A DNA stretch of 43,067 nt from assembly GCA_003282965.1 (NCBI GenBank), contig QBYF01000008.1:1-43067 (forward strand). The letters are read 5' to 3'. Made by a program: the position numbers and the translations under genes. Under the pieces are notes generated by a model that had not been told where the DNA came from, did not search any database, and saw only the letters and a list, made by a program, of their open reading frames with translations. The first letter of the stretch is position 1; every line of letters begins with the position of its first letter. The stretch is from Pelagibacteraceae bacterium AG-325-E13. Lineage in GTDB: Bacteria > Pseudomonadota > Alphaproteobacteria > Pelagibacterales > Pelagibacteraceae. This document shows, one piece after another, positions 1 to 43,067 of the stretch.

Positions 1-2
1 TA

Positions 3-353
3 ATAATTTATTTTATATTGTTAAATTTCAACATTGTTAATGCAGAAACTAATTCTATAGATTCGAACAATATTTTTAAAAATTTACGATGTTTAATTTG
101 CCAGGGTCAATCTGTCGCTGACTCAAATTCTGAGTTTGCTCAGACAATTAAGTTGGTTGTAAAAGATCAAATTAAAAATGGTAAGTCAGAGAGTGAAATA
201 TATGATTTTTTAATTGAAAAATATGGAGAATGGATTGTCTACAAACCACCATTAAATAAAGTTAATTTTTTATTGTGGTTATTGCCATATTTAGCTTTTG
301 TGACCGGCGGAGTAATAATTTTTTTATTATTCAAAAAAAGGTTTAATAGCTAG
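3..353 (+). CDS. ccmH: Cytochrome c-type biogenesis protein CcmH (5' partial)
   Basis: This is the periplasmic, membrane-anchored thiol protein of the cytochrome c maturation (Ccm) system, which keeps the apocytochrome CXXC reduced for heme ligation. The diagnostic motif LRCLICQGQ with its CXXC pair lies near the N terminus, followed by the family-typical segment ending in KYGEWIVYKPP. A C-terminal membrane helix (WLLPYLAFVTGGVIIFLLF) and a short basic tail close the protein, which matches the usual short alphaproteobacterial form. The reading frame is open to the left edge. The upstream residues IIYFILLNFNIVNA look like the end of a signal peptide, so the TTG at 18 is probably not the start and the true start lies outside the window. 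Other ccm genes presumably lie upstream. Confidence 0.93.
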   Translation: MIYFILLNFNIVNAETNSIDSNNIFKNLRCLICQGQSVADSNSEFAQTIKLVVKDQIKNGKSESEIYDFLIEKYGEWIVYKPPLNKVNFLLWLLPYLAFVTGGVIIFLLFKKRFNS

Positions 354-400
354 ATAAAAGGCATCTATACATATGGAAGATTTAATTGTACTTTCTGATT

Positions 401-904
401 ATGAAATTTAATTTTTTGGTATTTTTAGCTTTACTTACTTTTACTCTTAATTCTTCTTTAGCAGATGAAGGGAGTAAAGATATATCTTTTTATGCAGGTA
501 CGTTTGATGTAATCGATAAGGAAGGTGATGATCAGACAAGTTTATTTGGTATTGAACATAGAAATCCCACTCTATTTAGAGATACCTTTTTAGGAAAGTT
601 TTCTCCTGTTACAGGAGGATTCATGACTGGAGATAGCTCGGTTTATTTGTACACAGGTGTTGAAGGTCAATATGGTATTGGACCGTTAAAAATTTTACCA
701 AGTTTCACGCCTGGCGTATATGAGAAAGGTGACGGTAAAGATCTAGGGAATGTTTTAGAATTCAAAAGTGAAATTAAACTAGGTTTTGATATTTTTGAAA
801 ATTCACAAATAGGTTATAGCTACAGTCATATCTCAAATAATAACTGGGGAGATACTAACCCAGGTACAGACAATCAACAGATTACATTTTCTAAAAATTT
901 TTAA
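401..904 (+). CDS. PagL-like lipid A 3-O-deacylase / acyloxyacyl hydrolase family outer-membrane protein
   Basis: The product is a 167-residue protein with a clear signal peptide (MKFNFLVFLALLTFTLNSSLA, cleavage near residue 20) and a terminal Phe, as expected for an outer-membrane beta-barrel. The segment SYSHISNNNWGDTNPG matches the PagL active-site strand, where His and Ser two residues apart are catalytic (here H143 and S145). The third acidic residue of PagL is not obvious; D157 is the nearest candidate. PagL removes the 3-O-linked acyl chain of lipid A in the outer membrane. The start at ATG 401 is preferred over TTG 386 because it begins the signal peptide directly. It lies 47 bases after ccmH with no terminator seen between them. 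The fold and family are fairly secure; catalytic activity is inferred. Confidence 0.72.
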   Translation: MKFNFLVFLALLTFTLNSSLADEGSKDISFYAGTFDVIDKEGDDQTSLFGIEHRNPTLFRDTFLGKFSPVTGGFMTGDSSVYLYTGVEGQYGIGPLKILPSFTPGVYEKGDGKDLGNVLEFKSEIKLGFDIFENSQIGYSYSHISNNNWGDTNPGTDNQQITFSKNF

Positions 905-910
905 AAAATA

Positions 911-2062
911 ATGAATTTAAAGGATTGTCATAATTTCAAGGATTTTAGAAAACTAGCAAAAAAAAAGTTACCCTCTCCAATTTTTCATTACATAGATGGT
1001 GCTGCTGATGATGAAATCACTTATGCTAGAAACACAAGTGCTTTTGATGACGTTGACTTAGTTCCAAATGTACTAAGAGGAGTTGAGAACGTTGATTTAT
1101 CAACTACGATATTTGGTAAAAAACTTGATCTACCTTTTTATCTTGCTCCCACTGCTTTACAAAGACTTTTTCATTATGATGGGGAAAGAGCGGTTGGAAG
1201 AGCTGCGCAGAAATTTAACACTATGTTTGGTGTTTCAGCTTTAGCAACTGTAAGCGTAGAGGAAATCTCCTCCATGATTGATACACCAAAAATGTTCCAA
1301 TTTTATTTTCATAAAGATAGAGGATTAAATGACTCTTGTTTAGAAAGAGCAAAAGCAGCTAAATTTGACGTCATGGCTTTAACAGTTGATACAATAACTG
1401 GAGGAAATCGAGAACGAGATTTAAGGACTGGTTTTACATCTCCACCTAAATTAACTTTATCAAGTTTATTTAGTTTTGCTACTAAACCAATGTGGGGAAT
1501 AAACTATTTAACAAAAGGCAAGTTTGAATTACCTCATCTTCAAGATTTTGTGGAAGAGGGTACTAGCACCAACTCTTCCATAGGAAATTATTTTTCTACT
1601 ATGTTAGATCAATCTATGAATTGGAAAGATGCAGAAAAACTTTGCTCAAAATGGGGCGGTCATTTCGCTTTAAAAGGAGTTATGAGCGTTGAAGATGCAA
1701 AAAGAGCGGTTGATATTGGATGCACTGGTATAATGGTTTCAAATCATGGCGGAAGACAACTTGATGGATCAAGATCTCCATTTGATCAACTAGCAGAGAT
1801 TGTTGATGCGGTGGGAGATAAATTGGATGTAATTTGTGAGGGAGGAATTCACAGAGGAACTCATATGCTTAAAGCTTTATCATTAGGCGCCAAAGCATGC
1901 TCAGGAGGAAGACTTTACTTGTATGCGTTAGCTGCAGCTGGCCAAGCAGGCGTAGAAAGAGCTTTAGGTCAGTATAAAGCAGAACTACAAAGAGATATGA
2001 AATTAATGGGATGTACAAAAATAAGTGATCTAAATAGAAAAAATTTAAGATTTAGAAAATAA
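911..2062 (+). CDS. FMN-dependent L-2-hydroxyacid dehydrogenase, LldD-like (paralog 1)
   Basis: This is a 383-residue alpha-hydroxyacid dehydrogenase of the LldD / glycolate oxidase family, which oxidises L-lactate or similar L-2-hydroxyacids with FMN and passes electrons to the respiratory chain. The visible family landmarks are FHYIDGAADDE near the N terminus, QFYFHKDR, LTVDTITGGNRERD, the FMN-side lysine in FALKGVMSVEDA, and the catalytic His/Arg block SNHGGRQLDG. The tail GRLYLYALAAAGQAGVERAL resembles LldD more than plant glycolate oxidase, and the central insertion is also LldD-like. The FMN-phosphate region reads EGGIHRGT where the family usually has DGGVRRGT. The gene starts 6 bases after the PagL-like gene and overlaps the next paralog by one base (TAATG). 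The exact substrate cannot be read from sequence. Confidence 0.88.
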   Translation: MNLKDCHNFKDFRKLAKKKLPSPIFHYIDGAADDEITYARNTSAFDDVDLVPNVLRGVENVDLSTTIFGKKLDLPFYLAPTALQRLFHYDGERAVGRAAQKFNTMFGVSALATVSVEEISSMIDTPKMFQFYFHKDRGLNDSCLERAKAAKFDVMALTVDTITGGNRERDLRTGFTSPPKLTLSSLFSFATKPMWGINYLTKGKFELPHLQDFVEEGTSTNSSIGNYFSTMLDQSMNWKDAEKLCSKWGGHFALKGVMSVEDAKRAVDIGCTGIMVSNHGGRQLDGSRSPFDQLAEIVDAVGDKLDVICEGGIHRGTHMLKALSLGAKACSGGRLYLYALAAAGQAGVERALGQYKAELQRDMKLMGCTKISDLNRKNLRFRK

Positions 2063-3219
2063 TGAGTTTAAAAGATTGTTACAATTTTGAAGACTTTAGA
2101 AAACTTGCCAAAAAAAAATTACCTTCTCCAATTTTTCACTATATTGATGGTGGAGCAGACGATGAGTCAACTTTAAGAAGAAACACAGAATCTTTTAATG
2201 ATTGTGATTTAGTTCCTAATATTCTTGCGAGCGTTGGTAAACCCGATTTATCTACTACTTTATTTGGAAAAAAAATTGACATGCCCGTTTTTCTTTCACC
2301 AGCTGCAATGCAAAGACTATATCACCCTGATGGAGACAGAGCGTCGGCAAAAGCGGCAGAAAAATTTAACACATTTTATAGCATGTCATCCATGGGCAAT
2401 AATACTATTGAAGAAGTTTCAAATATTTCTAGTGGACCTAAACTATTTCAACTATATGTTCATAAAGACAGATCAATTTCTGATGATTTAATTGAGAGAT
2501 CAAGAAGAACTGGATTTGACGCAATGTGTTTAACAGTTGATACTCTTGTAGCGGGCAATAGAGAAAAAGATCATAGAACAGGATTTACTACTCCGCCGAA
2601 ACTTACATTTCAAAGCCTAATGAGTTTTGCGATGCGACCTCAATGGGTTTTCAATTATTTAACAGGCAAAAAATTTGAACTAGCAAATGTTAAAAAAAAA
2701 ACTGACAAAGGAACAAATATAGCAAAATCAGTTATTGAATATATTAATGAACAATACGATCCTGCTATGGGCTGGAAAGATGCAGAATATTGTGCAAAAA
2801 AATGGAACGGACCTTTCGCTTTGAAAGGAGTCATGTCCGTTGAGGATGCAAAAAGAGCTATTGATATTGGGTGCACTGCAATCATGATATCTAATCATGG
2901 AGGACGTCAACTTGATGGATCTCGGTCACCCTTTGATCAAGTTAAAGCAATATCAGACGCTGTTGGAGATAAGTTAGAAATTATTTTAGATGGAGGCGTT
3001 AGAAGAGGAACACATGTATTAAAAGCTATTGCAGCAGGCGCTAAGGCTTGTAGTTTTGGTAAAATGTTTTTATTTTCTTTAGCTGCGGGAGGACAAAAAG
3101 GTGTTGAACACTTATTACAAAATATGTATGACGAAATAAATAGAAATATGGTTTTGATGGGATGCAAAAATTTAAAAGAGTTGAATAGTTCAAAATTAAT
3201 TTATAGAAATAGAAATTGA
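2062..3219 (+). CDS. FMN-dependent L-2-hydroxyacid dehydrogenase, LldD-like (paralog 2)
   Basis: This is a tandem paralog of the preceding gene, 385 residues and roughly 60% identical by eye over its whole length, sharing the start LPSPIFHYIDG and all main catalytic blocks (QLYVHKDR, LTVDTLVAGNRE, FALKGVMSVEDA, SNHGGRQLDG). It keeps the canonical DGGVRRGT FMN-phosphate motif, but the usual GRxFLY segment becomes GKMFLFSLAAGGQ. The paralogs therefore differ at cofactor-proximal positions and in several residues likely near the substrate pocket. The start ATG overlaps the upstream stop in TAATG, which implies translational coupling and balanced expression. Likely cytoplasmic-face membrane-associated oxidation of L-2-hydroxyacids; the two copies may have different substrates. 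Confidence 0.87.
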   Translation: MSLKDCYNFEDFRKLAKKKLPSPIFHYIDGGADDESTLRRNTESFNDCDLVPNILASVGKPDLSTTLFGKKIDMPVFLSPAAMQRLYHPDGDRASAKAAEKFNTFYSMSSMGNNTIEEVSNISSGPKLFQLYVHKDRSISDDLIERSRRTGFDAMCLTVDTLVAGNREKDHRTGFTTPPKLTFQSLMSFAMRPQWVFNYLTGKKFELANVKKKTDKGTNIAKSVIEYINEQYDPAMGWKDAEYCAKKWNGPFALKGVMSVEDAKRAIDIGCTAIMISNHGGRQLDGSRSPFDQVKAISDAVGDKLEIILDGGVRRGTHVLKAIAAGAKACSFGKMFLFSLAAGGQKGVEHLLQNMYDEINRNMVLMGCKNLKELNSSKLIYRNRN

Positions 3220-3236
3220 AGGTAAATTTTTAAAAT

Positions 3237-4403
3237 ATGAAACTGGCAAAAAGCTTAGATAGATTAGGAACAGAAACTGCTTTTAGTGTTCTTGCTGAGG
3301 CAAAAAAACTAGAGGCCGCTGGCAAACCTATGATACATCTTGGATTAGGCCAACCAGATTTTAAAACACCAAAACATATTGTCGAAGCAGCAAAAAAAGC
3401 TTTAGACGATGGTCATCATGGTTATGTTTTATCAAATGGAATTCTTGAGTGTAGACAGTCAGTAACCAGAAAAATAAAAAAATTATATAACCAGGATATT
3501 GATCCTGAAAGAATAATTATAATGCCTGGAGGAAAACCTACAATGAGTTACGCTATCCAATGTTTTGGTGAACCAGGTGCAGAAATTATACATCCAACTC
3601 CTGCATTTCCAATTTATGAGTCTATGATTAATTTTACAGGTGCAAAAGCTGTTCCTTATGATTTAACTGAAGATAAAGATTTAAAATTTAATCCAGAAAA
3701 AATTTTATCACTAATAACTGATAAAACTAGGCTATTAGTTTTAATCAATCCAAATAATCCTACAGGAAGTTTTGTTGAAAAATCAGACATCGATGTATTA
3801 GCTGAAGGTCTAAAAAAACATCCACATGTAACTATATTAAGTGATGAAATTTACAGCAGACAAATTTTTGATGGAAAAGAAATGCCATCATTTTTTAAAT
3901 ATCCAGAATTAAGAGAAAGATTAATTGTTCTAGAGGGATGGAGTAAAGCATATTCAATGACAGGATGGAGGTTAGGATGGAGTTTCTGGCCTGAAAAATT
4001 AGTAGAGCACATAAATAAATTGTTAATCAATAGTGTTTCTTGTGTGAATGCAGCAGCCCAGTTTGCAGGAATTGCGGCTTTGGATGGATCCGACGAGTCA
4101 ATAAATCAGATGATGGATAAATTTACAATTAGAAGAAAACTTATTCATGAGGGCTTAAATGATTTACCTGGTGTTGAATGTAGTTTACCAGGAGGAGCAT
4201 TTTACGCTTTCCCAAAAGTTATTGGCACAGGTATGAATGGTTCGGAGTTTGCAAAAAAATGTATGCATGAGGCAGGTGTAGCTATAGTGCCTGGAACGGC
4301 ATTTGGAAAAACTGCAAAGGATTACGTAAGATTTAGTTTTGCAGCCTCGCAAGCTAACATTTCAGAAGCTCTTGAAAATATTAAAAAAATGTTAGCTAAA
4401 TAA
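3237..4403 (+). CDS. Class I/II PLP-dependent aminotransferase (aspartate aminotransferase family)
   Basis: This 388-residue fold-type I aminotransferase shows LGLGQPDFKTPKHI near the N terminus, INPNNPTGSF, LSDEIYSRQIF, and the PLP lysine in GWSKAYSMTGWRLGW. The length and motif order are those of the AspC/PatA-like subgroup with broad amino acid / oxoacid specificity. It lies 17 bases after the second hydroxyacid dehydrogenase and 36 bases before a GlcD-like gene, so a role in aminating or deaminating the 2-oxoacids made by its neighbours is plausible. A serine-glyoxylate or alanine-glyoxylate type reaction would fit the context, but this is an inference. No defects are visible. Confidence 0.85.
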   Translation: MKLAKSLDRLGTETAFSVLAEAKKLEAAGKPMIHLGLGQPDFKTPKHIVEAAKKALDDGHHGYVLSNGILECRQSVTRKIKKLYNQDIDPERIIIMPGGKPTMSYAIQCFGEPGAEIIHPTPAFPIYESMINFTGAKAVPYDLTEDKDLKFNPEKILSLITDKTRLLVLINPNNPTGSFVEKSDIDVLAEGLKKHPHVTILSDEIYSRQIFDGKEMPSFFKYPELRERLIVLEGWSKAYSMTGWRLGWSFWPEKLVEHINKLLINSVSCVNAAAQFAGIAALDGSDESINQMMDKFTIRRKLIHEGLNDLPGVECSLPGGAFYAFPKVIGTGMNGSEFAKKCMHEAGVAIVPGTAFGKTAKDYVRFSFAASQANISEALENIKKMLAK

Positions 4404-4439
4404 GCTTTATTTTCCCTAAATTTGAATTAATATCTACAT

Positions 4440-5813
4440 ATGAATGAACAAGTTCAGTCAGAACTAAAAAAAATTTTTAATGGTAGATTTTCTACATCTG
4501 TATCTACTAGAACTAATTATGCTAGAGGTGAAGACACTTATGATCCTGTTCTATCTCAGGCTGTAGTTTTTCCTGAAACAAACTCTGAAGTGTCTAAAAT
4601 TTTAAAACTTTGTAATGATCACAAAGTACCCGTTGTACCTTTTGGAACAGGCACTTCTTTAGAGGGAAATGTGGTAGGGAATGATAAGGGTATTACAATT
4701 TCTCTGGAAAAAATGAACAAAGTTTTAAGTGTAAATGTTGAGGACTTTGATTGTAGAGTTCAGGCATGCGTTACTAAAGAACAATTAAATGATTATTTAA
4801 GAGAAGATGGAGTTTTCTTTCCTATTGATCCCGGAGCTAATGCAGCTATTGGAGGTATGGCTTCAACATCAGCATCAGGAACAATGGCCGTAAAATACGG
4901 GACGATGAAGACAGTTATTACTGGTTTAACAGTTGTTCTCCCTAATGGAGACATCATAAACACAGGAAGCAGAACAAAAAAAACCTCAGCAGGATATAAT
5001 TTAACAAATCTCTTTATTGGCTCTGAGGGTACTCTCGGAATAATAACTGAGATACAGTTAAGGCTATCTCCAATTCCAGAGAGCATTATGAGCGCTGTTT
5101 GTCATTTTAAAACTTTGGAAGACGCCGTTAAGACTGCTCAACAGATTATTCAATACGGCGTACCAATAGCTAGAATTGAGATGTTAAATAAAGATCAAAT
5201 GGATATTAGTATTAATTATTCAAAACTAAAAGACCTTAAAGTTCTACCGACTTTATTTTTTGAATTTCATGGGTCAGAGTCGTCTAACAAAGAGAATATT
5301 AAAGTTGTAGAGGAAATCTCTAATGATAATAATGGAAGCTCCTTTAAGTGGGCAAAAGATTTAGCTGAAAGAAATAAATTATGGCAAGCTCGTTGGGATG
5401 TTTATTATTCTGTAAAAGCACTGATAAAAAACGGACGAGTTTATTCCACTGACGTGTGTCTTCCAATTTCAAAGATCACTGAATGTGTAAATTTTGCCGA
5501 AGAAGAAACAAAAAAATTTGGACTTAGAGCCCCAATGGTTGGACATTTAGGGGATGGGAATTTTCATGTAATTTTACCCTACGACCCTCAAAAAAAAGAA
5601 ACATATAAAAAGATAAGAGAATTTAGCGATTTGCTAATAAAAAAAACTTTAGAGCTTAATGGAACAATTACGGGAGAGCATGGTATAGGTCTCCATAAAA
5701 AAGATTATCTTTTAAAAGAGCATGGAGACAACATACCAGTTATGAAATCAATAAAAAGAACACTTGATCCTAATAATATTATGAATCCTGGTAAGATTTT
5801 CGATTTAAATTAA
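4440..5813 (+). CDS. FAD-linked 2-hydroxyacid dehydrogenase, GlcD / D-lactate dehydrogenase-like
   Basis: This 457-residue protein belongs to the FAD-linked oxidase (VAO/PCMH) family. The FAD-binding part contains VVPFGTGTSLEG, PGANAAIGGMASTSASG and FIGSEGTLGIIT, and the C-terminal part has GHLGDGNFHVIL and GTITGEHGIGLHK, which are hallmarks of GlcD, bacterial D-lactate dehydrogenase (cytochrome type) and D-2-hydroxyglutarate dehydrogenase. No GlcE or GlcF subunit gene lies nearby, so a stand-alone D-lactate or D-2-hydroxyacid dehydrogenase (Dld-like) is more likely than a glycolate oxidase complex. It complements the two L-specific FMN enzymes upstream. The start at ATG 4440 gives a normal N terminus. 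The specific substrate is unresolved. Confidence 0.86.
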   Translation: MNEQVQSELKKIFNGRFSTSVSTRTNYARGEDTYDPVLSQAVVFPETNSEVSKILKLCNDHKVPVVPFGTGTSLEGNVVGNDKGITISLEKMNKVLSVNVEDFDCRVQACVTKEQLNDYLREDGVFFPIDPGANAAIGGMASTSASGTMAVKYGTMKTVITGLTVVLPNGDIINTGSRTKKTSAGYNLTNLFIGSEGTLGIITEIQLRLSPIPESIMSAVCHFKTLEDAVKTAQQIIQYGVPIARIEMLNKDQMDISINYSKLKDLKVLPTLFFEFHGSESSNKENIKVVEEISNDNNGSSFKWAKDLAERNKLWQARWDVYYSVKALIKNGRVYSTDVCLPISKITECVNFAEEETKKFGLRAPMVGHLGDGNFHVILPYDPQKKETYKKIREFSDLLIKKTLELNGTITGEHGIGLHKKDYLLKEHGDNIPVMKSIKRTLDPNNIMNPGKIFDLN

Positions 5814-5821
5814 TTATCCTA

Positions 5822-6775
5822 ATGAAAAAGATTCTTATTACTAGAAAGCTTCTCAGATCCAGTGAAGACAAGGCATCAAAAATATTTAATGCGAAATTTA
5901 ACACTAACGACGAATTATATTCTCAAGAAAAATTAATACACCTTAGTGCTGGTTGTGATGGAATTTTATCTGCTCTCACTGATAAATTAGATGCAGAAAC
6001 AATAAAAAAATTACCTGATAGTATTAAGATACTATCAAATTTTGCAGTAGGATTTGGAAATATCGATTTAGAAGCAGCAAAAAAAAAAAATATCATAGTT
6101 ACAAACACCCCTGAAGTTTTAACTGATGCAACAGCAGAAATTGGAATTTTGTTAATTTTAGGTGCGTGTAGAAGAGCACCGGAAGGTATCGAAGCTGCAA
6201 AAAAATCAAATTGGAAATGGTCGGCCGATTACCTGATAGGAAAACAATTAACAGGAACTAGATTAGGAATTTTAGGTATGGGTAGAATTGGAAGAAAAAT
6301 TGCAAGTATTGCAAAAGCCTTAGGTATGATAATTCATTATCATAATCGATCAAGACTGAGTGATGATAAAGAAAATGGAGCAATTTATCACAAAGATCTT
6401 AAAAGTTTTTTAAGTGTTTCAGATGTATTATCAGTTTGTTGTCCTGCTACAAAAGAAACAACTGATTTAATTAACAAAGAAACTCTAGAGTATTTGCCAC
6501 AAGGAGCAGTAGTAACTAATGTTGCTCGAGGAGATATTGTAAATGATAACGCATTAATAGATGCTTTAAATAGAAGAAAAGTTTATGCTGTCGGATTAGA
6601 TGTATATAAAGGGGAGCCAAATCTAAATCCTGGTTATTTAAAACATAAAAGTGCATTTATTCTTCCACATCTAGGAAGCGCTTCAAAACTCACTCGTACA
6701 GCAATGGCAGATCTTGCAATAGATAATATTGATGAGTTTTTTAAAAGTGGAAGCTGTAAAAACAAAGTAAATTAA
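5822..6775 (+). CDS. NAD(P)-dependent D-2-hydroxyacid dehydrogenase (glyoxylate/hydroxypyruvate reductase-like)
   Basis: This 317-residue enzyme has the D-isomer-specific 2-hydroxyacid dehydrogenase fold. The Rossmann motif is LGILGMGRIGRKIA. The catalytic Arg is in VARGDIVNDNAL, the Glu in DVYKGEPNLNP, and the His in ILPHLGSAS. The segment NFAVGFGNIDLEAA resembles the glyoxylate reductase (GyaR) subgroup. It reversibly reduces glyoxylate, hydroxypyruvate or related 2-oxoacids in the cytoplasm. The gene starts 8 bases after the GlcD-like gene, so the two are almost certainly cotranscribed. Together they could interconvert a hydroxyacid and its oxoacid with different electron acceptors (quinone versus NAD(P)H). 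It ends the first operon segment; 118 non-coding bases follow. Confidence 0.87.
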   Translation: MKKILITRKLLRSSEDKASKIFNAKFNTNDELYSQEKLIHLSAGCDGILSALTDKLDAETIKKLPDSIKILSNFAVGFGNIDLEAAKKKNIIVTNTPEVLTDATAEIGILLILGACRRAPEGIEAAKKSNWKWSADYLIGKQLTGTRLGILGMGRIGRKIASIAKALGMIIHYHNRSRLSDDKENGAIYHKDLKSFLSVSDVLSVCCPATKETTDLINKETLEYLPQGAVVTNVARGDIVNDNALIDALNRRKVYAVGLDVYKGEPNLNPGYLKHKSAFILPHLGSASKLTRTAMADLAIDNIDEFFKSGSCKNKVN

Positions 6776-6812
6776 ACAAAAATAATCAAATTCTAGTTTC
6801 GGTTGTAAGCGG

Positions 6813-6893
6813 CAAATTTAGTTTAATTTGGGTGGGACTCTCTTAAATTTATATGTTTAAATATTTTTAATTATTAATAATTAAGGGGGACAT
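6813..6893 (+). promoter_or_regulatory. Leader and strong ribosome binding site of the TRAP binding-protein gene
   Basis: The 118-base gap before dctP is the largest inside this gene group. It contains a 6-bp hairpin (CAAATT at 6813-6818 with AATTTG at 6825-6830), a weak promoter-like pair (TTGGGT at 6828-6833 and TATGTT at 6852-6857, spacing 18) and a purine-rich Shine-Dalgarno AAGGGGGA at 6883-6890 close to ATG 6894. That ribosome site is far stronger than those of most genes in this window, consistent with high production of a periplasmic binding protein. The promoter assignment is weak because AT-rich DNA gives such matches by chance. Confidence 0.4.
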
Positions 6894-8045
6894 ATGTCAA
6901 AAAAAACGATCAAAGGAGTCAAAACTCCTTCAAGACGTAAGTTCTTTAAAGCAGCAGCAGCTACGGGTGTTGCAGCGGCAGCTACAGTTGCAATGCCAAA
7001 CATTGCATTCGGTGCTCCGAAAACTTTAAAGATGCAAGCAGCTTGGCCTTCAGGAGCAAATATATTCTTCGAAATGGCTGGCGACTATGCAAAAATGGTA
7101 AGCGACATGTCAGGTGGTGAGTTGAAGATAGATCTTCAACCAGTTGGTTCAGTTGTAAAAACTGGAGAAATTGGCCAAGCAGTAAGTTCAGGTGTACTAG
7201 ATATGGGACACTGGGTAACTGCATACTGGTATGGAAAAAACGCTGCCGCTTCATTATTTGGTACAGGTCCGTCATACGGAATGTCATCTCAAGAAGTAAT
7301 GGGATGGATGGAGTATGGTGGAGGTAGAAAACTATATGAAGAAACACTTTCAAAAGTTGGTTTCGATTATGTTGGTTTCTTCCACATGCCTATGCCTGCT
7401 CAGCCTTTTGGTTGGTTCAAAAAGAACGTAACTAAAGTGTCTGATGTTAAAGGTATGAAGTATAGAACAGTTGGTTTAGCGACTAACGTATTAACAGCAA
7501 TGGGAATGGTAGTTAGACAATTACCTGGTGGTGAAATTCAACCTGCAATGAAAACAGGATTGATTGAAGCTGCTGAGTTTAACAACCCAACTTCAGACTC
7601 TCAGTTTGGTATGCAAGACGTTTCTAAGCATTATCACTTAGGAAGCTTCCACCAATCTCAAGAGATGTTTGAAATTCCAGTAAATAAAAAGACATTTAAT
7701 GGTTTATCGCCTGCACACCAAGCGATACTTAAAAATGCTGCTTATGCTGCGAATACAGACAACTACTTCAAAGCGTTAGTGAGATACTCAGCTGATTTAT
7801 CTAAATTGATGAATCAACATAAAGTAAATGTGTATCAAACATCTGATGAAATCTTAGCTCAACAATTAAAAGGTTGGGATAAAGTAATAGGTGATTTCAA
7901 TAAGAAAGATCCATTCTTTAAGAAAATTGTAGATTCTCAGAAGAAATACGCTAAGAGAGTTATGAAATACTTGCTCATGAATCAGCCAAATTACAAATTG
8001 GCTTATGAAAATGAGTTTGGAAACATTGCTAAAGTTAAAATTTAG
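6894..8045 (+). CDS. dctP: TRAP transporter substrate-binding protein, DctP family (TakP-like), Tat-exported
   Basis: This 383-residue periplasmic binding protein delivers a small organic acid to the DctQM membrane complex encoded downstream. The N terminus carries a twin-arginine signal (SRRKFF at residues 13-18, then an Ala-rich hydrophobic stretch, likely cleavage near residue 40). The mature part has the DctP pattern, including GMKYRTVGLATNVLTAMGM and, near the C-terminal third, EAAEFNNPTSDSQFG followed by the KHYHLGSFHQ and VNKKTFNGL segments, a layout like the TakP subgroup that binds 2-oxoacids with a cation. Given the hydroxyacid dehydrogenases just upstream, lactate, pyruvate or a related acid is the most likely ligand; this is inference. 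An intrinsic terminator follows its stop codon, so it is probably made in excess over the membrane subunits. Confidence 0.92.
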   Translation: MSKKTIKGVKTPSRRKFFKAAAATGVAAAATVAMPNIAFGAPKTLKMQAAWPSGANIFFEMAGDYAKMVSDMSGGELKIDLQPVGSVVKTGEIGQAVSSGVLDMGHWVTAYWYGKNAAASLFGTGPSYGMSSQEVMGWMEYGGGRKLYEETLSKVGFDYVGFFHMPMPAQPFGWFKKNVTKVSDVKGMKYRTVGLATNVLTAMGMVVRQLPGGEIQPAMKTGLIEAAEFNNPTSDSQFGMQDVSKHYHLGSFHQSQEMFEIPVNKKTFNGLSPAHQAILKNAAYAANTDNYFKALVRYSADLSKLMNQHKVNVYQTSDEILAQQLKGWDKVIGDFNKKDPFFKKIVDSQKKYAKRVMKYLLMNQPNYKLAYENEFGNIAKVKI

Positions 8046-8061
8046 TAAGTTTTAAAAATTT

Positions 8062-8093
8062 AAAAAGGGGAGACATTTGTTCTCCCCTTTTTT
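8062..8093 (+). terminator. Intrinsic terminator / attenuator between dctP and dctQ
   Basis: A perfect 12-bp stem pairs AAAAAGGGGAGA (8062-8073) with TCTCCCCTTTTT (8081-8092) around a 7-base loop, and a T-run ends the right arm. It begins 16 bases after the dctP stop and 36 bases before the dctQ start, with no separate strong promoter evident before dctQ. Partial readthrough would give high binding protein and low membrane-complex expression. It is the clearest rho-independent terminator in the window. Confidence 0.88.
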
Positions 8094-8129
8094 ATGGAAA
8101 AAATCAAAAATTTAGAATAGTTTATTTTT

Positions 8130-8714
8130 ATGAGAGGATTTATCAGTTTCGCAGACCACTTAAGTACATCAGTTGGAAAAGCATTTTCATGGTGCATCGT
8201 AATACTGATGGGTGGAACTTGTTACGAAGTGGTAATGGCGTATGCATTTAACGCTCCAACTTTGTGGAACTTTGACTTCAGCTTACAAATGTATGGAGCA
8301 ATTTTTATGATGGCTGGTGCCTATACCCTTTCAACAGAAGCTCATGTAAGAGGTGATGTAATTTACAGACTATTTAAACCAAGAACACAGGGTTACATAG
8401 ATTTAATTTTATATTTTATATTTTTCTTTCCTGGCGTATTAGCTTTAGCATTTTATGGATATGAGTACGCAGCATTGGCTTGGAAAATTAAAGAAACAAG
8501 TTGGAATAGTCCTGCTCAAATTCAAATTTATATGGCAAAAGCACTCATACCTTCAGCGGGTGTTCTTTTAATCATTCAAGGTATAAGTGAAGTTTGTCGA
8601 TCAATTATTTGTATTCAAACTGGTCATTGGCCAGCAAGAATGGTTGTGGCTGAAGAAACAGAGAAAATGTTAATGAGAACTTCTCAAGACGAGGATCAAA
8701 AAGATGTTATTTAG
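8130..8714 (+). CDS. dctQ: TRAP transporter small membrane subunit DctQ
   Basis: The protein has 194 residues and about four membrane helices, as expected of the DctQ family, with recognisable features such as FDFSLQMYGAIFMMAGAYTL, then the EAHVRGDVIY motif that is typical of DctQ proteins. It forms the integral membrane complex with DctM and docks the binding protein. Its stop overlaps the dctM start by 11 bases, so the two are translationally coupled. It lies downstream of the terminator that follows dctP. The C-terminal tail is charged and probably cytoplasmic. Confidence 0.91.
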   Translation: MRGFISFADHLSTSVGKAFSWCIVILMGGTCYEVVMAYAFNAPTLWNFDFSLQMYGAIFMMAGAYTLSTEAHVRGDVIYRLFKPRTQGYIDLILYFIFFFPGVLALAFYGYEYAALAWKIKETSWNSPAQIQIYMAKALIPSAGVLLIIQGISEVCRSIICIQTGHWPARMVVAEETEKMLMRTSQDEDQKDVI

Positions 8715-10065
8715 TTTAACAAATCCAGAAGTAGCAATTTTAATGATGGCAATATTTTTATTTGCAGTGCTTCTTGGATTTCCTATTGCATTTACTTTAA
8801 TGGCAATGGGAGTTGGATTTGGTTATTACGCTTATTTTGATCCAACTCGGATGGAACATTTATTAGATAATAGAATATTTCAATTGTTTGTTCAAAACAC
8901 TTATACAGTAATGGATAATACAGTACTAACAGCAGTCCCCTTATTTTTATTTATGGGATACTTAGTAGAGAGAGCGGGTATTGTTTCAAGATTATTTTTT
9001 GCAATAAGACTAGCTTCACACAGACTTCCAGCTTCAATGGCAGTAGCTGCACTGATAACTTGTGCATTATTTTCTACCGCTACAGGAATAATCGGAGCAG
9101 TAGTTACTTTGATGGGATTATTAGCTTGGCCAGCTATGATTAAAGCTGGATATGATAAAAAATTTGCATCTGGAGTAATATGTTCTGGAGGTTGTTTGGG
9201 AATATTAATACCTCCAAGCATTATGTTAATTGTATATTCAGTTATTGCCCAGTTGTCTCCTCTAAGATTATTTGCAGCAGCAATTTTTCCAGGATTATTA
9301 CTAGCAGGTTTGTACATTGGTTATGCTATTACGAGAGCTTATTTAAACCCCTCTATTGCACCTAAACCGCCAACTGAAGAAATACCTCCGAGATCAGTAA
9401 TTTTAAAGGAAGTCTTAGTCTCTTTTCTTCCATTATTCTCTCTTATCATTTTAGTACTTGGGACAATTTTAGGAGGTCTGGCAACCCCTGCAGAGGCGGC
9501 GGGCGTTGGTGCTTTTGGAGCAATTATTCTCTCTTTCTTTTACAAAACTTTGAAATGGAAAAATTTTAAAGAATCCGTTTTTCTAACGGCTAAAACGACT
9601 GCGATGATAATGTGGTTATTTATAGGATCTTGGACTTTTGCATCAGTCTTTTCTTACTTAGGAGGTCATGAAGTATTTGAACATTTTTTTAAATCTATGA
9701 ATCTTGCGCCATGGCAATTTTTAGTCATTACTCAAATCATCATTTTTTTACTTGGATGGCCACTAGAATGGACGGAAATATTGATTATATTTGTACCAAT
9801 ATTTTTACCACTAGTTGCTTTTTTTGAAGTTAACCCTTATTTTTTTGCAATGTTAATTGCTTTAAATTTACAGACCTCATTTTTAACACCTCCAATGGCC
9901 ATGTCAGCTTACTATCTTAAAGGAGTTCAATCAAAAAATGTTGAACTCATGGAAATATTCAGAGGAATAATGCCTTTCCTAGGCATAGTAATTTTTGCAA
10001 TGATTTTAATGTACCTATTTCCTGGTATCGCGCTTTGGTTGCCCGATGCTTTATTTGCTGATTAA
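8704..10065 (+). CDS. dctM: TRAP transporter large membrane subunit DctM
   Basis: This 453-residue, multi-helix protein is the translocation subunit of the TRAP transporter, which couples uptake to the sodium gradient. Family landmarks include LFLFMGYLVERAG, the glycine-rich CALFSTATGIIGAVVTLMG, SGVICSGGCLGILIPPSIM, GLATPAEAAGVGAFGA and the C-terminal LQTSFLTPPMAMSAYYLKG. The start ATG at 8704 is fixed by the overlap with dctQ. Together with dctP and dctQ it gives a complete tripartite transporter. Because of the hydroxyacid enzymes upstream, a 2-hydroxy- or 2-oxo-monocarboxylate is the favoured substrate. Confidence 0.94.
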   Translation: MLFSLTNPEVAILMMAIFLFAVLLGFPIAFTLMAMGVGFGYYAYFDPTRMEHLLDNRIFQLFVQNTYTVMDNTVLTAVPLFLFMGYLVERAGIVSRLFFAIRLASHRLPASMAVAALITCALFSTATGIIGAVVTLMGLLAWPAMIKAGYDKKFASGVICSGGCLGILIPPSIMLIVYSVIAQLSPLRLFAAAIFPGLLLAGLYIGYAITRAYLNPSIAPKPPTEEIPPRSVILKEVLVSFLPLFSLIILVLGTILGGLATPAEAAGVGAFGAIILSFFYKTLKWKNFKESVFLTAKTTAMIMWLFIGSWTFASVFSYLGGHEVFEHFFKSMNLAPWQFLVITQIIIFLLGWPLEWTEILIIFVPIFLPLVAFFEVNPYFFAMLIALNLQTSFLTPPMAMSAYYLKGVQSKNVELMEIFRGIMPFLGIVIFAMILMYLFPGIALWLPDALFAD

Positions 10066-10074
10066 AAATTTAAA

Positions 10075-11406
10075 ATGATAGATATAGCCTCTTTAAATGC
10101 CAATGAACTGGTTACAAAGTTAAAATCTGGCGACCTATCATCTGTTGAACTTTGTAAATTATATATAAAAAGAATTAATGAATTTGAAAAAGATGTGCAA
10201 GCCTGGTCTTTTTTAGATAAAAAAATTCTTTTAGAAAAAGCGGAAGAAGCTGATGAATATAGAAAGTCAGGTAAACCTCTCGGCCCTCTTCACGGGTTAC
10301 CCATCGCAATCAAAGATATAATTGGAACGTATGATATGCCTACAGAGTGTGGAACGGTGTTCAGAAAAAAAATGTCTAGCTCTCAAGACTCAGAAATAGT
10401 TAATTTATTAAAGACAGCAGGAGCAATTATTATGGGAAAAACTGTTACTTGTGAACTTGCTTATATTCACCCGAGTAAAACAAAAAATCCTCATGACTAT
10501 TCAAGAACGCCTGGAGGATCATCTAGCGGATCTGCAGCAGTCGTAGCTTCTCATATGGCTCATTTATCAGTTGGTTCTCAAACAGGTGGATCTATTATTA
10601 GACCAGCTTCTTATTGCGGAGTTGTTGGTTACAAGCCTTCTTATGGATTAATTTCACGTAATGGAGTTTTAAAAACTTCTGATAAACTTGATACAATAGG
10701 AGTATTTGGAAAAACTGTAAAAGATGTAGCTTTACTTGCAAAATCATTAATAAAAAAAGATTTATATGATCCTGCTACAGTTCACTTCGCAGCAGATGAT
10801 ATGATAAAAGTTTGTGAGGAAGGTCCAGTTTTTGACCCAAAATTCATTTTTTACAAAACAGACAATTGGAAAAATATAGATAAAGAGTCTCAAAAGGCAT
10901 TTGAATTTTTAATTAAAAGCTTTAAGAAAAATATTGAAATTTTTGACATGCCTTCATATTTTAAAGAAATACCTAAACACCATCAAGTTATCCATGAAAC
11001 TGATTTAGCAAATAATTTTCAAGTTTATTATAAAAAGGATAAAAATAAACTTTCTAAAGAAATGAGAGATGCGATTGAAAGAGGAATGAAGTATTCTGCG
11101 AAAGAATATACAGATGCAATCGATTTCATGAAACAAAGTTACGAGTCTTACAAAGAAGTTTTTGAGGATTATCATGGTATTATTACTCCATCTTCAAGTG
11201 GAGTAGCTGACAAAGGGCTTAAATCTACAGGTAGCGCAGATTTTCAAAAATGTTGGACATATTTAGGATTACCAACTATTTCACTGCCTTTACTAACTGG
11301 AGAAAATAATTTACCATTAGGTGTTCAATTAGTTGGAAATAAACTTGATGATTTAAGATTTTTAGGAACAGCTAACTGGATAGAAAAAAACTGTAAAGAT
11401 GAATAA
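10075..11406 (+). CDS. Amidase-signature family hydrolase (GatA-like amidase)
   Basis: This 443-residue amidase-signature enzyme has the Ser-cisSer-Lys catalytic set: the Lys in LPIAIKDIIG (K80), the cis-Ser in the loop PGGSSSGSAA, and the nucleophile Ser in GSQTGGSI (S173). The C-terminal part ends with LGLPTISLPLL and LPLGVQLVG, as in free-standing amidases. It hydrolyses an amide bond in the cytoplasm, but the substrate is unknown. No gatC or gatB gene lies next to it, so it is unlikely to be the tRNA amidotransferase subunit itself, although a scattered GatCAB cannot be ruled out. It begins 9 bases after dctM and overlaps the following small membrane gene by 8 bases, which ties it to both. 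Confidence 0.86.
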   Translation: MIDIASLNANELVTKLKSGDLSSVELCKLYIKRINEFEKDVQAWSFLDKKILLEKAEEADEYRKSGKPLGPLHGLPIAIKDIIGTYDMPTECGTVFRKKMSSSQDSEIVNLLKTAGAIIMGKTVTCELAYIHPSKTKNPHDYSRTPGGSSSGSAAVVASHMAHLSVGSQTGGSIIRPASYCGVVGYKPSYGLISRNGVLKTSDKLDTIGVFGKTVKDVALLAKSLIKKDLYDPATVHFAADDMIKVCEEGPVFDPKFIFYKTDNWKNIDKESQKAFEFLIKSFKKNIEIFDMPSYFKEIPKHHQVIHETDLANNFQVYYKKDKNKLSKEMRDAIERGMKYSAKEYTDAIDFMKQSYESYKEVFEDYHGIITPSSSGVADKGLKSTGSADFQKCWTYLGLPTISLPLLTGENNLPLGVQLVGNKLDDLRFLGTANWIEKNCKDE

Positions 11407-11578
11407 AATTACTTCAATAATTGGGTGCGCTTTTTGTATTGCTTTTCTTATTGGTTTGGCAACTACATTGACTAGATCAATGATGATTGGTTTTAAAGAT
11501 GTTTTACCAGTTTATATCCTAATGGGCTTAGTAATAGTAATGATGTTATATGAAGCCTTTGGCGACAAGAAAAAATAA
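11399..11578 (+). CDS. Small two-helix membrane protein, 59 residues (unrecognised)
   Basis: An ATG at 11399 opens a 59-residue frame that overlaps the amidase stop by 8 bases (ATGAATAA) and runs 29 bases into the EamA gene start at 11550. The predicted protein begins MNKITSIIGCAFCIAFLIGL, has a first membrane helix at about residues 5-22, a polar turn (TLTRSMMIGFKD), a second helix at about 37-51 (LPVYILMGLVIVMML) and the tail YEAFGDKKK. Without it, 11407-11549 would be an unusually long gap for this gene-dense region. I do not recognise the family. Translational coupling with both neighbours argues it is a real gene. Confidence 0.75.
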   Translation: MNKITSIIGCAFCIAFLIGLATTLTRSMMIGFKDVLPVYILMGLVIVMMLYEAFGDKKK

Positions 11579-12455
11579 TTTTTACCCTTATTTACTTTTA
11601 TTCATTCAGCCAATTTTTATGGCTTCTAATATTATTGTTGCGAGAGGAGGTGTTGAATATGTCCCGCCAGTTTCATTGGCATTTTGGAGATGGCTCACTG
11701 TATTCGTAATTTTGATGCCATTCTTTTTTGATGAAATATTTAGAAAAAAGACTCAATTTAAAAAAGAATCTTTTAAGTTATTTTTTTTAGGTCTTATGGG
11801 TTGTGGAATTTGTGGGGCATTTCCTTTTATAGCAGGCATGTCGACTACAATGGCAAATATGGGAATTATCTATACTTCTTCTCCAATATTCATAATCGTA
11901 TTATCGGTTTTATTTTTTGGAGATAAAATTAATTTATTTAGAATTATAGGTTTAGTTTTATGTCTTTCGGGTGTTTTAATAATAATTTGTAAAGGTGATT
12001 TAACTTATTTAATAAATTTTAAGTTCACTTCTGGAGACTTATGGATGTTAGGAGCCGCTATAGGCTGGGCAGTTTATTCTATTTTTCTTATTAATTGGAA
12101 AAGCAGCTTTAGTCTTATGGCCAGATTTACACTTATAGCTTTTTTTGGAGCAATTTCTTTATTTCCTTTTTACTTAATCGAAGAGTCTTACTTTTTTAAT
12201 ACAGCATTTAACAATAATTTCATATTTTGGGTTTTGTTTGCTGCTATTTCGCCGGGCATCATTGCTTTCACTTTGTACACTAAAGTTCAAAAATATGTTG
12301 GAGCTTCTTTAGCAGGGTTCACTCTTTATATATTTTCGATATATTCTGCCATTTATGGAATAATTTTATTTGATGAGTCCCTTTTAAGTTTTCACTATTA
12401 TGGAGCAGCCCTCGTATTTATTGGTGTTTATTTAGCTAGAAAGATTGTTAGATGA
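11550..12455 (+). CDS. EamA/DMT-superfamily transporter (RhaT/YdcZ-like exporter)
   Basis: This 301-residue protein has about ten hydrophobic helices arranged as two EamA repeats. The first repeat has FMASNIIVARGGVEYVPP, the AFWRW motif, and STTMANMGIIYTSSPIF; the second has LWMLGAAIGWAVYSIFLINW and an equivalent C-terminal helix set ending in YYGAALVFIGVYLARKI. Such transporters export or exchange amino acids, nucleosides or other metabolites across the inner membrane. The start at ATG 11550 lies inside the small upstream gene, and the stop overlaps the next start in ATGA. The substrate is unknown; a product of the neighbouring amidase is only a guess. Confidence 0.88.
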   Translation: MKPLATRKNNFYPYLLLFIQPIFMASNIIVARGGVEYVPPVSLAFWRWLTVFVILMPFFFDEIFRKKTQFKKESFKLFFLGLMGCGICGAFPFIAGMSTTMANMGIIYTSSPIFIIVLSVLFFGDKINLFRIIGLVLCLSGVLIIICKGDLTYLINFKFTSGDLWMLGAAIGWAVYSIFLINWKSSFSLMARFTLIAFFGAISLFPFYLIEESYFFNTAFNNNFIFWVLFAAISPGIIAFTLYTKVQKYVGASLAGFTLYIFSIYSAIYGIILFDESLLSFHYYGAALVFIGVYLARKIVR

Positions 12456-13252
12456 AATATATATACTTAACTTTATCATCTTTAATAATTGCCTATATCG
12501 TACTGATAATTGCTATATATTTTTATCAAAGAAATTTGCTCTATCATCCTTCAGAAAATAATTATCAAAATGATAAGATCCAATTTAATTATGATGAAAT
12601 TTTTATTACAGTTGACGAAGAAATCCAGTTAAAATCATGGATTATAAAAAAAGATTTTAAGAAATTTAAGACACTTGTTATATTTCATGGAAATGCTGGC
12701 CACTTATCAAATAGAATTTATAAACTTAATGAACTTTATAAATTAGATATTAATATTTTATTAATTTCTTGGAGAGGATTTAGTGGAAATAAAGGGTCAC
12801 CTACAGAAAATAATTTATATAAGGATGCAGAGGCAGCAATAAAATGGTTAAACGAAGAAGGAGTTAACAATAATCAGATTATTTTATATGGAGAATCTTT
12901 AGGAAGTGGAGTGGCAGTGGAAGTAGGAAAAGAAAACAATTTTAATAGTATAATATTAGAGTCTCCTTTTACATCAATAGAGAATTCTGCAAAAATTTAT
13001 TATCCTTATTTACCTGTAAGACTTATCTTAAAAGATAGGTATGACTCAATCAGCAAAATTAAAATGATAAATATTCCAATTTTAATAATGCACGGCGAGA
13101 AAGATGACGTCGTTCCTTTTTCAATGGGTAAAGAATTATTTGAAAAAGCTAATAGTCCAAAACAATCATATTTCACACCTGACGATGATCACATGATGGA
13201 ATTTAATTCTAGTTTATTAAAAAATATTAAAGATTTTATAGAAAAATATTAA
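12452..13252 (+). CDS. Membrane-anchored alpha/beta hydrolase (BEM46/ABHD13-like)
   Basis: This 266-residue serine hydrolase begins with a single hydrophobic helix (residues about 5-24) followed by YQRNLLYHPSENN, a layout typical of the bacterial BEM46/ABHD13-like group. The oxyanion segment FHGNAGHLSNR, the nucleophile elbow GESLGSG, the acid in HGEKDDVVPF and the His in DDDHMMEF complete the catalytic triad. The natural substrate is unknown. The start overlaps the EamA stop by 4 bases (ATGA). Its TAA stop at 13250-13252 shares bases with the stop codon of the convergent ftsY gene, so there is no space for a terminator between the two. Confidence 0.87.
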   Translation: MKYIYLTLSSLIIAYIVLIIAIYFYQRNLLYHPSENNYQNDKIQFNYDEIFITVDEEIQLKSWIIKKDFKKFKTLVIFHGNAGHLSNRIYKLNELYKLDINILLISWRGFSGNKGSPTENNLYKDAEAAIKWLNEEGVNNNQIILYGESLGSGVAVEVGKENNFNSIILESPFTSIENSAKIYYPYLPVRLILKDRYDSISKIKMINIPILIMHGEKDDVVPFSMGKELFEKANSPKQSYFTPDDDHMMEFNSSLLKNIKDFIEKY

Positions 13253-14169
13253 GAGTTTAATCCTAAAAGTGCTTTAGCAAAAAACTCGGCTTTAAATGGA
13301 TATAAGTCTGTATCTTTTTCTCCCATCCCTACTGCAACAATAGGCAAATTGAATTTTTTACAAATTGCTAAGATAATTCCACCTTTAGCGGTGCTATCTA
13401 ATTTCGTAACAACTAGCCCTGTTATATTATGTATCTTACTAAATTCTTCAACCTGACTCAAAGCATTTTGCCCAGTAGTTGCATCCAAAACTAAAATTAC
13501 TTCATTAGGAAATTTTTCATCAATTTTTTTTAGAACATTTATGATCTTTTTATATTCATCCATTAAATTTTTTTTATTTTGTAATCTTCCTGCTGTATCG
13601 ATTAATGCAATATCTATTTGATTTTTTTTTGCAAATTCTGCTGTTTTAAAAGCTACTGATGCTGGATCACTATTAATCTCAGATTTAATTATATCAACTT
13701 TAACTTTTGCTGCCCAAACTTGTAATTGGTCGATAGCTGCTGCTCTAAAAGTATCTGCTGCTCCAAAAACAACTGATCTATTATTATCTTTGAAATATTT
13801 TCCTAGTTTTCCAATAGTAGTTGTTTTTCCTACTCCATTAACACCAGATACAACTATTACAGAAGAGTTAGCATTACCCATTAAACTTAAATCTTTTTCA
13901 TATTTTAAAAGTTCTATAGCTATTTTATCAGCCAACAACTTAAGAATTTCGTTGTGATCTTCCAATTTTTTGTCAATTTTGAAATTTTCAAAATCTTTCC
14001 TAATTTCTCTCGCAACATCTGCGCCAGCATCTGAAGAGATAATTAATTCTTCAAATTCATCTAAAACACTGTCATCTATAATTTTTTTTGAAAAGATATC
14101 TTTAAAACCTTCTGAAAGACTCGATGAACTTTTTCCAAGTCCTAGTTTAAATTTATCAAATAATCCCAT
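13249..14169 (-). CDS. ftsY: Signal recognition particle receptor FtsY
   Basis: This is the SRP receptor GTPase, which docks ribosome-SRP complexes at the inner membrane. It has 306 residues and contains the NG domain with little of the acidic A domain found in E. coli FtsY: the N domain begins almost at once and the P-loop GVNGVGKTT is at residues 109-117. Further motifs are DTFRAAAIDQL, DTAGRLQNKKNLMDE, TKLDSTAKGG and the C-terminal GVGEKxxDLxPF signature (here GMGEKDTDLYPF). The partner protein Ffh is encoded divergently at 15155. The gene is 29 bases downstream of dapF on the same strand, so they are likely cotranscribed. Confidence 0.97.
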   Translation of the reverse strand: MGLFDKFKLGLGKSSSSLSEGFKDIFSKKIIDDSVLDEFEELIISSDAGADVAREIRKDFENFKIDKKLEDHNEILKLLADKIAIELLKYEKDLSLMGNANSSVIVVSGVNGVGKTTTIGKLGKYFKDNNRSVVFGAADTFRAAAIDQLQVWAAKVKVDIIKSEINSDPASVAFKTAEFAKKNQIDIALIDTAGRLQNKKNLMDEYKKIINVLKKIDEKFPNEVILVLDATTGQNALSQVEEFSKIHNITGLVVTKLDSTAKGGIILAICKKFNLPIVAVGMGEKDTDLYPFKAEFFAKALLGLNS

Positions 14170-14198
14170 ATCAGATATCTATTTTTATATTTTCTATC

Positions 14199-14990
14199 TC
14201 AGAAACAGGTCCAGTCATAAAAAATATTATTATTTTCATCGTATTTAATTTTTAGTATTCCTTCTTTAAATTTTATATTAACATCGTTATCTGTTAGTTT
14301 ATTAACAAATGCCGCAACTGCTGTAGCACAGGCAGCAGTTCCACATGCCTTTGTTAAACCCGCACCTCGCTCCCAAACATTAATTGTTATATTATTTTTA
14401 TTATCTACTTGAGCAAAAGTAACATTAGTTTTTTCTGGAAAGAGCTCATGATTTTCAATTTTAGGTCCTAAAATATTTAAATCATATTCAAAACAATTTT
14501 TAACAAAAAAAACTATATGTGGATTTCCTACATTAACACAAAAACCATCATTAAAAGTTTTACCATTAATATTTAATTCTATATTGCCAGGATTTATTGT
14601 TTTTGACAAAGGAATTTCATCGAAACCAAATAAAGGTTTTCCCATCTCAAGCTCAACATCAAAATTACCAATTATTTTTGCATTAAGTATTCTATTATTT
14701 GTTTTTATTTTAATTTCTTTAGTGTTTAAATTTTTACCTAAAAGATAAGCAACACACCTAGACCCATTTCCACAAGCACTTACTTCACCTCCATCAGAGT
14801 TAAAAATTGTTATAGGATAAGAGTTGTCTTTTTTTTTTTCTATAAAGATTATTTGATCAAAACCAATATTAGTTCTACTACCTAATTTGATAATTTTTTC
14901 TTTTGATAAATTAATGGAATTTTCCCTTCTATCGATGATGATAAAATCATTTCCCAGTCCATCCATTTTGTAAGCGTTAATAGTTGTCAT
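14199..14990 (-). CDS. dapF: Diaminopimelate epimerase DapF
   Basis: This 263-residue enzyme interconverts LL- and meso-diaminopimelate in the lysine and peptidoglycan pathway, in the cytoplasm. Both catalytic cysteines are present: C73 in SACGNGSRC and the second in KACGTAACAT. The N terminus MTTINAYKMDGLGNDF and the segment GNPHIVFFV are also characteristic. It is the first gene of a minus-strand pair with ftsY. On the minus strand a near-consensus -10 (TATACT, plus-strand 14999-15004) lies only about 8 bases before the ATG, so the transcript could be nearly leaderless; that is tentative. No defects are seen. Confidence 0.96.
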   Translation of the reverse strand: MTTINAYKMDGLGNDFIIIDRRENSINLSKEKIIKLGSRTNIGFDQIIFIEKKKDNSYPITIFNSDGGEVSACGNGSRCVAYLLGKNLNTKEIKIKTNNRILNAKIIGNFDVELEMGKPLFGFDEIPLSKTINPGNIELNINGKTFNDGFCVNVGNPHIVFFVKNCFEYDLNILGPKIENHELFPEKTNVTFAQVDNKNNITINVWERGAGLTKACGTAACATAVAAFVNKLTDNDVNIKFKEGILKIKYDENNNIFYDWTCF

Positions 14991-15041
14991 AATTGATTAG
15001 TATAATTATTCATTGACTTTTAAAACCCCAAATTGTAGTTT
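14977..15041. promoter_or_regulatory. Divergent promoter region for dapF (minus) and ffh (plus)
   Basis: The gap between dapF and ffh must hold promoters for both. On the plus strand a perfect TATAAT sits at 15001-15006 with TTAATA 18 bases upstream (14977-14982), and a second candidate pairs TTGACT (15013-15018) with a weak TAGTTT (15036-15041, spacing 17). On the minus strand TATACT (plus coordinates 14999-15004) could serve dapF. Only the presence of these matches is observed; which is used is unknown, and chance matches are common at this base composition. Confidence 0.4.
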
Positions 15042-15042
15042 C

Positions 15043-15144
15043 TCCAAACTTTCCGCAAATGCCTAAGTTTTTGCGGTGCTCTTGAAAACAAGAGTGTCGA
15101 CACTAGTCAGCGAAGGTTCGCCCACTAGTGCGATAGGTGTTGGA
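15043..15144 (+). ncRNA. Candidate structured RNA or cis-regulatory leader upstream of ffh
   Basis: The sequence just before ffh can form three consecutive hairpins inside a 5-bp closing helix (TCCAA 15043-15047 with TTGGA 15140-15144). Hairpin 1 pairs CCGCAAA (15053-15059) with TTTGCGG (15070-15076). Hairpin 2 pairs CTCTTG (15079-15084) with CAAGAG (15089-15094) around AAAA. Hairpin 3 pairs CACTAGT (15101-15107) with ACTAGTG (15124-15130), extends outward by TCG/CGA with one bulged A, and has an inner GCGA/TCGC stem beyond a CA/CC internal loop. The block is visibly more GC-rich than other gaps here. It does not show the intact SRP RNA apex (GGAA tetraloop with its conserved loops). It could be an ffh leader or an independent small RNA. 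Confidence 0.55.
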
Positions 15145-15154
15145 TATTATTAAA

Positions 15155-16507
15155 ATGTTTGAAAACTTAACAAATAAATTAGAAAATATTTTTTCTAAAC
15201 TTAAAAGCGCTCCTTCCTTAACAGAGGAGCAAGTTGAGTCTGGTTTAAAAGAAATACGACTAGCTTTATTAGATGCAGATGTAGCACTTCCTGTCACTAA
15301 AGAATTAATTTCAAATATTAAGCCTAAAGCCATCGGCCAAAAAATAATTAAATCAACTTCTCCTGGTCAAATGATAGTTAAAATTGTTTACGATGAATTA
15401 GTAAATATTTTAGGTTCTAAAAATGAAGAACTAAATTTTAAAGCTGTACCGCCTATTTCTCTATTATTGGTTGGTTTACAAGGCTCAGGAAAAACAACTT
15501 CAGCAGCGAAACTAGCAAAAAACATTCAGAAGAATAATAAAAAAAAAGTAATGTTAGTTAGTTTAGATGTTTACAGACCAGCAGCTCAAGAGCAGCTTAA
15601 ATTTCTTGCAGAGGCAAATGAAATCCAATGTTTGCCAATAGTTGAAAAGCAACAACCAATCGATATTACCAAAAGAGCTTTGAATGCTGCTAATTTAAAT
15701 GGTTCAGATATTATAATATTTGATACAGCAGGCAGGACTCAAATAGATCTACCTATGATGTCTGAAATAAAACAAATTAAAGATATTACAAAACCAGCTG
15801 AAACAATCTTAGTTGCAGACTCCTTAACAGGACAAATAGCTGTTAACGTAGCTAAAGAGTTCGACTCTGCAGTTAATCTTTCAGGAATTATACTTACTAG
15901 AGTTGATGGAGATGCAAGAGGTGGAGCAGCATTGAGCATGAAACATGTTACGGGTAAACCAATAAAATTTATTGGAGTAGGAGAAAAAATTACAGATCTA
16001 GAAACATTTCACCCTGACAGATTAGCAAATAGAATTTTAGGTATGGGAGACGTTGTTACTCTAGTTGAAAAAGCACAACAGGATTTAAGTGAAGAAAAAA
16101 TTAAAAGAGCTGAAGAAGATTTGAAAAAAGGAATATTTACTATGGATTCCTATTTAGCTCAGTTGAGACAGATGAAGAAAATGGGAGGAATGGAAGGAGT
16201 TATGTCCATGCTTCCGGGAGTAAATAAAATGAAAGCTAAAATGGATCAAGCAAATATTGATGAGAAGATGTTAGTAGAGAATGAAGCTATAATATTATCG
16301 ATGACTAAAAAAGAGAAAGAAAATCCAAAAATAATAAGTGGATCTAGAAGAAAAAGAATTGCAATAGGATCAGGTGTAGATGTTTCTAAGATAAATAAAT
16401 TACTTAAACAATTCAAGATGATGTCAGAAATGATGAAAAAAATGTCACAAGGAAAAAAAATTCCATCTGGAATGATACCAGATGAAATGCTTAATCAACT
16501 AAAATGA
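15155..16507 (+). CDS. ffh: Signal recognition particle protein Ffh (SRP54)
   Basis: This 450-residue GTPase binds SRP RNA and signal peptides emerging from the ribosome and hands the complex to FtsY. The N-terminal start MFENLTNKLENIFSKLK is family-typical, which is why ATG 15155 is chosen over the TTG at 15137. The P-loop GLQGSGKTT lies at residues 107-115, followed by DVYRPAAQEQL, DTAGRTQIDLPMM, TRVDGDARGGAAL and the G-domain end GVGEKITDLETFHPDR. The C-terminal methionine-rich M domain is clear (QLRQMKKMGGMEGVMSMLPG, later MMSEMMKKMSQGKKIP). It leads the ffh-rpsP-trmD-rplS operon, and is preceded by a structured leader-like segment. Confidence 0.97.
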   Translation: MFENLTNKLENIFSKLKSAPSLTEEQVESGLKEIRLALLDADVALPVTKELISNIKPKAIGQKIIKSTSPGQMIVKIVYDELVNILGSKNEELNFKAVPPISLLLVGLQGSGKTTSAAKLAKNIQKNNKKKVMLVSLDVYRPAAQEQLKFLAEANEIQCLPIVEKQQPIDITKRALNAANLNGSDIIIFDTAGRTQIDLPMMSEIKQIKDITKPAETILVADSLTGQIAVNVAKEFDSAVNLSGIILTRVDGDARGGAALSMKHVTGKPIKFIGVGEKITDLETFHPDRLANRILGMGDVVTLVEKAQQDLSEEKIKRAEEDLKKGIFTMDSYLAQLRQMKKMGGMEGVMSMLPGVNKMKAKMDQANIDEKMLVENEAIILSMTKKEKENPKIISGSRRKRIAIGSGVDVSKINKLLKQFKMMSEMMKKMSQGKKIPSGMIPDEMLNQLK

Positions 16508-16517
16508 AAGGTATAAA

Positions 16518-16931
16518 ATGTTAAGAATAAGATTATCAATGGGCGGTGTAAGGAAAAGACCTATTTATAAAATAGTAGTAGCTGACGGTAGATATCCAAG
16601 AGATGGTAAGTTTATTGAAAAACTTGGATCCTATAATCCTTTACTACCAAAAGATAAGAAAGAAAGAATCAAGGTAGAATTTGAAAGAGTTAAATATTGG
16701 ATAAGCAAAGGTGCTCAACCAACTTTAAGAGTTTCAAGGATATTAGGAGAAATGAAATTGATGCCTATGCCTAAGCCAGGTAACAATCCTTTAAAAGCCA
16801 TTCCTAAAAAAGATAGAAAAAAAGGGGATAAAGAAGAACCAAAAGCAGAAGCTAAGAAAGAGGAACCTAAAGCAGAAGCTAAGAAAGAAGAACCAAAAGC
16901 AGAAGAAAAAAAAGAGGAACCTAAAGCTTAG
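16518..16931 (+). CDS. rpsP: 30S ribosomal protein S16 with a repetitive acidic/basic C-terminal tail
   Basis: S16 is a primary assembly protein of the 30S subunit. The first roughly 85 residues are canonical (MLRIRLSMGGVRKRPIYKIV, PRDGKFIEKLGSYNPL, VKYWISKGAQPTLRV). The protein then continues with a low-complexity tail, ending in three and a half copies of a nine-residue unit EEPKAEAKK. Usual bacterial S16 is about 80-100 residues, so 137 is long. It lies 10 bases after ffh and 17 bases before trmD. In many bacteria rimM lies between rpsP and trmD, and it is not present here. The start ATG follows a weak ribosome site (AAAGGT). Confidence 0.96.
   Translation: MLRIRLSMGGVRKRPIYKIVVADGRYPRDGKFIEKLGSYNPLLPKDKKERIKVEFERVKYWISKGAQPTLRVSRILGEMKLMPMPKPGNNPLKAIPKKDRKKGDKEEPKAEAKKEEPKAEAKKEEPKAEEKKEEPKA
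16833..16928 (+). repeat. 27-base in-frame tandem repeat in the rpsP tail
   Basis: Units at 16833-16859, 16860-16886, 16887-16913 and a partial unit at 16914-16928 encode EEPKAEAKK, EEPKAEAKK, EEPKAEEKK and EEPKA. The DNA copies differ mostly at third positions (GAA/GAG, CCA/CCT, AAA/AAG), so the amino acid repeat is conserved better than the DNA. This suggests either an older duplication or selection on the protein. Copy number could vary between strains. Confidence 0.9.
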
Positions 16932-16948
16932 CTCAAGGATTAGTACTT

Positions 16949-17650
16949 ATGTTTGGAGTAAAAATTTTTACTTTGTATCCAGATCTATATCCTGGACCAC
17001 TTAATACTGGTATTTATAAAAAGGCCCAGGAAAATAAAATTTGGGATTTAAAAGTGATAAACATTAGAGATTATGCTGCTGATAAGCATAGTTCAGTCGA
17101 TGATACACCTTTTGGAGGCGGTAGTGGAATGTTATTGAGACCAGATGTAGTAGCTTCAGCGTTAGATAAAAATTTACAAAGTAACGAAACTACAATTTAT
17201 TTGTCGCCAAAAGGAAAACAATTTAATCAAGAAGTTGCCAAAAAACTTAGTAAGCAAAAAAAACTAAATTTACTATGTGGTCATTTTGAAGGAATAGATC
17301 AAAGACTTTTGGAAACAAGAAATATCCAAGAATATAGCATTGGTGACTTTATATTGTCTGGAGGCGAGACAGCTTCGTTTGTTTTCATTGACTCAATTCT
17401 TCGATTATTACCTGGTGTCCTAGGAAACGATAATTCAGCAAAGGAAGAAAGTTTTGAAAACGATCTATTAGAGTATCCTCAATATACAAAACCTCAAAAT
17501 TGGGAAGGAAAAAGTGCTCCAGAGGTACTTTTATCGGGTGATCATGCTAAAATTAAGGGGTGGCGTTTATCTCAATCTGAGGCTATAACACGTCGCCAGA
17601 GGCCTGATCTTTGGAAAAAATATTTAAATAAAAAAAATGAAAAACATTGA
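16949..17650 (+). CDS. trmD: tRNA (guanine-N1)-methyltransferase TrmD
   Basis: TrmD methylates G37 next to the anticodon of several tRNAs using S-adenosylmethionine and prevents frameshifting. The 233-residue product has the family blocks [38 protein letters not shown], the knotted SAM site [12 protein letters not shown], and the C-terminal tRNA-binding part with [26 protein letters not shown] and TRRQRPDLW. The start at ATG 16949 follows an AAGGAT ribosome site at 16935-16940. It lies between rpsP and rplS, the standard bacterial order apart from the absent rimM, and its end overlaps the rplS start by 14 bases. Confidence 0.97.
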
Positions 17651-18146
17651 AGATATAAATAAAGAAGCAATAAAAAAAATTATTGCCAATAAAAAGATAA
17701 CTGATTTTTCTGCTGGTGATACAATTAAAGTTGGAGTAAAAATTGTAGAGGGCAAAAGAGAAAGAATTCAGTACTTTGAAGGCGTTTGTATAGCTAAAAA
17801 AAATAGAGATTTAAACTCATCTTTTACAGTTAGAAAGATATCATTCGGAGAGGGTGTTGAGAGAACATTTGCACTATATAGTCCAAACGTTGATTCAATT
17901 AAAGTTACTAGATCAGGAAAAGTTAGAAGAGCAAAGCTTTATTATTTAAGAGATAGAAAAGGTAAATCAGCGAGAATAGCTGAAAAAATTAAAAAAAAAA
18001 TTGGAGTAGATATTTCATCTCAATCTACTGAGCCTGAAAAAAAAGTAGTTTCAATTGTGAAAGAAGAAAAAAAACCAGAAGAAAATAAAAAAGATACTTC
18101 TGTTGTTCAGAAAAAAGCTGAGACAAAAACTAACGATAAAAAATAA
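17637..18146 (+). CDS. rplS: 50S ribosomal protein L19 with a charged C-terminal extension
   Basis: L19 sits at the interface of the ribosomal subunits. Canonical blocks are [58 protein letters not shown] and the terminal [17 protein letters not shown]. The normal protein is about 115-130 residues, while this one has 169 because of a Lys/Glu-rich, low-complexity tail after residue about 125. A similar kind of tail is found on S16 two genes upstream. The start overlaps trmD by 14 bases. Only 11 bases separate the stop from leuC, so cotranscription with the leucine genes is likely. Confidence 0.96.
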
Positions 18147-18157
18147 TAAAATTTTTG

Positions 18158-19558
18158 ATGTCTAAGACTCTATATGATAAAATATGGGAAAACCATCTTG
18201 TTCACGAACAATCTGATGGAACCTCATTAATTTATGTTGATCGTCACTTAGTTCATGAAGTTACAAGTCCTCAAGCTTTTGAAGGCTTAAGAATTCAAAA
18301 GAGAAAAGTAAGAAGACCAGAATTAACATTGGCAGTACCAGACCATAATGTTCCGACAACAGATAGAAGCAAAGGAATTGGTGATGAAGAATCTAAAATC
18401 CAAGTAGATACATTAAGAAAAAATTGTAAAGAATTTGGAGTTGAACTATTTGATGTTAACGATAAAAGACAAGGAATAGTTCATATTATTGGACCAGAAC
18501 AAGGCTTTACTCAACCGGGAACAGTTATAGTATGCGGAGATAGCCATACTGCTACACATGGCGCATTTGGTGCTTTAGCTTTTGGAATTGGAACCTCAGA
18601 AGTAGAGCATGTACTTGCAACTCAAACTTTAATTCAGAAGAAGTCTAAAAATTTAAGAATTAATGTAAATGGGACTTTACCTAAAGGCGTTACAGCTAAA
18701 GATGTTATTTTGAAAATTATTGGAACAATTGGAACCGCTGGCGGCACCGGCTATGTCATTGAATTTTCTGGAGAAGTAATAAGAAATTTAAGTATGGAAG
18801 AAAGAATGACCGTTTGTAATATGACTATAGAAGCAGGAGCTAGAGCAGGATTAATTGCTCCAGACGAAAAAACTTTTGAATATCTCAAAGATAAAAAAAT
18901 GTCTCCAAAAGGAGAAAACTGGAATAAAGCACTAAAATTTTGGAAATCTTTATATTCAGATAAAAGTTGTAAATTTGATAAAGAAATCAATATTAATGGA
19001 AAAGAAATAGAACCACTAGTTACTTGGGGTACTTCTCCTCAAGACGTATCTCCAGTAACCGGAGTTGTGCCAGATCCTAATAAAGAAACTAATGAAGATA
19101 GAAAAATGGCTATGAAAAGGTCTTTAGAATACATGGGATTAAAAGCGAATACTAAAATATCTGATATAAAAATAGACAAAATATTCATTGGTAGCTGTAC
19201 AAACGGAAGAATTGAGGATCTTAGGTTAGCCGCAGAACTTTTAAAAGGTAAAAAAATTGCAAATAATGTAAGTGCTATGGTAGTACCTGGATCAGGACTT
19301 GTTAAAGCTCAAGCCGAGCAAGAGGGTTTGCACAAAATATTTATTGAAGCTGGATTTGAGTGGCGAGAACCAGGATGTTCAATGTGTTTAGGTATGAATC
19401 CAGACCAATTAAAACCCAAAGAAAGATGTGCATCTACATCAAATAGAAATTTTGAAGGAAGACAAGGAAGAGGTGGCAGAACTCATTTAGTGAGTCCCGG
19501 TATGGCGATCGCCGCTGCAATCACCGGACACCTTTCAGATGTTAGAGAAATTAAATAA
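18158..19558 (+). CDS. leuC: 3-isopropylmalate dehydratase, large subunit LeuC
   Basis: LeuC carries the [4Fe-4S] cluster of isopropylmalate isomerase in leucine synthesis. The 466-residue product begins [14 protein letters not shown] and shows [38 protein letters not shown] and the cluster cysteines in [12 protein letters not shown] and [13 protein letters not shown]. The length is usual. ATG 18158 is preferred to the TTG at 18155 because it begins the standard N terminus. Its TAA overlaps the leuD ATG by one base (TAATG). It works as a heterodimer with LeuD in the cytoplasm. Confidence 0.97.
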
Positions 19559-20166
19559 TGGAAAAATTTTTAAAATTAAAAAGTATACCTTCTTATTTGT
19601 CTTTACAGAATATAGATACAGATATGATAATTCCAAAACAATTTTTAAAGACTATTAAGAGAACAGGTCTAGGAAAAAGTTTATTTTATGAAATGCGATA
19701 CGACGAAAATGGAAAAATGATAGAAAAATTTATATTAAATAAAGAGCCATATAATAAATCTAAAATTTTATTAGCAGGTAAAAATTTTGGTTGTGGATCA
19801 TCAAGAGAGCATGCACCTTGGGCATTGTCTGATTTTGGTATTAAAAGTGTTATCAGCTCTAGCTTTGCAGATATATTTTATAATAATTGTTTTAAAAACG
19901 GCATATTACCAATAAAGATCAGTGAAGAAAAAGTTTTGGAACTATCAGATTATTCAAAAAGACAAGAAGAAATTGAAATAAATTTAGAAAAGCAAGAAAT
20001 ATATTTTGGTAATAACGTTTTAAAATTTGAGCTAGATCAATTTAAAAAGAAATGTTTGATCGAAGGATTGGATGATATCGACTTATCAATGAAAAAAGTC
20101 GAACAAATTGATAATTATGAAAAAATAATTAACACAAATAAACCTTGGATGTTAAGAAATGAATAA
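19558..20166 (+). CDS. leuD: 3-isopropylmalate dehydratase, small subunit LeuD
   Basis: LeuD is the swivelling small subunit of isopropylmalate isomerase. The 202-residue protein has the family blocks [51 protein letters not shown], and a C-terminal domain of normal size ending with KPWMLRNE. It is coupled to leuC by the TAATG overlap and to leuB by an 8-base overlap, which fits stoichiometric production of the leucine enzymes. No anomalies are visible. Confidence 0.96.
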
Positions 20167-21265
20167 AACCAAAAGTAGAAAAATTTTATTATTACCAGGT
20201 GACGGAATTGGACCAGAAGTAGTTAGAGAAGTAAAAAAAATAATAGAATGGTTTAATAAAAACAAATCTTTAGACTTTAGTTTTGAAGAAGAGCTTATAG
20301 GCGGTGCATCGATTGATGCAAACAAAATTCCTATAACTGACGAAGTTTTCTACAAGTCATTAGAATCAGACGCGGTAATCCTAGGCGCTTGTGGGGGTCC
20401 TAAGTGGGATAATTTAGAGTTTTCTAAAAGACCAGAAAGAGCTCTTTTAAAATTAAGAAAAGAATTAAAATTATTTGCAAATTTAAGACCTGCAATTTGT
20501 TTTAAGCAATTAGTTGACTCATCATCTTTAAAACCTGAAATAGTATCTGGTTTAGACATCATGATTGTAAGAGAGTTAACCGGAGGAATTTATTTTGGTG
20601 AACCAAGAGGAATTGAGCCAATAGAAAATAATGAGCGAAGAGGTATAAATACACACTCTTATACTACTGGTGAAATACAAAGAATAGCTAGAGTAGCTTT
20701 TGATTTAGCTAAAAAAAGAAAAAATAAAGTAACATCTTGCGAAAAATCCAATGTGATGGAAGCAGGAGTTTTATGGAGAGAAGAAGTACAGGCGCTAAAA
20801 GATAAAGAATATAAAAAAGTAGAACTTAATCATATGTTAGCAGATAATTGTGCTATGCAACTTTTAAGAAATCCGAAACAGTTTGACATAATACTAGCTG
20901 ATAATTTGTTTGGGGATATGCTTTCCGATGAAGCCGCGATGTTGACTGGTTCCCTAGGCCTATTGCCTTCTGCATCGCTAGGCTTAAGAGATAAAAAAGG
21001 AAAAATTAGATCTCTTTACGAGCCTGTTCACGGTTCGGCTCCAGATATTGCTGGAAAAAACGTTGCGAATCCTATCGCGACAATATTAAGTTTATCTATG
21101 GCCCTAAGGTATTCTTTAGATCTACCTAAAGAAGCTGATTTACTAGATGCTTCAGTTCAAACAGTGTTAGATGATGGTTTAAGGACTAAAGATATAATGT
21201 CAGTTGGCAAAAAAGAAGTCACAACAACCGATATGGGTGATGCAATTATATCAAAATTGAAATAA
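20159..21265 (+). CDS. leuB: 3-isopropylmalate dehydrogenase LeuB
   Basis: LeuB oxidatively decarboxylates 3-isopropylmalate with NAD, the third step of leucine synthesis. The 368-residue product has [16 protein letters not shown], the substrate-binding arginines in [32 protein letters not shown], the metal-binding aspartates in [17 protein letters not shown], and the nucleotide-binding segment [19 protein letters not shown]. The gene overlaps leuD by 8 bases and is 14 bases upstream of asd, giving a leuCDB-asd block. Length and motifs are normal. Confidence 0.97.
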
Positions 21266-21279
21266 AATAATTTAATAAT

Positions 21280-22272
21280 ATGAATTTCGCAATAATCGGT
21301 GCCACAGGCAACGTAGGCAGAACCACAATACAGGTATTAGAAAAATCAAAAATAGAAATTGATAACCTTTACTTAGTTGCGTCAGAAAAAAGTGCAGGAC
21401 AGAAATTAGTTTTCAAAAAAAAAGAGATAACCGTAGAGCAACTTGAAAAATATGATTTCTCAAAAGCAGAAATTACTATTTTTGCAGCAGGAAGCGAAAT
21501 AGCAAAAAAATGGGCCCCTCAAGCATCTAAAAAAACTATTGTTATTGATAATTCTAAATATTTTAGAATGAATAAAGACGTTCCTCTTGTGGTGGCAGAG
21601 GTAAACCCTAATGATTTAATTAACCATAACAATATCATAGCCAACCCTAATTGTTCGACCATTCAATTAATGCTTCCTTTAAAACCTCTTCATGATAAAT
21701 ACAAAATTAAAAGAGTTGTTGTTTCAACTTATCAAGCAGTTTCTGGAGCAGGTAAAGCATCTGTAGATGAATTATTTTCTCAGACAAAAGATTTTTTAGA
21801 TAATAAAAAGATAAATTCCAAAAATTTTACAAAACAAATAGCTTTTAATTTAATTCCTCATATAGATTCTTTTGTTGAAGATGGATATACGAAAGAAGAG
21901 TGGAAAATGGAGAATGAAACAAAAAAAATATTAGATAAAAAGATTGGTTTAACAGCTACCTGTGTAAGAGTTCCTGTGAAGACTTCCCACTCTGAGTCAG
22001 TAAATATTGAGTTTGAAAATGAATATGATTTAGAAATAGTAAAAAAAATATTATTAGATGCTCCAGGATGTCAAGTTGTTGATGAAAATAAAGACGGAGG
22101 ATATATTACACCCTTAGAGGCCGAAGGAGATTATTCGACTTTTATTTCCAGAATAAGAAAAGATCATTCTAATAATAAAGCGTTAAATATGTGGGTAGTT
22201 TCAGATAATTTATTAAAAGGAGCGGCTTTAAACACTGTTCAGATAGCAGAGTGTTTAATGAAGAAAAAATAA
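21280..22272 (+). CDS. asd: Aspartate-semialdehyde dehydrogenase
   Basis: This NADP-dependent enzyme makes aspartate semialdehyde, the branch point for lysine/diaminopimelate, threonine and methionine. The 330-residue protein has the Rossmann motif IIGATGNVGRTTIQVL, the catalytic Cys in ANPNCSTIQL (C125), YQAVSGAGKASVDEL and VRVPVKTSHSESV. It follows the leuCDB genes closely and shares the diaminopimelate route with dapF, encoded about 6 kb upstream on the other strand. The stop is 23 bases before the preferred sdhC start. Confidence 0.96.
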   Translation: MNFAIIGATGNVGRTTIQVLEKSKIEIDNLYLVASEKSAGQKLVFKKKEITVEQLEKYDFSKAEITIFAAGSEIAKKWAPQASKKTIVIDNSKYFRMNKDVPLVVAEVNPNDLINHNNIIANPNCSTIQLMLPLKPLHDKYKIKRVVVSTYQAVSGAGKASVDELFSQTKDFLDNKKINSKNFTKQIAFNLIPHIDSFVEDGYTKEEWKMENETKKILDKKIGLTATCVRVPVKTSHSESVNIEFENEYDLEIVKKILLDAPGCQVVDENKDGGYITPLEAEGDYSTFISRIRKDHSNNKALNMWVVSDNLLKGAALNTVQIAECLMKKK

Positions 22273-22295
22273 AAAGTTTAGTTTATAAGATAGTC

Positions 22296-22682
22296 ATGAA
22301 AAATAATAACAATCCTTTGAGTCCTCACTTACAAATTTATAGTTGGCAAATTTCATCTCTTCTTTCCATCGCTCATAGAATAGTTGGAGTAATTAATATC
22401 TTAGCAATTACATTAATTTGTTTTTGGACATTATCTTTGCTCTTAGGTGAAAATAGTTATCTTACAACAAAAATATTTTTAGAGTCATTTTTAGGAAAGT
22501 TTATAGTAATTTTCCTTTGTTGGACTTTTAGTTTTCATATATTAAATGAAATCAGACATTTAATATGGGATCTTGGTTATGGTTTTGATTTAAAGGTTTC
22601 AAAGATCACCGGTGTATTAGCTTTAGTTGGTTCATTCGTTTTTACAATCTTATTTTATTTAATTGGAAAAAATATTTTTTAA
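22296..22682 (+). CDS. sdhC: Succinate dehydrogenase cytochrome b556 subunit SdhC
   Basis: SdhC is one of the two membrane anchors of complex II and binds heme and quinone. The 128-residue product has the hallmark PLSPHLQIY near the N terminus, the quinone-site SIAHRIVG, and the heme-ligand His in FHILNEIRHLIWD (H81), with three membrane helices. ATG 22296 is chosen because it gives the standard N terminus; the GTG at 22251 would lie inside asd and add 15 unmatched residues. It starts the sdhCDAB set. Confidence 0.94.
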   Translation: MKNNNNPLSPHLQIYSWQISSLLSIAHRIVGVINILAITLICFWTLSLLLGENSYLTTKIFLESFLGKFIVIFLCWTFSFHILNEIRHLIWDLGYGFDLKVSKITGVLALVGSFVFTILFYLIGKNIF

Positions 22683-22683
22683 A

Positions 22684-23013
22684 ATGCATATTTCTACAAA
22701 AAAATGGTTATTTACTAAATTTAGCTCTTTAGTGCTTATTCCTTTAATGGTTTGGTTTATCTTAAGTTTTGTCTCAATTTATGAAAAAAACTACATCGAT
22801 GTCACCCTTTTCTTTATTCAGCAATCTTCAAAAATTTTGTTTTCTGCGTTTATAGTAATTGCTTTCTTTTTTTCAGCATTGACAATAAGTGAGATTTTTG
22901 AGGACTATATTCGAGATGAAAAAATCAAAAATGTCGCAAATAAACTACTTAATATATTTGCTATAATAATCCCAATAATTACTATTTTAGGAATATTTAA
23001 TTTATCAATATGA
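22684..23013 (+). CDS. sdhD: Succinate dehydrogenase membrane anchor SdhD
   Basis: The identification rests on position between sdhC and sdhA, the 109-residue size, three membrane helices, and the motif FEDYIRDE, which matches the TDYV/EDYV quinone-site motif (D74, Y75). The residue eleven places before that Asp, which is the heme-ligating His in E. coli SdhD (H71), is Phe (F63) here, and the surrounding segment [11 protein letters not shown] lacks any His. The ATG at 22684 is preferred over the TTG at 22663, which would overlap sdhC. The stop overlaps the sdhA start in ATGA. The loss of the heme ligand is unusual. Confidence 0.88.
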
Positions 23014-24785
23014 GCAGATATAAAATTATAGATCATGAATACGACGTAGTTGTTCTTGGAGCAGGTGGCTCAGGATTAAGAGCCGCGGTTGGTTTATCTG
23101 AAGCTGGTTTGAAAACTGCCTGTATCTCAAAAGTGTTCCCAACAAGAAGTCACACCTCTGCTGCTCAAGGAGGAATTTCTGCTGCCCTTGGTAATATGGG
23201 AGAAGATGATTGGAGATGGCATATGTACGATACAGTCAAAGGATCTGATTGGCTGGGAGACCAAGATGCTATTGAGTATCTCTGCAAAGAAGCACCCAGA
23301 GCTGTTGTAGAACTCGAAAGGTATGGCGTTCCCTTTAGCAGAACAGATGAGGGAAAAATTTATCAAAGACCTTTTGGAGGCATGACAAAAAATTATGGCA
23401 ATGGAACGGCTCAACGAACATGTGCAGCCGCAGACAGAACAGGTCACGCGATTTTACATACTTTATATGGTCAAGCTTTAAAACATAATACAGAATTTTT
23501 TATTGAATATTTTGCTTTGGATTTAATTATGAAAAATGGAGAGTGTAAAGGAGTTATTGCATGGAACTTGACCGATGGTACCATTCACAGATTTAGATCG
23601 CATATAACAATCGTAGCAACCGGTGGATATGGAAAAGTTTATTACTCTGCAACATCAGCCCACACTTGTACTGGGGATGGTAATGCTATGATTCTAAGAG
23701 CAGGGTTGCCACTTCAAGATATGGAATTTGTTCAATTTCATCCAACAGGCATTTATGGAGTCGGATGTTTAATTACTGAGGGGGCGAGAGGTGAAGGTGG
23801 ATTTCTTGTAAATGGTAAAGGTGAGAGATTTATGGAAAGGTATGCTCCTAATGCGAAAGATTTAGCATCAAGAGATGTAGTGAGCAGATCAATGGAAATG
23901 GAAATCAATGAGGGCAGAGGTGTTGGTAAAGAAAAAGATCACATTAGCTTACATTTAGATCATCTTGATAAAGCAGTTTTAGAGGAAAGGCTTCCAGGAA
24001 TATCAGAAGCAGCCAAAACATTCGCCAACGTTGATGTGAACAAAGAACCTATCCCAGTTGTTCCTACAGTTCACTATAATATGGGAGGGATACCAACTAA
24101 TTATAAAGCAGAAGTCTTAACATTAAATGGATCTGAAAAAACTGTCCCAGGGTTAATGGCTATAGGAGAAGCTGCTTGCGTTTCAGTTCATGGAGCAAAC
24201 AGATTAGGCTCTAATTCTTTAATTGATCTTGTAGTGTTTGGAAGAGCTGCAGCGAAGAGAGCTGCAGAGCTTATTAAACCTGGACAACCACACGAAGAGG
24301 TCTCTAACTCAGAAACAGATAAATGCTTGGATAGATTTGATAAAATTAGAAATTCAAGTGGATCTACTAAAACTTCTGAATTAAGGTTAAAGATGCAAAA
24401 AACCATGCAATCTAAATGCGCAGTATTTAGAACCGAGAAAACATTAAAAGAGGGTGTGGAAGAAATAAGAAAGCCTTACGACGGCATGAATGATATTTCT
24501 GTAAAAGATAAGTCATTATTATTCAATACGGATTTAGTTGAAACATTAGAATTTGATAATTTAATTCGCCAAGCATTAACTACTATGGACTCCGCATATA
24601 ATAGAAAAGAAAGTAGAGGAGCTCATGCTAGAGAAGATTTTAGTAAAAGAGATGATAAAAACTTTATGAAACATACTTTAGCTTGGCAAAATGAAAACAA
24701 AGTAGAGATAAAATATAGAGATGTTCACTCAAGAACATTGACTAATGACGTTCAGTACTTTCCTCCAAAGGAGAGAGTATATTAG
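23010..24785 (+). CDS. sdhA: Succinate dehydrogenase flavoprotein subunit SdhA
   Basis: SdhA oxidises succinate to fumarate and carries covalent FAD. The 591-residue protein has the dinucleotide motif [20 protein letters not shown], the FAD-attachment His in [17 protein letters not shown], the substrate region [20 protein letters not shown], and [17 protein letters not shown] near residue 400. The C-terminal end [13 protein letters not shown] is standard. The start overlaps sdhD in ATGA and sdhB follows 3 bases after the stop. It faces the cytoplasm in the membrane-bound complex II. Confidence 0.98.
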
Positions 24786-24788
24786 GCG

Positions 24789-25565
24789 ATGGTTCAATTT
24801 AACCTTCCTCAAAATTCTAAGATTGAAGTAGGCAAGTACTATAAGGACATAACTAATTCCAAAAATTTAAAAAAAGTAAATGTTTACAGGTGGGATCCCT
24901 CTACAGGAAAAAATCCACAAGTCGATACTTTTGAAGTTGATATGGATAATTGTGGTCCAAAAGTTTTAGATATATTATTTAAAATTAAAAATGAGATTGA
25001 TCCATCTTTAACTTTTAGAAGATCATGTGCACATGGAGTATGTGGTTCATGTGCAATGAATATTGATGGAGTAAATACTTTAGCCTGTATAAAATCTCAT
25101 ACCGATATCAACGGAGATTTAAATGTCTATCCTCTTCCTCATCTTAAAGTTTTAAAAGATTTAATTGGGGATTTGACAACACTTTATAAACAGTACGAAT
25201 CTATAAAACCATGGCTAGAAACAAAACAAACTGGAGAAGAAAAAACTGAAATAAAACAGACACAAAAAGATAGAGAAAAGCTAGATGGTTATTATGAATG
25301 TATTCTCTGCGCTTGTTGTTCTACATCGTGTCCAAGTTATTGGTGGAATGGAGACAAATATCTTGGACCAGCAGTTCTTCTACAGGCTTACCGTTGGATT
25401 AATGATAGTAGAGATGGAGATAAAAAGGCAAGATTAAAAAAAGTTGCTGATGAATTAAAATTATATAGATGTCATACCATTATGAATTGCACTAATTCTT
25501 GTCCTAAAGGATTAAATCCAGCAAAAGCTATTGGTTCTATTAAGAAAATGCTTGCAACAAGTTAA
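24789..25565 (+). CDS. sdhB: Succinate dehydrogenase iron-sulfur subunit SdhB
   Basis: SdhB carries the three iron-sulfur clusters that pass electrons from SdhA to quinone. The 258-residue protein shows the 2Fe-2S cysteines in [18 protein letters not shown] and NTLACI, then the 4Fe-4S/3Fe-4S cysteines in [17 protein letters not shown] and in [18 protein letters not shown]. Length and motif spacing are normal. It ends the sdhCDAB block; mmsA follows 23 bases after the stop. Confidence 0.98.
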
Positions 25566-25588
25566 AAGCTTATTTATTCAATATTACC

Positions 25589-27082
25589 ATGAAAAATATA
25601 GAACACTTTGTTGGTGGAAAATTATTTAGCGGAGATTCAAAAAGATTTGGAAAAGTTTTTAATCCAGCAACAGGTGAACAAAGTTCAGAAGTAAAACTTG
25701 CTTCTACAAAAGATGTAAATCAAGCAGTTGAAAATGCTAAGAAAGCATTTGAACCTTGGGCAAATACACCCCCCCTTCAAAGAGCTAGAATAATGTTCAA
25801 GTTTAAAGAATTAATCGAGAAAAATTCTGATGAGCTAACAAAAATCATAGTTGCTGAACACGGCAAAGTTTTTGAGGATGCAAGAGGCTCGCTAACAAGG
25901 GGTTTAGAGGTAGTTGAATATGCTTGTGGTATTCCTCAAATGCTTAAAGGAGAGTTTACAGAAAATGTTGGGACCAATGTCGATAGTTGGTCTGTACGAC
26001 AACCGTTGGGAGTTTGTGCAGGGATTACGCCTTTTAATTTTCCTGCAATGGTCCCGATGTGGATGTTTCCTATGGCTATTGCTTGTGGAAACACATTTGT
26101 CTTAAAGCCATCTGAAAAAGATCCCTCATGTTCAATGAGATTAGCCGAACTTTTGAGAGAATCTGGTCTTCCTGAAGGGGTTTTTAATGTTGTTAATGGA
26201 GATAAGGAAGCAGTAGATGCTTTAATAAATAATAAAAATGTAGTTGCTATGAGCTTTGTTGGTTCTACACCAATAGCTAAATATATTTACGAAAACTGTG
26301 CAAAAAATGAAAAAAGAGTTCAGGCCCTTGGTGGAGCGAAAAATCATTGTGTAGTAATGCCTGACTGTGATTTGGATCAAGCTGTTAATGGTTTAATGGG
26401 TGCAGCATATGGTTCAGCAGGTGAAAGGTGCATGGCTCAATCTGTTGCTGTTGCAGTAGGTGGTATTGGAGATAAACTTGTAGACTCCTTAGCAAAAAAA
26501 GTTGAAGCATTAAAAGTTGGACCTGGCATGGATAAACAATCAGAAATGGGTCCATTAGTAACAAAAGATCATTTAGCAAAAGTAAAAGGCTATGTGGATA
26601 TTGGTGTTAAAGAAGGAGCCAAATTAGTTGTAGATGGGAGAAATTTTAAACTGCAAGGTTATGAAAATGGATATTACATAGGTGGATGTCTGTTTGATCA
26701 TGTAAAAAAAGATATGAGAATTTATAAGGAAGAAATATTTGGGCCAGTACTATCTGTAATTAGAGCAAAAGATTTTGACGAGGCGTTGCAGCTAGTTAAT
26801 GATCATGAATTCGGAAATGGTGTTAGCATTTTCACAAGAGACGGAGACTCTGGTAGAACATTTTCAAATAAAGCTAAAATTGGAATGGTTGGAATAAATA
26901 TTCCAATTCCTGTACCAATGGCTTTCCATAGTTTTGGAGGGTGGAAGAGATCTTTATTCGGAGATCAACACATGCATGGTCCAGAAGGTGTAAGATTTTA
27001 TACAAAATTAAAAACAATCACTTCAAGATGGCCATCTGGATTAAGATCTGATCCAGAGTTTGTGATGCCAACTATGAAATAA
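25589..27082 (+). CDS. mmsA: Methylmalonate-semialdehyde dehydrogenase (CoA-acylating)
   Basis: This 497-residue aldehyde dehydrogenase matches the MmsA subgroup, which makes propionyl-CoA from methylmalonate semialdehyde or acetyl-CoA from malonate semialdehyde (valine, inositol or beta-alanine breakdown). Supporting blocks are the N-terminal [43 protein letters not shown], the catalytic Cys in [14 protein letters not shown], and the MmsA-like C-terminal [19 protein letters not shown]. It lies between sdhB and mdh, which is an uncommon place. Other CoA-acylating or NAD-dependent specificities cannot be excluded from motifs alone. Confidence 0.88.
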
Positions 27083-27095
27083 CAAAAAGGATAAA

Positions 27096-28052
27096 ATGAA
27101 AAAGAAAATTACTTTAATAGGAGCTGGACAAATTGGTGGAACCTTAGCTCACTTAATAGCATTAAAAGGATTAGCTGATGTAGTATTATTTGATGTTGCA
27201 GCTGGTATTGCTAAAGGAAAAGCTTTAGATATTGCTCAATCTTCGCCAGTTTCTGGTTTCAATGTTAGCTTATCAGGAACAGATAATTACGATGATACCA
27301 AAAACTCTGATGTAATAATAATTACGGCAGGGGTTCCTAGAAAACCAGGTATGACTAGGGATGATTTACTTGGTATTAATTTAAAGATTATTAAACAAGT
27401 AGCAGAAGGAATAAAAAAAACCTCTCCTAACGCTTTTGTAATATGTATTACGAACCCCCTGGATGTAATCGTAATGGCACTCCAGAAATTTTCAGGTCTT
27501 CCAAAAAATAAAGTTGTTGGTATGGCAGGTATATTGGACTCTTCCAGATTTATTTACTTTTTATCAGAAGAATTAAAAGTTCCGGTACAAAAAATTAAGT
27601 CATTCGTTCTTGGTGGGCATGGTGATAGCATGGTTGCTATGCTTGGATCAACAGAAGTTGAAGGAAAAAAGATTAATGAACTGGTGAAAGAAAGAAAAAT
27701 ATCTAGAGAAAAATTAGACCAAATAGTTGATAGAACAAAAAAAGGTGGAGCAGAAATTGTAAAATTTTTAGAAAAAGGTTCTGCTTTCTATGCACCCGCA
27801 GCTGCAGGAGTTGAGATGGCTGAATGTTTCTTAAAAGATTTAAAAAAACAACAACCTTGCGCAGTATATCTTAACGGTGAATATGGAGCTAAAGAAATAT
27901 ATGCTGGAGTTCCTGTAATTATTGGTTCTGGCGGAGTTGAAAAGATTATTGAGCTTGAACTATCTACAGATGAGAAAGTAAATTTTGATAAATCTGTTGC
28001 TGCGGTAAGAGATTTGTATAGTGCGGCACAAAAAATTGATCCGTCACTTTAA
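27096..28052 (+). CDS. mdh: Malate dehydrogenase
   Basis: Mdh interconverts malate and oxaloacetate with NAD. The 318-residue protein is of the LDH-like type usual in alphaproteobacteria, with [15 protein letters not shown], the substrate Arg in [24 protein letters not shown], and the catalytic His in [13 protein letters not shown]. It has an AAAAGGA ribosome site before the start. In other alphaproteobacteria mdh is commonly followed by sucCDAB; here a block of glycan-type genes lies between mdh and sucC. No defects are seen. Confidence 0.96.
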
Positions 28053-28078
28053 AAGATCTTAATTTGATACGTTAATTA

Positions 28079-29482
28079 ATGAAAAAAAAAATTTACGATA
28101 TTTTAGTAATAGGTACAGGCCTATCCAGTTTAACATTTATAGACGCTTACTTAGAAAATAATAATTTAATTAATGTTATTTCATTTAATAAAAGTAAAAA
28201 AAAATTTCCACAAATAGATAATAATCATATTTTTAAAATTTTACCTCCACAGATGATTGGAGAAGATAAACAAGTCATGGACTATTTTTCATTAAACAAA
28301 GTTATTATAGATAAAAATACAAAATTCTTCGGATCTCTTGAATTTGGAGGTTTATCAAATTACTGGGGGTTACAAATTGATAAAAATATTGAGAAAGATA
28401 TTTCACATTTGTCAAAAAAAACTCAAAAAAAAATAAAAATATCATTTCACGAAATTTTAAATAAATTAAAATTATTAGGACAAGTTGATAATAAATATAA
28501 AAATATTTTTATTAAAGATAAGTATATAAATCATAAGTTTTTTGAAAAAAACAAAGAATTAATATCAGATGAGCCCTTGTTGGCATTTCAAAAAAAAGGA
28601 AATAAAAAAGGAATTAATCTTAACTTAATTAATGAAGAAAAAGATAAGCTAACCCCATCAAACTTATTTCATAAAAACTTAAAAAATAAAAAAATAATTT
28701 TTCATAATTTTTTTGTAGAAAAAATTCAAAATTGTAAAGAGGGTTTGAAACTTTATTGTTCAAACGGTGAAAAAAAAGAAATATTTATTACTAAAAAACT
28801 TGTTTTAGGGTGTGGAACATTAATAACAACAAAGCTGATAATGGATTATTTTAATATTAAAAGAGAGGTAAAAATTTTTCATCATCCAAGGTTATTTTCG
28901 GTCTATTTTTCTAAAAAAAAGTGGAAAAATAAAATGAAATTTCAGCCTTCTCATTTTCATCTTAAGTTGAAAAAAAATCCCTTACTATTTACAGCAGATT
29001 TTAGGCCTGGAAATAAGATAATAATTGAAGCTATAGTAAAATTTAAAAAATTTTTAAATCCCATAAAATTTTTTTTAAACATTATTAGAGAGCATTTTAT
29101 TTTTTCAAACATATTCTTTAACCCAAAATTTAGTAATTTATACTTGAAGAAAAGAGGAGATACCTATTTAGTTTTTTCGAAAAATAAAAATATCAAAAAA
29201 TTGCTAAAAAAAACAAGTAAAAAAATATTTAATTTTTTAATATCGTCGAAGAAAATTCTACCTTTTTATATAAACTATTTTCCAGGTTTTGGCGCAGATT
29301 TTCATTATTTTGGAACTATACAAGTAGGAAAATCAAAAGATTTATCTGTTAATGAAAAATGTCAAATTAATAAAAAAAAGAATATATATATAGTTGATGG
29401 ATCTGTTTTTAAATTTAATGGAAACAAATATCCCCTTGGTCTTATAATGGCAAATGCAAGAAGAATAGGAAAAGAAATGTAA
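28079..29482 (+). CDS. FAD-dependent oxidoreductase, GMC-like
   Basis: The 467-residue protein opens with the FAD-binding motif DILVIGTGLSSLTFIDAY and ends with NIYIVDGSVFKFNGNKYPLG followed by LIMANARRIG, which matches the C-terminal flavin-site pattern of GMC oxidoreductases. The segment FGSLEFGGLSNYWGLQID resembles the GGxSxxWG motif of that family, and KLVLGCGTLITTKLIM matches its second dinucleotide segment. The middle is Lys-rich and diverged. In this setting it may oxidise a sugar or polyol precursor of a surface glycan; the substrate is unknown. Its stop overlaps the next gene's start by one base (TAATG), so the two are coupled. Confidence 0.72.
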   Translation: MKKKIYDILVIGTGLSSLTFIDAYLENNNLINVISFNKSKKKFPQIDNNHIFKILPPQMIGEDKQVMDYFSLNKVIIDKNTKFFGSLEFGGLSNYWGLQIDKNIEKDISHLSKKTQKKIKISFHEILNKLKLLGQVDNKYKNIFIKDKYINHKFFEKNKELISDEPLLAFQKKGNKKGINLNLINEEKDKLTPSNLFHKNLKNKKIIFHNFFVEKIQNCKEGLKLYCSNGEKKEIFITKKLVLGCGTLITTKLIMDYFNIKREVKIFHHPRLFSVYFSKKKWKNKMKFQPSHFHLKLKKNPLLFTADFRPGNKIIIEAIVKFKKFLNPIKFFLNIIREHFIFSNIFFNPKFSNLYLKKRGDTYLVFSKNKNIKKLLKKTSKKIFNFLISSKKILPFYINYFPGFGADFHYFGTIQVGKSKDLSVNEKCQINKKKNIYIVDGSVFKFNGNKYPLGLIMANARRIGKEM

Positions 29483-30714
29483 TGTTTAGAATATGGATAT
29501 ATTTAAATATCAAAAATTTTTTAAAAAGTTTTTTTTTAAATAACACATCTTTAAAAAAAGAATTTATAGAAAAATATATTTGTAAACAGTCAAAAAAAAA
29601 ATATTTACATCTTTTTAGTCAGTGTCGAGTGGCATTCTATTTTATTCTTATTTATCTAAAAAAAAAAACAAATAAAAACGAGATTATATTATGTGCTTAT
29701 AATCTTCCTGAAATGATTAATGTAGCAAAAAATTTAGGCCTTAAAATAAAGTATTACGATTTAGATTATGAAACTGGATCACCTGTAATAAAAGATATAA
29801 AAAAAAATATTTCAAAAAAAACACTAGCTGTCGTTTTAACTAATATGTTTAATACCTATCATGATGGCGAAGAAATTAAAAATATTTTAAAAAAAAATAA
29901 AATTCCACTAATAGAAGATAATGCTATTTATTTTGACAATTATACTTTAAAAAAAGGAAAAAAATATTTTTCGGGAACCGTTGGTGATTTTTCGATTTAT
30001 AGTTTTAATATAATGAAAAATATTTCTTCTTTTTACGGCGGTGCTGCTAGCACTAATGATATGAAATTTAAAAAATTTTGTATTGAACAAGAAAAGAATT
30101 TAGATACTTTTTTTATTTTTCCCTTGTTAAAACAAATCACAATATTTTTTATTTTAAAAATAATGTCGATAAAATATTTATATAAATATATTTTTAGTTA
30201 TATAATAACTATTGCACATAAATATAAAATAAGTTTTTTATTATTTTTATTTTACCCCTCACTAAAAAATGTAAATTTAAAACTTCCAAAATATTTTCAT
30301 ACAAAGATAAGCACTTTAGCTATCAAAAACACTTATTTACAGCTTAAAGACGAAAAAAAAAGAAAAGAATTATTCATATTTAGAAAAAATCTACATAAAC
30401 TTTATTACGAAAAACTTAAAAATCTAAATAGTCCCAATTTTAATACAATTAAAAAATTTGATTATAATTACCAAAACTACCTTGATTTTCCTGTTCTTGT
30501 TAAGGATAAACAAAATCTTAATTCTTACCTCCTAAAGTACGGCATAGAAATAAGGTTTAGACATTATTACAATTGTGCAAAAATATTTAAAGAAAAAAAA
30601 ATTTATAAAAACGCCGAAAGATACGAAAAAGAGCTAATTTGTTTTCCTGCCCACATTAAGACAAAAAACTCATATATTGATTTCATTGAAACGAAACTAC
30701 GAAATTATTACTAA
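29482..30714 (+). CDS. DegT/DnrJ/EryC1-like PLP aminotransferase with a hydrophobic insertion
   Basis: The 410-residue protein shows the DegT fold-type I pattern: LAVVLTNMFNTYHD, the cofactor Asp in LIEDNAIYFD (D146), DFSIYSFNIMKNISSFYGGA with the PLP lysine at K179, and a C-terminal RHYYNC..ICFPAH end as in sugar aminotransferases. Between residues about 209 and 260 lies a strongly hydrophobic stretch (for example FFIFPLLKQITIFFILKIM and IIT..SFLLFLFYP segments) not usual in DegT enzymes, which suggests membrane attachment. It is likely to aminate a keto-sugar or a related glycan precursor. It is coupled to the FAD oxidoreductase upstream, which could supply the keto substrate. The family call is moderately secure, the role is inferred. 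Confidence 0.68.
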   Translation: MFRIWIYLNIKNFLKSFFLNNTSLKKEFIEKYICKQSKKKYLHLFSQCRVAFYFILIYLKKKTNKNEIILCAYNLPEMINVAKNLGLKIKYYDLDYETGSPVIKDIKKNISKKTLAVVLTNMFNTYHDGEEIKNILKKNKIPLIEDNAIYFDNYTLKKGKKYFSGTVGDFSIYSFNIMKNISSFYGGAASTNDMKFKKFCIEQEKNLDTFFIFPLLKQITIFFILKIMSIKYLYKYIFSYIITIAHKYKISFLLFLFYPSLKNVNLKLPKYFHTKISTLAIKNTYLQLKDEKKRKELFIFRKNLHKLYYEKLKNLNSPNFNTIKKFDYNYQNYLDFPVLVKDKQNLNSYLLKYGIEIRFRHYYNCAKIFKEKKIYKNAERYEKELICFPAHIKTKNSYIDFIETKLRNYY

Positions 30715-30721
30715 AATTTTT

Positions 30722-32296
30722 ATGTTAAAAAAACTTGAGTTAAAAGATTCATTTATTGTAATAACTTTATTTCTATCAGCCTTCCTAATAAATTTTTACG
30801 TTGGGTCTAGAGGAGTTTATCCTGTAGATACCTTTTTTCACTTTGATAATGGATATCGAATTTTACTTGGAGAAAATCCTGTAAAAGACTATTGGATCGT
30901 ACATGGTTTTTTAGTTGACTACCTTCAAGCAATATTTTTTAAATTTTTTGGCTATAATTGGAGTGCATATTTGATCCATGCTTCTTTATTTAATTCAATT
31001 ATAGTTATATTTACATTTTACATTTTTAAGGTGCTTAAAATTAAAAGCTATCTAATTCTCATTCTATTGTTAGGACTGTCAATATTAGCTTACCCAGTTA
31101 GTGGTGTACCGTTTCTTGACTTACATTCAGCTTTCTTTTCACTATTTTCTATTTATTTTTTAATTATTGCTATAATTAAAAATAAAAACTTTTATTGGTT
31201 TTGGGTAGCGTTTCTTCTTTGTGTTGCATTTTTTTCAAAACAAGTGCCTGCCGCATACGTAATACTTGGAGTAAGTCTTATAAATTTCATTTTGGCATTT
31301 AACAAAAAAAATTTAATGATAACTATTTGGTATTTTCTAGGGGCATTTTCATTTTTAATATTATTATTAATTTTTTTACTGTATAAAAATATTAATTTAA
31401 ATGATTTTATAGTACAAATTTTCCTTTTTCCTCAATCGATTGGCACGAACAGATATGGAGATTATAATTTAAGCTTAAAAAATATTATATTAGATTATAA
31501 GTTTATATACGTTTTTATATTATTCATCTTATCAATCAATATTTTAAATTTCTTTAAAAAGAAAGATTTTATTAAATCAAAAAGTTTTTTAATTTTTGTT
31601 ATAATTTTAACTTATTCATCATCACTAATTATTCATCAAATTTATACAAAAAATCAGGTATTTATTTTTTTCTTGATCCCGATATTAGCAGGTTTTTCAA
31701 TTTACTTTTTAAAAGATATAAATTTCAAAAATAAAAAATTAACTATTTTATTACTATTTTTAGTTTTTTTGTTTGCCACATTTAAATACAATAATAGGTT
31801 TAATGTAGAGAGAAAGTTTCATGAACTGTCTAATGTGAACATAAATAATTCTATTAAAGTAAATTTATTTAATAATAAATTTAAAGGAATAAATTGGATA
31901 TCTCCTTATTATAAAAATCCTGAAGATGAGATAGAAAAAATTAATAAATTTTTCAATATATTACTTAATGATAAACAAAAAAAAATGGTTATTACAGAAT
32001 ATAATTTTTTTTCATTATTGTTGAATGAAAAACTTTATAGTCCAAGTAGATCATATGATTATATAAGTTATCCTAAGAAGGACACTAAATATTTTAAATT
32101 ATATCAAAAACATCTAGTAGAATTAATAAAAAAAAATAATATTAAACATTTGTATTTATTTGAACCAAAAAAAATAATTAAATCTAGAATGAACCATTTA
32201 GTATATGATTATATTTCTGAGGGTTGTTTTCAGGTTATTAACATAAGTGAAAAAACAAAATTATTAAAGATTATCAATTGTAGTGAATTACAATAA
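30722..32296 (+). CDS. Polytopic membrane protein, GT-C (family 39-like) glycosyltransferase candidate
   Basis: The 524-residue product has about ten or more membrane helices. The first outer loop has YPVDTFFHFDNGYRILLGE with acidic residues at D36 and D42, then DYWIVHGFLVDYLQAIFFKF, a layout common to GT-C glycosyltransferases of the GT39/ArnT type, which use a lipid-linked sugar on the periplasmic side. The C-terminal part (after about residue 350) is a soluble-looking domain with few helices. ATG 30722 is preferred over a TTG at 30677, which would lie inside the upstream gene. It is 7 bases after the DegT-like gene. The exact donor and acceptor are unknown. Confidence 0.65.
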   Translation: MLKKLELKDSFIVITLFLSAFLINFYVGSRGVYPVDTFFHFDNGYRILLGENPVKDYWIVHGFLVDYLQAIFFKFFGYNWSAYLIHASLFNSIIVIFTFYIFKVLKIKSYLILILLLGLSILAYPVSGVPFLDLHSAFFSLFSIYFLIIAIIKNKNFYWFWVAFLLCVAFFSKQVPAAYVILGVSLINFILAFNKKNLMITIWYFLGAFSFLILLLIFLLYKNINLNDFIVQIFLFPQSIGTNRYGDYNLSLKNIILDYKFIYVFILFILSINILNFFKKKDFIKSKSFLIFVIILTYSSSLIIHQIYTKNQVFIFFLIPILAGFSIYFLKDINFKNKKLTILLLFLVFLFATFKYNNRFNVERKFHELSNVNINNSIKVNLFNNKFKGINWISPYYKNPEDEIEKINKFFNILLNDKQKKMVITEYNFFSLLLNEKLYSPSRSYDYISYPKKDTKYFKLYQKHLVELIKKNNIKHLYLFEPKKIIKSRMNHLVYDYISEGCFQVINISEKTKLLKIINCSELQ

Positions 32297-32325
32297 TTAT
32301 GCTTGAACATTTTAAAGTAAAAAAA

Positions 32326-32589
32326 TTAATTATTCCCAAGCTCTTTTTGAATTTTATTTATAAAATTATTTAATAAATCTTTATCTTCATTATTTATTAA
32401 ATCCTTTTTTTCAGTAGCATTTTTAATTTCCGATCTCAATTTTTGTTTTATAGTATCGATATATTCCTTAGAAGTGAGATGATCAATTCTTCTCTCAATT
32501 GTTTTTTGTGCATATGTAAACGTAAGCTTAAAACCTATAATAATTAAAAAAAAAATTATTAACGATTTATAAATGAATATTTTCATCAT
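32326..32589 (-). CDS. Small membrane-anchored protein with a charged helical tail (unrecognised)
   Basis: This 87-residue protein begins MMKIFIYKSLIIFFLIIIGF, forming one N-terminal membrane helix (or uncleaved signal) at about residues 4-28, followed by a highly charged, probably helical region (KTIERRIDHL, KQKLRSEIKN, LINNEDKDLLNN). I do not recognise the family. Its start overlaps the stop of the upstream glycosyltransferase gene by 4 bases, so it is probably translated with it and may be an accessory subunit. A second possible start is the next Met at 32586. The stop lies 29 bases from the end of the convergent plus-strand gene. Confidence 0.72.
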   Translation of the reverse strand: MMKIFIYKSLIIFFLIIIGFKLTFTYAQKTIERRIDHLTSKEYIDTIKQKLRSEIKNATEKKDLINNEDKDLLNNFINKIQKELGNN

Positions 32590-34223
32590 TTCATTTTCCT
32601 ATGCACCTCATATATTAAAATTCCATCAATAAAGTGCTGTTTATAAAGTTTAAAACTATCATCTAAAGAAAATTTGTCACTAAGTTTAACATTTACATTA
32701 TATATTTTATTAGAATAAACATAATCAGCATTTTTAATATCATCATATACAAAAACAATACGTTTTTGGTCTATCTCTGGCAATAATTCTTTCATTCTCC
32801 ATAACGGATACCAAGAATTAATACCTATTTTAATTTTATTACTTTTATCGTTCATCACAACTTCGCGTAAAAATTTAATTCCAGATAATCCAGTAAAATC
32901 TATTTCAAATTTATTTTTAAATTTATTTGATAGTAATTCATTAAAATAAAGAGACTGGTAAGGGTGATATATATAAATCTTATAAATATTAAATAAAGAA
33001 GTTACTGATAAAACTACTACTAAAATATTAATGTATTTTTTTAATTTTGGATAAATAAAAAATAAACTAAGAAAATAAATTGAAAAATAAATAAAAAAGC
33101 AATTAAGGAAATAGAAAATACGCCAACTATTATAATGTTTTGTAGCAAAAAATACTCCAATAACACTTAAAATTACAAAGGTTATTAAAATAAAAAAATC
33201 TTTTTTTTCGTTATTATTATTCCACAAATCGTAGTTTGATTTTGATTTTTCAATGGAGAATAATTTTAAAATATAAACTTTAGCTAATAGAAAAAATCCA
33301 ATTAAAAATAATGAAAAATTTATTATCGGAGTTGAAATAAAGACCCATAAGGGTAGATAATGAAAAGGAACTAATTCAGTATTATAGAATTCATCATTGA
33401 AGTAAATGAGAGTTGGGCCAAAAGTTTGTAAATTGCTTAAGAGGTATAAAAATTTTTCTAGAGGATTAATCCAAAGATATGGCCAATGTAAAATTAAAAA
33501 TAAAATATAAAAAAAAATATAAATTAAAATCTTATTAATAATTTTAAAATCACCCTTATTTGATAATATAGACAAAAAATATATAAATAAAAAAGTGAAA
33601 GGAAAAATAAGCCCAAACAATCTGGTAGATGTAGCGATAGACGAAAAAATTGCCAATAAAATTATATTTTTGATATTAAAATTTTCAAAAGTTTTAAAAA
33701 TAAAAAAAGTAGATATTATAAAAAAAGTTAAAAAAACAAGGTCTTTATTATTTTGGAAGCTATCACCAAATATCCTAGGTGTAATAATCAATAGAAAACA
33801 TCCTGCTAGTGACAAAAATTTATTATTAAATCTATTTAAAAGTGTTTTGTAAAAAAAAATTATACCTACATAAAAATAACAAAAAGTTAAGAAATGTCTC
33901 ATTTCGTACATTTGAATTGGTTCATTAAGAGAAAAAATAATTTCAATAATTGCAGCAGGAACATCAAAAATTATCCCATATACATCACTCCATGGTTCTG
34001 TAAAACTTGAAGATAAAACTAATTTTTCATTTGCTATAAGAGAAATTTTTTCTAAACCAAAAAAATTGGATAAATATTCAAGCCAGTATAATCCACTACG
34101 TCTTTGAAAAGTTTCATCGATATTAAAACCATAATCTTTGTAAATCGAAAATCCTATGAGAAAATAGATTGAAAAAAAGATGTAATGACAATTAGATAAT
34201 AATCTATTAGATATGGTCTTCAT
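32586..34223 (-). CDS. GT-C glycosyltransferase, family 39/PMT-like membrane protein
   Basis: The 545-residue protein has about eleven hydrophobic helices. Its first periplasmic loop has the DE pair typical of GT-C enzymes (YGFNIDETFQRR, D36 and E37), and later segments include TPRIFGDSFQNNKDLVFL, LHWPYLWINPLEKF and YHPYQSLYFNELLS, the last being common in PMT/GT39-like bacterial proteins. Such enzymes move a sugar from a polyprenyl phosphate carrier to lipid, glycan or protein. It is divergent from the FkbM gene (46 bases between starts) and overlaps the small membrane gene downstream. The gene is very AT-rich. Substrates cannot be read from the sequence. Confidence 0.75.
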   Translation of the reverse strand: MKTISNRLLSNCHYIFFSIYFLIGFSIYKDYGFNIDETFQRRSGLYWLEYLSNFFGLEKISLIANEKLVLSSSFTEPWSDVYGIIFDVPAAIIEIIFSLNEPIQMYEMRHFLTFCYFYVGIIFFYKTLLNRFNNKFLSLAGCFLLIITPRIFGDSFQNNKDLVFLTFFIISTFFIFKTFENFNIKNIILLAIFSSIATSTRLFGLIFPFTFLFIYFLSILSNKGDFKIINKILIYIFFYILFLILHWPYLWINPLEKFLYLLSNLQTFGPTLIYFNDEFYNTELVPFHYLPLWVFISTPIINFSLFLIGFFLLAKVYILKLFSIEKSKSNYDLWNNNNEKKDFFILITFVILSVIGVFFATKHYNSWRIFYFLNCFFIYFSIYFLSLFFIYPKLKKYINILVVVLSVTSLFNIYKIYIYHPYQSLYFNELLSNKFKNKFEIDFTGLSGIKFLREVVMNDKSNKIKIGINSWYPLWRMKELLPEIDQKRIVFVYDDIKNADYVYSNKIYNVNVKLSDKFSLDDSFKLYKQHFIDGILIYEVHRKMK

Positions 34224-34268
34224 AAACTTTAATTATAAACAAATTTAAGTATAAATAAATTAAATAAT
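34224..34268. promoter_or_regulatory. Short divergent promoter gap between the glycosyltransferase and fkbM genes
   Basis: These 45 bases separate two divergent starts and must carry both promoters if each gene is independently expressed. They are almost purely A and T, with AT-rich -10-like words (for example TATAAA and TAAAT), and no clear -35 can be singled out. The plus-side promoter matters because it may also drive sucC, whose start overlaps the fkbM stop. Confidence 0.35.
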
Positions 34269-34973
34269 ATGAAATTTTTTAAAATCTTGGCTATCTTCTT
34301 TTTTGATATTCTAGATCATTTCCATCAAAAAAAAATTTTAAATTTTTTTCAATATAAAAAAATTAAAATAAATTCTATAATTGATATTGGAGCGCATAAA
34401 GGTAAATATACAGATTTATTTTTAAGAAATTATTCTATAAATTATGCCTTATTAATTGAGCCACAAAAAAAATACTTTCATACGCTCAAAGAAAAATATA
34501 AAAATAAAAAAAAAATTAAGATATTAGATTGTGCAGTATCTAATAAGAATAAAAAAAGTTTTTTTAATATAAATCATCACGATCTTACCTCTTCATTGAA
34601 TACAATAAATTTTAAAAATAATTTTTTGGTTTATAAGTCAAAACTGTTTGGAATACAGTCTGATAAAATGATAAGAGATAAAGTAGCCATTAAAACAAAG
34701 ACTATTAAATCAATTTTAGGTAATTTAAAAAAAAAAATAGATTTGGTGAAAATTGACACTGAGGGTCATGAGCTAGAAGTGTTGAAAGGTTGTGGCAATG
34801 TGCTTAAAAATTTTAAAATCATTTTAATAGAATTTAGAAATGACAATCATTATTTGAACTATTATCCAAAAAAAGTACATAAATTATTGATAAAAAATAA
34901 TTTTTATAAGTTAAAAGTATTTAAATTTCCATTTACAACTTGGGAAGATAGAATATACATAAAGAAAATATGA
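34269..34973 (+). CDS. FkbM family SAM-dependent methyltransferase
   Basis: The 234-residue protein has the FkbM pattern: the SAM-binding motif SIIDIGAHKGKYTDLFL (D39, G41), an acidic residue ending strand 2 in LLIEPQKKYF, and the family-defining DLVKIDTEGHELEVLKG, then IILIEFRND. FkbM enzymes usually O-methylate sugars or small molecules; in a glycan locus, methylation of a surface sugar is likely but not proven. It is divergent from the glycosyltransferase gene. Its TGA overlaps the sucC start codon (ATGA at 34970-34973), so a TCA-cycle gene is translationally coupled to it. Confidence 0.86.
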   Translation: MKFFKILAIFFFDILDHFHQKKILNFFQYKKIKINSIIDIGAHKGKYTDLFLRNYSINYALLIEPQKKYFHTLKEKYKNKKKIKILDCAVSNKNKKSFFNINHHDLTSSLNTINFKNNFLVYKSKLFGIQSDKMIRDKVAIKTKTIKSILGNLKKKIDLVKIDTEGHELEVLKGCGNVLKNFKIILIEFRNDNHYLNYYPKKVHKLLIKNNFYKLKVFKFPFTTWEDRIYIKKI

Positions 34974-36136
34974 ATATTCACGAACATCAAGCCAAAGAAA
35001 TTTTAAAAGAATTTGGTGCGCCAGTTTCAAAGGGTGTTGTAATTTTTTCTCTTGATGAAATAAAAAAAAAAATAATCAAACTACAAACTAAGGAATTTGT
35101 TTTAAAAGCCCAAATACATGCTGGCGGTAGAGGAAAAGCTGGTGGGGTTAAGTTAATCAAAGATATCTCCAATTTAGAAAAAGAGGCTAAAGCAATGATG
35201 GGCAAAACCCTTATAACTCATCAAACTGGTCCAGAGGGCAAAGAAGTTAAGAGATTATATATTGAAGAAGCATCTGACATTTCAAAAGAATTTTATCTAT
35301 CCTGTTTAATTGATAGAGAGTCATCTAAAGTTGCTTTTATTAGTAGTACAGAGGGCGGTATGGATATAGAAAAAGTAGCTTCTGAAACACCTGATAAAAT
35401 TAAGACTCACAAATTAGAATTAAAAGATGATGGACCAAATCAAGAAGAAATAAACAAGATTATATCTATATTTGAATTTAATGAGGAACAAAAAAAAATT
35501 GCATCAAAGCTAATTATATCTCTTTACAATATAACAATTAAAAAAGATGCAACTTTAATAGAAATTAATCCTTTAATAATAACAAAATCTAATAAATTAA
35601 TTTGTTTAGATGCCAAAATGAATTTTGATGATAATGCAATTTTTAGAAGACCAGAAATTCTTAAGTTAAGAGACTTAAACGAGGAGGATCCTGCTGAAAT
35701 TGAAGCTAGTAAACATGAACTTGCATATATAAAATTAAACGGCTCTATAGGATGTATGGTAAACGGAGCAGGTTTAGCTATGGCTACTATGGATATAATA
35801 AAATTGTATGGAAAAGAACCAGCAAATTTTTTAGATGTTGGTGGAGGAGCCTCTAAAGAAAAAGTATCTGCAGCTTTTAAACTTATTTTGTCTGATAAAA
35901 ATGTAAAAGGTATTTTAATAAATATATTTGGTGGAATTATGCGATGTGATGTACTCGCTCAAGGAGTAGTAGATGCCGCAAAAGAGATTAGCTTATCTAT
36001 TCCTCTTGTTGTGAGATTAGCTGGAACCAATTTTAAAGAGGGTAAAGAAATATTAGATAAATCAAATTTAAAAATTTTATCAGCTTCAGATTTAAATGAT
36101 GCTGCAAAAAAAATTGTAGATTCTATAAAAAAGTAG
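34970..36136 (+). CDS. sucC: Succinyl-CoA synthetase beta subunit SucC
   Basis: SucC forms the ATP-grasp subunit of succinate-CoA ligase, making ATP or GTP from succinyl-CoA. The 388-residue protein begins MNIHEHQAKEILKEFG and has QIHAGGRGKAGGVKL, IEINPLIIT, LDAKMNFDDNA and NIFGGIMRCDVLAQG. The start overlaps the FkbM stop in ATGA. The stop TAG is directly followed by the sucD ATG with no gap. The N-terminal sequence is standard, so the start is secure despite the odd upstream neighbour. Confidence 0.97.
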   Translation: MNIHEHQAKEILKEFGAPVSKGVVIFSLDEIKKKIIKLQTKEFVLKAQIHAGGRGKAGGVKLIKDISNLEKEAKAMMGKTLITHQTGPEGKEVKRLYIEEASDISKEFYLSCLIDRESSKVAFISSTEGGMDIEKVASETPDKIKTHKLELKDDGPNQEEINKIISIFEFNEEQKKIASKLIISLYNITIKKDATLIEINPLIITKSNKLICLDAKMNFDDNAIFRRPEILKLRDLNEEDPAEIEASKHELAYIKLNGSIGCMVNGAGLAMATMDIIKLYGKEPANFLDVGGGASKEKVSAAFKLILSDKNVKGILINIFGGIMRCDVLAQGVVDAAKEISLSIPLVVRLAGTNFKEGKEILDKSNLKILSASDLNDAAKKIVDSIKK

Positions 36137-37012
36137 ATGTCAATATTAATAAATAAAAACACAAAAGTTATTTGTCAAGGCTTTACTGGTAAGCATGGAA
36201 CTTTTCATTCTGAACAAGCTCTTGAATATGGAACAAAACTTGTAGGTGGGGTAACTCCTAAGAAAGGTGGTCAAACACATTTAAATCTTCCTGTTTTTAA
36301 TACTGTTCAAGAAGCTAAAGATAAAACTAATGCAAATGCTACTATGATATATGTTCCTCCTAAATTTGCTGCAGAGTCAATCATTGAAGCAATTCATTCT
36401 AAAATTGAATTAATAGTTTGTATTACTGAAGGAATACCTATTTTGGATATGATAAAAGTAAAAAAAGAATTAAAAAAAAGTAAATCAAGATTAATTGGAC
36501 CTAATTGCCCAGGAATAATTACCCCAGAGGAATGTAAAATAGGAATTATGCCAGGGAATATTCATAAAAAAGGGACTGTCGGTATCGTCTCAAGATCTGG
36601 CACACTAACTTACGAAGCAGTTGCTCAAACGACTGCAAATGGCATGGGTCAATCTACTTGTATAGGAATTGGAGGAGATCCTATTAATGGAACTAACTTT
36701 ATCGATTGTTTAGAACTTTTCTTAAGAGATGAAGATACCAAGTCAATCGTTATGATAGGAGAAATAGGAGGCTCAGCTGAGGAAGAAGCAGCTGAATTTT
36801 TAAAAAAGGAAAAGATAAAAAAACCTATGGTAGGTTTTATTGCAGGCCTAACTGCCCCACCAGGAAGAAGAATGGGACATGCTGGAGCAATTATATCTGG
36901 GGGAAAAGGGGGAGCCGCAGATAAGATAGAGCTTATGAAATCTGTCGGAATCACTATATCAAAGTCTCCAGCTGATATTGGAAAGACACTTTTGCAAAAA
37001 CTATATGGTTGA
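36137..37012 (+). CDS. sucD: Succinyl-CoA synthetase alpha subunit SucD
   Basis: SucD binds CoA and carries the phosphohistidine of succinyl-CoA synthetase. The 291-residue protein has [56 protein letters not shown] and the active His in [18 protein letters not shown]. It begins at the base after the sucC stop, ensuring equal production of the two subunits. A 33-base AT-rich gap separates it from sucA; no terminator is seen there. Confidence 0.97.
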
Positions 37013-37045
37013 TTTTTTGTAATTTATGTTAAAATAATTTATTGA

Positions 37046-39934
37046 ATGTCATCATCTAATAACAATACTACTTACAAGAAAACCTCTTTTTTAATTGGCA
37101 ACAATTCTGAATTTATTAACGAGTTTTATGCTGATTATCTTTCAGATCCAAAATCACTTCCAGAAAGCTGGAAAATTTTTTTTGATGGATTAAGCGAAGA
37201 ACAAAAACTAATTTATGATGATTTAAAAGGTCCTAGTTGGTCTCCAGAAAGAAAAAATAAAAAAACTATTTTTCATGTACAAGATGAAAAAAATAAAAAT
37301 AAAGATGAATCATCAGAAATTAAGATAGAGTCAGCTAAACAAGCTACAAAAGACTCTGTAAGAGCAATAATGTTAATTAGAGCTTTTAGAATTAGAGGTC
37401 ACCTCATTTCATCATTAGACCCACTTTCTCTTTTGAAAAAAGAGGAGCATCCTGAACTAAGACCTGAAACTTATGGTTTTGCGAAAAAAGACTATAACAG
37501 AAAAATATTTTTAGACGGAGTTCTTGGCTTACAGTACGCAGACTTAAATCAAATATTAAAGATTTTAAAAAAAACTTATTGCTCAAATATTGGTTACGAA
37601 TTTATGCATATGGGAGATCCAGATGAAAAGACCTGGATAAGAAACAGAGTTGAAGGTCCTGAAAAAGAAATTCAATTTACAGATAATGGTAAAAAAGCCA
37701 TTTTAAACAAGATGATCGAAGCAGAAGGATTTGAAAAGTATTTGCACATAAAATTTGTTGGCACAAAAAGATTTGGACTAGATGGAGGAGAATCATTGGT
37801 TCCAGCTTTAGAACAGATTATAAAAAGAGGAGGAAATTTAGGAGCTAAAGAAATTAAAATAGGAATGTCTCATAGAGGTAGATTAAATGTATTAGCAAAT
37901 GTAATGAGCAAACCTTACAAAGCAATATTCAGTGAATTTTTTGGTAAAAGTGCCAATCAAGAAATCGGAGGAGATGTAAAATATCATTTAGGAGCATCAT
38001 CCAACAGGGAGTTCGACGGAAACTCCGTGCATATTAGTTTAACAGATAACCCCTCTCATTTAGAGGCTGTTAATCCAGTTGTTTTAGGTCAAGTGAGGGC
38101 TAAACAATTTTTCCACAAGGATTTAAAAAGAAAGAAAGTTATACCAGTATTAATACATGGCGATGCAGCTTTTGCTGGACAAGGAATAGTAGCTGAATGT
38201 TTTGCAATGTCGGGGTTACCAGGCCACAATACTGGTGGAACAATACATATTATAGTTAACAATCAAATAGGTTTTACAACTGCCCCGCGTTTTGCTCGAT
38301 CTTCACCTTACCCTTCAGATGTAGCAAAGATTGCACAAGCTCCAATTTTTCATGTTAATGGTGACGATCCAGAGGCGGTAGTTCACTGTGCAAAAATTGC
38401 TACTGAATATCGCCAAAAATTTAATAGAGATGTAGTTATAGACATGGTTTGTTATAGGCGATTCGGTCATAATGAAGGTGATGAGCCGTCCTTTACTCAA
38501 CCAATTATGTATAAAAAGATAAAAACTCATCCCACGAGTTTAACAATCTATGGCAATAAATTATGTGAAGAAGGATTAACTTCGTCAAATGAAATAGAAG
38601 ATCAAAAAACGAAATTTAAGAAATTTTTAGAAAATCAATTGGAATTATCCAAAACTTATAAATCAGAGTTGACATGGTTTGAAGGAGCTTGGTCAAGATT
38701 TAAACCTGGATTAGGTAAAGACAAAAGAGGCAAAAGTGGAGTAGATAAAGATAAATTAATACAAATAGGAAAAAAAATTTCTATTATCCCTGACAATTTA
38801 AATCCTCATAAAACAATTAAGAAAATATTTGATTTAAAATACCAAATGTTTGAAAAAAATAAACTGATAGACTGGTCTACGGCAGAAAATCTAGCTATTG
38901 GGAGTTTATTAACTGAGGGGTTTTCAGTTAGACTTTCTGGTCAAGATTCTGGACGTGGCACTTTTAGTCAAAGACACGCAGTGTTAAGAAATCAAAATAA
39001 TCATGATAGATATATACCTTTAAACAATATCAAAACTAATCAAAAGAAATTTGAAATAATTGATAGTCTTTTGTCTGAATTAGCAGTTTTAGGTTTTGAA
39101 TTTGGATATTCTTTATCTGAGCCAGAAACTTTAGTTATATGGGAGGCGCAATTTGGTGACTTTGCTAATGGCGCTCAAGTAATTATTGATCAATTTATCG
39201 CTTCGGGTGAGTCAAAATGGGGAAGAGCTAGTGGGCTTGTAATGTTATTACCTCATGGTTATGAAGGACAGGGACCAGATCATTCTTCAGCTAGACTAGA
39301 AAGATTTTTGCAGCTATGTGCTGGAGAAAACATGCAAGTAATAAATTGCACAACCCCATCAAATTATTTTCATGCTCTAAGAAGACAAATGCATAGAGAT
39401 TTTAGAAAACCATTGATAGTAATGACACCTAAATCTTTGTTGAGACACAAAAGATGTATTTCTAATCTAAACGAGTTTACAAAAAAAAATACATTTCATA
39501 GAGTCCTAGATGATGATGCCTATTCTAAAAATAGTGGATTAATTAAATTGAAAAGCGATAATGAAATAAAGAAAGTAGTGATGTGTTCTGGTAAAATTTA
39601 TTACGACCTTATTGAAGCTAGAGAAAATATTAAAAACTATGGTATTGTTTTTATACGTATAGAACAGTTATATCCTTTTCCTGCAAAAACTTTAGCTAAT
39701 TTACTGAAGAAGTACGAAAAAGCAGAATTTATTTGGTGTCAAGAAGAGCCAAAGAATATGGGTGCCTGGAATACTGTAAGAAATTACATAGATAGAACCT
39801 TAGAAATAATATACTTTAATAGAGATAAGGTAAAATATGTGGGAAGAAAAGCATCTTCTTCAACTGCGACTGGAAATCTGAATAAACATCTTGCGCAACA
39901 AAAAGAAATATTAGAAAAGGTACTTAGAAAGTAA
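37046..39934 (+). CDS. sucA: 2-oxoglutarate dehydrogenase E1 component SucA
   Basis: SucA is the thiamine-diphosphate-dependent decarboxylase of the 2-oxoglutarate dehydrogenase complex. The 962-residue protein has the N-terminal E2-interaction segment ([20 protein letters not shown]), [28 protein letters not shown], the ThDP/Mg region [20 protein letters not shown] and [28 protein letters not shown], and the C-terminal transketolase-type [28 protein letters not shown]. Length and order are normal. It is one base upstream of sucB, with tight cotranscription. Confidence 0.98.
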
Positions 39935-39935
39935 A

Positions 39936-41246
39936 ATGTCTGATAAAATTATTGTACCAACATTAGGAGAGTCAGTAACAGAGGCTACAGTTTCAAAATG
40001 GCTAAAAAGCCAGGGTGAAAAAGTTTCTGCGGACGAACCAATCGTAGAGCTTGAGACTGATAAAGTTAACGTAGAGGTTCCTGCTCCATCAACTGGTTTT
40101 TTAGAACTTATATCGGTAAAAGAAGGTGAAACCGTTAATGTTGGCGCTTTGCTTGGAATGATAAATGGAGCTAAAAAAGAAGTTTCAAAGCCAGTCAAAG
40201 AGGTGAAAAATTATTCCCCTCCAAAAAAAAAAAGTCAAGTTTTACAAAAAGCTAAAGAAGAAGTTCTTAATCTTGTAGAAGCAAAAGAAGAAACTATTCC
40301 CACAAAAGCTGAGGAAGAAGAAGCATTAGTGCTAGATAATTTTCATAATGAAGTAAAAATAAAAGAAAGTCCAAAAGTTAAAACTCAAAAACCCTCAGTT
40401 TCACCAGCCGCAAGAAAAATGGCTCAAGAAGGAAAAGTAGATTTAAATAAGATTGAAGGATCAGGTAAAAATGGTGTTATTTTAAAAGAAGATATCATGA
40501 GCTTAATGGGATCTAAACCTTCACCCTCTCAAAGAAAAATTGAGCATGGACCAGAAGAGAGAATTAAAATGACAAGATTGCGATTAACTATCGCCAAGAG
40601 ATTAAAAGAAGCCCAAGAAAATGCCGCAATGCTCACTACTTTTAATGAAGTGGACATGACTGAAGTAATTGCAATGCGAAATCAATATAAAGAGGAATTT
40701 CAAAATAAATATTCTGTTAAGTTAGGATTTATGTCTTTTTTTGTAAAAGCTTGTGTAATTGGATTAAAAAATTTCCCAGCTATAAATGCTGAAATACAAA
40801 ATGATGAGATAGTTTATAAAAATTATTACAATATCAGTATTGCTGTGGGAACTGATAGAGGTTTAGTAGTCCCAGTTTTAAGAGAAACAGATGAAATGTC
40901 ATTTGCAGATATAGAAAAAAACATTGGTCGATTAGGTGAAAAGGCTCGAGAAGGAAAAATTACAATAGATGATTTACAAGGAGGTACATTCACGATTACA
41001 AATGGAGGAATATACGGCTCAATGTTATCGACACCAATATTAAATCCGCCTCAATCAGCTGTTTTGGGAATGCACAATATAATTAAAAGAGCTGTTGTAG
41101 TTAATGGAAGCGTTGAGGTAAGACCTGTTATGTATTTAGCATTGTCTTATGATCATAGAATAATAGATGGAAAAGAGGCAGTATCATTTTTAAAAATAGT
41201 TAAAGAGTCTTTGGAACAACCAAAAAGACTTTTTCTTAATATCTAA
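39936..41246 (+). CDS. sucB: 2-oxoglutarate dehydrogenase E2 component (dihydrolipoyl succinyltransferase) SucB
   Basis: SucB transfers the succinyl group to CoA and forms the core of the complex. The 436-residue protein has an N-terminal lipoyl domain with the lipoylated Lys in [12 protein letters not shown] (K43), a Lys/Glu-rich flexible linker, the peripheral subunit-binding domain ([32 protein letters not shown]), and the catalytic domain ending with the His/Asp motif [17 protein letters not shown]. Only one lipoyl domain is present, as usual for SucB. It lies between sucA and lpd with gaps of 1 and 2 bases. Confidence 0.97.
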
Positions 41247-41248
41247 CA

Positions 41249-42652
41249 ATGGAAAATAATTTTGACGTAATCATAATCGGTGGCGGCCCAGGAGGTTATG
41301 TTTGCGCTATAAGAGCTGCTCAATTGGGACTTAAAACTGCATGTATAGAGTCAAGAGGTTCACTGGGAGGTACATGTTTAAATATTGGATGTATACCTTC
41401 AAAAAGTTTATTAAATTTATCTGAAAATTTTCATAAAGCAAAAAAAGATTTTAATCAACAAGGCATAGAAATTAGTGATATAAAATTAAATATAGACAAG
41501 ATGATGTCTAATAAAAATAAATCAATTCAGGTTTTAACTAAAGGAGTAGAATTTTTATTTAAGAAAAATAAAGTAACTTATTTAAAAGGAAAGGGTGTTC
41601 TTTTTTCTAAGAACGATGTAGTTGTTTATAATAATAATAAAAAAGAAAATTATAAAGCTAAGAATATTGTAATTGCCACAGGTTCAGACGTAACTTCAGT
41701 CCCAGGTATAAAAATTGATGAAAAGAATATAATTTCTTCTACTGGCGCTTTATCATTAAATAAAGTTCCAAATAAGCTAGTCGTAATTGGAGGAGGATAT
41801 ATTGGCCTTGAAATGGGTTCGGTTTGGTCAAGACTTGGCGCTGAAGTCACTGTTATTGAATATTTAGATTATATTACTCCAGGCATGGATAGAGAGATTT
41901 CAAAAGAGTTTCAAAAAATTTTAAACAAACAAGGAATCAAATTTAAACTGAATTCAAAAGTAAATTCAGTAAAAAACAAGAACGATACAGTTTTAGTAGA
42001 ATTTACTGACAATAAAGACAAAAAAAACCAAACAATTGAAGCTGATAAAGTTTTAGTTTCTGTTGGAAGAAAACCTTATACAGAAGGATTAAATCTCTCT
42101 AAAATTGGTGTTATGAAAGATGAAAAAGGTAGAATTAAAGTAAATGAAAAATTACAGACATCTATAAGCAATATTTATGCAATTGGAGATGTTATAAAAG
42201 GTCCAATGTTAGCTCATAAAGCAGAGGACGAAGGTATAGCCGTAGCAGAAATTTTGGCAGGTCAAGCTGGACATGTTAATTACGATGTAATCCCTGGGGT
42301 TATTTACACATCTCCAGAAGTTGCGACAGTGGGAAAAACTGAAGAGCAATTAAAATCGGAAAATAAATCATATAAGGTAGGTAAATTTCCTTTTCTAGCC
42401 AACTCAAGAGCTAAAGTTAATAATGAAACTGAAGGATTTGTGAAGATATTAGCAGACAGCATAACAGATAAAGTTTTAGGTGTTCATATTATAGGCCCTC
42501 ATTGCGGGGATATGATTGCTGAAATGGCTCTAGCAATGGAATTTGGAGCGAGCTCCGAAGATATAGCAAGAACATGTCATGCTCACCCAACTCACACTGA
42601 GGCAATTAAAGAAGCAGCTTTAGCTGTTGATAAAAGACCAATTCATTTTTAA
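41249..42652 (+). CDS. lpd: Dihydrolipoamide dehydrogenase (E3)
   Basis: E3 reoxidises dihydrolipoamide with NAD for 2-oxoacid dehydrogenase complexes. The 467-residue protein has the FAD motif [18 protein letters not shown], the redox cysteines in [13 protein letters not shown] (C43 and C48), the NAD motif [21 protein letters not shown], the second FAD segment [21 protein letters not shown], and the C-terminal [15 protein letters not shown] with the catalytic His-Glu pair. It ends the sucCDAB-lpd operon. A separate E3 for pyruvate dehydrogenase may exist elsewhere. Confidence 0.97.
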
Positions 42653-42680
42653 ATAAAAAAAATTCTAATAATATTGATTT

Positions 42681-43067
42681 ATGAAAGCACAAGTTTTGTT
42701 GCCAAAGGTATTTAATTTTCCATTCACCTATAATTCAAAGATAAAAATTAAAATTGGAGATATAGTAGAAGTACCGTTTGGTTCAAAACATGAAATAGGA
42801 GTTATTTGGAAAAATATATATCAAGAACCTGAAAATATTAAGATTAAAGAGATAAGCAAAAAGACAGACTATTCAATTGATAAAAAATTAATTAATTTTA
42901 TTGAGTGGTTTTCAATTTACAACATGGTTCCAATTGGTATTAAAAATGGTTATCGGTAGTGTTGATAAATTTATTAAAAAAAATGATCATTCTATTAAAT
43001 TAAGAGAAACTAAATCACTAAAATATATTTTAAGTAAAGAACAGGTATCAGCACTTAGATTTCTTGA
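42681..43067 (+). pseudogene. priA: Primosomal helicase PriA, N-terminal part with an apparent frameshift (3' partial)
   Basis: The frame from ATG 42681 encodes the PriA 3'-binding domain start (MKAQVLLPKVFNFPFTYNS, then GDIVEVPFGSKHEIGVIW and FIEWFSIYNMVPIG) and stops at TAG 42957-42959. From about 42940 another frame takes over without a break (LKMVIGSVDKFIKK.., KEQVSALRFL) and is open to the right edge. In intact PriA, the segment after YNMVPIG continues into LKM, so the two pieces join naturally if about two (or five) bases were lost near 42939. The gene may be a true pseudogene, an assembly or sequencing error, or use programmed frameshifting; the first two are more likely. PriA restarts stalled replication forks and is usually important. 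Confidence 0.75.

Follow-up and report, generated by a model that had tools for sequence, protein, structure and literature searches.

The genes between mdh and sucC

The window, by which we mean the whole 43,067-nucleotide stretch of Pelagibacteraceae DNA that was analysed, carries mdh and sucC 6,917 bp apart, with six intact ORFs of mixed orientation between them. The features of the region are as follows.

27096-28052, + strand: mdh, malate dehydrogenase, the left conserved flank (NCBIfam NF004863, E 1e-130)
28079-29482, + strand: FAD-dependent GMC-oxidoreductase-like protein (PF05199, E 1.4e-4 in the window, below the Pfam cut-off)
29482-30714, + strand: DegT/DnrJ/EryC1-type sugar aminotransferase (PF01041, E 1.2e-21)
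30722-32296, + strand: predicted GT-C integral-membrane glycosyltransferase, here called the anchor (ATG start; weak PF13231 match)
32297-32325, no strand: putative internal recombination junction, placed by a gene-by-gene switch in best match
32326-32589, - strand: 87-aa protein anchored by a single N-terminal membrane segment and paired with the second GT-C
32586-34223, - strand: second predicted GT-C glycosyltransferase (PF13231, E 8e-6)
34269-34973, + strand: FkbM-family methyltransferase (TIGR01444, E 1.9e-22; PF05050, E 1.1e-18)
34970-34973, + strand: ATGA overlap of the FkbM stop with the sucC start, read from the sequence
34970-36136, + strand: sucC, succinyl-CoA ligase beta subunit, the right conserved flank (NF001913, E 1e-162)

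This arrangement confirms the original prediction that AT-rich genes of mixed orientation split mdh from sucC and that the last of them runs into sucC through an ATGA overlap. The same prediction took mdh directly before sucC to be the common order. Among named SAR11 loci that extend as far as mdh, all 19 have the two genes adjacent; 18 of these belong to other clades and one is the empty-site genome AG-905-B19. In 31 of a further 40 loci in which we could place both genes, mdh likewise directly precedes sucC. Within the interval we detected no tRNA, no Rfam RNA and no mobile-element family; its only repeats are short, imperfect and A/T-rich, and matches between its borders do not go beyond A/T-rich chance. 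PADLOC defence models gave no match to a known anti-phage defence gene.

The first island gene belongs to a family in which PF05199 was matched in 7 of 10 members, with a best E of 1.3e-4. The window protein scores 22.9 bits against the Pfam GMC cut-off of 24.6 and does not reach it, and the GMC assignment by sequence is accordingly a weak one. Across 10 homologues, the N-terminal GxG dinucleotide motif and the HxxGT and DGS...N...P blocks are invariant or nearly so, and we propose that the protein may be a sugar hydroxyl oxidase. The DegT protein scores far above its family cut-off (77.9 against 19.8 bits), and alignment to the sugar aminotransferase 7b0m shows the PLP lysine in place and the SFN..K motif kept.

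Sequence-profile searches of the PDB turned up no credible relative for the anchor, second GT-C or GMC family, and the two GT-Cs had to be placed by fold comparison. The AF2 model of the anchor (pLDDT 92.6) gave OST, Pmt4, ALG12, PglB and ArnT as best Foldseek matches. In this model the anchor shows the multi-helix membrane fold of a GT-C, and its first outer loop carries conserved acidic residues, D56 being invariant and D36 nearly so. Its ATG start suffices without recourse to the longer TTG start at 30677. The dN/dS of 0.11-0.19 indicates that the anchor is functional and under purifying selection. For the second GT-C, the AF2 model (pLDDT 87.4) matched OST, ArnT, ALG12 and ALG9 in Foldseek. 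Among the six island genes we found none for an exporter, a flippase or a polymerase, and the predicted export of a surface glycan thus has no gene to account for it in the island.

Variation and probable exchange at the site

We located mdh and sucC in 169 same-genus genomes and took the interval wherever both genes lay on one contig, which gave 95 intervals including the window. Identity of mdh among relatives was 71-100%. The gap ranges from 0 to 8.5 kb and shows 35 layouts, in which every gene family keeps one strand. The GT-C anchor is present in 90 intervals; four sites are empty, with a gap of 0-8 bp (G069, which is AG-905-B19, G131, G152 and G163), and one (G025) contains a methyltransferase alone. 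The second GT-C occurs in 34 intervals, and the 87-aa protein in 26, always adjoining the second GT-C on the same strand. In sister genus g284 the site is filled by the same gene families (G701, G637 and G761). In sister genera g6 and g7, mdh and sucC are adjacent in four complete genomes; in the other family, f2, about ten bases separate them. Samples of the order and class otherwise rarely contain the anchor.

The mdh-sucC gap is a genus-wide hotspot common to sister genus g284. Recurrence across about 90 independent genomes excludes an assembly artefact, and the near-universal anchor marks a fixed locus with exchangeable alleles and modules, not a one-off insertion. The range of layouts upholds the earlier reading of a variable glycan-type locus without a recombinase in the TCA gene run, and the outcome named as arguing against it, the same six genes in all relatives, was not what we found. 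The original prediction did, however, miss the anchor. We found no integrase or transposase in the window or in the scanned island families.

GC inside the interval is 0.18-0.25, compared with 0.28-0.40 in the flanks. This contrast is confined to codon positions 1 and 2 and gives the island proteins a high share of A/T-coded residues. At third positions the GC of the island genes (0.16-0.18) matches that of the flanks (0.19 +/- 0.03), and island codon usage is that of the host. The AT-richness had been taken as a sign of foreign DNA; a foreign origin by composition is ruled out by the host-like third positions.

Anchor identity between genomes has a median of 35% and shows no correlation with that of the flanks (Spearman -0.03 over 3,655 pairs), whereas the corresponding values for mdh and sucC are 0.88 and 0.92. 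Layout requires at least 59 changes on a flank tree of 91 genomes, in which 39 of 88 branches fall below support 80, so that change counts on this tree are inflated. Approximately unbiased (AU) tests rejected the grouping of the window with its flank kin on the anchor data (p 0.001) and with its island kin on the flank data (p 0.006). By gene-by-gene best match, the GMC, DegT and anchor genes of the window are nearest to G144/G034/G061, and the 87-aa protein, second GT-C and FkbM genes to G185/G201/G043. The window island thus appears, from these matches, to be a mosaic of two haplotypes with a junction near 32.3 kb. Genomes G058 and G059 have sucC genes that are 97% identical and islands that differ; their DNA identity falls from 0.92 to 0.70 over the ~5 kb leading up to the end of mdh and is ~0.9 again from the start of sucC, a homologous-recombination footprint seen in this one pair. 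The AU tests, the identity correlation and this pair agree in keeping exchange through the conserved flanks, as originally suggested, the best explanation.

The alternative that survives best is ancient allelic diversity, in which the ancestor of the genus already carried several island haplotypes, which were then sorted with module loss and no exchange between lineages. We regard this as unlikely, even though several observations fit it. In a set with one genome per species, we saw no recent exchange between species, the islands being clearly more similar than the flanks in none of the pairs; close pairs have the haplotype in common, with similar dS in island and flanks; and the third-position GC is host-like. 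Over short range, islands are inherited together with their flanks, that is, by vertical descent, and sorting of old alleles could explain part of the pattern. As a full account, however, it would demand many parallel losses to account for the AU tests and the 59 layout changes, it sits poorly with the mosaic window island and with the G058/G059 pair, in which island and mdh differ beside nearly identical sucC genes, and, most other SAR11 genera being empty at the site, it requires an ancestor holding all haplotypes at one site.

Tailoring modules 6, 7, 8 and 9 require 4, 5, 4 and 2 changes on the anchor tree, compared with 14, 14, 10 and 8 on the flank tree and with means of 22, 15, 13 and 10 when labels are shuffled on the anchor tree. 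Linkage is looser for the right-hand modules 3, 4 and 5 (11, 13 and 13). Anchor alleles therefore tend to move together with certain tailoring genes, suggesting specificity of the anchor for the modified sugar.

Predicted sugar chemistry and competing accounts

Taken together, we think it probable that the mdh-sucC gap is the fixed site of a replacement-type surface-glycan island, consisting of a GT-C core with sugar tailoring genes and swapped by homologous recombination. The core GT-C would transfer a sugar from a polyprenyl-phosphate carrier, the presumed donor, to a surface glycan or lipid, the presumed acceptor, on the periplasmic side. OST, Pmt4, ALG12, PglB, ArnT and ALG9 all use polyprenyl- or dolichyl-linked donors. 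The tailoring enzymes around the core would set the chemistry of the sugar: the FAD (GMC-like) oxidase and the DegT aminotransferase may convert a hydroxyl to a ketone and then to an amine, and the second GT-C with its 87-aa partner and the FkbM O-methyltransferase would complete the window's set. Homologous recombination through mdh, sucC and internal genes would swap whole or half islands between cells. Judging from this class of island, the likely benefit is an altered surface toward phages or grazers.

The remaining enzymes, a GT2 (polyprenyl-phosphate sugar synthase) and an N-acetyltransferase, would be supplied from other loci of the window's genome. The GT2 family occurs in 36 other intervals and matches GtrB sll0501, ArnC and DPMS; it qualifies as a polyprenyl-phosphate sugar synthase of the GtrB/ArnC kind, as does its member in the window's genome (C1:64301), which lies next to a membrane protein, possibly a further GT-C. 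The same genome has a GNAT gene at C12:13310, beside a second GMC gene without DegT, and a GNAT or formyltransferase-like gene joins the GMC-DegT pair in 8 of the 10 intervals that have the pair. Other intervals hold different enzyme pairs: a DprE1-like oxidase with a DprE2-like SDR in G032, and a DprE1-like oxidase with an aminotransferase that reads from its sequence as class-III-type in G172 and G202. Three such solutions of the form "oxidise, then aminate or reduce" at one site suggest sugar tailoring, probably of a lipid-linked sugar.

It is improbable that the GMC, DegT and GT-C proteins instead make a small secreted or lipid metabolite. The GMC family without a PDB relative and the two GT-Cs, matched at fold level only, leave some room for such a non-glycan system, but GT-C, GtrB/ArnC-like GT2, FkbM and formyl- or acetyltransferase-like genes recur jointly, as they do in amino-sugar pathways. 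Slightly less probable again is additive insertion, with an integrase, transposon or phage having placed the genes between mdh and sucC. Cassette families do adjoin tRNA genes elsewhere in related genomes, and an anchor fragment lies on one viral contig; a search of isolate phages for FkbM and for the viral anchor fragment found neither. The window, however, has no tRNA, integrase, transposase or boundary repeat at the site, and the nearly constant anchor, the constant strand and the allelic nature of the variation likewise disfavour a mobile element.

The account we find hardest to credit is a co-regulated unit, in which the FkbM-sucC overlap would tie glycan synthesis to TCA flux by translational coupling: the ATGA in the window and a second overlap in G173 are set against other upstream neighbours of sucC of which about half lie on the opposite strand, and against very short gene spacing throughout the window. 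In 93 genomes nine families supply these neighbours, which lie on either strand at -4 to +133 bp, and at empty sites mdh itself is directly upstream. Other 4-bp gene overlaps are present in the window. A promoter scan of sucC was uninformative, with fewer sites than in shuffles. The overlap is incidental, and the special translational tie of sucC to the glycan locus that had been predicted is not supported.

Relation to known surface loci

SAR11 bacteria are among the most abundant marine cell types, and their large recombining diversity is thought to be linked to phage pressure. Among the papers searched, none was found to describe a hotspot between mdh and sucC; we consider as new the site itself, the retention of the anchor and its linkage with the modules. 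The locus looks like a second, small "identity" locus beside the known O-antigen cluster. Extending the preferred reading of an exchanged surface-glycan island, we put forward tentatively, at somewhat below an even chance, that a conserved GT-C "reader" allele is co-inherited with matching sugar-modifying genes, that exchange moves a complete glycotype of only 2-4 genes as one unit, and that SAR11 uses it as a second phage-facing identity that reassorts independently of the O-chain cluster. Single cells and long reads can capture in full a glycan locus as compact as this one, which has a conserved core and few modules, and reassortment between it and the O-chain cluster, as well as its link to phage sensitivity, is directly measurable. 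The locus also shows that a central metabolic gene run can act as homologous arms for surface variation.

Closest in concept are the replacement flexible genomic islands (Lopez-Perez et al. 2014, PMC4033161), which resemble the present locus in their fixed location, surface-structure genes, strain-variable content, lack of integrases and raised border divergence. Consistent with this, the mdh-sucC intervals share one site, have variable content of similar function and, in the window and the scanned island families, contain no integrase or transposase, and raised flank divergence is seen in one pair, G058/G059. Unlike those islands, the mdh-sucC island keeps one anchor in nearly all alleles, its modules recombine inside the island, and it spans only 1-8 kb within a TCA gene run; our set of one genome per species yielded no near-identical islands in divergent backgrounds. 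The SAR11 O-chain cluster (OBC/HVR2), located between the 23S and 5S rRNA genes with a GC of 23.8% against 29.4% for the genome (PMC2217521, PMC11898729), is likewise a low-GC SAR11 locus with surface glycan genes of many types. The mdh-sucC island differs in lying at another site, in being roughly ten times smaller, and in having a conserved GT-C and no O-antigen export genes; the main texts of both papers leave malate dehydrogenase and succinyl-CoA genes unmentioned.

With the ArnC/ArnT and Gtr (GtrA-GtrB-GtrC) systems, related islands have in common a GtrB/ArnC-family GT2 with a GT-C and amino-sugar and formyl or acetyl tailoring, whereas the window's island has no GT2, and no GtrA-like flippase was found among the island genes. 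The DprE1/DprE2 epimerase of mycobacteria is a precedent for oxidising a lipid-linked sugar. The DprE1-like oxidase and DprE2-like SDR of G032 bring that arrangement to the mdh-sucC site; the window, in contrast, has an unrelated GMC-like oxidase, with an aminotransferase replacing the reductase.

Cassette families beyond the mdh-sucC interval

The cassette families of the mdh-sucC interval also occur at other chromosomal sites of related genomes, in compact clusters adjoining tRNA genes (loci L183, L190, L182, L184-L188 and L214). The gene sets of these clusters are the anchor, a GT-C membrane glycosyltransferase gene, with a methyltransferase, and GT2-GMC-DegT-GNAT; one such site lies beside the nuo operon. 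The AG-325-E13 genome itself holds a second GNAT-GMC pair. Because this pair is without DegT and a related locus in the relative G139 (L189) has one, the DegT of the window may serve both GMC genes, in the island and on contig C12.

L208 7296-9324 (contig C12, AG-325-E13): second GNAT-GMC pair, near tmRNA
15086-15138 (+) (the window): ffh sRNA (RF01793), immediately 5' of ffh

Atypical assemblies

In the relative G121, mdh-sucC is found in two copies of about 69% identity, on contigs C26 and C12, one filled and the other nearly empty, which probably reflects contamination or mixed cells. For G199, of the same genus and 98% complete, mdh, sucC and the anchor were all absent among the matches listed; its assembly may lack this region.

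Anchor stretch on a viral contig

L209 1-592 (viral contig IMGVR_UViG_3300006565_000104): anchor GT-C stretch, 196 aa at the contig end

This stretch, which shares 53% identity with the island anchor copies, breaks off ahead of the C-terminal domain. The contig also encodes MazG-like, DNA methyltransferase and phrog_455 genes. It is possible that the stretch represents a surface-modifying gene carried by phage.
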